The notes beneath the pieces are model-generated. The model ran no database searches. It saw only the letters and a program-made list of their open reading frames with translations, and was not told where the DNA came from. DNA of 49,160 nt from an uncultured Nitrosomonadaceae bacterium (GTDB lineage Bacteria; Pseudomonadota; Gammaproteobacteria; Burkholderiales; Nitrosomonadaceae): positions 1-49,160 of the forward strand of contig CAJQRL010000003.1 in the NCBI GenBank assembly GCA_905612245.1. Reading direction: 5' to 3'. Shown here piece after piece: positions 1 through 49,160 of the stretch. Both the position numbers and the translations under genes were made by a program. The number at the start of each line of letters is the position of its first letter. The first letter of the stretch is position 1.

Positions 1-94
1 GTTCTTTTTATATCAGCAAAGATCAGGCCGGTTGATTCATTGCCGCTAACATCATACTAGTACATCTCACAAAAAATAAAGAAAATTAAGTTAG

Positions 95-241
95 GCAAAT
101 ACTCTAGGAGGGTTTGATAGATTAAGCCATGAGGAGATCGCTGCTATTATGGGCAACTCCATTGGAACAATCTGCTCCAGAATGCCTCGCGCGCATGAAA
201 ATATATCCGTTATACTTTGCTCAAGGTTGGGCTTCCCCTAA
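95..241 (+). pseudogene. Remnant of an ECF sigma factor, region 4
   Basis: An open stretch between two stop codons reads LSHEEIAAIMGNSIGTICSR followed by MPRAHENI. This closely follows the sigma-70 region 4 helix-turn-helix of ECF sigma factors, whose usual form is LSYEEIAEIxGxxxGTVKSRLxRAR. There is no region 2, no start codon, and the frame stops at both ends, so only about 35 recognisable residues survive. ECF sigma factors normally sit beside FecR and TonB-receptor genes; none remains here. Identification rests on motif recall. Confidence 0.6.
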
Positions 242-329
242 ACTGTAATAATAAAAATTAAAAAAATCGAAAGCTATCATGAATGATAGCTTGTTTTCAA
301 CAACTCTAGGATACTCTTCTAATTTTTCT

Positions 330-1235
330 ATGGCCTCAGGATCAAAGAAAATTATTATTGCAGCATTGATAGGCAATGCGCTGATTTCCATAACGAAATT
401 TGTTGCCGCAAGTATGACTGGCAGCTCTGCTATGTTATCAGAGGGAATCCACTCTGTGGTAGACACAGGGAATCAGATTCTCCTTCTCTACGGATTAAAA
501 CGTGCAGCGCAGCCTGCCAGCCCACAGTTTCCATTTGGGCATGGAAAAGAAATATATCTATGGAGCTTTGTCGTTGCCATTCTAATTTTTGCTGTTGGTG
601 CTGGAGTTTCGATTTATGAGGGCGTCTATCATATCCGTCACCCCTCTACACTACATGACCCTACGATTAATTATATTGTGCTGGGACTTGCTATGATTTT
701 TGAAGGGGGCGCTCTTTATTTTGCCCTGAAAGAATTTAATAAAGTCAGGGGGCCTTACAGCTATGTTGAAGCTGTCCAACGGGGAAAAGATCCTTCTATG
801 TTTGTGGTTCTATTTGAGGACTGCGCTGCCATGCTTGGATTATTTGTTGCACTGGCAGGAATCATATTGGCACAAATTACGGGAAATGCATTATGGGATG
901 GAGTCGCCTCTGTCATTATCGGACTAATTCTTGCTTTCACCGCCGCTTGGCTGGCTCATGAAACAAAGGGTCTTCTGATCGGAGAGGCTGCAAATAAAGA
1001 TATAGTTGAAGGTATACATAGAATCGCATCAGAGCAGGAATCAATCGAGAAAATAAATGAGGTTCTTACACTTCATATGGGCCCAGAGTTTATTCTGGTT
1101 AATATGAGCATTTCTTTCAAGAGTCACTTGCCTGTTGGTAACATAGAAAAAGCAATAGAGACCATTACAAAGAATATCAAAGAAGAATTTCCTATGACAA
1201 AGAAAGTATTCATTGAGGCTGAATCAGCTAAATAA
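330..1235 (+). CDS. Cation diffusion facilitator family transporter
   Basis: An inner-membrane cation diffusion facilitator, expected to export a divalent metal (Zn, Co, Fe or Mn) in exchange for protons. The first membrane helices carry the HSVVD metal-site motif (SEGIHSVVDTGNQ) and a later helix carries WDGVAS with a second metal-binding Asp. About six hydrophobic segments are followed by a short cytoplasmic C-terminal domain of roughly 80 residues ending near the stop. I chose ATG 330 (MASGSKKIII) because family members usually begin just before the first helix. An ATG at 279 would add 17 residues and cannot be excluded; neither has a good Shine-Dalgarno. The metal cannot be told from sequence. 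Confidence 0.85.
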   Translation: MASGSKKIIIAALIGNALISITKFVAASMTGSSAMLSEGIHSVVDTGNQILLLYGLKRAAQPASPQFPFGHGKEIYLWSFVVAILIFAVGAGVSIYEGVYHIRHPSTLHDPTINYIVLGLAMIFEGGALYFALKEFNKVRGPYSYVEAVQRGKDPSMFVVLFEDCAAMLGLFVALAGIILAQITGNALWDGVASVIIGLILAFTAAWLAHETKGLLIGEAANKDIVEGIHRIASEQESIEKINEVLTLHMGPEFILVNMSISFKSHLPVGNIEKAIETITKNIKEEFPMTKKVFIEAESAK

Positions 1236-1439
1236 GAGCCCCATAGAATACTTATTCTGATATGGCGACGTAACAATCAAAGATCAAGCCTCAACAAAAA
1301 ATTTGCGATAATATACCGCACTAAAAATTTATAAGAATTTGTGCTAAGATCTCCAGCCAATCTGATGAGCAAGACACTTCTTAGTTCGCTTATCTGTCAT
1401 AACTTCATTTTTAACTAAGTCTCAAGGAGCATACTATTG

Positions 1440-2432
1440 ATGTTGAGAACACTACTTACGGCGTTACTATCTTGTAACCTCTTTTTCTTTTCTTCTGCTC
1501 TATTTGCAGAAGAGCCTATTCAACCGATTAAAGCAGCTGAACCAAAAGATAAGGGAATGGTTGAGCTAGGAAAAATGCTCTTTTTTGATCCGCGCCTATC
1601 TAAATCTGGATTTATTTCCTGTAATTCTTGTCATAACCTAAGCATGGGTGGGACAGACAATATAAAAACTTCTATAGGACACAAATGGCAACAAGGTCCT
1701 ATTAATGCACCAACAGTGCTAAATTCCAGCATGAATTTAGCTCAGTTCTGGGACGGTCGCGCCAAAGGCTTAAAGGAGCAGGCAGGAGGACCAATTGCCA
1801 ATCCCGGTGAAATGGCATTTACTCATAAATTAGCTGTGGATGTTTTACATTCCATTCCACAATATCGTGGCCGCTTTAAGCAAGTATTCGGAGCAGAAAA
1901 GATCTCTATTGACATGGTAACGGATGCCATTGCGGCATTTGAAGAAACTCTAGTTACACCTGATTCTAGATTTGATCAATGGCTTAAGGGCAACAAAAAA
2001 GCTATTAATCAAGCCGAGCTTGAAGGTTATAAATTATTTAAAGAAAGTGGCTGCGCCTCTTGCCACCATGGTTCAGCTGTTGGTGGAACCTCTTTCCAAA
2101 AATTGGGAGTTCTCGCCCCTTACAAGACAGCAAGTAAGGCAGAAGGACGTAAAGAAGTAACCGGCAAAGATACAGATCGCTTTGTATTTAAGGTGCCTAC
2201 TCTCCGTAATATAGAACTAACTTATCCCTATTTTCATGATGGCGCAGTAGCCACCTTAGAAGAGGCAGTGAATAAAATGGGCCAGTTACAACTAGGGATT
2301 GATTTTAGTATTGAAGAGAATACAAAGATCGTGGCATTCTTAAAAACATTGACCGGGAAACAACCTGATTTTAAGTTGCCAGCCCTTCCACCTTCCGTAA
2401 ATGAAACTCCGAGACCAGCACCATTTGATTAA
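1440..2432 (+). CDS. Di-haem cytochrome c peroxidase
   Basis: A periplasmic bacterial di-haem peroxidase that reduces H2O2 using electrons from a c-type cytochrome. Counting from ATG 1440, the first ~23 residues form a signal peptide ending near ALFA. Two haem-binding sites are visible: CNSCH (Cys61-His65) and CASCH (Cys205-His209). The length (330 residues) and the FWDGRA and YFHDGA blocks fit the CcpA/MauG family, and the short linker fits the peroxidase branch better than MauG. A TTG directly before the ATG (1437) lies at better spacing from AGGAG at 1425-1429, so the start could be one codon earlier. A strong terminator follows, so the gene is probably monocistronic. A role in peroxide defence is inferred. 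Confidence 0.88.
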   Translation: MLRTLLTALLSCNLFFFSSALFAEEPIQPIKAAEPKDKGMVELGKMLFFDPRLSKSGFISCNSCHNLSMGGTDNIKTSIGHKWQQGPINAPTVLNSSMNLAQFWDGRAKGLKEQAGGPIANPGEMAFTHKLAVDVLHSIPQYRGRFKQVFGAEKISIDMVTDAIAAFEETLVTPDSRFDQWLKGNKKAINQAELEGYKLFKESGCASCHHGSAVGGTSFQKLGVLAPYKTASKAEGRKEVTGKDTDRFVFKVPTLRNIELTYPYFHDGAVATLEEAVNKMGQLQLGIDFSIEENTKIVAFLKTLTGKQPDFKLPALPPSVNETPRPAPFD

Positions 2433-2458
2433 TGTATTAGAATAGGTCTCCTCTAAAT

Positions 2459-2494
2459 ACAATTGGCAACCCTAAGGTTGCCAATTGTTCTTTA
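2459..2494 (+). terminator. Rho-independent terminator after the peroxidase gene
   Basis: A perfect 13-bp stem (arms 2459-2471 and 2476-2488) closes a four-base CTAA loop and is followed by TCTTTA. It lies 27 bases after the peroxidase stop and before the next gene. Confidence 0.85.
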
Positions 2495-2519
2495 GAAAAG
2501 ACAAATAAAATAAAATAAT

Positions 2520-2909
2520 ATGAATAAACTATTATTAATTCTAATGCTGACAATTATCAGCAGCAATGCATTGGCAGATTGGACGCTTGTACAGACCGGA
2601 AAAGAGTCCGATGAATATGTCGATACAGCTACTATCCGCTTATCAGGAAACCTAGCCAAGATGTGGAGTTTGACAAATATCTCAAAAAATATAAAGAATA
2701 TAAAGCCGGGAGAAAAAGCTTTTGCTGTTAAAACAGTACAAGAATATGACTGTAAAGAACATAAAATCAGGTCACTTTTTGTTGCCTGGTATAACGATTA
2801 TATGGGAACTGGTGGAATTGAGCGTTCGTCTAAAAGTCCTGATGCAAAGTGGAAGGAAGTAACACCAGGTATCAAAGAATCTTTCTGGAAAATAGCATGT
2901 GGAAAATAG
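2520..2909 (+). CDS. Small periplasmic protein, surface-adhesin E-like
   Basis: A 129-residue exported protein. A signal peptide of about 19 residues (MNKLLLILMLTIISSNALA) precedes ADWTLVQTG. The pattern 'W..V..........YVD..TIR..G....W.L...', a conserved YDC and a late W(K)IAC resemble the surface-adhesin protein E family (PF16747), small proteins of uncertain role in proteobacteria. The two cysteines (in EYDCKE and KIACGK) could form a disulfide. No Shine-Dalgarno is evident; the ATG follows an A-rich stretch. The upstream terminator separates it from the peroxidase, so it needs its own promoter. The family call comes from recognition only. Confidence 0.6.
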   Translation: MNKLLLILMLTIISSNALADWTLVQTGKESDEYVDTATIRLSGNLAKMWSLTNISKNIKNIKPGEKAFAVKTVQEYDCKEHKIRSLFVAWYNDYMGTGGIERSSKSPDAKWKEVTPGIKESFWKIACGK

Positions 2910-2934
2910 ATTAAACTCTGAATAATTCAGAACC

Positions 2935-3276
2935 CTAGTCTGGCGGACTAAACTCCCTATTATTTAAATCATATTTACCTTTACCCCAACCTCGGCATTG
3001 CCCACCTTCAAAAGTAGACGACATTATTTTTCTATCCTGAATTTCAAATGTAGTTTCACAGGCAACTCTTACCTCTACCAGCCCAAACATAGCTGTATCT
3101 GATTTAGAGTAAATTAAAAATCTACTGTCTCCAGATCCATGAATCTTAGATGGGATCCCCCACGTTCTGATTAATTCAGCTTCTGGTATTCCATGATAAG
3201 ACTCGACCATGCTGTTATAGCCTGTAAACGTTGCACAGCCAGATAATATAAACGCAAATAATACTATTATTTTCAT
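2935..3276 (-). CDS. Hypothetical lipoprotein
   Basis: A 113-residue predicted lipoprotein: a short hydrophobic leader ends in the lipobox LSGC, with lipidated Cys14 (numbering from ATG at 3276). An upstream in-frame TTG at 3291 would add five residues and is less likely. The mature part contains IPEAELIRTWGIPSK and SRFLIYSK, which recall small lipoproteins with an SmpA/OmlA-like 'G.P....W.YG' turn, and two further cysteines that may pair. I do not recognise a specific family. It converges with the adhesin-E-like gene, with only 25 bases between stops. Confidence 0.6.
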   Translation of the reverse strand: MKIIVLFAFILSGCATFTGYNSMVESYHGIPEAELIRTWGIPSKIHGSGDSRFLIYSKSDTAMFGLVEVRVACETTFEIQDRKIMSSTFEGGQCRGWGKGKYDLNNREFSPPD

Positions 3277-3662
3277 CGTTATTAATTGCAACCCTATTAG
3301 TCACAGTTATTTCTCGCGGTCAGTTATATATTACTGAGAACCAACTTTTAGTATAAATCAGCTATTTAGAAAAATTCGATTTATTCCAATAATGTACTGG
3401 AGAAAGAACAATGAGAAGATTTATAGTCCTAATTTTCAGAATTAATAATTAAAAATTATGGATTTGGGCCTCGGAACAACTTCTTATGATTTCTAAAGTC
3501 TTACGATATGCGTAGATTAATATATCTTAATAACCATTGATTAATAACTTGTTCAAGCCTATAGCTACATTAATGGAGCTATATAAAACAGGCCTAATTT
3601 ATAATTATCAAGTTACCAAAAAGAAAAATTAGCGGGATACTAAGCCTAACTCATTGAATTAA
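3277..3662. other. Intergenic, no gene recognised
   Basis: AT-rich spacer between the lipoprotein and the tRNA. It contains a short inverted repeat (TATAGCT ... AGCTATA, about 3560-3585) without a T-run. A 13-codon frame starts at 3411 (MRRFIVLIFRINN) behind a GGAGAAAG; it looks like the hydrophobic start of a lost protein but is too short to call. Confidence 0.4.
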
Positions 3663-3738
3663 TGGTGGCGAATCAGGGATTTGAACCCCGGACCAACGGA
3701 TTATGATTCCGCTGCTCTAACCACTGAGCTAATTCGCC
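3663..3738 (-). tRNA. tRNA with CAU anticodon, probably tRNA-Ile2 (alternatively elongator tRNA-Met)
   Basis: A 76-nt cloverleaf with acceptor GGCGAAT/ATTCGCC, discriminator A and encoded CCA (3663-3665). The seven-base anticodon loop ATCATAA gives CAU. The D-arm GCTCAGTGGTTAGAGC and the TTGGTC junction match what I recall of E. coli tRNA-Ile2 (lysidine-modified CAU) better than its elongator tRNA-Met, which has an extra T in the D-loop and a different variable loop. It is not the initiator, which has a mismatched first pair. A TATAAT lies upstream on the same strand (3771-3776). Confidence 0.9.
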
Positions 3739-3957
3739 ACTTGAAACTACCTTTACTAAAAATCCCTATGATTATAGAGAACATCATCAGGGCGCTAATT
3801 GTAACCCGAAATAAACTTGTTTGGCACTGTTACTGTGTGCACGTTTGGGTGATATAAAGATTTAATACAATTATTTTACAAAACTCCCACAGAATTTTTG
3901 TATTCCATCTTGGCATTAAATCAGCCTTGCTTTATCGCGACAAATGCTAAGCACCTG

Positions 3958-3963
3958 TATAAT
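3958..3963 (+). promoter_or_regulatory. Candidate -10 box six bases before the hydroxylase ATG
   Basis: A perfect TATAAT preceded by TG ends exactly six bases before ATG 3970, and no Shine-Dalgarno lies between. Transcription from it would begin at or very near the start codon (leaderless mRNA). No good -35 hexamer was found at standard spacing. Confidence 0.4.
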
Positions 3964-3969
3964 CTATTT

Positions 3970-5139
3970 ATGAAATTTGATGTTGTAATCATTGGGGGCG
4001 GAATTGTTGGCTCAAGCTTGGCCCTAGCACTTAAAGATAGCGGCCTAAATATAGCGCTGATCGAATCACGTCCCCCCTCCACCCTCCCTGACGATAAAAG
4101 TTGGGACAATAGAGTCTATGCAATAAGCCCTGGTAGCGTCTCATTTCTAGAAGATCTAGAAGTTTGGACCACAATTAACAAAAATAGAATTGCTCCAGTC
4201 CATGACATGGAAATATTTGGTGATGATGATTCTGCACGTCTAGATTTCAGCGCTTACGATGTAGGAATGACAGAACTAGCATTTATAGTTGAGAACCGAC
4301 AACTGCAAACAGCGGCATGGAATGAACTTGAAAAGCAGAGTACAAAAATAGAAATTTTCTGTCCTATGCAATGCACTTCCATAGAATGGGATGAAACTCA
4401 CGCTAATGTTCAGCTGTCAGATGGGCAGTTATTACAGACTGCGCTGGTTATTGGTGCAGATGGTGTAAATTCTTGGGTACGAAATCAAGCAAAAATTGAA
4501 GTCTCGCAACACTCCTATCAACAAAATGGAATTGTGGCAAATTTCAGTACAGAAGTATCTCATCAGAATATTGCCCGCCAATGGTTCCGTCGTGATGGAA
4601 TACTCGCCTTATTACCTTTACCTGGCAAACTGGTATCTATGGTGTGGTCAGCTGATGAGGAACAGTCTACTCGTCTAATTAGCCTATCCGAGGCGGCAGT
4701 TTGCCAACAGGTTGAAGAGGGCTCTAGTCATGCCTTAGGCGAACTACAACTCATTACTAAGCCTGTTTCTTTCCCACTAAACTCTGTACATGTAAAAAAT
4801 TTGATAGGCCCTCGACTCGCTCTTATAGGAGATGCTGCTCATGGCATCCACCCTCTTGCTGGGCAGGGTGTAAATCTTGGCCTACGTGACGCACGTAAAT
4901 TAGTATCAACTATTATTGAACGGGGAGCCAGGTCTGATTGTGGCGATTATATGCTTCTTCGCCAGTACGAGCGGGCACGAAAGGAAGATATTCTGGCGAT
5001 GGAGTTTACTACAGATAGCTTACAAAAATTATTCAGCAATAAAAATCCAACACTTACTCGTCTGCGTAATTTAGGGCTAGGACTCACTAACGAATTTCCA
5101 TTAATAAAAAAACATCTCATGAAACATGCACTAAATTAA
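3970..5139 (+). CDS. UbiH/UbiF/Coq6-family FAD-dependent hydroxylase
   Basis: A flavoprotein monooxygenase of about 389 residues that probably hydroxylates the ubiquinone ring precursor on the inner face of the membrane. The N-terminal Rossmann motif is VVIIGGGIVGSSLALAL, the middle DG motif is ALVIGADGVNSWVR, and the FAD-ribityl motif is ALIGDAAHGIHPLAGQGVNL. All three are in the order typical of the UbiH/UbiF/VisC group. The start was chosen at MKFDVVIIGGG because the flavin fold begins there; an in-frame extension to 3898 lacks conserved features. Which ring position it acts on cannot be told. dsbC follows after 30 bases, suggesting co-transcription. Confidence 0.87.
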   Translation: MKFDVVIIGGGIVGSSLALALKDSGLNIALIESRPPSTLPDDKSWDNRVYAISPGSVSFLEDLEVWTTINKNRIAPVHDMEIFGDDDSARLDFSAYDVGMTELAFIVENRQLQTAAWNELEKQSTKIEIFCPMQCTSIEWDETHANVQLSDGQLLQTALVIGADGVNSWVRNQAKIEVSQHSYQQNGIVANFSTEVSHQNIARQWFRRDGILALLPLPGKLVSMVWSADEEQSTRLISLSEAAVCQQVEEGSSHALGELQLITKPVSFPLNSVHVKNLIGPRLALIGDAAHGIHPLAGQGVNLGLRDARKLVSTIIERGARSDCGDYMLLRQYERARKEDILAMEFTTDSLQKLFSNKNPTLTRLRNLGLGLTNEFPLIKKHLMKHALN

Positions 5140-5169
5140 TATAATTATTCATAAATTTGATAACATGCC

Positions 5170-5880
5170 ATGCACATTAAAATACTACTTTCCTCCCTAC
5201 TGATATTTATATCTTCTAGCATAGCGAACGCAGATGAAGCATCATTAAAAAAATCACTCGCCCCTTATTTTCCCAATGCAAAAATTGAAGTACTAAAGAA
5301 GATCCCTTCTTTACAGCTATACGAAATTATGGTTGGAGATCAGCTTTTTTATGTTGATGAAAAGGCGAATTACTTTTTTTCCGGCCACCTTTTTGATTTA
5401 AAGAATGAAAAAAATCTAACTGAAGAACGCTTACAAGAAATAAGAAGCGCGCGAAAGGTGGACATTAATTCTCTACCACTTGAATATGCAATTCAAGAAA
5501 TTAAAGGAAACGGCAAACGTAAGCTTGTTATTTTTTCTGATCCTAATTGTGGCTATTGCAAGCGCCTAGAAAAAGAATTGGTTCATATTAACAATATCAC
5601 TATTTACACATTCCTATACCCAATCCTTAAAGGATCCAAAGAAATTTCTGAAGCAATATGGTGCTCAGATGACAAACTAAAATCCTGGAATAATTTCATG
5701 CTAAATGGTACAACCCCTATCGGAAAAAATTGTGAAACGCCAATTGATGCGCTCCTTAAAACTGGTAAAAAGCATGGATTTAATAGTACTCCGACAATAG
5801 TTTTCGCTAATGGAAAAGTTGTACCGGGAATGATATCTGCAGAAATGATTGAGAAGAAACTAAATGAATCTACAAACTAA
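5170..5880 (+). CDS. dsbC: Thiol:disulfide interchange protein DsbC (disulfide isomerase)
   Basis: A periplasmic disulfide isomerase that reshuffles wrong disulfides in exported proteins and is kept reduced by DsbD. The 236-residue precursor has a signal peptide ending near SSIANA, an N-terminal dimerisation domain (about 25-90), a linker helix and a thioredoxin domain. The active site FSDPNCGYCKR contains Cys127 and Cys130, and the cis-proline loop is STPTIVF. A second cysteine pair (AIWCSDD ... GKNCETP) matches the structural disulfide of E. coli DsbC. It lies directly downstream of the ubiquinone-type hydroxylase. No strong Shine-Dalgarno is seen; another ATG five bases upstream is out of frame. 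Confidence 0.92.
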   Translation: MHIKILLSSLLIFISSSIANADEASLKKSLAPYFPNAKIEVLKKIPSLQLYEIMVGDQLFYVDEKANYFFSGHLFDLKNEKNLTEERLQEIRSARKVDINSLPLEYAIQEIKGNGKRKLVIFSDPNCGYCKRLEKELVHINNITIYTFLYPILKGSKEISEAIWCSDDKLKSWNNFMLNGTTPIGKNCETPIDALLKTGKKHGFNSTPTIVFANGKVVPGMISAEMIEKKLNESTN

Positions 5881-5898
5881 TTAGGAAGGGCAGATTCA

Positions 5899-7122
5899 TT
5901 ATGGAATCAGATTTTTCTGCACATAATTGCTTGGCATGAGTACCCACATTTTTCCGGTTTGTTTCATTTTTCCAGCCTGGTTTGCAGCCTCTTTTCCAAA
6001 ACCCCAGAAAAAATCTCCACGAACACCGCCTTTGATGACGCCGCCGGTATCCTGAGCTATCATTAACCGATCAAGCTTCTTACTACTATTAGGCCATGTA
6101 GTTGAAAGAAATACTGGCGCCCCCTGTGGAATAGCACGAGGATCAATTGCAAGGCTTCTTCCTCCAGTTAAGGGAACCCCAAGTGCCCCAATTGGTCCCG
6201 ATATACCTGCAGGTAGTTCACGAAAAAAGACGTAGCTTGGATTTTGATGCAGTAGTTCATTCAATTTTTTAGGGTTCCTTATCCCCCATGCTTTAATTCC
6301 TTGCATAGAGGCCTTAGCCAAAGGTAGCTCACCGCGTTTAACTAGTAATTTTCCAATAGATCGATAGGAATGGCCATTTTGATTATGGTAACCTACCCGC
6401 ACAATATCACCACTGTCCGTTTCTATCCGTCCTGATCCTTGAATTTGCAGGAAGAATAACTCAACAGCATCCTCAACCCATAAAAGTTCATACCCTTGTA
6501 AGGGAGATGGATTACTCTCGATCTCTGCGCGACTGTAATAGGGAACTATTCTTTGACCTTCCAACCGCCCTCTTAACCGTAAATGTTTAAGTTTTGGATA
6601 CGCCTTGCCCAAGTCTACAACAAGTAACTCTTTGGGGGCCTTATAGAGAGGAAAGCGATAGCGATCTGATAATTTACGGCTGCCTTTTAATAAGGGTTCA
6701 TAATAACCAGTAATAAGCCCATCGCTGCTACCATTAGAATTTAATACCTGATATGGCTTAAAATTATGTTCAAAGAATTTATGTAATATAGCGTTATCAT
6801 TTCTCTGTATTGAGGCCGCAAGTTTACAAGGCTTCATCCAGATCTTCTGATTCCTTAAAACTTTACAGCTCTGTAAAAAAGCATCTAAAGCCGGACGAAT
6901 ATCATCACCCCTCCAACCGGGCAATGCATTCCAATTAGTTACTTTTAATGTTGCCACATCTGGTGAAACCACATGTGATGGAATAACTCGTGAGACAACA
7001 TGAGGTGGAACTACTGGTGTTAGCGACCCTTCTGGACTAGAAAAAGGAATTATTGAGCCAGTTGAGCACGCATTAAGAAACAGTATGAGTGTGGCACTAA
7101 AAAATCTTAATTGGTTTTTCAT
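5899..7122 (-). CDS. mltA: Membrane-bound lytic murein transglycosylase A
   Basis: An outer-membrane lipoprotein that cleaves peptidoglycan between MurNAc and GlcNAc to give 1,6-anhydro products. Starting at ATG 7122, the leader ends in the lipobox LNAC (Cys19), which supports this start over the in-frame extension to 7218. The MltA domain includes LITGYYEPLLKGSR, and the C-terminal 3D domain includes MIAQDTGGVIKGGVRGDFFWGFG with the aspartates that give the domain its name. The length of 407 residues is normal for betaproteobacteria. It faces the dsbC gene, with 18 bases between stop codons, and is divergent from a 33-codon membrane peptide gene. Confidence 0.93.
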   Translation of the reverse strand: MKNQLRFFSATLILFLNACSTGSIIPFSSPEGSLTPVVPPHVVSRVIPSHVVSPDVATLKVTNWNALPGWRGDDIRPALDAFLQSCKVLRNQKIWMKPCKLAASIQRNDNAILHKFFEHNFKPYQVLNSNGSSDGLITGYYEPLLKGSRKLSDRYRFPLYKAPKELLVVDLGKAYPKLKHLRLRGRLEGQRIVPYYSRAEIESNPSPLQGYELLWVEDAVELFFLQIQGSGRIETDSGDIVRVGYHNQNGHSYRSIGKLLVKRGELPLAKASMQGIKAWGIRNPKKLNELLHQNPSYVFFRELPAGISGPIGALGVPLTGGRSLAIDPRAIPQGAPVFLSTTWPNSSKKLDRLMIAQDTGGVIKGGVRGDFFWGFGKEAANQAGKMKQTGKMWVLMPSNYVQKNLIP

Positions 7123-7172
7123 TGAATATTGGTTAAAGTTGTACTTTATAAATATACAGGAATCATTAAAAA

Positions 7173-7274
7173 ATGTGGGTAATACTATTGGAAATAGTTG
7201 TAGCAGTAACATTAGCATTCATTATCATATGGTGGACTCTACCCCGAAAGAAAAATGATAAGAAAGAAGACTGA
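7173..7274 (+). CDS. Small single-span membrane protein (33 residues)
   Basis: ATG 7173 opens a 33-codon frame beginning MWVILLEIVV. It has one long hydrophobic segment (residues 2-21, ending IIIWW), then TLPRKK and a charged tail ending KKED. The positive-inside rule puts the N-terminus outside and the tail in the cytoplasm. AGGAA at 7158-7162 is a possible though distant Shine-Dalgarno. The frame begins 50 bases upstream of divergent mltA and ends in a TGA before convergent crcB. A clean hydrophobic/aromatic/basic layout supports a genuine gene; I recall similar short proteins in betaproteobacteria but know no function. Confidence 0.55.
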   Translation: MWVILLEIVVAVTLAFIIIWWTLPRKKNDKKED

Positions 7275-7392
7275 TATTAAGTATTAGAATATCCCTGATT
7301 CCTACTAGTACCTACAAATACAATTTATGTTCATTTATGATTCCCTGTTAAGAAGCATAATAAACCTCTACTTTCTTATAGTTGGCACCAGA

Positions 7393-7779
7393 TTAATTCT
7401 GCGTAAAGAATTTAATAGTAAGCATTCCCAGTACTGTCATCACCAGCGAACCAAAAAGATGAGAAGAAATTATGGCGAAAGCCCAGCTATACTGTTCGCG
7501 TAATAACAACGTAACAGTTTCAACAGAGAATGTAGAAAAAGTAGTCAGCCCACCTAGAAACCCAGTAATAATAAACAACCGAGCCTCTGTAGGTACTGTA
7601 GTGTTTTGGAAAAAATATTCGGCTGCTATTCCAATGAGATAGCAGCCAATCAGATTCGCCGCCAGAGTACCCAAAGGAAGAGTCGGGAAGATTGCGTTTA
7701 GCATCAAGCCAAATCCCCAGCGAAGCCATGCTCCCAATGCCGCACCCACTCCTATTGCAATTAACGCGTAGACACCCAT
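7393..7779 (-). CDS. crcB: Fluoride efflux channel CrcB/FluC
   Basis: A 128-residue inner-membrane fluoride channel that works as an antiparallel homodimer. Four hydrophobic helices are visible. The key motifs are GAWLRWGFG in helix 1, ANLIGCYLIG in helix 2 with the pore Asn, and GFLGGLTTFSTFSVE in helix 3, which contains the Phe-box residues and the central Na+ site region. The ATG is preceded by a weak GGGTAG. The 95 bases upstream show no fluoride riboswitch consensus, and recN, about 95 bases away on the same strand, may provide read-through. Confidence 0.93.
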   Translation of the reverse strand: MGVYALIAIGVGAALGAWLRWGFGLMLNAIFPTLPLGTLAANLIGCYLIGIAAEYFFQNTTVPTEARLFIITGFLGGLTTFSTFSVETVTLLLREQYSWAFAIISSHLFGSLVMTVLGMLTIKFFTQN

Positions 7780-7874
7780 TCGCTACCCAGAAATTAATAA
7801 TCTTTGAAGATACAGTAATGATAAGCACTGATTATCATATCGGAATCCACATAAAGTTCATGCGGGTATGGCCC

Positions 7875-9557
7875 TTAATTCTTACTCTCTCGTAACATTT
7901 CAGCTGCATGTTTACGGGTAGTCTCTGTAATTTTCACGCCACCCAACATGCGTGCGATTTCTTCTATTCTTTCCTCATCCTTAAGCACAGTAACATGGCT
8001 CAGAACATTCCCACCATTGCCCGAGTCACCAAATTTAGCAACCTGCCATTGCTGATTACCTGCAGAGGCAACTTGCGCTAAATGTGTAACACACATCACC
8101 TGACGCTCTATCCCTAATTTTTTTAAAAGCTCTCCGACAATCTCTGCGACTCGCCCGCCTATACCTGCATCAACCTCATCAAATATCAACGTTGGCACTA
8201 CACTAACCTTACTAGTAATAACCTGTATCGCAAGACTTATTCGGGACAATTCTCCACCAGATACAATTTTTGCTAAGGGAGCCAAATCCATCCCCTGATG
8301 AGGAGACACTTCGAACTCAATTTTCTCCATACCATGCACATTTCCTTGCTCCAAAGGCACCTGCTTGACTGAAAACCTTCCGCCTTCCATCGCTAAAGTC
8401 TGCATAGCAGCAGTAACTTGCTGAGTAAGCTTTTGAGCCGCGCCATCTCTCACTACACTCAATTTTTTTGAAAGATTTAAGTATATATCTTTAGCAGTTG
8501 CCTCTTCCTTTATCATCGCTTCGCCATCACCAATTTGGTTAAGTCCATCTAATTTCTTAGTACATATTTTTAATAAATTGGGTATTTCATCCGGGATGAC
8601 ACGATATTTTCTGGCGGCAGCATGAACAACAGTTAGTCGTTCTTCCATTTCTCGCAAAATTTTAGGATCGAGATCAAGACCTTGCTTATACCGTTCCAAC
8701 TCATAGACTGTTTCTTGTAGTTGAATCTGCGCAGAATCCAGCATATCAAGCACACCTTTTAGGTCGGAATCGTATTGAAGCAAACCTTTTAAATGAGAAG
8801 TCACTAAATTAATCTGACCAAGAGAGGCGGATTCACTCTCTGATAATATCTCTAAGCATTTATGGACAGCCTCTATTAGGCTTGCGGCATGAGCTAATCT
8901 ACTATGATCAGACTTAAGGGCCTGCCACTCATCAGATGAAAAATTTAATGCCAAAAGCTCTCGACTTTGTAATTCCAGCTCCTCTCGCTCCTGCTCAAAG
9001 GAGGAAGCATTCTGCTCCCATTCTATACGTCTCTTTTGTAAGCCTTGCCAATGACGAAAACCAGTAGCCACCTCCTTTACAAGCTCACGACTCCCAGAGA
9101 ATCTATCTAATAAGTCCCGTTGCTCTTCCGTACGCAATAATGATTGATGCTCATGCTGTCCATGTATATCAACTAGTTTCCCTCCTGCCATACGTAGCTG
9201 CTGTAGGGTGGCAGGACGACCATTAATAAAACCACGGGAACGCCCGCCGGCTTCTATGACCCGACGCATTAAGCACACATTGTCTTCATCCCCGTGCCCT
9301 TCTAGATCATTTTCGCGCAGCCAAACCAGTAATTCCGGAGATTCTCTCACATCAAACTCTGCACTTATTTCAGCACGCTTACTACCATTGCGCACCTGAC
9401 CTGCATCACTCCGTTCACCTAATGAAAGTGAAAGTGCGTCTATCAAGATCGACTTACCTGCCCCAGTTTCGCCTGTAAGAACAGTAAATCCTCGGCCAAA
9501 CTCCACCTCCATCCTATCAACAATAACAAAATCTCGAATGTTTAAAAACCTTAGCAT
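7875..9557 (-). CDS. recN: DNA repair protein RecN
   Basis: An SMC-like ATPase that holds DNA ends and sister chromatids during double-strand break repair. The 560-residue protein has Walker A GETGAGKS (residues 29-36), a central coiled coil of about 300 residues, the ABC signature VSGGELSRISLAI and Walker B PTLIFDEVDAGIGG. The start at MLRFLNIRDF matches the family N-terminus; an earlier in-frame codon at 9599 would overlap the nadK stop. nadK ends 24 bases upstream on the same strand, so the two are probably co-transcribed. I see no obvious SOS box directly before recN. Confidence 0.95.
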   Translation of the reverse strand: MLRFLNIRDFVIVDRMEVEFGRGFTVLTGETGAGKSILIDALSLSLGERSDAGQVRNGSKRAEISAEFDVRESPELLVWLRENDLEGHGDEDNVCLMRRVIEAGGRSRGFINGRPATLQQLRMAGGKLVDIHGQHEHQSLLRTEEQRDLLDRFSGSRELVKEVATGFRHWQGLQKRRIEWEQNASSFEQEREELELQSRELLALNFSSDEWQALKSDHSRLAHAASLIEAVHKCLEILSESESASLGQINLVTSHLKGLLQYDSDLKGVLDMLDSAQIQLQETVYELERYKQGLDLDPKILREMEERLTVVHAAARKYRVIPDEIPNLLKICTKKLDGLNQIGDGEAMIKEEATAKDIYLNLSKKLSVVRDGAAQKLTQQVTAAMQTLAMEGGRFSVKQVPLEQGNVHGMEKIEFEVSPHQGMDLAPLAKIVSGGELSRISLAIQVITSKVSVVPTLIFDEVDAGIGGRVAEIVGELLKKLGIERQVMCVTHLAQVASAGNQQWQVAKFGDSGNGGNVLSHVTVLKDEERIEEIARMLGGVKITETTRKHAAEMLRESKN

Positions 9558-9580
9558 AATGATAAATAAACTGCTTATTT

Positions 9581-10453
9581 TTAGGAAAACCCACTCCATC
9601 CAAGCTTCTCTCGCAACATACGATAGTAGCTGTGACTAGAGGAGTGCAGTAATCTTGCGGTGTGAGGAGAACGGCGAATTACGACTTTGTCATTTTTATT
9701 TAAATTAAAATGAGAATGACTATCTGAATGGATACGAGCACCTTCAGTACGGTGCATCAAAATCTCAACCGTAGCCTCTGGCCCTACTACGATGGGTCGG
9801 TTACTTAATGTATGCGGACTAACTGGCACCAAAGCAATCAAATCGAGCCTAGGATGTAAAATCGGTCCCCCACAGGATAGGGCGTAAGCTGTAGAGCCTG
9901 TAGGAGTAGAGATTATCAGACCATCTGATCGTAAAGAATATACATATTCTCCATCAATATGTACTTCAAATTCAATCATTCCTCTACCATTTCCCCTATT
10001 CACAGCCACATCATTGAATGCCAAAGCACTAAACAAACTATCTTTACCACGTATCACTTCAGCAGAAAGCAACATCCGCCTCTCAGTAACATAATTACCT
10101 TCAAAAATAGAACTTAAAGTCTCTAGCATGGTCTCAATAGAAAGGTCTGTGAGAAACCCAAGCCGACCTTGGTTGATTCCAACCAGCGGCACATCAAAAG
10201 GAGCCAGCCTGCGTGCAATATTAAGCATGGTGCCATCACCACCTAGAACAACTGCCAAATCAACCTTCAAACCTATCTCATCTAAAGTCAGAATAGGATA
10301 TTTTGTCTCCGGCATATTTGACGCAGTAAGACTATCCAATACTACAACAAGATTGCGATTTTCTAGAAATTCTCCTAGACGCAGAAGTGGCGCCATAATT
10401 TCAGGATTATTATACTTACCAATTAGAGCTATAGTTTTAAATAAAGAATTCAT
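9581..10453 (-). CDS. nadK: NAD kinase
   Basis: It phosphorylates NAD+ to NADP+ using ATP in the cytoplasm. The start is at MNSLFKTIALIGKYNNPEI, where the family begins; an upstream extension to 10561 is not conserved in character. Seen are the GGDGT motif (residues 71-75), the FNDVAVNRG stretch equivalent to the usual NE(V) motif (here ND, a mild variant), and the STPTGSTAYALSCGGPI nucleotide-binding loop. The length of 290 residues is normal. It shares an intergenic region with divergent hrcA and leads into recN, an arrangement common in betaproteobacteria. Confidence 0.95.
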   Translation of the reverse strand: MNSLFKTIALIGKYNNPEIMAPLLRLGEFLENRNLVVVLDSLTASNMPETKYPILTLDEIGLKVDLAVVLGGDGTMLNIARRLAPFDVPLVGINQGRLGFLTDLSIETMLETLSSIFEGNYVTERRMLLSAEVIRGKDSLFSALAFNDVAVNRGNGRGMIEFEVHIDGEYVYSLRSDGLIISTPTGSTAYALSCGGPILHPRLDLIALVPVSPHTLSNRPIVVGPEATVEILMHRTEGARIHSDSHSHFNLNKNDKVVIRRSPHTARLLHSSSHSYYRMLREKLGWSGFS

Positions 10454-10604
10454 TACAAAGTTAAATATGAACCAACCATAATATAAATTTAGTGGCGCTA
10501 CCTTCATGATTAAACCATATTGGGCATCACGTGACAAAGAATTCAAATTCAGAGCAGACAAATTTTTTTATTTCTCCTTAGGTCCAAGACCCTCAGTCCT
10601 CGTG

Positions 10605-10610
10605 TAGAAT
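10605..10610 (+). promoter_or_regulatory. Candidate -10 box six bases before hrcA
   Basis: TAGAAT preceded by TG ends six bases before the hrcA ATG, with no Shine-Dalgarno between. The geometry is the same as before the hydroxylase gene at 3970 and suggests a leaderless transcript. No convincing -35 is present. Confidence 0.35.
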
Positions 10611-10616
10611 ATTTAA

Positions 10617-11636
10617 ATGCTTAATGAGCGCGCTAAAATCTTACTCAAAACATTGGTTGAACTCTATATCAGAGAAGGTCATCCAGTAGGATCTCGTTCA
10701 CTTTCCAAATTCCCGGGATTAAATCTTAGTCCTGCTACCATACGTAATGTTATGGTAAACCTTGAGGAAATGGGTTTTGTTAGCAGCCCTCATACCTCCT
10801 CCGGACGCATCCCTACTCCACTTGGCTATCGTTTATTTGTGGATACCTTACTGGTTGTAAAGCCTCTTGATTCTATCGAAATTCATCACTTAGAAGATCA
10901 ATTGCCCCCGAATACTCCATCTCGCCTGATCAATTCGGCGTCACAGTTACTGTCTGAATTAACACATTTTGCGGGCATAGTTGTGACCTCTAAACATAAC
11001 AACACAGCATTTCGCTATATTGAATTCATGACCTTATTTGAAAAACGCATTCTACTCATTATCGTCACTCCTGAAGGTGACGTACAAAACCGAGTGCTTT
11101 TTACTGACAGAATATATAGTCAAACAGAATTAATAGAAGCTGCTAACTTCATCAACCAAAATTATGCTGGCTGCGCATTACAAGAAATTCGGAGCCGTCT
11201 CCGTAACGAACTGAAGAAACTACATCATGACATGAGTAGCCTTATGACTGCAGCTATTGAGGCCAGTAGTGAAGCAATTAATGATAGTAGTGAGACTATG
11301 GTAGTGACAGGCGAACGCAGACTACTTGATGTACAAGATTTATCAAGTAATATGGTAAGCTTGAAAGAGCTATTTAGCTTATTTGAGCAAAGAACTGCGT
11401 TACTACGATTACTAGAATTTAGCCGAAAGGCACAAGGCGTACAGGTATTTATTGGAGGCGAATCAGATATGGCGACTCCAAATGAAGTCAGCGTTATTAC
11501 TGCACCCTACGAGGTAGATGGGAAAATTGTCGGCACAGTTGGTGTGATTGGTCCTATTCGAATGGCTTATGAACGTGTTATTCCAATTGTAGACGTAACA
11601 GCTAAGCTTCTTTCCAACGCGCTGTCCCACCACTAA
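10617..11636 (+). CDS. hrcA: Heat-inducible transcription repressor HrcA
   Basis: A dimeric repressor that binds CIRCE operators in front of groESL/dnaK-type genes and is released on heat stress with help from GroEL. The N-terminal winged helix reads MLNERAKILLKTLVELYI and then GSRSLSKFPGLNLSPATIRN, with SSPHTSSGRIPT directly after; the C-terminal part is the GAF-like dimer domain, ending near IVDVTAKLLSNAL. The 339-residue length is typical. No CIRCE repeat (TTAGCACTC-N9-GAGTGCTAA) was noticed in this window, so its targets are elsewhere. It is divergent from nadK. Confidence 0.95.
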   Translation: MLNERAKILLKTLVELYIREGHPVGSRSLSKFPGLNLSPATIRNVMVNLEEMGFVSSPHTSSGRIPTPLGYRLFVDTLLVVKPLDSIEIHHLEDQLPPNTPSRLINSASQLLSELTHFAGIVVTSKHNNTAFRYIEFMTLFEKRILLIIVTPEGDVQNRVLFTDRIYSQTELIEAANFINQNYAGCALQEIRSRLRNELKKLHHDMSSLMTAAIEASSEAINDSSETMVVTGERRLLDVQDLSSNMVSLKELFSLFEQRTALLRLLEFSRKAQGVQVFIGGESDMATPNEVSVITAPYEVDGKIVGTVGVIGPIRMAYERVIPIVDVTAKLLSNALSHH

Positions 11637-11705
11637 TTAACTGATGTGGCCTATTTATACTGTCCTAAATTCAGTATTTTTTAAATCTAATTAAAAACTA
11701 ACCTA

Positions 11706-12791
11706 ATGTCTTCTCAACCTATTTACCAACATGGATCTTCTAGTAAGACTGGTATCTTACTCATAAATCTTGGCACCCCAGATGCACCAACCGCAAAAGC
11801 TCTGAAACCTTACCTTAAGGAGTTTCTAAGTAATTCAAGGGTAATTGAAATTCCTAAATGGGTCTGGTGGCCAATACTAAACATTATCATCCTAAATACT
11901 CGCCCCAAGAAATCTGCAGAGAAATATTCTTTAGTCTGGACAGAAGAGGGCTCACCGTTGAGATTTCATACTGAGCGACAGACCAAATTGTTGCTAGAAC
12001 TCATTGGAGAGCGTATGAAACCAGCCCCATTGGTAGAGTATGCTATGAGCATAGGAAATCCATCTATTTCAGAAGTGCTGGCACGAATGAAACAACATGG
12101 TTGCGAACGCATCCTAGTGTTACCGCTCTATCCTCAATATGCAGCTAGCAGCACTGCAGCAGCACTTGACGGTGTATTTGACCAGTTAAGAAAAATGCGA
12201 AATGTCCCGGCTATCCGGACAGTCAAACATTACCATGACCATCCTGGTTATATTAGCGCTCTCGCACAAAATGTACGTGATTATTGGATGAAGAATGGAG
12301 AACCAGAAAAACTGGTCATGAGCTTCCACGGTGTACCGCGCTTCAGCCTGGAAAAGGGCGACCCTTACCACTGCGAATGTCAGAAAACAGGCAGACTTCT
12401 GGCTGAAGAACTTAATTTGGATGCAGAAAAATTCCAAATTTGCTTTCAGTCCCGTTTTGGCCGGACTGAATGGTTAAGACCATATACAGCGGAGATACTA
12501 GAACAACTTGGCAAGAACAATACTAGAAGAATCGATGTAATTTGTCCCGGTTTTGTTTCTGACTGCCTTGAAACACTGGAAGAAATAGCTATAGAAGGAA
12601 AGGCGACATTCATTCAGGCTGGAGGTCAAGAATTTCATTACATCCCTTGTCTTAATGAACGTGACGACTGGATACATGCCTTAACTGATATCGCTCTCGA
12701 TAATTTAGAGGGTTGGATTGGCTTAGAGGACTCAAAGGAAAGTACTGAGCAATCACGGAAATTGGCTATTGAAATGGGGGCAAAAGATTAA
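11706..12791 (+). CDS. hemH: Ferrochelatase
   Basis: It inserts Fe2+ into protoporphyrin IX in the last step of protohaem synthesis. The N-terminus has [22 protein letters not shown], the catalytic histidine lies in MSFHGVP, and the second signature [14 protein letters not shown] precedes [15 protein letters not shown]. At 361 residues it has a normal proteobacterial length. Two cysteines in YHCECQK are a common feature of this lineage. It lies 69 bases after hrcA on the same strand, with no visible terminator between them. Haem supply fits an organism rich in c-type cytochromes. Confidence 0.95.
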
Positions 12792-12853
12792 TACGGGAAA
12801 TAATTAGTGCAAAGGTCCTAACGATTCTCTACTACGAATTGCTCCATTCAATT

Positions 12854-13516
12854 CTAACTTTGGCTTTTATTCTTTCTGCTTCTCTCAAACCAAATTCGAA
12901 CGAATTGTATAATGGCTGGAATTATTGAAATAAAAACGATACCAAGGATGAAGAAAGAAAGATTATCCTTAACTATAGGTACATTTCCAAAAAAATAACC
13001 ACCAAAAACAAAGAAATTAATCCAGAATAAACCACCAATTGCACTATATGACATAAAAGTCGTATAAGTCATATGCCCAATACCTGCAACAAATGGTGCA
13101 AAAGTACGCATAATGGGTAGGAAACGAGCAAATATTATAGTCTTTCCACCATGCTTCTTATAAAATAAATTGGTTTTATCTAGATGCTTGCGATTTAATA
13201 TCCGCGAGTCAGTCCGTGAAAAAATCTTTGGCCCTAAATATCGCCCGATCCAATAATTTGTATTATCTCCTGCGAAGGCAGCAAGCATTAGAAGCATCAC
13301 CAGGAACTGCACATCCATTACACCATTTGCTGCAATTGCACCTGCAACAAACAACAGAGAGTCTCCTGGTAGGAAGGGCATTATAACCAGCCCAGTCTCA
13401 CAAAAAATAATCAAAAACAAGACAAGATAAACCCAACTCTCGTAATTTTCAATCAACCAAACAAGATGGCGGTCTAAATGCAGAACGATATCGATGAAGT
13501 CGGTAAGAAGTTCCAA
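12854..13516 (-). CDS. DedA-family (SNARE-associated) membrane protein
   Basis: A 220-residue polytopic inner-membrane protein. It carries the DedA signature: ETGLVIMPFLPGDSLLFVAG near the start, GDNTNYWIGRYLG in the middle, then FYKKHGGKTIIFARFLPIMRTFAPFVAG with the conserved F.R..P..R pattern. Recent work ties the family to flipping undecaprenyl phosphate or phospholipids and to membrane potential maintenance; which applies here is unknown. The C-terminus is basic (FERSRKNKSQS). It lies 39 bases downstream of secF on the same strand and may be read from that operon; it converges with hemH. Confidence 0.88.
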   Translation of the reverse strand: MELLTDFIDIVLHLDRHLVWLIENYESWVYLVLFLIIFCETGLVIMPFLPGDSLLFVAGAIAANGVMDVQFLVMLLMLAAFAGDNTNYWIGRYLGPKIFSRTDSRILNRKHLDKTNLFYKKHGGKTIIFARFLPIMRTFAPFVAGIGHMTYTTFMSYSAIGGLFWINFFVFGGYFFGNVPIVKDNLSFFILGIVFISIIPAIIQFVRIWFERSRKNKSQS

Positions 13517-13555
13517 AATATCCCAATAAAAAATGTGACAAATCGATAATTAAAA

Positions 13556-14491
13556 TTAAGGTACAGCTTCTTCTTTTGTCTCTTTTTTCTCTATTTTAAT
13601 AAGATCCTCACGTGAAACACCCAAGAGCATGACTATAGGGCTTGCTACCAGAACCGCAGAATATATACCGAAACAAATCCCAATAGTAAGCGCTAAAGCA
13701 AAATAATGCAGCGCTTCACCGCCAAAGAAAAGCATTGAACATACTGCCATCTGAGTGCAACCATGGGTAATAATAGTACGCGACATAGTGCGGGTAATTG
13801 CATTGTCAATAACCTGCTCTACTGAAGCCTTACGCATTTTACGAAAATTTTCACGTATACGATCAAATACTACTACCGATTCATTTACTGAATAACCCAG
13901 AATTGCTAGTACTGCAGCAAGTACTGTTAATGAAAACTCCCACTGAAAAAAAGCAAAGAATCCAAGAATTATTACTACGTCATGCAAATTAGCAATAATA
14001 GCGGCAACACCAAACTTCCATTCGAAACGAACAGCAAGGTATGCAATGATTCCTAATGAAACAATCAGCAGGGCAAGCGCACCATTCTCAACTAATTCCT
14101 CCCCTACTTGCGGGCCAACAAACTCCACTCGACGCATTTCTACCGTACTGTCTTCCTCACGCAATGCTTTCATAACAATCTCTGACAGCTGAGCGCTAGA
14201 TGTTTCCGGCTTAGTAGGCAAGCGTATTAGTACATCACTTGAGTTTCCAAAATGCTGAACACTAGCGTCCGGCATTCCAATCCCAGCAAGGGTGCTTCGT
14301 ATCTTTTTCAGATCAGCAGTCTGACTGTAGCCAACTTCCATCACCGTTCCACCGGTAAAATCGACACCTAAATTCAATCCCTTGGTGGCGAGAAAAAACA
14401 CGGCAATAATGAAAGTTAAAAGTGAAATAGTGGTGGTATATTTACCCCAACTCATAAAGGGAATATCACGCCTGAACCTGAAAAACTCCAT
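13556..14491 (-). CDS. secF: Protein translocase subunit SecF
   Basis: A partner of SecD in the SecDF complex, which uses the proton-motive force to pull exported proteins through SecYEG. The 311-residue protein has six expected membrane spans, an N-terminal GLNLGVDFTGGTVMEV block, a periplasmic domain, and the SecF signature ILGYSVNESVVVFDRIREN in span 4-5. The C-terminal tail is rich in Lys and Glu. It follows secD by 44 bases in the queA-tgt-yajC-secD-secF operon. Confidence 0.96.
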   Translation of the reverse strand: MEFFRFRRDIPFMSWGKYTTTISLLTFIIAVFFLATKGLNLGVDFTGGTVMEVGYSQTADLKKIRSTLAGIGMPDASVQHFGNSSDVLIRLPTKPETSSAQLSEIVMKALREEDSTVEMRRVEFVGPQVGEELVENGALALLIVSLGIIAYLAVRFEWKFGVAAIIANLHDVVIILGFFAFFQWEFSLTVLAAVLAILGYSVNESVVVFDRIRENFRKMRKASVEQVIDNAITRTMSRTIITHGCTQMAVCSMLFFGGEALHYFALALTIGICFGIYSAVLVASPIVMLLGVSREDLIKIEKKETKEEAVP

Positions 14492-14535
14492 ATAAAACCT
14501 TTAAATTCTTACAAAATTAATAGATATCACGGATA

Positions 14536-16380
14536 TCATCGTTTGTTGCTTGTCGGCTTCCAGACTTGTCCAATAGGAACAGTCTCTAATTTTCGACGTT
14601 TCCCGTACAATAAATTAACTAAGGAGCGCGACACCATAATTGCGCTAAACATTGAAGTCAAAATCCCCAAACACAGCACTACTGCAAAACCTTTTATCGG
14701 GCCAGATCCAAAAGCAAATAACGCGATACCAGCAATCAAGGTAGTAATATTTGCATCCAATATCGTGCCAAACGCTCGTTCGTATCCAGCATTAATTGCT
14801 GCCTGCGGCGAAATGCCATTACGCAACTCATCACGAATACGTTCGTTTATCAGAACATTAGCATCGATAGCCATGCCTATTGTAAGTGCTATTGCTGCCA
14901 TACCGGGAAGCGTTAAGGTGGCTTGTAAGATTGAAAGAAGAGCGATAAGTAATAACAAATTAACACCAAGTGCAGTTACCGAGATAAAACCAAAAATTAA
15001 ATAATAAGCGGTCATGAAAATAGCAATGGCCGCAAAACCAAATAAAGTAGAATTAAAACCACGAGAAATATTTTCTGCGCCGAGGCTAGGACCCACAGTT
15101 CGCTCTTCAATAATATCCATTGGTGCCGCTAATGCACCGGCACGTAGCAATAGTGAAACATCTCTTGCTTCCGAAATAGTCATATTTCCTGTGATTTGTA
15201 CCCGTCCACTGGGTATTTCTTCCTGTATTACTGGTGCAGTAATTACTTCTTTCTGATTCTTCTCAATCAGGAGTATTGCCATACGCTTACCGACATTTTC
15301 TCGAGTCAGTTGCTTAAAAATACGGGCACCATTACTGTCTAAATTTAAATGTACGGCCGGCCGATTATTGTTATCGAAACCAGGCTGTGCATCATTAATA
15401 CGGTCTCCCGTTAACATCACCTGTCTCTTTACTAACACAGGCCCGCCACCACGCTCAGTGTAAAGCTCTGAATCAGAGGGATTCTGGCCGCTCAATGCTA
15501 AGCTCACGTCATGCTCCTCATCAACCATGCGCAATTCCAGCGTAGCTGTTCGACCCAGTATATCCTTAGCTTTTGCAGTATCCTGTACGCCAGGTAATTG
15601 AACCACTACACGATCAGCTCCTGCTTGCTGAATAATAGGCTCTGCCACACCCAGCTCGTTAACACGATTACGCAGTGTAGTAATATTCTGCTGCACAGCA
15701 GAATCCTGCATACGTTTTAATGCCGTTTCCTTGAGAGATAGTGCAAGGTGAAACTCATCTTCCACATCGTGTTCACGTAGACTTAGATCTGCAAAATTAT
15801 TTTTGATTTCATCAATTGCTTTATCACGTGACTCAAGATCACGAAACTTCACAATAATCTGTAAGCCTTCTCTGCTTACTCTCTTATAACGAATCTTCTC
15901 TTCTCTCAAGCTGGAACGTATATCAGCGCTAAAACGGTCAAGAGACTTAGAAAGTGCACCTTTCATATCTACCTGTAACAAGAAATGTACGCCCCCGCGT
16001 AGATCAAGTCCAAGATACATTGGTAATGCACTGATATCAGTTAGCCACTGAGGAGACTCTGAGAGTAAATTTAGTGCGACTACATATCCTTTACCAAGCC
16101 CTGCCTGCAATATATCTTTTGCTTTGAGCTGAAGATCCGTATCTGAGAAACGAACCTTGACACTATTTAGCTCAAATAACATTCCGTTAATCGGTATATT
16201 ATTCTTCTTCAGAATATCTTCGACCCGTGCAAGTAAAGAAGCATCAGCCTTATCAGTAGTGCGCATAGGCGAAATCTGAACTGCTGGTGATTCGCCATAA
16301 AAATTAGGCAACGTGTAAAGCAGTCCGAGCAGAACTGAAATTAAAACAATTAAGTATTTCCAGAGTGGGTATCGGTTCAT
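14536..16380 (-). CDS. secD: Protein translocase subunit SecD
   Basis: The large SecDF subunit, 614 residues. An N-terminal span (YLIVLISVLLGLLYTLPNFY) precedes a large periplasmic region with the LGLDLRGGVHFLLQVD block (P1 head), and five C-terminal spans carry the GMAIDANVLINERIRDELRNG signature with the proton-relay Asp. The gene sits between yajC and secF on the same strand. Confidence 0.97.
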   Translation of the reverse strand: MNRYPLWKYLIVLISVLLGLLYTLPNFYGESPAVQISPMRTTDKADASLLARVEDILKKNNIPINGMLFELNSVKVRFSDTDLQLKAKDILQAGLGKGYVVALNLLSESPQWLTDISALPMYLGLDLRGGVHFLLQVDMKGALSKSLDRFSADIRSSLREEKIRYKRVSREGLQIIVKFRDLESRDKAIDEIKNNFADLSLREHDVEDEFHLALSLKETALKRMQDSAVQQNITTLRNRVNELGVAEPIIQQAGADRVVVQLPGVQDTAKAKDILGRTATLELRMVDEEHDVSLALSGQNPSDSELYTERGGGPVLVKRQVMLTGDRINDAQPGFDNNNRPAVHLNLDSNGARIFKQLTRENVGKRMAILLIEKNQKEVITAPVIQEEIPSGRVQITGNMTISEARDVSLLLRAGALAAPMDIIEERTVGPSLGAENISRGFNSTLFGFAAIAIFMTAYYLIFGFISVTALGVNLLLLIALLSILQATLTLPGMAAIALTIGMAIDANVLINERIRDELRNGISPQAAINAGYERAFGTILDANITTLIAGIALFAFGSGPIKGFAVVLCLGILTSMFSAIMVSRSLVNLLYGKRRKLETVPIGQVWKPTSNKR

Positions 16381-16434
16381 GTTATAGGTAAGTACAAATA
16401 AAAAGACGATAGGGAAGGAATTGCATTCCTCCTC

Positions 16435-16902
16435 TTATGTTTCAGTTTCACTATTGTTAGTTTTCTTTTCCGTTATGCTTTTTTCATCTTCACTATTGTT
16501 ATTTTTCTTTTCCGTTATGCTTTTTTCAGCTTCACTTTTTTTATTTTTCTTTTTCATCGTGCCCTTCAAGGTTTCCTTTTCAATGGTTTTCAAGGTCCCT
16601 TTTGGTAACAGAGTTTGAACTGCTGTCTTCAAGATAAGCATCCCTATTTCCGGGGAAACTTCCAGAACCACATGGCTCTCGGTAATTTTGGTTATCCTCC
16701 CTAACTGACCGCCACTAGTTACCACCTCATCACCCTTTTGTAGATCCTCAACCATCGCCTTCTGATCTTTTGTTCGCTTTGTCTGGGGGCGAATCACCAC
16801 GAAGTAGAATATTGCTATAACTAACGCTATCAGAGGTAGCTCCATTAACATACCGCCTCCAGCTGGGGCAGCAGCCTGTGCATAAGCTTCACTAATCAAC
16901 AT
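16435..16902 (-). CDS. yajC: Sec translocon accessory protein YajC with repeat tail
   Basis: A small inner-membrane protein that associates with SecDF. The first ~110 residues are standard: a single span (LIALVIAIFYFVVIRPQTKR), then QKAMVEDLQKGDEVVTSGG and the compact C-domain. The last ~45 residues are an added hydrophilic Lys/Glu/Asn/Ser tail built from a 14-residue repeat (SEDEKSITEKKTNN), making the protein 155 residues long. The tail is encoded by 42-bp tandem repeats and is probably dispensable. The gene follows tgt by 37 bases; GGAG lies just before the ATG. Confidence 0.94.
   Translation of the reverse strand: MLISEAYAQAAAPAGGGMLMELPLIALVIAIFYFVVIRPQTKRTKDQKAMVEDLQKGDEVVTSGGQLGRITKITESHVVLEVSPEIGMLILKTAVQTLLPKGTLKTIEKETLKGTMKKKNKKSEAEKSITEKKNNNSEDEKSITEKKTNNSETET
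16447..16560. repeat. 42-bp tandem repeat inside the yajC 3' end
   Basis: Two nearly identical 42-bp units (16447-16488 and 16489-16530) differ at two positions by eye and are followed by a degenerate third copy of about 30 bp. The unit length is a multiple of three, so copy-number change keeps the frame. Confidence 0.85.
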
Positions 16903-16939
16903 AGTATTTCTCCATGGGAGGTTTCAAAGGAGATGCATT

Positions 16940-19080
<2,141 letters not shown>

Positions 19081-19260
19081 CCGATATATTATAACGGCGT
19101 ACTATATATCTACTCATATTGGTTGCAACTTCATATGTTCTTTACTTTAGTTGTGATCTTGTAGTCATAATATAGACGAAAGATTCTCTGCAACAAATAA
19201 CTCGGTTATTACACAAAATATAAACCGTATATATGCCACAGTATCCCTAAATGCAGGATT

Positions 19261-20379
19261 ATGAATCCTAAAATAAACCGAGTAAAAAATATCGTTGTTA
19301 TGGCTGTTATTTTGCTAACCAGCAAAGGAATATATGCACAAGAAATTATAACGATTACAAATGACCTGATATCACCATTCAAGATTAGCGGGTATGTTGA
19401 AGCATATGGTGCTACTGCTTTCAGTAATTCTCCTAATAATAGAAAACCATCTCTATTCGTAAGCCATAGCCGAAATAATGAACCAGCAGTAAATCTGGCA
19501 TTCTTAAAAACAGAATATGACACTGAAAATATTAAAGCCAATTTTGCGCTGGCTGTAGGTACCTATATGCATGCTAATTATGCAGCAGAACCAGGCTTAC
19601 TAAAGAATCTCTATGAAAGCAGCATTGCGCTAAAGGTCTCAAGAAAAAATAATACATGGCTTGAAATGGGTGTTTTCTCTTCCCATATTGGATTTGAAAA
19701 TGCCAAAGGTAGTGATAACTGGACTTTAACAAGGAGCCTCACAGCTGAGAATATTCCCTATTATGAGTCCGGTGCGAAAATTAGCCATACTTCAAATGAT
19801 GGCAAGTGGTTTATGAGTGCACTTATTCTGAGTGGATGGCAGCGTATTAAACCTGTCGATGGAAATACTCTTCCCTCATTTGGCACACAAATTACTTACA
19901 GCCCTTCTTCAAGGATAACCTTCAATAGCAGTACGTTTATTGGTACTGATTCACCTAATCAGAGGAGGTTGATGCGATATTTTCATGACTTCTACAGTAC
20001 CTTCAAACTGAGTAGCAAGCTGGCTGCAACGATTGGTTTTGATATTGGTATGGAGCAGAAGAGCAAAGGCTCGTCAAATTTCAATACATGGTTTAATTCG
20101 ACGGCTATTATGCGTTATTCCCCTACAACAAATACAGCTATAGCCTTAAGAGGAGAGTACTTCGATGACAGAGATAGTGTACTTCTATCTTCTACATCAC
20201 CAAATGGCTTTAGAACATGGGCCTTCTCTGCAAATTTTGATTGGAACATCACGAAGAATTTTCTCTGGCGGGTCGAAGCGAGGTCTCTTATTAATAAAGA
20301 TAATATTTTTACCAGACAGGACGGTACTATGACAGATACCAATACAATCCTAACGACAGCACTAGCTATAAACTTTTGA
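19261..20379 (+). CDS. Outer-membrane beta-barrel porin, BBP2/OmpL-like
   Basis: A 372-residue precursor with a signal peptide ending near GIYAQ and alternating-hydrophobicity strands throughout, closing with TTALAINF (C-terminal Phe, the usual barrel-assembly signal). Blocks such as NLAFLKTEYDTENIKANFAL, WLEMGVFSSHIGFE, NIPYYESGAKISHTS and MRYFHDFY match, from memory, the 'putative beta-barrel porin-2' family, which I associate mainly with Bacteroidota. It is short of the features of the classical betaproteobacterial trimeric porins (Porin_4). AGGAT stands just before the ATG. Substrate unknown. Foreign origin is possible but not proven. Confidence 0.72.
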   Translation: MNPKINRVKNIVVMAVILLTSKGIYAQEIITITNDLISPFKISGYVEAYGATAFSNSPNNRKPSLFVSHSRNNEPAVNLAFLKTEYDTENIKANFALAVGTYMHANYAAEPGLLKNLYESSIALKVSRKNNTWLEMGVFSSHIGFENAKGSDNWTLTRSLTAENIPYYESGAKISHTSNDGKWFMSALILSGWQRIKPVDGNTLPSFGTQITYSPSSRITFNSSTFIGTDSPNQRRLMRYFHDFYSTFKLSSKLAATIGFDIGMEQKSKGSSNFNTWFNSTAIMRYSPTTNTAIALRGEYFDDRDSVLLSSTSPNGFRTWAFSANFDWNITKNFLWRVEARSLINKDNIFTRQDGTMTDTNTILTTALAINF

Positions 20380-20624
20380 TAAATTGCAGTTGAAATATAG
20401 CTAATTTAGTCATCCTGAATTTTCCATTGCACCACCTTCTTAATATCCAGAAGAGATTGGGGAGATACACCGAGTTCCTATGAAAACCCAATTATATATT
20501 TGTTATCACAACATTCCTGCGATAGTCTGAGTTACAATTAATCATAGTCTCCTAGACTATTTATAAGCCTATATTTATTTATATAATTAATTTTTAAAGC
20601 TTCTAATCTGGTGAGATAGAGTTT

Positions 20625-20711
20625 GCCGGGATGGCGGAATTGGTAGACGCACGGGACTCAAAATCCCGCGAGGGCAACCTCATGGGGGTTCGATTCCCCC
20701 TCCCGGCACCA
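20625..20711 (+). tRNA. tRNA-Leu (CAA)
   Basis: An 87-nt class II tRNA with acceptor GCCGGGA/TCCCGGC, discriminator A and encoded CCA. The anticodon stem CGGGA/TCCCG closes the loop CTCAAAA, giving CAA. It has the long variable arm of tRNA-Leu and a G-rich T-arm with GGTTCGATTCC. Its 3' end borders the integrase remnant, so it is the likely attachment site of an integrative element. Confidence 0.96.
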
Positions 20712-20769
20712 AGTAACACGTGACATTAAGAGTTATTTCCTGCATCCCAGTTCTGAAGAGTGGCACATT

Positions 20770-20780
20770 TTTGGCACACT
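20770..20780 (+). repeat. 11-bp direct repeat, left copy (possible att half)
   Basis: TTTGGCACACT, repeated exactly at 25036-25046. The two copies bracket the accessory genes, and the left one lies in the integrase stub. An 11-bp match alone could be chance in this much sequence. Confidence 0.35.
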
Positions 20781-20889
20781 AATAGGAAACAAGACACTCT
20801 CCATGGTTGTTCGATACAGCCACCTTAGCTCAGATCATATTGTTAGTACTGGCGAAAAGCTTGCTGCACGTTTGGGAGTAGATAAATGA
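20773..20889 (+). pseudogene. C-terminal stub of a tyrosine-recombinase integrase
   Basis: The frame reads GNKTLSMVVRYSHLSSDHIV and continues STGEKLAARLGVDK before a stop. This matches the last segment of phage/island integrases (LGHKTLxMVxRYAHLSxEH), including the nucleophilic Tyr in RYSHL. The frame is open back to the tRNA-Leu end, but no catalytic Arg-Lys-His part exists, so about nine tenths of the gene is missing. The stop overlaps the next start by four bases. It is presumably left over from deletion of an element once inserted at tRNA-Leu. Confidence 0.72.
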
Positions 20890-21221
20890 GTGTTATTGAT
20901 TGGGATCTTTGGTTGAAAATGCCTACTGTCACAATCGGGCAGGCATGTGCTTTATCACTGGATATTGACCCAGACAAGATGACGCATGGGGATAAGAAAA
21001 AAGATAATTTTCAAAACCGTCTTAAACTACTGATTGAAATAGTCTTCTTTATGAATAATATTAGAGTTTCTTCTACAAATAGCGAGAATATTGACTCCGA
21101 AATTTATCTAGAAAGCTTTGTGGAATGGGCGTTAGATATAAAGTGGGACATCCCTAAAGAATTAAAAAGCCTAGTAACTGTAAAAGAAAAGATTGAAGAT
21201 AAACCTAATGAAGAATTATGA
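20886..21221 (+). CDS. Small island-associated hypothetical protein
   Basis: A 111-residue soluble protein beginning MSVIDWDLWLKMPTVTIGQA and continuing ACALSLDIDPDKM. The opening (W..W..MP.VT..QACALSL.I.PD) resembles a short protein I associate with integrase-flanking regions of proteobacterial islands, where it usually follows the integrase with overlapping codons, as here (ATGA). Full-length relatives are often longer, so this copy may be truncated. No known domain or catalytic motif is visible; the C-terminus is Lys/Glu rich. Function unknown. Confidence 0.6.
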   Translation: MSVIDWDLWLKMPTVTIGQACALSLDIDPDKMTHGDKKKDNFQNRLKLLIEIVFFMNNIRVSSTNSENIDSEIYLESFVEWALDIKWDIPKELKSLVTVKEKIEDKPNEEL

Positions 21222-21286
21222 AGAAGCTAACCCTTATATTCACACTGTTGTTCTCAACAGTAGTAATGATTTTTAGGCACAAGTAG
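21218..21286 (+). pseudogene. Truncated start of a secreted protein
   Basis: A 22-codon frame begins MKKLTLIFTLLFSTVVMIF and stops soon after. It has the layout of a signal peptide whose mature part has been lost. The ATG overlaps the preceding stop by four bases. It may be noise, but the start context and hydrophobic core look real. Confidence 0.4.
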
Positions 21287-21393
21287 CTGCTGGTCAAGAA
21301 GATATGGAAGACAGACTTAGTTGAGTGTATATGCAGACACCACCAGAGAGTTATTGATCCTAGATAAGGAGAATATTTATTCGTTCAGATTAA

Positions 21394-21498
21394 CTAGGAA
21401 TAAATGCAGTAGAATATAAAAAGTTTAAATTTTTTGTTCCTGACACTTGAGAACAAACAAAAATAGCCAGTTTCCTCAATGCCATAGACAACAAATAA
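21394..21498 (+). pseudogene. Decayed tail of a type I restriction specificity subunit (HsdS)
   Basis: In one frame the DNA reads KFKFFVPDT-stop-EQTKIASFLNAIDNK-stop. The second part is the conserved repeat found at the end of the target-recognition domains of HsdS (EQxKIAxFLxxIDxKI). The in-frame TGA at 21448 and the lack of any upstream domain show it is dead. No hsdM or hsdR is in the window. It is consistent with a restriction system once carried by the element at tRNA-Leu. Confidence 0.6.
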
Positions 21499-21573
21499 CC
21501 TTCCGGCGTAACCGAAGAGCTGACTTTTTGAAATAAATTAAATAATCATTGATCTGTAACATAAGGTGTCAAT

Positions 21574-22392
21574 ATGACAATATCAGTCTATGGTGGTACG
21601 GGTTTTATTGGGGGCTTTTTTTGCCGAAAGTATCCGAATGATGTGATAAAAATAAAAAGAGAATTAAGAAAACCGGAATCTAAAGAAATCCTCTACTTTA
21701 TAAGCACGACGAGTAACTACAATGTTCTAGAAAGTTTGAGAATGGATGTTGATATTAATATTTCTGTGCTAATGGAAACGCTGGAAAACTGCAAAGATAA
21801 AGGCATCGTTTTTAATTACATCAGCACAGGGTTTGTTTATGGGAATGATATAATAAATGCTGTTGAAACAGATAATTGCAATCCAGGTGGGTTTTATTCG
21901 ATTACAAAAAGATCCGCTGAAATGCTGCTAATTTCTTTTTGCGAGACATTTAATGTCAAGTATCGGATTTTACGTCTAGCAAATGTTTATGGTACCGAAG
22001 ATCGGGAATGTTCTGGTAATAAAAATGTACTGGGGTTTCTAATTGAATTACTAAAAGAAAACAAAGAAATTAGTCTCTATGATGGCGGTGACGTCTTAAG
22101 AGATTATTTACATGTTGCAGATGTTTGTAGTGCTATAAAATTGGTACTGGAAAGGGGTGAAACGGACAGTATTTATAATATAGCCAGCGGCAAACCAAAA
22201 AAGTTTCATGACATTATTATGTCAGCAAGAAAGCATTTAGGCAGTAACAGCAATATCACCTCGACAGAAGCACCAGAATTTTACAAGAAGGTGCAGGCAA
22301 GAAACTTTTCTTTGAACGTTGATAAGTTGAAGAGTCTTGGGTTTGAAGAGCAGATATATTTGAAAGAGGGAATAAAATTACTATGTCGTTAA
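21574..22392 (+). CDS. NAD(P)-dependent sugar epimerase/reductase (extended SDR)
   Basis: A 272-residue short-chain dehydrogenase acting on nucleotide sugars. The N-terminus MTISVYGGTGFIGG is the Rossmann GxxGxxG, YISTGFVYG supplies the catalytic Thr/Ser region, YSITK is the Tyr-Lys pair, and RLANVYG plus RDYLHVADV are typical of sugar epimerases/dehydratases. It is shorter than most 4,6-dehydratases (about 320), closer to 4-ketoreductases. It overlaps the next gene by 10 bases. Next to an RfbH-like 3-dehydratase, a role as the terminal 4-ketoreductase of a 3,6-dideoxyhexose, as in paratose or abequose synthases, is plausible but inferred. Confidence 0.75.
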   Translation: MTISVYGGTGFIGGFFCRKYPNDVIKIKRELRKPESKEILYFISTTSNYNVLESLRMDVDINISVLMETLENCKDKGIVFNYISTGFVYGNDIINAVETDNCNPGGFYSITKRSAEMLLISFCETFNVKYRILRLANVYGTEDRECSGNKNVLGFLIELLKENKEISLYDGGDVLRDYLHVADVCSAIKLVLERGETDSIYNIASGKPKKFHDIIMSARKHLGSNSNITSTEAPEFYKKVQARNFSLNVDKLKSLGFEEQIYLKEGIKLLCR

Positions 22393-23717
22393 ACAACATA
22401 ATTACCGAATTTATTTCCAAGGCAAGGGAAGAAGATAATAATTTATTCCCTTTTATAGCAAATAAGAAAGTATTTAATGAGGAAAAGGACTCTGTATATT
22501 ATTCTGGTCCATATTGGGATGATCAGGAGATAGAGGCAATATTTCATAGCATTTTAAAAGGAAAATGGCTTTCTGCAGGCGAATCAGTAGACAGATTTGA
22601 AAAAAGGTTTTCTAAAAAATTTAACTCTGGCCATTCGTTGATGGTTAATTCTGGAAGTTCAGCTAATCTAGTTTTAATTGCTGCGCTAAAGAAACACTTT
22701 GACTGGAAAGATGGAGATGAGATTATTGTATCTTGTGTTGGATTTCCAACGACCATTAACCCAATTATCCAGAATAATCTTAAACCAGTATTTGTCGATA
22801 TTAACTGGGATGATCTTAATTGGAACTTGGATGATGTGGAGCGAAAAATTGGTCCGTCGACCAGAGCCATTTTTTCTTCTCCAGTGCTTGGTAATGCATA
22901 TAATTTAGAGCGTATTGTAAATATTTGCTCGGAAAATAAAATTGAACTCATAGCGGATAACTGTGACAGCCTAGGGAGCAAATGGAATGGTAAGTATTTA
23001 ACCGATTATGCCGTTGCTTCATCCTGTTCCTTCTATCCGGCACACCACATAACGACTATTGAAGGCGGAATGGTTTCATCTAACGTCGAAGAAATCATTA
23101 ATCTCGCTAGGAGCTTTGCCTGGTGGGGGAGAGGGTGCCACTGCGTAGGTAAGCAAAATTTACTTGCGAATGGCGTATGTGGAAAAAGATTTGATAAATG
23201 GATTGAGGGTTATGATGAAACAGTCGACCATAAATATCTATTCGAGAATATTGGATACAATTTAAAACCCGCCGATTTACAGGGTGCAATTGGGATGGTC
23301 CAGTTAAAAAAATTTGATGAAGTTCATTCGATTAGACGAAATAACAAAGATCAGTTAGATTCTATTTTTCAACGAATCAATGGACTGAGAACGATTAATG
23401 AACTCCCGCAGGCAGAAACTAGCTGGTTTGGTGTGCCACTCGTTTGTGAGAGCAAAGCACAAAAAAGAAGCCTAGTTAAATTTCTGGAAGAAAATAGAAT
23501 TCAAACTAGAAACTATTTTGCCGGGAATATCCTATTACACCCAGCATATAGAAAAATAGATGATTTCACTAAGTACCCTATCGCAAACAAAGTTATGGAT
23601 AGAGTATTTTTTGTTGGTTGCTCGCCGACAATCTCCAATGAAATGATTAATTATATAGAGGTCATAGTGGATCAGTTTATTTCAACTACCAAACACCAGG
23701 AAAACAATGAAAAATGA
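22383..23717 (+). CDS. rfbH: RfbH/DdhC-like nucleotide-hexulose 3-dehydratase (PLP, probable [2Fe-2S])
   Basis: A DegT/AHBA-fold enzyme of 444 residues resembling CDP-4-keto-6-deoxyglucose 3-dehydrase (E1), which removes the C3 hydroxyl on the way to 3,6-dideoxyhexoses. The usual PLP Schiff-base lysine is replaced by histidine in SFYPAHHITTIEGG (His221). Cysteines at 194, 252, 254 and 266 give C-x57-C-x-C-x11-C, close to the C-x57-C-x-C-x7-C cluster pattern known for E1. It overlaps both neighbours. No E3-type iron-sulfur flavin reductase, CDP-glucose pyrophosphorylase or 4,6-dehydratase gene is in the window, so the pathway is incomplete here. ColD-type enzymes also use His but lack the cluster. 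Confidence 0.82.
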   Translation: MSLNNIITEFISKAREEDNNLFPFIANKKVFNEEKDSVYYSGPYWDDQEIEAIFHSILKGKWLSAGESVDRFEKRFSKKFNSGHSLMVNSGSSANLVLIAALKKHFDWKDGDEIIVSCVGFPTTINPIIQNNLKPVFVDINWDDLNWNLDDVERKIGPSTRAIFSSPVLGNAYNLERIVNICSENKIELIADNCDSLGSKWNGKYLTDYAVASSCSFYPAHHITTIEGGMVSSNVEEIINLARSFAWWGRGCHCVGKQNLLANGVCGKRFDKWIEGYDETVDHKYLFENIGYNLKPADLQGAIGMVQLKKFDEVHSIRRNNKDQLDSIFQRINGLRTINELPQAETSWFGVPLVCESKAQKRSLVKFLEENRIQTRNYFAGNILLHPAYRKIDDFTKYPIANKVMDRVFFVGCSPTISNEMINYIEVIVDQFISTTKHQENNEK

Positions 23718-24459
23718 CATCGCTATTCATTGCGTTTGTTTTCCCAAACATGAGCCCTTGGAACATAAGAAATACCAAAAAAATATCATGTGCAATGCGG
23801 TGAATATTTCTGATAAATATAGACAAGATTTAGTCAAGAGAGATTTTCTATTTGATGATACAGGTGACAATATTTCAGAATTAAACTGGATTCTCGGGGA
23901 TCTTACTGCAACTTATTGGATATGGAAAAATTCAAAGATTGATTTTGTGGGAACAAGTCAGTACAGAAGATTCTGGGATGACAATATAGATAATATTAAG
24001 TTTGAAGAGAATACCCTATATATGTCAGAGCCACTTCGCTTTGCTCGGACGTTGAGAGAGCAATATATTGCTAGCCATGGAATTCTTGGAATATCTATAC
24101 TTGATGACTTATCTCGGGCAAAAAAAATACCCCTCACACAGAAAATGTTGGAGCGAACATATTCCCTTAACTATTTAAATTCATGCAATATGTTTATTGC
24201 ACATAGGGCGACTTACAATAAACTTTGTGAGTTACTATTTGAAATGGTTTTTGAAATTTATGAGACTTATGGCGATACCATTAATGAACTTAATGCTTAT
24301 AATCGAAGGATACCAGCTTTTCTCGGGGAGAGGATAGTTACTGCGCTGATCATAAATAAAGAATATTTTTTTCCTGAATTAAATATTGTTACGCTTGGAT
24401 GGAAGCAGCCTAAGAAAGATCATATTTTTAAAAGGATTAAATCAAAATTCTGGACTTAA
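23707..24459 (+). CDS. DUF4422 putative glycosyltransferase
   Basis: A 250-residue protein with ISELNWILGDLTATYWIWKN, FVGTSQYRRF and SCNMFIAHRATYNKLCELLF. These blocks are those of DUF4422 (PF14393), a family found in capsule and LPS loci and thought to contain glycosyltransferases. No signal peptide or membrane span is seen, so it should act in the cytoplasm. Its start overlaps the rfbH-like gene by 11 bases, making a tight three-gene unit that likely makes and transfers an unusual sugar onto a surface glycan. Sugar and acceptor are unknown. Confidence 0.75.
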   Translation: MKNDIAIHCVCFPKHEPLEHKKYQKNIMCNAVNISDKYRQDLVKRDFLFDDTGDNISELNWILGDLTATYWIWKNSKIDFVGTSQYRRFWDDNIDNIKFEENTLYMSEPLRFARTLREQYIASHGILGISILDDLSRAKKIPLTQKMLERTYSLNYLNSCNMFIAHRATYNKLCELLFEMVFEIYETYGDTINELNAYNRRIPAFLGERIVTALIINKEYFFPELNIVTLGWKQPKKDHIFKRIKSKFWT

Positions 24460-24538
24460 TTCATAAGGAGAAGTGGGTTGAAGAATTAACTTAAGAAAGA
24501 AATATTTTCTGTAGGGACAACTTGCTTTGGTGAATAAG

Positions 24539-24572
24539 AGATTAATCTTTTAAAGATTAATCTAAATTTTTA
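24539..24572 (+). terminator. AT-rich hairpin after the sugar cassette
   Basis: Arms AGATTAATCTTT (24539-24550) and its complement (24552-24563) are followed by AAATTTTTAT. The stem is AT-rich and so weak. It sits between the convergent DUF4422 and small-lipoprotein genes and may work for both strands. Confidence 0.5.
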
Positions 24573-24600
24573 TAGTTTTTTTCATTTCATAGAATCAGCA

Positions 24601-24783
24601 TCACCATTCCATAGGATCAACATCACCATTCCACATGGGATCATCATCTTGATTCCAATCTGGATCGGCACCTTGATTAGCCGTACTATCTCCGTAAAGA
24701 TTACCTCCTGCATATTCAACCTGATGCATACATCCCGTATTTATTGCGAGTCCTAATATGGCTATTACTAATAATTTCTTCAT
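24601..24783 (-). CDS. Very small lipoprotein with Asp/Trp-rich tail
   Basis: A 60-residue frame starts MKKLLVIAILGLAINTGC (possible lipidated Cys18; Asn at -3 is atypical). The mature part is acidic: after GADPDWNQ come DDDPMWNG and DVDPMEW, a short imperfect repeat. At DNA level two 13-bp identical blocks (24599-24611 and 24621-24633) lie 22 bp apart, so the last unit is shifted by one base and ends in the stop. No family recognised. It lies inside the accessory region and converges with the sugar cassette. Confidence 0.45.
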   Translation of the reverse strand: MKKLLVIAILGLAINTGCMHQVEYAGGNLYGDSTANQGADPDWNQDDDPMWNGDVDPMEW

Positions 24784-25035
24784 TTAATCTTTTTAGTATT
24801 AATCGTCAATTCCCTAAATAAAATTGAATTAATTCTGGGTGAAAATGTAATTTACCCTCAATTTTTTTGGCTTCTCCTTTTCCATCTCGAATAATATAGA
24901 GGCTGATTATTTGACTTTATTTGATCTTTTTAAGTTCAACATTATTAGCATAGTAAAACAGCCCATTGAAATGTTTACAAACGACATTTACTGTTCCTAG
25001 GGTTAGTTTTTCTGTGGTGATTAAACACTTATTAA

Positions 25036-25046
25036 TTTGGCACACT
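25036..25046 (+). repeat. 11-bp direct repeat, right copy
   Basis: TTTGGCACACT, identical to 20770-20780 and in the same orientation. It may mark the far boundary of the element that entered at tRNA-Leu. Confidence 0.35.
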
Positions 25047-25202
25047 CAGCCACAAAAAGCAGGAAGAAACAGGAATAGACGAGAATAAATAAGGCTATTT
25101 TTCAATTATTGTTACTTACTCTGCAGTACTCTAGAGAGGAATTCAGATAGGTTATATAAATTTCTGCACTACTAATTCTTGCCATTCAAAAAGCTTAAGA
25201 GT

Positions 25203-25233
25203 AAACTTGATTAATTGTTACGAATTCAAGTTT
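25203..25233. promoter_or_regulatory. Inverted repeat overlapping the umuD translation start region
   Basis: Perfect 8-bp arms AAACTTGA (25203-25210) and TCAAGTTT (25226-25233) separated by 15 bases, ending one base before the umuD ATG. It could be a repressor operator or an RNA hairpin that hides the initiation region; no Shine-Dalgarno is otherwise visible. Confidence 0.4.
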
Positions 25234-25234
25234 T

Positions 25235-25837
25235 ATGATGGCCGATACTATAAGAACCCATGGAGGCAGACGCTCAGGCGCTGGGCGCAAACCAGGCAAT
25301 AGCATAGCTCAACCCACTACAGTCATACGCGTTCCGGCAAACACGGCTAAAATCATCAAGAGCTTTGTTTCTACTCTAACAGAAGAGCGCCCGTTACAAA
25401 CACACGCTAAGCTCTCTGAGCTAATCCAATTCGTACGAACTAAACAAGATACCGTTTTCCCACTCTACACATCAAAAGTAGCCGCCGGCTTTCCATCTCC
25501 GGCTGATGATCATGTTGAGCAACGGCTCAATCCAAGCGACTATCTCGTGGAAAATGATGCCGCAACTTTCTTCGTACGCGTCAAAGGTGACTCAATGACA
25601 GAGGCCGGCATCTTCGATAATGATGTGCTAATTATTGACCGCTCAAGAACCCAGCAGAATGGAGATATTGTCCTTGCAATACTAGATGGGGAATTTACCG
25701 TAAAAATTTTGGAGCAGTCTAAAAAAGGTGTAACCCTTATTCCGGCTAACCAAAATTATTCAGTTATTGAAATCAAAGAAGAACAGTCCTTTGAAATCTG
25801 GGGCGTTGTCACCGGATCCATGCGGAAATTTAAATGA
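25235..25837 (+). CDS. umuD: UmuD-like S24 peptidase with extended N-terminus
   Basis: The SOS mutagenesis subunit that cleaves itself when RecA filaments form and then joins UmuC to make DNA polymerase V. The predicted cleavage site is Ala84-Gly85 in KVAAGFPSP, with catalytic Ser120 in GDSMTEAGI and Lys157 in DGEFTVKIL. The protein has about 200 residues, versus ~140 in E. coli. The extra N-terminal ~60 residues begin with a Gly/Arg-rich [14 protein letters not shown] and a TTVIRVP strand, suggesting a DNA-binding element. Two adjacent ATGs exist. Its stop overlaps umuC by four bases. Confidence 0.88.
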
Positions 25838-27120
25838 ACCGCTCTATCGCTCTCGTCGACTGTAATAATTTTTATGTAAGTTGTGAACGAGTATTTAATC
25901 CGAAATTGAAAAATAAATCAGTAGTAGTGCTTTCCAATAATGATGGTTGTGCAGTTGCCAGAAGCGAAGAGGTAAAAGCACTTGGCGTGAGAATGGGAGA
26001 GCCTTGGTTTCAGTTTAAGCACTTAGCAAAAAAACATAACATTATTACCTGTTCTTCTAATTATGCACTGTATGCCGATATGTCCGATCGAGTAATGAGC
26101 ATCCTCTCCAAATTTAGCCCTAACCAAGAAATATACTCTATTGATGAATGTTTTCTAGATTTCACGGGATTCTGCGAAGATGACCTGACTAACTATGCAC
26201 AAAAGATCTGTAGGTGCATTCAACAACAAACGGGGTTACCTGTATGCATAGGAATTGGAACATCAAAAACACTAGCAAAGCTTGCGAACCATATTGCTAA
26301 AAAAAATTTATCATTCCAAGGTGTATGCAACTTCAATGCCATGGCGATACAGGAACAAGATAAATGGCTACACAAGATTAAAGTTGGAAAGGTATGGGGT
26401 GTTGGCAAAAAAATTGCGCCAAAATTACAACAGATTGGTATTTACAAAATAGGTGACCTGAAAAATATTAATCCGAGCATACTAAATTTGCAGTTTTCTG
26501 TCTCTTTGAAAAAAACCATCTACGAACTTAATAATATAGTTTGTTTTGAATTGGAGGAGACAACTGCGCAAAAGAAACAGATAACCTGCTCCCGCTCTTT
26601 TGGTGTACTGATAACTAGTTTTAAAAGTCTAGAACAATCCATGGCTCTCTATGTCAGTCGCGCTGCTGAGAAATTACGCCGACAAAATTTATATACGGGA
26701 TCAATCCATATTTATATCTGTACCAGTCCATTCAATAAGAAAGAATCTTGTTACGAAAACAGCGTAACAATCCCATTACCAGAGCAAACAGACAACACCC
26801 TGAAACTTATACAACTTTCATCATTCGGACTGCGTAAAATTTACCGAAACGGATATAAATACCAAAAGGCGGGAGTCATCCTATCTAAACTTGTATCAAG
26901 CAAAGAACGCCAACCCGACCTGTTTAGTAAAAAGGATGGGCGAAAAAAGTCAGATAGCCTAATGGCAGCACTAGATCAAATTAACGAACTGATGGGAAAG
27001 AAAATATTGATAATTGCAGCCGAGGGAATAACACAACCATGGAAGATGAGACAAAGCAACATGAGCCCAAAATATACGACTAACTGGAATGATTTGATAG
27101 TAGCTAGTCAGTTTATATAA
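25834..27120 (+). CDS. umuC: DNA polymerase V catalytic subunit UmuC
   Basis: A Y-family translesion polymerase of 428 residues. The catalytic acidic residues lie in [16 protein letters not shown] (Asp9) and [10 protein letters not shown] (Asp104, Glu105). The [17 protein letters not shown] stretch, the helix-hairpin-helix-type thumb ([18 protein letters not shown]) and the little-finger region follow. A C-terminal QPDLFSK is a probable clamp-binding motif. It overlaps umuD by ATGA. It looks intact. Confidence 0.94.
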
Positions 27121-27350
27121 AGAAGTTCTGAGCCAGGGTTAGATTTCCATAATTTATACAACAGTGGGTTCTAAAACCCTGCAAAAACTCCATAAATTTG
27201 ATTTGCTGGTAGATTAAAGCTCCTATAATTAAACTAGAGTATCCCGTTAACCTATATGGGCGGTAGGCTCTCATATTTAATTTATGCAACTTACGTGCTA
27301 AAATGTGATCATATAGATAGTTTAACAAGATATTAAACAAGGAGAACAAC

Positions 27351-28289
27351 ATAAAGACCATACTTGCTAATCCGAGAGGGTTCTGTGCCGGTGTAGTACG
27401 CGCCGTAGAAATTGTGGAGCAAGCACTGTTACTTTATGGGGCTCCAATTTATGTTCTACACCAGATTGTTCATAATCAACAGGTAATCCAAGACCTGGAA
27501 GCACGCGGAGTCATTTTTACCGAAGATATGAAGAGCATCCCACCCAGAACGGTAACTGTTCTCAGTGCTCATGGCGTATCTGATGCCGTTATGGAAACTG
27601 CCCAAGCTCAAGATTTGGAAATTATCGACGCGACTTGTCCGCTTGTTACCAAGGTCCATTTACAAGCTAAGCGTTATAGCAAAAGTGGACATGAAGTGGT
27701 AATTATTGGCCATCGGGGCCATGTTGAAGTGGAAGGAACATACGGGCGAGTGCCCGGAACAGTCCATGTAGTTGGTACTGTAGAAGATGTTCAGGCTCTA
27801 GTGGTTTCTGATCCGAAGCATGTATCCTATGTAACCCAAACTACCCTTAGTCTAGATGATACGCGTTCCATCGTGCAGGCCCTGAAAGATCGTTTTCCGG
27901 AAGTAAAGGGTCCTGAGTTGTCCGATATCTGCTATGCAACACAAAACCGCCAGAATGCTGTGCGGAGTCTTGCAGAAAAAGTTGATGTCATTTTGGTGGT
28001 CGGCGCTAGAAATAGTTCTAATTCTGCCCGTTTACAGGAAGTAGGTGAAATGAGTGGCGTAGATGCTTATTTAATTCAAGATGCTAACGAAATTTCACCA
28101 GAATGGTTTGCTAATAGCTCGGACATAGGTGTAACTGCCGGCGCCTCCACTCCAGAAATATTAGTACAGGGTGTTCTTGATCGTTTGCGGAGTCTTGGAG
28201 TGAACAGTATCGAAGAGATGGAAGGAGTATCGGAAGACATCACGTTTAAGCTTCCCGCATCGCTATTGAGAGAACAGAAACCTTTGTAA
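27351..28289 (+). CDS. ispH: 4-hydroxy-3-methylbut-2-enyl diphosphate reductase IspH, apparent AUA start
   Basis: The last enzyme of the MEP pathway, a [4Fe-4S] reductase making IPP and DMAPP. The three cluster cysteines are Cys12 (NPRGFCAGVV), Cys96 (DATCPLV) and Cys194 (DICYATQ); GHRGHVEVEGTYG has the active-site Glu. The first canonical start in frame is GTG 27414, but that would remove Cys12. Upstream, the frame stays conserved to an ATA at 27351 that sits 6-7 bases after AAGGAG, and no ATG, GTG or TTG occurs between it and the stop at 27318. So the gene either starts at AUA or the ATA is a sequence error for ATG. It heads the hopanoid locus. Confidence 0.9.
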   Translation: MKTILANPRGFCAGVVRAVEIVEQALLLYGAPIYVLHQIVHNQQVIQDLEARGVIFTEDMKSIPPRTVTVLSAHGVSDAVMETAQAQDLEIIDATCPLVTKVHLQAKRYSKSGHEVVIIGHRGHVEVEGTYGRVPGTVHVVGTVEDVQALVVSDPKHVSYVTQTTLSLDDTRSIVQALKDRFPEVKGPELSDICYATQNRQNAVRSLAEKVDVILVVGARNSSNSARLQEVGEMSGVDAYLIQDANEISPEWFANSSDIGVTAGASTPEILVQGVLDRLRSLGVNSIEEMEGVSEDITFKLPASLLREQKPL

Positions 28290-28379
28290 TTACACAATAA
28301 ATTATAATATAAAAGTAGCTATTTTTTCTATGAATGACTATCATTCGGCCTATTAAATTAATCTTGGAGAGACTTGCTC

Positions 28380-29489
28380 ATGGGAGTTCCAATACGTCAA
28401 CAGCTAGCTGTGGCCAATTATTTATTAAAGCAAAAATTTAATGGGGTAAAAAAATACCCGATGGTTTTAATGCTGGAACCACTCTTTCGTTGTAATCTGG
28501 CCTGTGGAGGTTGTGGGAAAATAGATTACCCTGAAGAGACTCTAGACAAGCGTCTTACATATGAAGAATGCATGCAGGCTGTCGATGAATGTGGCGCGCC
28601 AATGGTATCAATTCCAGGTGGAGAGCCATTGATCCACAAAGAAATGCCGCAAATAGTTGAGGGCATTATAGCGCGTAAAAAATATATCTATCTATGTACA
28701 AATGCGCTCTTATTGAAAAAGAGAATTGGTGATTATAAGCCATCCCCCTATTTAACTTTTTCTGTCCATCTGGATGGAATGAAAGAAAGGCATGATAATT
28801 CTGTCTGTCAAGATGGAGTATTTGATCGAGCAGTTGAGGCTATAAAGATAGCTGTAAAAAAAGGCTTTAGAGTCACTGTGAACTGCACTCTATTTCAAGG
28901 TGAGACCCCGGAAGATGTTGCTGAATTCCTTGATTACGCTATGACTCTAGGCATAGAGGGGGCAACTATTGCACCCGGATTTAGTTATGAAAAAGCACCC
29001 CAGCAAGATGTATTTATTAAAGGCGAAGACACCAAGAATCTGTTCCGAGGTATTTTTAAACTTGGCAAAAAACGGGATTGGAAATTAAACCATTCGACGC
29101 TATATCTTGATTTTCTTGCAGGCAATCAGAGCTATGATTGCACTCCATGGGGAAACCCAACCCGTAATATATTTGGCTGGCAGAAACCCTGCTATTTACT
29201 ATCAGATGAAGGCTATGCATCTAGTTTTAAAGAGCTTCTAGATGACACTCCTTGGGAGAAGTATGGGAATACTAATAACCCAAAATGTGTGCAATGTATG
29301 GCGCACTGTGGTTATGAAGCAACTGCAGTTGAAGATATGTTGCAAAATCCTCTGAAAGGACTATTTACATCTATACGGGGTCCAAAAACTGTAGGAGCAA
29401 TGGTAGCTGAGCCAGTTCCTAAATGGATAACCGAAGAACAAGGGAAAAAAAGTACACTTTCAGAAATCCCTGTTACAGTTAAACTGTAG
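28380..29489 (+). CDS. hpnH: Adenosyl-hopene transferase HpnH (radical SAM)
   Basis: It links the 5'-deoxyadenosyl group of S-adenosylmethionine to diploptene, giving adenosylhopane, the first step to C35 hopanoids. The radical SAM cluster motif is FRCNLACGGCGK (Cys38, 42, 45), followed by SIPGGEPLIH. The C-terminal part carries more cysteines (NPKCVQCMAHCGYE). The 369 residues fit the HpnH family, including the opening MGVPIRQQLAV. ATG 28380 is preferred over TTG 28374, given GGAG at 28366-28369. It lies 90 bases downstream of ispH and ends before a strong terminator. Confidence 0.94.
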   Translation: MGVPIRQQLAVANYLLKQKFNGVKKYPMVLMLEPLFRCNLACGGCGKIDYPEETLDKRLTYEECMQAVDECGAPMVSIPGGEPLIHKEMPQIVEGIIARKKYIYLCTNALLLKKRIGDYKPSPYLTFSVHLDGMKERHDNSVCQDGVFDRAVEAIKIAVKKGFRVTVNCTLFQGETPEDVAEFLDYAMTLGIEGATIAPGFSYEKAPQQDVFIKGEDTKNLFRGIFKLGKKRDWKLNHSTLYLDFLAGNQSYDCTPWGNPTRNIFGWQKPCYLLSDEGYASSFKELLDDTPWEKYGNTNNPKCVQCMAHCGYEATAVEDMLQNPLKGLFTSIRGPKTVGAMVAEPVPKWITEEQGKKSTLSEIPVTVKL

Positions 29490-29532
29490 TTATTATTAGC
29501 TAATAATAAAAACCGATTCAGTAGTTTCCTAT

Positions 29533-29586
29533 AAAAAGAGGCAATGGCTTGTTTAGTATGCACTAGACAAACCATTGCCTCTTTTT
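29533..29586 (+). terminator. Strong rho-independent terminator after hpnH
   Basis: Outer arms AAAAAGAGGCAATGG (29533-29547) and CCATTGCCTCTTTTT (29572-29586) pair perfectly, and the stem can extend inward with one mismatch and a wobble. The right arm ends in a T-run. The A-run and T-run make it potentially bidirectional. Confidence 0.9.
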
Positions 29587-29760
29587 CCAAGCACACTTAA
29601 TTAGCAGCACTCTCTTTTTTCTGGTAAAAATAGTTTACTCAAGCAAGCAATATCTATACAAGCCATTTCCTTGCTCAGCCCCCTTACTATATACTCAAAC
29701 ATAATCAGAGTTTATTAGATATATATATTCTATATGCATATGTTGAAAACTAAAAAAATT

Positions 29761-30390
29761 ATGAAAATTTCTCTAGAAAACAGATTAGCATTACACCTTC
29801 TTATTGTGATAGCAATGCTTCTGTACATGCCGGTGGCTTGGACCCAGAAACTAGACACTACTGACCCCACAAAAACTATAAAGAGTCTTCACAGTTCCTT
29901 GCTAGAGGCGATGCGGGGAGGAGACAAACTTGGATTTCAAGGTCGCTATAAATTATTAACTCCAATAATTGAGAGCTCTCATGATCTTGACTTCATTGCA
30001 AAAACTATTCTAGGAAGAGAATGGGCTAAGCTAAGCGGTGAGCAAAAAGAAACTCTTATTAGCCACTTCCACAAACTAAGTATTAGTACCTATTCAGGAT
30101 GGTTCAAAGAATATAATGGTGAGCAGTTTAAATATATTGAGCAAAAAGAAATGCCTAGAGGTTATGTGTTGGTACGCAGCCAATTAATCCGCTCTAATGG
30201 TGATACTGTAAGCTTTGACTATCTACTCCGCCAGGAAAAGAAAGACTGGAAGATCATTAATATTTTGGCCGATGGTGTCAGTGACCTTGCACTGAGACGT
30301 GTAGAGTACCGTTCTATTCTTAAACAAAAAGGCTTTAAAGATTTTATTGATATGCTTAAGAAGAAGATTGAATTAGCTAGAAAAGATTAA
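29761..30390 (+). CDS. hpnM: MlaC/HpnM-family periplasmic hopanoid-associated protein
   Basis: A periplasmic lipid-binding protein of the toluene-tolerance/MlaC family (HpnM in hopanoid loci). After a signal segment (LALHLLIVIAMLLYMPVAW) come DFIAKTILGREWAKLS, FHKLSISTYSGWF and a beta-rich part with VSFDYLLRQEKKDWKIINI and DGVSDLALRRVEYR, all typical of the fold. Starts at 29734 and 29740 are also in frame; none has a clear Shine-Dalgarno. hpnN follows after 43 bases. By family logic it could carry hopanoids across the periplasm; this is inference. Confidence 0.85.
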   Translation: MKISLENRLALHLLIVIAMLLYMPVAWTQKLDTTDPTKTIKSLHSSLLEAMRGGDKLGFQGRYKLLTPIIESSHDLDFIAKTILGREWAKLSGEQKETLISHFHKLSISTYSGWFKEYNGEQFKYIEQKEMPRGYVLVRSQLIRSNGDTVSFDYLLRQEKKDWKIINILADGVSDLALRRVEYRSILKQKGFKDFIDMLKKKIELARKD

Positions 30391-30433
30391 AAGCTAATCA
30401 TATAACCCCTCCCCTGAAGGACAACCCACAATA

Positions 30434-33082
30434 GTGGAAGCTTCGAAAGGACATATCTACAGTATTTTTGGGCGCTGGGCTGCCGCCTCATATCTCTACG
30501 CACCATGGATACTTCTTGTGGTAGTGCTTTCCGCTATGAGCTGTTCCGTATATATATCACGTAATCTTGGTATGAATACAGATACCACAGAGATGCTCGC
30601 AGAGCATCTGCCGTTTCGTGTCAATCTGAAACACTACAATAAAACGTTCCCCCAGGAAATGGAGAGCATGTTAGTGGTATTAGATGCCCCTACACCGGAA
30701 CAAGCATATGCTACCGCCAGCCGTCTTTCCTCTCTCCTAAGAAATGACACGCAGAATTTTCAAGATGTCTATGCCCCAAATGTAGACTCTTTCTTCATAC
30801 AGAATAGCTTGCTCTACGAAAGTATTCCCGAGCTGGAAAAGATAGCTGACCATATGGCAAATGCACAACCACTTATTGCCCATATTGCTCGGGATCCAAC
30901 ATTACAAACTTTTATCTCTGTACTCTCAGGAGCAACAGATGAATTGCGTAAGGGACGTAACCTGGAACTGGGGCCCTTATTTCATAGTTTGAGTGATACT
31001 TTAAATGCCAGGCTTACAGGGATGCCACGCATTCTCTCGTGGCAAGAGCTATTCCGAGGAAAGCCACAAAAGAACAGATATCAAGAATTTCTTATGGTAA
31101 AACCAAAACAGGATTTTACCCAGCTATACCCAGCTGAAAAATCAATTTCTGCACTAAGGGCTGCTGCATCTCAAATTGGCCTAACAAAAGATAGCCCTAT
31201 ACAAATGCGCATTACTGGTGAGGTGGCCTTAGCTGATGAAGAACTCAACAGCTCACTGCGCGGCATGGAGTATGCGGGAATAATTACATTTGTACTAATT
31301 ACATTAGTACTTTTTTTTGCAATGCGTACGATTAGGATGTTACTTGCTGTAATAATCTGTCTTATCTTAGGTCTGATTTTTACTGCAGCTTTTGCTACTG
31401 CTGCAATCGGCCACCTGAATATTATTTCTATCGCTTTTGCAATACTGTACATTGGTCTTGGCGCTGATTTTGCAATCCATTTTCTATTACGGCACAGAGA
31501 AATAATAGAGAGCGGCCTATCAAAAAAAGATGCTATCTACGAATCTGGAAGTGTAGCTGGGGGCGCATTAACTGTATGCGCCCTAACTAACGCTATTGCC
31601 TTCTATGCTTTTATACCTACTGATTTCAGCGGAGTAGCTGAATTAGGAGTGATTTCTGGTACTGGGATGCTGATTAGTCTACTGGTTACCCTTACTATTG
31701 GCCCTGCTCTGCTGCGCTATATACCCAAACACTCTAAATTTGAATCCAACATTGATACCGCTCTTAGCAGAGTACTCGAAACATCATTCAAATGGCAAAA
31801 ATTAATATATACCGCTATTTTCATTGGACTACTATCTGCTGTCATGCTCTTTCCTCAGTTAAAATTTGACTATAATTTATTAAATATGCAAGACCGTAAA
31901 GGAGAGGCTGTAAAGACCTTTAAGGAATTACTGTCGGAAGTAGATAACTCTCCCTGGTATGTGGCTGTATTAGCTGGAAATCGTAAAGAAGCAGATCTTC
32001 TGGTAGAAGGTCTAACAAAACTAAAGGAGGTAAAAAAAGTAGTAACTATTCTTAATTTTGTACCAGAAGAACAGGAAATGAAACTCCCACTTATTGAAGA
32101 AATGGCAATTACCACCGGGCCGATCACCATATCTACGCCATCGCAAGTGAATAATAAACAAGCACTGATAAAACAACAAAAAGAATTAGATAAGCTTAAT
32201 GTCACTCTAGATCATTTCATTGCTGAAAAGCCTGACCATATTTTATTAATTCCTGCCCGCACCCTGAAGAATTCATTGGCAGCACTTTTTGAGCATCTTA
32301 ACAAAAATGATACTGCAAATAGGGAGAAACTATTACATTCGGTAGAAGAAGATTTACTCGTAACTTTACCTACTTCTTTACAACGGATGCAGACTGCTAT
32401 TGAAGCCTCTACCACATTCAGTAAAGAAGATCTTCCAGCACCTTTAATAAGTCGCTGGTACAGCCATGCCGACGAATACAAAATAGCTGTCTACCCGTCA
32501 GAGGATATAGATGACAACGATGCATTAAAACGCTTTGTTCGAGCGGTGCAAAAAGTTGCGCCGCAAGCCACTGGAGGTCCCATGGTAAGCCTGGCAGCTG
32601 GTGAAGCTGTCGTACAAGCATTCATACAAGCATTTTCATTGGCTTTAGCTGGCATAGTGATAGCGCTATTAATCTTATTGCGGAGTGTAAAATATACTCT
32701 TCTGGTACTAGTCCCACTTCTTCTTTCAAGTATATTTATTGGTATTTTCTCCGTATTGTTCAATCTACCATTTAATTTTGCAAATATTATTGCTCTTCCG
32801 TTATTGCTCGGCATTGGATTAGATAGTAGCCTACATATGGTTCACCGGAGTCGTAGTGATAAACTAGTCGGCGAAACTCTAGCCCATACTAGTACAGTAC
32901 GCGCCGTTTTTTATAGCGCTCTTACTTCCCTTGTCACCTTTGCAAGCTTAATGCTCTCTTCCCATCAAGGCACTGCCAGCATGGGAATATTACTTACTGT
33001 AGGATTGACCTGCACCCTTATCTGTACGCTCTTTATATTACCTGTTTTGTTAAATGCCTCAACCAAAAAAATAGAAGCCTAA
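30434..33082 (+). CDS. hpnN: Hopanoid biosynthesis-associated RND transporter HpnN
   Basis: An inner-membrane RND-superfamily protein of 882 residues with two repeats, each of one span, a large periplasmic loop and a five-span bundle, including YIGLGADFAIHFLLRHR in the first and LPLLLGIGLDSSLHMVHR in the second. These charged residues in mid-membrane helices are typical of the MMPL/HpnN branch. In Rhodopseudomonas, HpnN is needed to move hopanoids to the outer membrane. The start is GTG 30434 with GAAGGA upstream. It probably shares an operon with hpnM. Confidence 0.92.
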   Translation: MEASKGHIYSIFGRWAAASYLYAPWILLVVVLSAMSCSVYISRNLGMNTDTTEMLAEHLPFRVNLKHYNKTFPQEMESMLVVLDAPTPEQAYATASRLSSLLRNDTQNFQDVYAPNVDSFFIQNSLLYESIPELEKIADHMANAQPLIAHIARDPTLQTFISVLSGATDELRKGRNLELGPLFHSLSDTLNARLTGMPRILSWQELFRGKPQKNRYQEFLMVKPKQDFTQLYPAEKSISALRAAASQIGLTKDSPIQMRITGEVALADEELNSSLRGMEYAGIITFVLITLVLFFAMRTIRMLLAVIICLILGLIFTAAFATAAIGHLNIISIAFAILYIGLGADFAIHFLLRHREIIESGLSKKDAIYESGSVAGGALTVCALTNAIAFYAFIPTDFSGVAELGVISGTGMLISLLVTLTIGPALLRYIPKHSKFESNIDTALSRVLETSFKWQKLIYTAIFIGLLSAVMLFPQLKFDYNLLNMQDRKGEAVKTFKELLSEVDNSPWYVAVLAGNRKEADLLVEGLTKLKEVKKVVTILNFVPEEQEMKLPLIEEMAITTGPITISTPSQVNNKQALIKQQKELDKLNVTLDHFIAEKPDHILLIPARTLKNSLAALFEHLNKNDTANREKLLHSVEEDLLVTLPTSLQRMQTAIEASTTFSKEDLPAPLISRWYSHADEYKIAVYPSEDIDDNDALKRFVRAVQKVAPQATGGPMVSLAAGEAVVQAFIQAFSLALAGIVIALLILLRSVKYTLLVLVPLLLSSIFIGIFSVLFNLPFNFANIIALPLLLGIGLDSSLHMVHRSRSDKLVGETLAHTSTVRAVFYSALTSLVTFASLMLSSHQGTASMGILLTVGLTCTLICTLFILPVLLNASTKKIEA

Positions 33083-33230
33083 AAATAACAAATCTTTTCT
33101 TATTACTGAGTGCACTGAATTTACCCTGTACTAAGTCAGAAATCGACTGGTACTAGGCTAGTTAATATATTGAAATAACCTTATACCCCCCTTGCGACAA
33201 AACCTACAATGAATATCACAGTGCAAAAGT

Positions 33231-33293
33231 AGCCCTTTTTACTGTACAGGACCAGTCGAAACGAATTACTATAACAAAAATATAAAAAGGGCT
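33231..33293 (+). promoter_or_regulatory. Leader inverted repeat that could hide the mlaA-like gene's ribosome site
   Basis: AGCCCTTTTT (33231-33240) pairs perfectly with AAAAAGGGCT (33284-33293). The right arm contains the only Shine-Dalgarno-like sequence (AAGGG) upstream of the ATG at 33305. A separate 9-bp inverted repeat (33143-33151 with 33251-33259) could compete with it. Confidence 0.35.
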
Positions 33294-33304
33294 GAAAAAT
33301 CGGT

Positions 33305-34183
33305 ATGAAACCAAGCTATTTAAATACTATTTTTCTGATATTATTTACTGCACTAGCTGCAGGCTGCGCTACTGCGCCCAAGGAAGATAGCAGTAACTCC
33401 TTTCCAAATAAGACTACAAAATCAGCTGCAAATAATAAAGAAATTAAGTCTTCTGATGAGGATCCCTGTTTACAAGGGGACCCTTATGAAAAATTTAATC
33501 GCCGTTTTTATGAAGTCACCGAAGATATTGACCGGGGTATATTCGAACCAGTTGCTGACACATATATAGAAAATATCCCTGATTCGGTGCGAGAATCAGT
33601 CGGAAACTTTTACTCTAACCTTGCATATCCGAATGTGGCTCTAAACGCTTTATTACAAGGTAAAGTAAAGCAAGGCGTAGGAGATAGTTTACGCTTTATT
33701 GTAAATACTACAGTAGGCTTAGGTGGGATATTTGACCCGGCAGCCTCCTTGGGTTTGGAAAAACACGATGAAGATTTTGGGCAGACATTAGGAGTTTGGG
33801 GCGTTGATAATAAGTCTTATATGTACATACCTATTTTGGGACCAAGCAGTAACCGTGACTTAATTGGCCTTCCTGTCACCATAGCATCAAATATGTTATT
33901 TTATGCGGGGTTTTTTGTTGGTGCTCCAATAACTGTTCCCTTAGGCCTTCTAGCAGCAGTTGATAAACGTGCGCAGCATACAGAACAGATGCGTATTCGT
34001 GATCAGGCCGCGTTAGATAGATATATATTCACTCGTGAAGCATATTGGCAATATCGAGAAAACCTTGTATTTGACGGTAAGCCACCAACTGAAGCTTATG
34101 ATAGCCTCTTTATGGATGAAGATCTTTCCGATACATCTGATACTAGATATTTCAAGGAACCCTGCCCTGAGAAATCTTCATAG
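33305..34183 (+). CDS. MlaA (VacJ)-family outer-membrane lipoprotein
   Basis: A lipoprotein with lipobox LAAGC (Cys21) and the MlaA domain: DPYEKFNRRFYEVTEDIDR, then SVGNFYSNLAYPNVALNALLQGK, RFIVNTTVGLGGIFDPA and EDFGQTLGVWGV. MlaA proteins form an outer-membrane channel for lipids in the Mla pathway. The 292 residues are normal. It stands between hpnN and shc, with no mlaBDEF genes nearby, so a role as the outer-membrane end of a hopanoid transport route is an attractive inference. A long leader with inverted repeats precedes it. Confidence 0.88.
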   Translation: MKPSYLNTIFLILFTALAAGCATAPKEDSSNSFPNKTTKSAANNKEIKSSDEDPCLQGDPYEKFNRRFYEVTEDIDRGIFEPVADTYIENIPDSVRESVGNFYSNLAYPNVALNALLQGKVKQGVGDSLRFIVNTTVGLGGIFDPAASLGLEKHDEDFGQTLGVWGVDNKSYMYIPILGPSSNRDLIGLPVTIASNMLFYAGFFVGAPITVPLGLLAAVDKRAQHTEQMRIRDQAALDRYIFTREAYWQYRENLVFDGKPPTEAYDSLFMDEDLSDTSDTRYFKEPCPEKSS

Positions 34184-34335
34184 TATTTTGATACGCAATA
34201 AATCTTACAATTTCTTCTTATAAGAGAATGAATTTACATTAAGCAGTATAACTTCGACAGCTATTATGAAAATATTACCTGCTTATTGTTTACAACAACA
34301 AATCGACTCAGCCTGATACACCGGAAGGGAATCCA

Positions 34336-36321
34336 ATGAAAGAAACAGATAACGCTCTTACTGATCTGAGCCAGGAAGATACTAGTTCTACGTCTGACAC
34401 AACCACCTTTAACTGCCAGCAGCCATCAAATCTTGACGAGAAGGAACTAGCTGATGCCTTGGCATCAGCACGTAAAGCATTACTAGCCTTACAAAAAGAA
34501 GATGGTCACTGGTGCTTCCCACTTGAGGCAGATTGTACTATTCCAGCCGAATACATATTGATGATGCATTTCATGGATGATATAGATACTGACCTTGAAA
34601 TAAAATTAGCTCGGTTTATCAGAACAAAGCAGGACACAGAGCATGGTGGGTGGCCTCTATACTATGGCGGTCACTTTGATATGAGTTGTACTGTCAAAGC
34701 TTACTATGCATTAAAGTTAGTCGGTGATTCCCCAGAGGACCCACATATGGCAGCTGCTCGTACAGCTATTCTGTCACATGGTGGCGCATCAAAAGCAAAT
34801 GTTTTTACCAGAACCTTACTTGCCATGTACGGCCAACTCCCCTGGCGTGGTGTTCCTTTTATGCCAGTAGAGATTATTTTATTGCCGAAGTGGTTCCCAT
34901 TTCATCTGAGTAAAGTTGCTTATTGGTCACGTACGGTGACGGTACCGCTGACAATATTATCTAGCTTAAGAGCAAAGGCTGCTAATCCAAATAAAATTAA
35001 TGTTCGTGAGCTTTTCACCATAGACCCGGAAAAAGAACGTGATTATTTCCCAGTACGTACTCCTCTAAACCGATTATTCTTATTTATTGAACGTACTGCT
35101 TCACTATTTGAGCCATTTATTCCGAATATCTTACGTCGAATTGCTTTACGCCGAGCAGAGCGCTGGATAATAGAGAGACTTAATGGCGAATGCGGTCTAG
35201 GAGCAATTTTCCCTGCAATGGTAAATGCAAATGAGGCGCTTGCATTGCTAGGTTATCCCTATGAACATCCGTACAGAGAACAGTGCCGTCAAGCTTTATT
35301 AGGACTATTAGTTGACGATGGCGAGCAAGCCTGGTGTCAACCATGCACATCGCCTGTGTGGGATACCGTCCTTGCAAGCTTAGCATTACAGGAGGATATT
35401 GGCGCAGATCAAACGCCGGTCCGAAATGCTCTTGACTGGTTAGTCCCTCTCCAGATACTAGACGCCCCTGCAGACTGGCGGGAAGAAAATATAAAATTGG
35501 CTGGTGGTGGCTGGGCTTTTCAATACGCAAACCCACATTACCCTGATCTTGACGATACAGCAGCGATAGCCTGGGCAATGCACCAAGCGGACCCTCATAT
35601 TTATCATAAGAGTTTATCAAGAGCTGCTAGCTGGCTTAGCGGTATGCAATCTAAAAATGGTGGATTTGCTGCCTTTGATGTCGATAATACTTATTATTAC
35701 CTTAACGAAATTCCATTCTCTGATCATGGCGCTTTACTTGATCCGCCCACTAGTGACGTCAGTGCCCGTTGTACTGGTTTTCTGGCTTTATATGGAAACC
35801 CTGAGCAACAAGATTCAATGAAGCAGGGGTTATCGTATTTATTCAATGAGCAAGAACCGAGTGGTGCCTGGTTTGGCCGGTGGGGGAGCAATTATATTTA
35901 TGGAACCTGGTCAGTACTAGAATCTTTCAGATTAGCAAAAATAGATACTTCCCATGAATCCATTATTCGTGCTGCAAAGTGGTTAAAATCGGTTCAGAGA
36001 GAAGATGGCGGATGGGGTGAGAACAATGATACCTACTTTGCACCAAAACTAGCAGGGCTCTTCAGAACAAGTACTTCATTTCAGACTGCCTGGGCTTTAC
36101 TTGGACTAATGGCAGCAGGAGAAACAAATAGCGAAGAAGTTAGCAAAGGAATCAAATATCTTCTAAGCAAGCAGGATAGTAATGGATTATGGGATGACCC
36201 ATGGTTCACAGCGCCGGGATTTCCAAGAGTTTTCTATTTAAAATATCACGGATATTCAAAGTATTTCCCATTGTGGGCTCTAGCAAGATATAAGGCATTT
36301 ACCCAGAAGGATATTAGGTGA
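34336..36321 (+). CDS. shc: Squalene-hopene cyclase
   Basis: It cyclises squalene to hopene (and hopanol) in a single membrane-bound reaction. The catalytic acid motif DLDDTAA (Asp404, 406, 407) is present, and several QW repeats are visible, for example ALQKEDGHWCFPLEAD, SVQREDGGWGENND and LSKQDSNGLWDDPWF. The 661 residues match the family plus a ~35-residue polar N-terminal extension rich in Ser/Thr. AAGGGA precedes the ATG. The stop overlaps the next gene's GTG by four bases, so hpnG is coupled. Confidence 0.96.
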   Translation: MKETDNALTDLSQEDTSSTSDTTTFNCQQPSNLDEKELADALASARKALLALQKEDGHWCFPLEADCTIPAEYILMMHFMDDIDTDLEIKLARFIRTKQDTEHGGWPLYYGGHFDMSCTVKAYYALKLVGDSPEDPHMAAARTAILSHGGASKANVFTRTLLAMYGQLPWRGVPFMPVEIILLPKWFPFHLSKVAYWSRTVTVPLTILSSLRAKAANPNKINVRELFTIDPEKERDYFPVRTPLNRLFLFIERTASLFEPFIPNILRRIALRRAERWIIERLNGECGLGAIFPAMVNANEALALLGYPYEHPYREQCRQALLGLLVDDGEQAWCQPCTSPVWDTVLASLALQEDIGADQTPVRNALDWLVPLQILDAPADWREENIKLAGGGWAFQYANPHYPDLDDTAAIAWAMHQADPHIYHKSLSRAASWLSGMQSKNGGFAAFDVDNTYYYLNEIPFSDHGALLDPPTSDVSARCTGFLALYGNPEQQDSMKQGLSYLFNEQEPSGAWFGRWGSNYIYGTWSVLESFRLAKIDTSHESIIRAAKWLKSVQREDGGWGENNDTYFAPKLAGLFRTSTSFQTAWALLGLMAAGETNSEEVSKGIKYLLSKQDSNGLWDDPWFTAPGFPRVFYLKYHGYSKYFPLWALARYKAFTQKDIR

Positions 36322-37046
36322 ATATTGTAGGTATTGTCGTAGCCATGCGAATTGAAGCCCGCTGCATAACTAATCGCCACCTGCCTCTTGGTGAGATAAT
36401 AAATCTAGGAGATAATTCAAAGATATGTTTATGTGGTATGGGTGAAAGTGCCGCAAGAAAAGCAGCAACAAAATTGCAAGAAGAAGGTGCAACCTCTCTA
36501 ATCAGCTTCGGTGTTTCGGGAGCACTAGACCCTAAATTGTGTCCAGGCGACTTAATCCTTCCTCAGTCAATTTATAATGAACGCCTGTTGCCTGTATCCT
36601 TAGCCTGGAGAGATCGGGTACAAGAGTGCCTACCTTCTAATTTACGTGTCATTGGTGGAAAATTAGCAACAAGCAAAAAAGTTCTTACTTCATCAAATGA
36701 AAAGTATGATTTTGCAAGAATTACCGGAGCTTCTGCGGTAGACTTAGAAAGTGGTGCAGTAGCTGAAGTAGCTGAAAATTCAAATACCCCGTTCCTTGCA
36801 ATACGTGCAATTTCAGACCCAATTGAATTTTCACCGCCACTGGCCCTATTAGATGCAGTAAACCCTGATGGCAGTGCTAATTTAAGTAAAATAATATCTT
36901 TACTACTACAGCGGTCTGTGGCTTTGAGTACATTACTACGTCTTGGGAGAGATGTACGTACTGCTCGCGCGACTCTGTCAACAGTTGCATTACATGCAGG
37001 AATTGAATTAGGAACCCAATCTAATCAATCTACAACTACATACTAG
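36318..37046 (+). CDS. hpnG: Hopanoid-associated phosphorylase HpnG
   Basis: A nucleoside phosphorylase-fold protein that removes adenine from adenosylhopane to give (phospho)ribosylhopane, the step after HpnH. It has the fold's glycine-rich core GVSGALDPKLCPGDLILP and the base/ribose site segment ASAVDLESGAVAEVAENSN followed by AIRAISDP. It starts at GTG, overlapping shc by GTGA. At 242 residues it is of usual size. Together with hpnH and shc it supports synthesis of extended hopanoids. Confidence 0.9.
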   Translation: MNIVGIVVAMRIEARCITNRHLPLGEIINLGDNSKICLCGMGESAARKAATKLQEEGATSLISFGVSGALDPKLCPGDLILPQSIYNERLLPVSLAWRDRVQECLPSNLRVIGGKLATSKKVLTSSNEKYDFARITGASAVDLESGAVAEVAENSNTPFLAIRAISDPIEFSPPLALLDAVNPDGSANLSKIISLLLQRSVALSTLLRLGRDVRTARATLSTVALHAGIELGTQSNQSTTTY

Positions 37047-37195
37047 GGCAATAAATAAGCCGAGAATTTAGGCTTCGGAAAACCGAATTTCGGTATCACT
37101 GATAGCCGACATAACTGGGTACAGTAATTTCACTTCTTCCAATTTAGAATTAATTTACGAACCACAAAGATATAAATACTTGGGAATAATATAGA

Positions 37196-37272
37196 TGGGG
37201 TGGCTGATGGGGCTCGAACCCACGACAACCGGAATCACAATCCGGGACTCTACCAGCTGAGCTACAGCCACC
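37196..37272 (-). tRNA. tRNA-His (GUG)
   Basis: A 77-nt gene including the extra G at -1 characteristic of tRNA-His, acceptor GTGGCTG/CAGCCAC, discriminator C and encoded CCA. The anticodon loop ATTGTGATT gives GUG. Third gene of a Pro-Arg-His tRNA cluster. Confidence 0.96.
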
Positions 37273-37334
37273 ATCTGAAGAACTAAAAATCACTCAGCCT
37301 TTGAAACCAAAAATAAACGATTTCAGAAACTATC

Positions 37335-37411
37335 TGGTGTGCCCGACAGGAATCGAACCTGTAACCCCCAGCTTAGAAGGCTGGTGCTCTATCCGGTTGA
37401 GCTACGGGCAC
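37335..37411 (-). tRNA. tRNA-Arg (UCU)
   Basis: A 77-nt gene with acceptor GTGCCCG/CGGGCAC, discriminator A and encoded CCA. The anticodon loop CTTCTAA gives UCU, which reads AGA and AGG codons. Middle gene of the cluster. Confidence 0.96.
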
Positions 37412-37449
37412 TACTCAAACCGGGTATGCCCAATTTAATTGGGTGAAAT

Positions 37450-37526
37450 TGGTCGGGGTGGAGAGATTCGAACTCCCGACATCCTGGTCCCAAACCAGGC
37501 GCGCTACCAGGCTACGCTACACCCCG
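37450..37526 (-). tRNA. tRNA-Pro (UGG)
   Basis: A 77-nt gene with acceptor CGGGGTG/CACCCCG, discriminator A and encoded CCA. The anticodon loop TTTGGGA gives UGG. First gene of the cluster, directly behind the promoter at 37539-37567. Confidence 0.96.
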
Positions 37527-37538
37527 GGGAAGGCCGTT

Positions 37539-37567
37539 ACTATACCTTTCCACTGATGAAAGGTCAA
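37539..37567 (-). promoter_or_regulatory. Sigma-70 promoter of the tRNA-Pro-Arg-His operon
   Basis: Reading the minus strand, TTGACC (37562-37567), a 17-base spacer and TATAGT (37539-37544) lie 12 bases before tRNA-Pro. A GC-rich discriminator (GGCC) follows the -10, as in stringently controlled stable-RNA promoters. Confidence 0.75.
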
Positions 37568-37886
37568 TTTTTCTATCTAATTTATTAAATATTTTTAAGT
37601 ATGAGAATTAGCTACGAGTAGAAATAACTTCCGCCTAAAATTAATTACATGATTAGATTTAAAGATCTTCATTCAGAATTATCTCTAAATTAAAAATTTT
37701 TACGAGTTTCTTCTTGCCACCTATCTTTGACCTAATTTTAGTTACTTGCTGATCTTTAATTTATAGTCATATAAACTAATTTTGTACAAATTATTTAAAA
37801 AATTTCAAAACCACTTGCTGTATACTGTTATTTCTGATATTAAATCGTCTTCGATTGAAATCAGAAAAGAAAAGGAATGCCAAGAA
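37568..37886. other. Intergenic region upstream of dksA
   Basis: An AT-rich spacer between the tRNA promoter and dksA. No gene is supported. An in-frame extension of dksA back to 37782 has no family similarity, so this stretch is taken as the dksA leader and promoter region. Confidence 0.5.
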
Positions 37887-38318
37887 ATGCCGCAACAACA
37901 ACCTAAATCAAATACTCCCTATAAAGTGAAAAAGGGAGAGGACTACATGAATGGCAAGCAAATAGCTCATTTTCGTAAGATACTTGAAGATATTAAACTT
38001 GAGCTAGGACAGGATATAGATCGTACGGTTCACACCATGCAGGACGAAGCTACAGTTTTTGCAGACCCTAACGACCGCGCAAGTCAAGAATCTGATATGG
38101 CTCTAGAACTACGGAACCGTGACCGTGAACGTAAGCTTATTAAGAAGATTAATGAGACTATTGCTAAAATTGATTCTACTGATTCTGATGAGTATGGTTA
38201 TTGCAATACCTGTGGTATAGAAATTGGCCTGAAGCGTCTTGAAGCTCGCCCAACAGCTACTCTTTGTATAGACTGTAAAACACTAGATGAGATAAGAGAA
38301 AGACAGCTAGCCAAATAA
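37887..38318 (+). CDS. dksA: RNA polymerase-binding transcription factor DksA
   Basis: It binds the RNA polymerase secondary channel and works with ppGpp in the stringent response. The 143-residue protein has an N-terminal coiled coil with the tip motif [12 protein letters not shown] (Asp60, Asp63), and a C4 zinc finger with Cys106, 109, 127 and 130 (CNTCG ... CIDC). ATG 37887 was chosen because [12 protein letters not shown] resembles the family start and an AAGAA lies ahead; the longer frame from 37782 adds 35 unlike residues. It lies beside a tRNA operon whose promoter has the GC-rich discriminator DksA acts on. Confidence 0.93.
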
Positions 38319-38340
38319 GAAAAAACCAAATACTGTAACT

Positions 38341-38496
38341 TAGACTAAGTCTTTATAATCTATTACTAAACTTAGCTTTCTTTAGCTCCTCCCGTAACTG
38401 CATCCATACTAAGTCGGAGTCATTCCTTTTCATAATTTTATGATGTTGACACGTACAATTTTATTTCAATTGATCAGCCACACGTGTCAACATGTT
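38341..38496 (-). pseudogene. Decayed duplicate of the pnp 3' end
   Basis: This stretch aligns with the last ~155 bases of pnp plus its stop (38536-38693) in the same orientation, at an offset of 190 that becomes 197 after a 7-base deletion. In the block 38391-38433, 35 of 43 positions match by hand count. In the pnp frame it contains stops, so it is not translated as pnp. Neither dksA nor pnp is disturbed. It is probably an old partial tandem duplication. Confidence 0.8.
38443..38493. repeat. Perfect 12-bp inverted repeat in the pnp duplicate
   Basis: ATGTTGACACGT (38443-38454) and ACGTGTCAACAT (38482-38493) are exact complements around a 27-base loop. The matching parts of intact pnp pair less well, so the perfect stem arose in the duplicate. 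No T-run follows on either strand. Confidence 0.7.
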
Positions 38497-38555
38497 AAAT
38501 TACAAGAGAAAGTCTAATAGCAAAGCACTACAATTTAGACTGTTACAATCCACTA

Positions 38556-40661
38556 CTAAACCTCGCCTTCTGTAGTTTCTGCCGTAACTGCCTTCATACT
38601 AAGGCGAAGTCGTCCCTTGTCATCAGCTTCTAATACTTTAACACGTACGAGTTGACCTTCTTTCAGATGATCAGCCACACTGTTAACACGTTCATTAGCA
38701 ATTTGTGAGATATGCAACAATCCATCCTTTCCGGGTAAGACACTTACAATCGCACCAAAATCTAAAAGTTTTAGAACAGTTCCGTCATAAATTCTACCTA
38801 CTTCTACATCAGCAGTAATGTCTTCGATACGTTTTCTAGCTAATTCCCCACCTTCAGAGCTGACGCAAGCTATCATGACAACACCTTCATCTGAGATATC
38901 TATAGTTGTACCAGTCTCTTCAGTTAATGCACGAATTACTGCACCACCTTTACCAATTACATCACGTATTTTCTCAGGGTTAATTTTAAGTTTAATAATA
39001 CGCGGTGCATGTTGAGAAATTTCTTCACGAGTTGAGGGCTGAGCCTGTTTCATAATCTCTAAAATGTGCAAGCGTCCTTCTTTAGCCTGCTCCAACGCAG
39101 CCTGCATGATTTCTTTATCGACACCCTGAATCTTGATATCCATTTGTAGTGCTGTAATGCCATCTTCCGTACCCGCGACCTTAAAATCCATATCACCTAG
39201 GTGATCTTCGTCGCCAAGAATATCAGTTAGTACAGCAATACGATTACCTTCCTTAATCAAACCCATTGCAATGCCAGCCACATGATTTTTAAGTGGCACG
39301 CCCGCATCCATTAATGCAATGCACCCACCACAAACAGAAGCCATAGAGCTAGAACCATTAGATTCAGTAATTTCGGATACAACTCTCAACGAATAACCAA
39401 ATTCTTCAGCGGAAGGTAAAACTGCAATAAGTGCACGTTTAGCAAGACGACCATGACCAATTTCACGGCGCTTCGGGGTGCCTACCCTACCAGTCTCTCC
39501 AACTGAAGAAGGCGGAAAGTTATAATGAAACATGAAACGATCAGTGTAATCTCCCTGCAGAGAATCAATTCTCTGTTCATCACGCCCTGTACCAAGAGTT
39601 GCTACTACCAGTGCCTGAGTTTCGCCGCGCGTAAATAGAGCAGACCCGTGAGTACGGGGCAATACACTATTACGAATAGATATAGGTCGTACGGTGCGAG
39701 TATCACGTCCATCTATTCGTGGCTCACCATTAAGAATCCTAGTGCGCACAATTTTTGATTCAAGATCAAAACAAACTTTCTTGACGGCCTGTTTATCTGG
39801 ACCACCTTCTGAATCAACTGCTATCTCTGTATTAACTTTTTCCCAGACTTTAGCAATGGCCTCAGTACGTTCTTGTTTTTGCTTCAAATCAAATGCTGCA
39901 CGTAAATCCGTCTCTGCCAACTGTGCAATCTTGTCAGTAAGACTCGCGTCCTGCTCTGCAGGCGACCAATCCCATACAGTAACTCCAGCTTCATCAGCTA
40001 ACTCATTAATTAAATTGATTACTGGTTTCATTTCATTGCGACCAAACTCAACGGCACCTAACATCACATCTTCAGCTAACTCTTTTGCCTCAGACTCCAC
40101 CATCAGTACCGCTTGTTCAGTCCCAGCCACCACCAGATTAAGTTCTGTTTCAATAAGCTCAGTTGTCGTTGGGTTGAGTACATACTCCCCATTAATATAA
40201 CCAACACGTGCGCCAGCAATTGGACCATCAAAGGGAATACCCGAAAGTACTAACGCTGCAGAAGCCCCAATCATTGCCGGAATGTCTGCATCCACTTCAT
40301 TATCAGAAGATAAAACTGTGGCAACGATCTGTACTTCATTATAAAAACTATCAGGAAATAGTGGACGAACAGGACGATCAATTAAACGAGAAGTAAGGAT
40401 TTCTTTCTCAGAAGGGCGACCTTCTCGCTTAAAGAAACTACCCGGTATTCTGCCTGCAGCATAACTACGCTCCATATAATCCACAGTTAGCGGGAAAAAA
40501 TCTTGCCCAGGCCTGACACTTTTAGCACCTACAACCGTAACCATTACCACCGTGTCATCCATAGAAACGATCACTGCTCCATGAGCTTGTCTTGCAATCT
40601 CCCCAGTTTCTAACGTCAGTGTATGGCGCCCGTAACTAATGCTTTTCTTGATCGGTTTCAA
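38556..40661 (-). CDS. pnp: Polyribonucleotide nucleotidyltransferase (PNPase)
   Basis: A 3'-5' phosphorolytic exoribonuclease and degradosome component. Two RNase PH domains are visible, the second with [20 protein letters not shown] and [15 protein letters not shown]; then the KH domain ([20 protein letters not shown]) and the S1 domain ([21 protein letters not shown]). I place the start at TTG 40661 ([17 protein letters not shown]), six bases after AGGAAAG; the frame is open to another TTG at 40709, but homologous sequence begins here, and UUG starts are known for pnp. It gives 701 residues. It follows rpsO on the same strand, the usual arrangement. Confidence 0.96.
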
Positions 40662-40796
40662 TTTGCTTTCCTTTCTAATGAGATTATTTTTATTTGTACC
40701 CTTACCCAACTAGTTGATATGAATGCTTACATTCTCGTCCAATAAAAGACCACAAATAATTAAAATATTTCTGTTTTCCTAGTTAGCAGGGAAAGT

Positions 40797-41066
40797 CTAT
40801 TTACGAAGACCAAGGCGCTCGATCAGAGCACGATAAGCATCGTTGCTACTGCGTTTCAGATAATCAAGTAATTTCCGACGACGATTAACCATACGTAACA
40901 AACCACGACGGGAATGATGATCCTTAACATGAGCTTTGAAATGACCGGTTAAATCGTTTATACGGGCAGTCAATAATGCTACCTGTACTTCCGGGGAACC
41001 AGTGTCCCCAACGGCCCTTTGATAATCGCCCACTATCTGTGCTTTTTTATCGGTTGTGACAGGCAT
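40797..41066 (-). CDS. rpsO: 30S ribosomal protein S15
   Basis: An early-binding protein of the small subunit platform that contacts 16S rRNA helices 20-22. The 89-residue protein shows [36 protein letters not shown] and [11 protein letters not shown], all family signatures. GGAGAG stands just before the ATG. The leader is short (about 34 bases from the predicted start site), so autoregulation by S15 would have to act there. The 135-base gap to pnp contains short hairpins, for example TTTCC...GGAAA and GAATG...CATTC, that may be RNase III or pausing sites. Confidence 0.97.
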
Positions 41067-41106
41067 GCATACTCTCCAATTTAAACCCTTAATGCGAAAA
41101 GGCGCT

Positions 41107-41136
41107 ATTTTACTCTTTATTAAGGGGTGTTCTCAA
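41107..41136 (-). promoter_or_regulatory. Promoter of rpsO-pnp
   Basis: On the minus strand, TTGAGA (41131-41136), an 18-base spacer and TAAAAT (41107-41112). Transcription would begin near 41100, about 34 bases before the rpsO ATG. Confidence 0.6.
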
Positions 41137-41159
41137 GTAAAGTGCCATTTTTTTTAACA

Positions 41160-41471
41160 TTAGTATATATTTAGAATATAAATGGGCCTGTTATCTATTC
41201 TGAAGTTAAGTCTACAGAAAATGCACTAACCCCAGATAAATAATATCAAACTACGTTTAAGATTCTTATGTAAAGTTACTAAATTTGCATAGATTAAAAC
41301 ATTTCTCTCGCTACATTTCTCTCGCTGATTTTATTGGCCCATTTAAATACAAACAAAATATCCCAATCTAGCAACAGGCGCATATAAGATAGCCTAAGAC
41401 GTCAATCATGCCGAATATCAAGAAAAAAGAAAAAACCATAAGTAGCATATAAAGTAACAACTAACAAAGGG
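41160..41471. other. Intergenic between divergent rpsO and ilvB
   Basis: No gene recognised. It holds a perfect tandem 14-bp repeat ACATTTCTCTCGCT (41299-41312 and 41313-41326), whose role is unknown. Confidence 0.5.
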
Positions 41472-41500
41472 TTGACCAAAAGTCAGCTAACCGCTACTGT
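41472..41500 (+). promoter_or_regulatory. Promoter of the ilv operon
   Basis: TTGACC (41472-41477), a 17-base spacer and TACTGT (41495-41500), about 53 bases before the ilvB ATG. The resulting leader of under 50 bases leaves no room for a classical leader peptide and attenuator. Confidence 0.5.
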
Positions 41501-41553
41501 TCACCGTTCTATTTATTATATTTATGGTTTTCAACGCAGGAAAATAAGAAAAA

Positions 41554-43260
41554 ATGAGCGCAGAAGATTTAACTGGTGCTGAAATCACAATTCGCTGTTT
41601 ACAGGAAGAAGGGGTAGATCATATCTTTGGCTATCCTGGCGGCGCCGTGCTCTTCATATATGACGAGCTGTCTAAGCAGGATAAGGTAAAACATATCTTA
41701 GTGCGCCATGAGCAAGCAGCAATACATGCGGCCGATGGATATGCACGATCAAGCAAAAAACCAGGAGTCGCATTAGTGACGTCTGGGCCCGGCGTAACGA
41801 ATGCTATTACTGGTATTGCTACTGCCTACATGGATTCAATTCCAATGGTCATTATTAGCGGACAAGTGCCAACCCATGCTATTGGGCTAGATGCGTTCCA
41901 AGAAGTTGACACAGTAGGCATCACGCGCCCCTGTGTTAAACATAATTTCCTAGTAAAAGATATTACAGAATTAGCTGCTACCATCAAGAAAGCATTCTAT
42001 ATATGCTCAACTGGGCGCCCTGGACCAGTACTAGTAGATATTCCTAAGGATATAAGTGCCGAAAAATTTAAATTTTCCTATCCTACCAGTGTATCTATGC
42101 GTTCTTATAACCCGATTAATGAAGAGCACCCAGAGCAACTAAAAGAAGCGATTCGCTTAATCATGGGTTCAAAACGACCGATGGTTTATGCTGGTGGCGG
42201 TGTGATATTGGGTAATGCAACCTCACAACTTACACGCTTTGTACAAATGCTAGATTTCCCCTGTACAAATACGTTGATGGGACTTGGTGGCTACCCCGCA
42301 ACTGACAAGCAGTTTGTAGGCATGCTTGGCATGCATGGTACCTATGAAGCAAATATGGCAATGCAGAATTGTGACGTGCTAATAGCTGTTGGAGCACGTT
42401 TTGATGACCGTGTAATTGGCAACCCAAAACATTTTTCTAACAAAGATAGAAAAATTATACATATTGATATAGACCCCTCGTCCATTTCCAAACGTGTAAG
42501 GGTCGATGTACCCATCATTGGAAGCGTTTCAAATGTACTTGATGGACTTATTAAAATATTAATGGCTAACAAAGAAAAGCCTAAGCAAGAAGAACTCAAG
42601 TCATGGTGGGCACAAATTGATCAATGGCGTGCACGAGATTGCCTAAAGTATGACCGAAAAAGTACTATAATCAAGCCGCAAATGGTGATTGAAAAACTTT
42701 ATAAGGTGACAAAGGGCGATGCTTTTATTACATCTGATGTAGGCCAACATCAGATGTGGGCCGCACAATTCTATAAATTTGATAAGCCCAAAAGATGGAT
42801 TAATTCTGGTGGATTAGGAACTATGGGGTTTGGTCTGCCGTCAGCAATGGGTGTTCAGATTGCCAACCCCAAAAATGCGGTAGCCTGCGTCACAGGTGAA
42901 GCCAGTATACAAATGTGTATTCAGGAACTATCCACCTGTAAGCAATACAATCTGCCACTTAAAATTATTAATCTAAATAATCGTTATATGGGCATGGTGC
43001 GCCAGTGGCAAGAGTTTTTCCATGGCAATCGATACGCCGAATCATACGTAGATGCTCTGCCAGATTTTGTCAAACTGGCAGAAAGTTATGGTCATGTAGG
43101 TATGAAAATAGAAAACCCAAATGATATAGAGGATGCGTTAAAAGAAGCGTTTAAACTCAAAGATAAGTTAGTATTTATGGACTTCATTACCGATCAAACT
43201 GAAAATGTATTTCCTATGATACCTGGCGGAAAAGGTCTCTCTGAAATGATTTTGGTATAA
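41554..43260 (+). CDS. ilvB: Acetolactate synthase large (catalytic) subunit
   Basis: A TPP-dependent enzyme making acetolactate or acetohydroxybutyrate, the first common step to valine, leucine and isoleucine. The N-terminal EGVDHIFGYPGGAVLFIYDEL has the catalytic Glu region; the FAD domain has GARFDDRVIG. The TPP motif reads VTGEASIQM ... NNRYMGMVRQW, where most families have GDGS; betaproteobacterial enzymes, as I recall, often have GEGS, so the Ala is a further change. The length of 568 residues is normal. It is followed two bases later by the small subunit. Confidence 0.95.
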   Translation: MSAEDLTGAEITIRCLQEEGVDHIFGYPGGAVLFIYDELSKQDKVKHILVRHEQAAIHAADGYARSSKKPGVALVTSGPGVTNAITGIATAYMDSIPMVIISGQVPTHAIGLDAFQEVDTVGITRPCVKHNFLVKDITELAATIKKAFYICSTGRPGPVLVDIPKDISAEKFKFSYPTSVSMRSYNPINEEHPEQLKEAIRLIMGSKRPMVYAGGGVILGNATSQLTRFVQMLDFPCTNTLMGLGGYPATDKQFVGMLGMHGTYEANMAMQNCDVLIAVGARFDDRVIGNPKHFSNKDRKIIHIDIDPSSISKRVRVDVPIIGSVSNVLDGLIKILMANKEKPKQEELKSWWAQIDQWRARDCLKYDRKSTIIKPQMVIEKLYKVTKGDAFITSDVGQHQMWAAQFYKFDKPKRWINSGGLGTMGFGLPSAMGVQIANPKNAVACVTGEASIQMCIQELSTCKQYNLPLKIINLNNRYMGMVRQWQEFFHGNRYAESYVDALPDFVKLAESYGHVGMKIENPNDIEDALKEAFKLKDKLVFMDFITDQTENVFPMIPGGKGLSEMILV

Positions 43261-43262
43261 AG

Positions 43263-43757
43263 ATGCGACATATAATTTCTTTATTGATGGAAAATGAAGC
43301 AGGTGCTTTGTCACGCGTGGCAGGTTTGTTCTCTGCAAGAGGTTATAATATTGAGTCTCTCACTGTTGCACCTACAGAGGACCCTACATTATCTCGAATG
43401 ACTCTGGTTACTGTTGGGTCAGATAGCGTGGTTGAGCAAATCACCAAGCAGTTGAATAAATTGATTGATGTAGTTAAGGTAATTGACTTAAGTGATGGGG
43501 ACCATATTGAATGTGAGCTGATGCTGGTGAAAGTAAGTGCTCTAGGTAAAAACCGAAAGGAGATAAAAGCTACAACTGATATTTTTTGTGGTCGCATTGT
43601 TGATACTACTGACACATCTTATATTATTGAATTGACTGGTACCTGTTCAAAGCTTGACGCATTTCTCGATGCAATGGGTCACAGCACTATACTGGAGACA
43701 GTTCGTACTGGCGCCTCTGGAATTGGCCGTGGCGGAAGGACCTTAGAAGTAAAATGA
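43263..43757 (+). CDS. ilvH: Acetolactate synthase small (regulatory) subunit
   Basis: An ACT-domain regulatory subunit that activates the large subunit and confers valine feedback inhibition. The start MRHIISLLMENEAGALSRVAGLFSARGYN is followed by IESLTVAPTEDP, the valine-binding ACT region, and TGRxxD-type C-terminal sequences end the 164-residue protein. ATG lies two bases after the ilvB stop (TAAAGATG), so translation is coupled. Confidence 0.96.
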   Translation: MRHIISLLMENEAGALSRVAGLFSARGYNIESLTVAPTEDPTLSRMTLVTVGSDSVVEQITKQLNKLIDVVKVIDLSDGDHIECELMLVKVSALGKNRKEIKATTDIFCGRIVDTTDTSYIIELTGTCSKLDAFLDAMGHSTILETVRTGASGIGRGGRTLEVK

Positions 43758-43834
43758 AATCTGACATAAATTGCAGGGAAAGAGTTTCTGTCTGCAATAC
43801 ATAGTCTTTCAACATCTATTCCAAATTATATTAA

Positions 43835-44863
<1,029 letters not shown>

Positions 44864-44888
44864 TATAAAACAGCTGGCGGCATGTAAA

Positions 44889-44918
44889 GCATGAGCATGA
44901 TCCATAGTACGCTCATGC
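44889..44918 (+). other. Intercistronic hairpin after ilvC
   Basis: GCATGAGC (44889-44896) pairs with GCTCATGC (44911-44918). No T-run follows, so it is more likely an mRNA-stabilising or processing hairpin between ilvC and psd than a terminator. Confidence 0.5.
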
Positions 44919-44959
44919 CACTCTAATAATAAACGCACATTACTTAAACTACTCACACC

Positions 44960-45607
44960 ATGACGAATTACCCTCATCCGTTTTTTGCCCGTGAAGGCTG
45001 GCCTTTTATTGCGGGAGCTACTGCTATCTCAGTATTAGTAAGTATTTTTGCAGGCTGGATTTGGTCTGCCCCATGCTGGATCATCGCATTATTTGTTTTA
45101 CAATTTTTCCGTGATCCACCACGCGTTATTCCACAAAAAATTAATGCTGTATTGTCACCTGCTGATGGCAGAATAGTGGCGGTTGAAAATACACAGGACC
45201 CATATCTAAAGCGTGATGCCATAAAAGTAAGTGTCTTTATGAATGTGTTCAATGTCCATTCCAACCGAAGCCCAGTAGATGGAAAAGTTCATAACGAATG
45301 GTATTTTCCTGGGAAATTTATCAACGCTAGCCTACCTAAAGCCTCACTTGAAAATGAACGCAATGCGCTATGGATAAAAACTGATAATGACCTTGATATA
45401 ACTTGTGTACAAATCGCCGGTCTAATTGCAAAGCGTATAGTCTGCCATACGAAAATTGGTGAATCCCTTACACGTGGGCAACGTTTTGGTTTTATCCGTT
45501 TTGGATCACGAGTAGATGTTTATCTGCCACTTAATACTAAAGTAAAGGTAAATATCGGAGATAAAGTTCATGCAACACTAACTATATTAGCGGAACTAGC
45601 GCCTTAA
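44960..45607 (+). CDS. psd: Phosphatidylserine decarboxylase proenzyme
   Basis: It converts phosphatidylserine to phosphatidylethanolamine at the inner membrane. The proenzyme cleaves itself between Gly182 and Ser183 in [12 protein letters not shown]; the serine becomes the pyruvoyl group. An N-terminal membrane segment ([20 protein letters not shown]) and [12 protein letters not shown] match the short 'archaeal-type' Psd class found in betaproteobacteria (215 residues here). It lies 96 bases after ilvC and just upstream of pssA, which makes its substrate. Confidence 0.95.
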
Positions 45608-45714
45608 ATCTGTCATAACTTCATCTCTTAAGACTTATTAATAACGAGTCTTCTGTTTACCATCCTAACGTAACGGTTTACCATGCATTGGTCTTTTATT
45701 GTAATGTGCAAATA

Positions 45715-46488
45715 ATGTACGATCCTAACCAATCTCGCATAATGTTCAAATCAAAGCTACGGCGGCGTGGCATCTATTTACTTCCCAATTTATTTACTAC
45801 AGCAGCACTATTTGCTGGTTTTTATGCCATCGTACAGGCAATGAACGGGAATTTTGAGTATTCTGCAATAGCAATATTCATTGCCATGGTACTCGACGGA
45901 CTAGATGGACGTGTGGCACGGCTCACTCATACTCAAAGTGAATTTGGGGCTGAATATGACAGCCTATCAGACATGATTTCATTTGGTGCTGCTCCTGCGC
46001 TAGTTATATATGAATGGGCTCTAAAGGACATGGGGAAGATGGGTTGGATAGCGGCTTTTATTTATTGTACCTGTGCTGCGCTACGTCTTGCACGTTTTAA
46101 CTCAAAAACGGGGGAAACGGACAGGCGATTCTTTCAAGGACTACCCAGCCCTGCTGCTGCTGCACTAATTGCAGGATTAGTTTGGGTAATGTTGGAATTT
46201 AAAATCGCAGGGCCAGATATAAAATGGCTGGCTTGGGGTATCACGGTATTTGCTGGCTTTACTATGGTAAGCAACCTGCCTTATTACAGTGGAAAGGAAA
46301 TAAACTTACGTAAGAGCGTACCATTTATAACCGTGTTGTTACTGGCACTATTCTTTTTTGTATTAATTCCAAGCCAACCACCTGTTGTGCTTTTTTGTGT
46401 GTTTATGCTTTATGCATTATCTGGTTATATTATGTGGATATTACAGTGGAGAAAGAAGAAAAAATCTACTGCCATTCAGGAAAGCTGA
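45715..46488 (+). CDS. pssA: CDP-diacylglycerol-serine O-phosphatidyltransferase
   Basis: It makes phosphatidylserine from CDP-diacylglycerol and L-serine. The CDP-alcohol phosphotransferase signature DGLDGRVARLTHTQSEFGAE followed by YDSLSD contains the metal-binding aspartates. Several membrane spans follow, and the C-terminus is Lys-rich. I chose ATG 45715 (MYDPNQSRIMF); an upstream in-frame TTG at 45688 is unlikely and a later ATG at 45742 is possible. With psd it forms a complete two-step phosphatidylethanolamine pathway within the ilv-leu operon. Confidence 0.94.
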   Translation: MYDPNQSRIMFKSKLRRRGIYLLPNLFTTAALFAGFYAIVQAMNGNFEYSAIAIFIAMVLDGLDGRVARLTHTQSEFGAEYDSLSDMISFGAAPALVIYEWALKDMGKMGWIAAFIYCTCAALRLARFNSKTGETDRRFFQGLPSPAAAALIAGLVWVMLEFKIAGPDIKWLAWGITVFAGFTMVSNLPYYSGKEINLRKSVPFITVLLLALFFFVLIPSQPPVVLFCVFMLYALSGYIMWILQWRKKKKSTAIQES

Positions 46489-46535
46489 CTCAGCCCTTGT
46501 TGCGTAAAAATAAAAAACCATTTATATTTAACCAT

Positions 46536-46622
46536 ATGAAACATATTTACAGCCCTTTCTGGCGTTACCCTTCACATATCCTGCCACTACTGTCAGGATC
46601 TCTGCTGCGCCTTGCGCGCTGA
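46536..46622 (+). CDS. Possible leucine-rich leader peptide upstream of leuA
   Basis: A 28-codon frame starting MKHIYSPFWR and ending LLSGSLLRLAR. Six leucine codons (four CTG, one CTA, one CTT) cluster in the last 13 positions, as expected of a leucine attenuator peptide. The ATG has no clear Shine-Dalgarno, and I could not draw a convincing terminator in 46623-46728, which has only a T-run (TTTTTTT near 46690). Confidence 0.35.
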   Translation: MKHIYSPFWRYPSHILPLLSGSLLRLAR

Positions 46623-46728
46623 TTATTACATTTTATTCTAGTGTTTTATCCAGCAGAATTTGCTTTGCAGATTCTTCACTTCAACTCAGATTTTTTTCTA
46701 TATAAGATAGACCTATGGTGGAGAAGGA

Positions 46729-48261
46729 ATGAAAGACCATTTGATAATTTTTGATACAACCCTGCGCGATGGCGAGCAGAGTCCCGGCGCGTCTATGACC
46801 CAGGAAGAGAAGGTTCGTATTGCACGACAATTAGAACGTATGCATGTTGATATCATTGAGGCCGGGTTTCCAGCAGCCTCCAACGGGGACTTTGAAGCGG
46901 TAAAAGCAGTAGCTAACACTATTAAAGATAGTACTGTATGTGGACTAGCTCGTGCTATTAAAGGTGATATCGATCGTGCCGGTGAGGCCTTAAAGAATGC
47001 GAATTCAGCACGCATCCATACCTTTATTGCCACTTCGCCAGTTCATATGGAGAAAAAACTACGTATGTCTCCTGATCAGGTATTTGAGCAAGCCGTTAAG
47101 GCTGTGAAATGGGCGCGCGAATATACAGATAATGTAGAATTCTCACCTGAAGATGCAGGACGCTCAAATATTGATTTTCTTTGCCGTATATTAGAAGCAG
47201 TTATTGAAGCGGGAGCAACCACCCTTAATATTCCTGATACTGTTGGTTACACAATGCCAGAACAATTTGGCAAGCTCGTACAAACTCTGCGTAAACGCAT
47301 ACCTAATTCTGACAAAGCAATATTCTCAGTACACTGTCACAATGATTTAGGCCTGGCAGTCGCCAATTCATTATCCGCGGTAATGAACGGTGCGCGACAA
47401 GTTGAATGTACTATTAATGGTTTAGGAGAGCGTGCGGGCAACGCATCTCTTGAGGAAATCGTTATGGCAGTTCGTACTCGTCAGGATCTATTTCCTTGTG
47501 AGACACTTATAGATGCTACTCAAATCGTGCCAGCAAGCAAACTCGTTTCAGGTATTACTGGGTTTCCAGTACAACCTAATAAAGCTATCGTCGGAGCAAA
47601 TGCATTTGCACATGAAGCGGGAATTCATCAAGATGGCGTTCTGAAACACCGTGAAACATACGAAATCATGCGTGCCGAAGATGTTGGATGGGGAGCTAAT
47701 AAATTATCGCTTGGAAAACATTCTGGACGAAATGCATTCCGTAACCGTTTGACAGAGCTTGGTATCGAATTGGAGTCGGAAGAAATACTTAATGCCACAT
47801 TTATCCGTTTCAAAGAACTAGCTGATAAGAAGCATGATATTTTCGATGAAGATTTACATGCGCTAGTTTCGGATGAAACCATGAGCCTACAGGAGCATTA
47901 CAAGCTTCTATCTCTGACTGCACACAGTGAAACTGGTGAAACACCATATGCAAAAATAGTAATTGCTGAGGGGGGTAAGGAATTACGAGCAGAGTCAGAT
48001 GGTAGCGGGCCGGTGGATGCCACTTTCTGTGCAATTGAGAAAATTATTTCCAGTGGTACAGAACTACAATTGTACTCAGTAAATAATATTACTAGTGGCA
48101 CTGACTCGCAGGGTGAAGTAACCGTGCGATTACAAAAATCAGGACGCATCGTCAATGGCAATGGGTCAGATATTGATATTGTGACAGCCTCTGCAAAAGC
48201 TTATCTCAGTGCGCTCAATAAACTACATAGTAAGTTGGAAAGAGCACATCCCCAAGTATAG
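46729..48261 (+). CDS. leuA: 2-isopropylmalate synthase
   Basis: It condenses acetyl-CoA with 2-ketoisovalerate in the first committed step to leucine. The TIM-barrel catalytic domain has [16 protein letters not shown] at the start and [17 protein letters not shown] with the metal-binding histidines; [15 protein letters not shown]-type sequence follows (here [15 protein letters not shown]). The C-terminal ~120 residues form the leucine-binding regulatory domain. It has 510 residues, the usual length of the bacterial short form. AAGGA lies just before the ATG. It closes the ilvBHC-psd-pssA-leuA series and converges with proS. Confidence 0.96.
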
Positions 48262-48354
48262 TAAACTCTTTAGTGATGTCCACCGCAATACTCTAATAAG
48301 ATAGAGCACTCTATTACTCATATAGCTATCATGGCTCATGATGAATAGGTCCAG

Positions 48355-49160
48355 CTATTCTGGGTATATTATTGATTTCATAAAATCAACAGTCCCCTGT
48401 AAGGGTATAACCTTATGTTTATCATCGCACCTACCTTTGTACTCAACATTTCCTTCTTTCAAACCACGCTCACCAATGACAATACGGTGGGGGATTCCAA
48501 TTAATTCCATATCAGCAAACATTACGCCCGGACGCTCGTTACGATCATCAAGTAACACTTCAATGCCAATAGCAGAAAGTTTTTCATATAACTTCTCCGC
48601 TTCAGCTTTTATCAATGCGCTCTTGTTCATTCCAATAGGTATAATTACAACTTGGAAAGGAGCCATTTCAAGTGGAAAAACAATCCCATGCTTATCATGC
48701 TTCTGTTCAATAGCTGCCGCTACGATACGTGATACGCCAATACCGTAGCACCCCATTTCCACAGGAACAGACTTTCCAGATTCATCTAAATAGCAAGCTT
48801 TCATTTCTTTGGAATACTCAGCATGTAACTTAAAAATATGCCCAACTTCAATTCCTCTGCAGATCTCAAGCTTACCCTTCCCGTCAGGAGATAAGTCGCC
48901 TGAAATTACATTGCGAATATCGAATACATGATCAGGCTCTTTCATATCCCGACCAAAATTAACGCCAGTGTAATGGTAACCTTCCTCATTTGAGCCACAA
49001 GTGAAATCGCTCATTTCCATTACTGATACGTCTGAAATAATGGTTAGCTCTGTACCAATTGGGCCTATACATCCCGTACGACAATTTATTTTATTAAAAA
49101 CTTCTTTCTCATTTGCCAGCCGAAAATCTTTTAATATTGGGATTTTTTTTGCTTTTAATT
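48355..49160 (-). CDS. proS: Prolyl-tRNA synthetase, 3' part only (runs off the window)
   Basis: The C-terminal 267 or so residues of a bacterial-type ProRS, which charges tRNA-Pro. The frame is open to the window edge, so the N-terminal catalytic half lies outside. Seen are part of the editing insertion ([13 protein letters not shown]), [22 protein letters not shown], class II motif 3 region [18 protein letters not shown], and the anticodon-binding domain beginning [11 protein letters not shown]. An internal ATG at 49020 is not the start. It converges with leuA, with 93 bases between stops. Confidence 0.95.

Follow-up and report, generated by a model that had tools for sequence, protein, structure and literature searches.

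In the window, which is the whole stretch of 49,160 nucleotides analysed here, ispH (lytB) is the first gene of a hopanoid cluster that also includes hpnH, hpnN and shc (Table 1). A umuD/umuC-like pair is located directly 5' of ispH (25235-27120), and its UmuC-like protein is at most 52% identical to the Y-family polymerases of a plasmid collection. The open reading frame listing gives GTG 27414 as the first start of ispH. A sequence-only reading of this DNA had placed the start further upstream, at an ATA shortly after a strong Shine-Dalgarno sequence, and the window bases bear this out: AAGGAG is followed by the 6-nt spacer AACAAC (27345-27350) and then by the ATA. The in-frame codons from the upstream TAG to the ATA read TTT AAC AAG ATA TTA AAC AAG GAG AAC AAC, in agreement with the claim of that reading that no canonical start codon lies in this interval, and no ATG, GTG, TTG or CTG occurs among the in-frame codons from TAG 27318 as far as GTG 27414. 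The same reading had argued that a start at this GTG would remove Cys12 from IspH, and it is right, since the GTG is downstream of the TGT codon.

Table 1. Features of the ispH locus in the window.
Feature	Position	Strand	Basis
Block TTATGCAACTTACGTGCTAAAAT 5' of ispH, ending in a -10-like TAAAAT	27282..27304	+	nearly invariant in 6/6 genus copies
In-frame TAG closing the ispH frame upstream	27318..27320	+	
Shine-Dalgarno AAGGAG	27339..27344	+	6 nt before the ispH ATA
ATA, probable start codon of ispH	27351..27353	+	aligned with sister-genus ATG; ATA in 7/7 genus copies
ispH (lytB), probably AUA-initiated, 312 codons plus stop	27351..28289	+	profile scores, alignment with solved structure
TGT, codon of Cys12 of IspH	27384..27386	+	aligned with solved IspH
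GTG, next canonical start of ispH, 3' of Cys12, judged not the start	27414..27416	+	
hpnH, next gene after ispH in the hopanoid cluster, ATG start	28380..29489	+	TIGR03470, 549 bits
hpnN, GTG start	30434..33082	+	TIGR03480, 968 bits
shc, squalene-hopene cyclase	34336..36321	+	TIGR01507, 780 bits

Translated from the ATA, the IspH protein scores 332 bits against TIGR00216 (cut-off 188) and 452 bits against NF002188 (cut-off 420), and a solved IspH aligns with it from residue 3 (E 5.5e-101). The cysteines in FCAG, ATCPL and DICYAT align with the three Cys positions of the solved protein, which we take to be the iron-sulphur cluster ligands, Cys12 being the first. Judged from these matches, the enzyme looks intact. 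Initiation within this frame at a later codon is extremely unlikely. Codon 4 (27360) is also ATA and is also invariant in all seven copies from the genus, but it lies 15 nt from AAGGAG, which is too far by the usual spacing; the earliest canonical codon, GTG 27414, would if used cost the protein a cysteine that is aligned in solved IspH structures.

The nearly invariant block upstream of ispH is possibly its promoter, which would give a leader of about 40 nt. A consensus promoter scan of the + strand made no call, the block included. The block is longer than a -10 box needs, and it may include an operator. Between the block and the Shine-Dalgarno sequence, a large part of the leader is variable among the genus copies. 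In the predicted fold of the leader both AAGGAG and the AUA are unpaired, and the fold is no better than those of shuffled sequences (z 0.43). We also considered a small open reading frame coupled to the ispH ATA. By eye, the +1 frame in the window has a stop 6 codons 5' of the ATA with no start between, and this candidate was rejected. In all seven ispH copies, the ATA together with the next base gives TAA or TAG in the +1 frame.

The ispH start in related genomes

The genus comprises 8 genomes, including that of the window, and is known here from genome assemblies alone. The ispH type of the hopanoid cluster is present in 7 of the 8, with protein identities of 86-100%, and all seven species that carry it have ATA at the aligned start. 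An ATG at this position in members of the genus would have spoken against the AUA start, and none of the seven copies has one. In each of the six copies with upstream sequence, AAGGAG (five copies) or AGGGAG (one) is followed by 6 nt and then by ATA; in G002 the region 5' of the ATA is cut off by the end of the contig. The assembly of the window is fragmented, 1.0 Mb in size and 72% complete, which might raise the suspicion of a sequencing or assembly error, or of a decayed gene. However, because the ATA is found in seven separate species assemblies, a sequencing error is in practice out of the question, and decay is opposed by the open frame, by family scores above the curated cut-offs and by proteins 86-98% identical to that of the window despite heavy synonymous change. 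We give error and decay together a negligible probability. Fourfold sites of ispH differ by 17-61% between pairs of the seven species.

We searched the relatives for an alternative in-frame start upstream of the ATA, the finding on which the sequence-only reading could have failed, and there is no consistent one. In three of the six copies (window, G005 and G003), a stop closes the frame 5' of the ATA and no ATG, GTG, TTG or CTG follows it; a fourth, G006, has a closed frame with CTG as the sole in-frame alternative. These four are without a canonical start near the IspH N-terminus. The other two do have one, a TTG 7 codons 5' of the ATA in G007 and an ATG 15 codons 5' in G001, and a longer form of IspH is thus possible in these two genomes. 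As a general explanation, an N-terminally extended IspH in which the ATA is an ordinary isoleucine codon is very unlikely. The upstream codons of G001 and G007 do not align with each other, the closed frames leave no start codon for such a protein in the window, G005 and G003 and only CTG in G006, and the Shine-Dalgarno sequence would fall within the coding region. Furthermore, the ATG of G001 sits at the -10-like block, so that it is probably untranscribed, and the sister-genus orthologues begin at the ATA column itself.

Those orthologues come from a search of the family, covering 125 genomes in four genera, 124 of which have an IspH match. Among the 9 genomes of the sister genus g4, 5 carry a full-length copy of the orthologous ispH type, with 79-82% identity, and another, G118, has just two short pieces of it. 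All five full-length copies have ATG exactly at the column where the genus has ATA. A canonical start 9-34 codons 5' of the GFC motif is present in 80 of 80 outside ispH homologues (the best 80 of at least 588 confirmed) and in 20 of 20 family copies of the other type; by the same test, it is present in 2 of the 7 genus copies. The simplest history would be that the common ancestor of the genus copies exchanged ATG for ATA.

Two types of IspH, about 50% identical, occur in the family (L009, L010 and L096-L113 versus L002-L008 and L091-L095). G004, the one genus member that lacks the hopanoid-cluster type, has only the 50%-identical IspH, and G001 has both types, where the second copy could be foreign, given 8% contamination in that assembly. 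Of the 7 genomes with the hopanoid-cluster type, 6 yielded no other IspH; these single-IspH genomes include G002 (95% complete), G005 (92%) and G007 (97%), the others being 72-87% complete. The sequence-only reading had raised a second ispH elsewhere in the genome, and a search of the window's own assembly, at 72% completeness, gave a single match. IspG was found in 7 of the 8 genus genomes, the exception being the incomplete one of the window, and HMG-CoA synthase in 0 of the 8. The MEP route is thus apparently the one used, and for this reason IspH is probably essential in the genus.

How much does the constancy of the ATA say by itself? Invariant positions in the seven ispH copies amount to 17 of the 126 fourfold sites and 6 of the 19 isoleucine codons, so the third base of the ATA would stay constant by chance with a probability between about 1/8 and 1/3, which is modest evidence. 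The argument for AUA thus rests on the Shine-Dalgarno sequence, the sister-genus ATG and the closed frames together. From this comparison, AUA 27351 is very probably the real initiation site of ispH. In a literature search whose scope excluded most subscription papers, we found no report of an AUA-initiated ispH, nor of an infC ATA in Legionella.

Initiation machinery and other candidate AUA starts

An altered initiator tRNA or an altered IF3 could each have been the cause of an AUA start, and both were rejected on the basis of six initiator tRNAs and ten IF3 sequences. The anticodon-stem pattern of initiator tRNA, with any anticodon allowed, gave 19 matches in 7 of the 8 genus genomes. Six of these, one each in six genomes, have the anticodon CAT and are called tRNA-Met by ARAGORN, which was applied to these six of the 19. 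There is no match to the pattern in G006, and the single match in the window's own genome is not CAT. The anticodon is thus CAU in all six initiator tRNAs that were read. IF3 is well conserved across the ten sequences aligned, five from members of the genus and five from g2, and shows no obvious loss.

The gene for IF3, infC, was found in 118 of the 125 family genomes and in 7 of the 8 of the genus; it is absent from the matches in the window's own assembly. We read the start in 42 loci, namely seven from the genus (L114-L120), the 30 best-scoring, all of g2 (L160-L189), and five from g4 (L205-L209); these cover three genera of the family, the fourth being g3. It is ATA in 41 of these 42 and ATC in L185. 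The start of infC in E. coli is AUU, and the sequence-only reading had likened the start of ispH to infC with a weak start of this kind. The likeness is closer than was proposed, as ispH has the very start codon, ATA, of infC in its relatives.

The use of AUA elsewhere in the genus was surveyed in 182 non-overlapping reciprocal-best orthologue pairs from part of G007 and part of G001 (earlier passes, 141). A shared start was defined as an ATG, GTG or TTG column between 40 codons before and 20 codons after the start of the conserved core. By this definition, 170 of the 182 pairs have such a canonical column near the N-terminus, in a loose survey in which a common inner Met, Val or Leu codon passes and further ATA starts could be hidden. 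Among the other 12 pairs, inspected by eye, a conserved ATA instead is seen only in ispH, a glcF-like gene and infC, and the remaining 9 are apparent misalignments, poorly conserved N-termini or non-genes, again on visual inspection alone. The neighbourhoods of infC and ispH were chosen on purpose, so the glcF-like gene is the only unbiased find. Within the surveyed part, AUA is not in general use in the genus. Two other candidates, pyrC-like and tsaE-like genes, were rejected, having a TTG common to both genomes, and an ATA just 5' of the hpnN GTG was set aside, as the GTG is a usable start. A Shine-Dalgarno match of at least 6 in both genomes is found in only 4 of the 170 genes that passed the shared-start test; thus, the Shine-Dalgarno sequence of ispH is among the strongest.

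The glcF-like iron-sulphur gene has ATA at its apparent start in all seven genus loci (L210-L216). Its best match is NF008434, glycolate oxidase subunit GlcF, at 166 bits against a cut-off of 333, so the family is uncertain. An in-frame TTG is located 5' of the ATA in four of the seven loci, 4 codons away in L210, L211 and L213 and 5 codons away in L212, which makes the AUA start of this gene less secure than that of ispH. In g4, the column of the ATA holds ACG in 7 of 8 copies and ATG in 1, and two codons earlier there is an ATG (six) or a TTG (two).

Could the AUA of ispH be the start and yet have no regulatory role? In a lineage that tolerates AUA and has a small genome, drift might have fixed it. 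The glcF-like gene, a second metabolic gene that may have an ATA start, is in line with this, as such starts could arise repeatedly, and the invariance of the third base is itself modest evidence of selection. Yet AUA is not general among the orthologue pairs, IF3 and the initiator tRNA look ordinary, and an ATG is one base change away while ATA has been retained in all seven species. Drift is the less probable account, and we keep it as a possible one.

A possible role for the AUA start

The reading that we favour, with some reserve, is that AUA is the real start of ispH with a strong Shine-Dalgarno sequence and that it keeps IspH low and sensitive to IF3, as for infC. This grading covers the whole statement, the regulatory part included, and leaves room for drift. 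In the proposed mechanism, AAGGAG at a 6-nt spacing in an unstructured leader would recruit the 30S subunit, and an ordinary initiator tRNA (CAU) would pair with AUA despite the mismatch at the third position. IF3 would disfavour this mismatch, so that IspH output would be low and would follow IF3 activity up or down, as expected for infC. An ancestral ATG would have given way to ATA before the genus copies diverged, and the ATA would have been kept since. That initiation at this AUA is weak and under the control of IF3 is inferred by analogy with known systems.

One of the closest of these is infC, which is alike in having a weak start against which IF3 would be expected to discriminate. The two are unlike in that ispH does not encode IF3; there would be no direct autoregulatory loop, and any control would be in trans. 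In E. coli, pcnB, a different gene from ispH, has an AUU start, and Binns and Masters in 2002 reportedly found this chromosomal gene to be kept low by its inefficient start.

Conserved AUA starts have already been proven elsewhere, in S. aureus (PMC13009471), and the AUA start of ispH would be a further case. In the same study, AUA-start reporters of ccpN and citZ give about 10% of the AUG output in poor medium, the ccpN AUA reaches up to 30% of AUG in rich medium, infC uses AUA, and AUA and AUU starts have a strong Shine-Dalgarno sequence beside the weak codon (PMC13009471). As described there, the AUA of ccpN is kept across species, in S. aureus and B. subtilis, and resembles that of ispH both in this conservation and in its strong Shine-Dalgarno sequence; however, ccpN is a regulator of Firmicutes studied by ribosome profiling and reporters (PMC13009471), whereas ispH encodes an enzyme and its start is known from comparative sequence alone. 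The citZ gene, like ispH, encodes a metabolic enzyme, but its AUA is described as confined to one strain lineage of S. aureus, NCTC 8325 (PMC13009471), while that of ispH occurs in seven species. It is by analogy with these S. aureus AUA and AUU starts (PMC13009471) that production of IspH would be small and would depend on IF3.

A broader possibility is an AUA-start regulon in the genus, with infC, ispH and the glcF-like iron-sulphur gene read through the same weak codon. If this were true, IF3 activity, and with it the growth state, would jointly set the level of IF3, the isoprenoid and hopanoid supply and a glycolate-oxidase-like step. We regard such a regulon as unlikely, and the TTG codons upstream of the glcF-like ATA lower its weight.

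Under the favoured reading, that of an AUA start holding IspH low, the surprise is that the codon stands on what is usually the only ispH copy found and is common to infC. AUA is left out of lists of start codons made up of ATG, GTG and TTG, and annotation from the first canonical start would truncate IspH past its first cluster cysteine. The codon is expected to cost most of the translation of ispH, and its retention suggests that the enzyme is held low on purpose. A change from ATG to ATA that was kept beside an AUA-started infC would allow metabolic tuning by initiation fidelity, beyond the autoregulation of IF3, to be tested.
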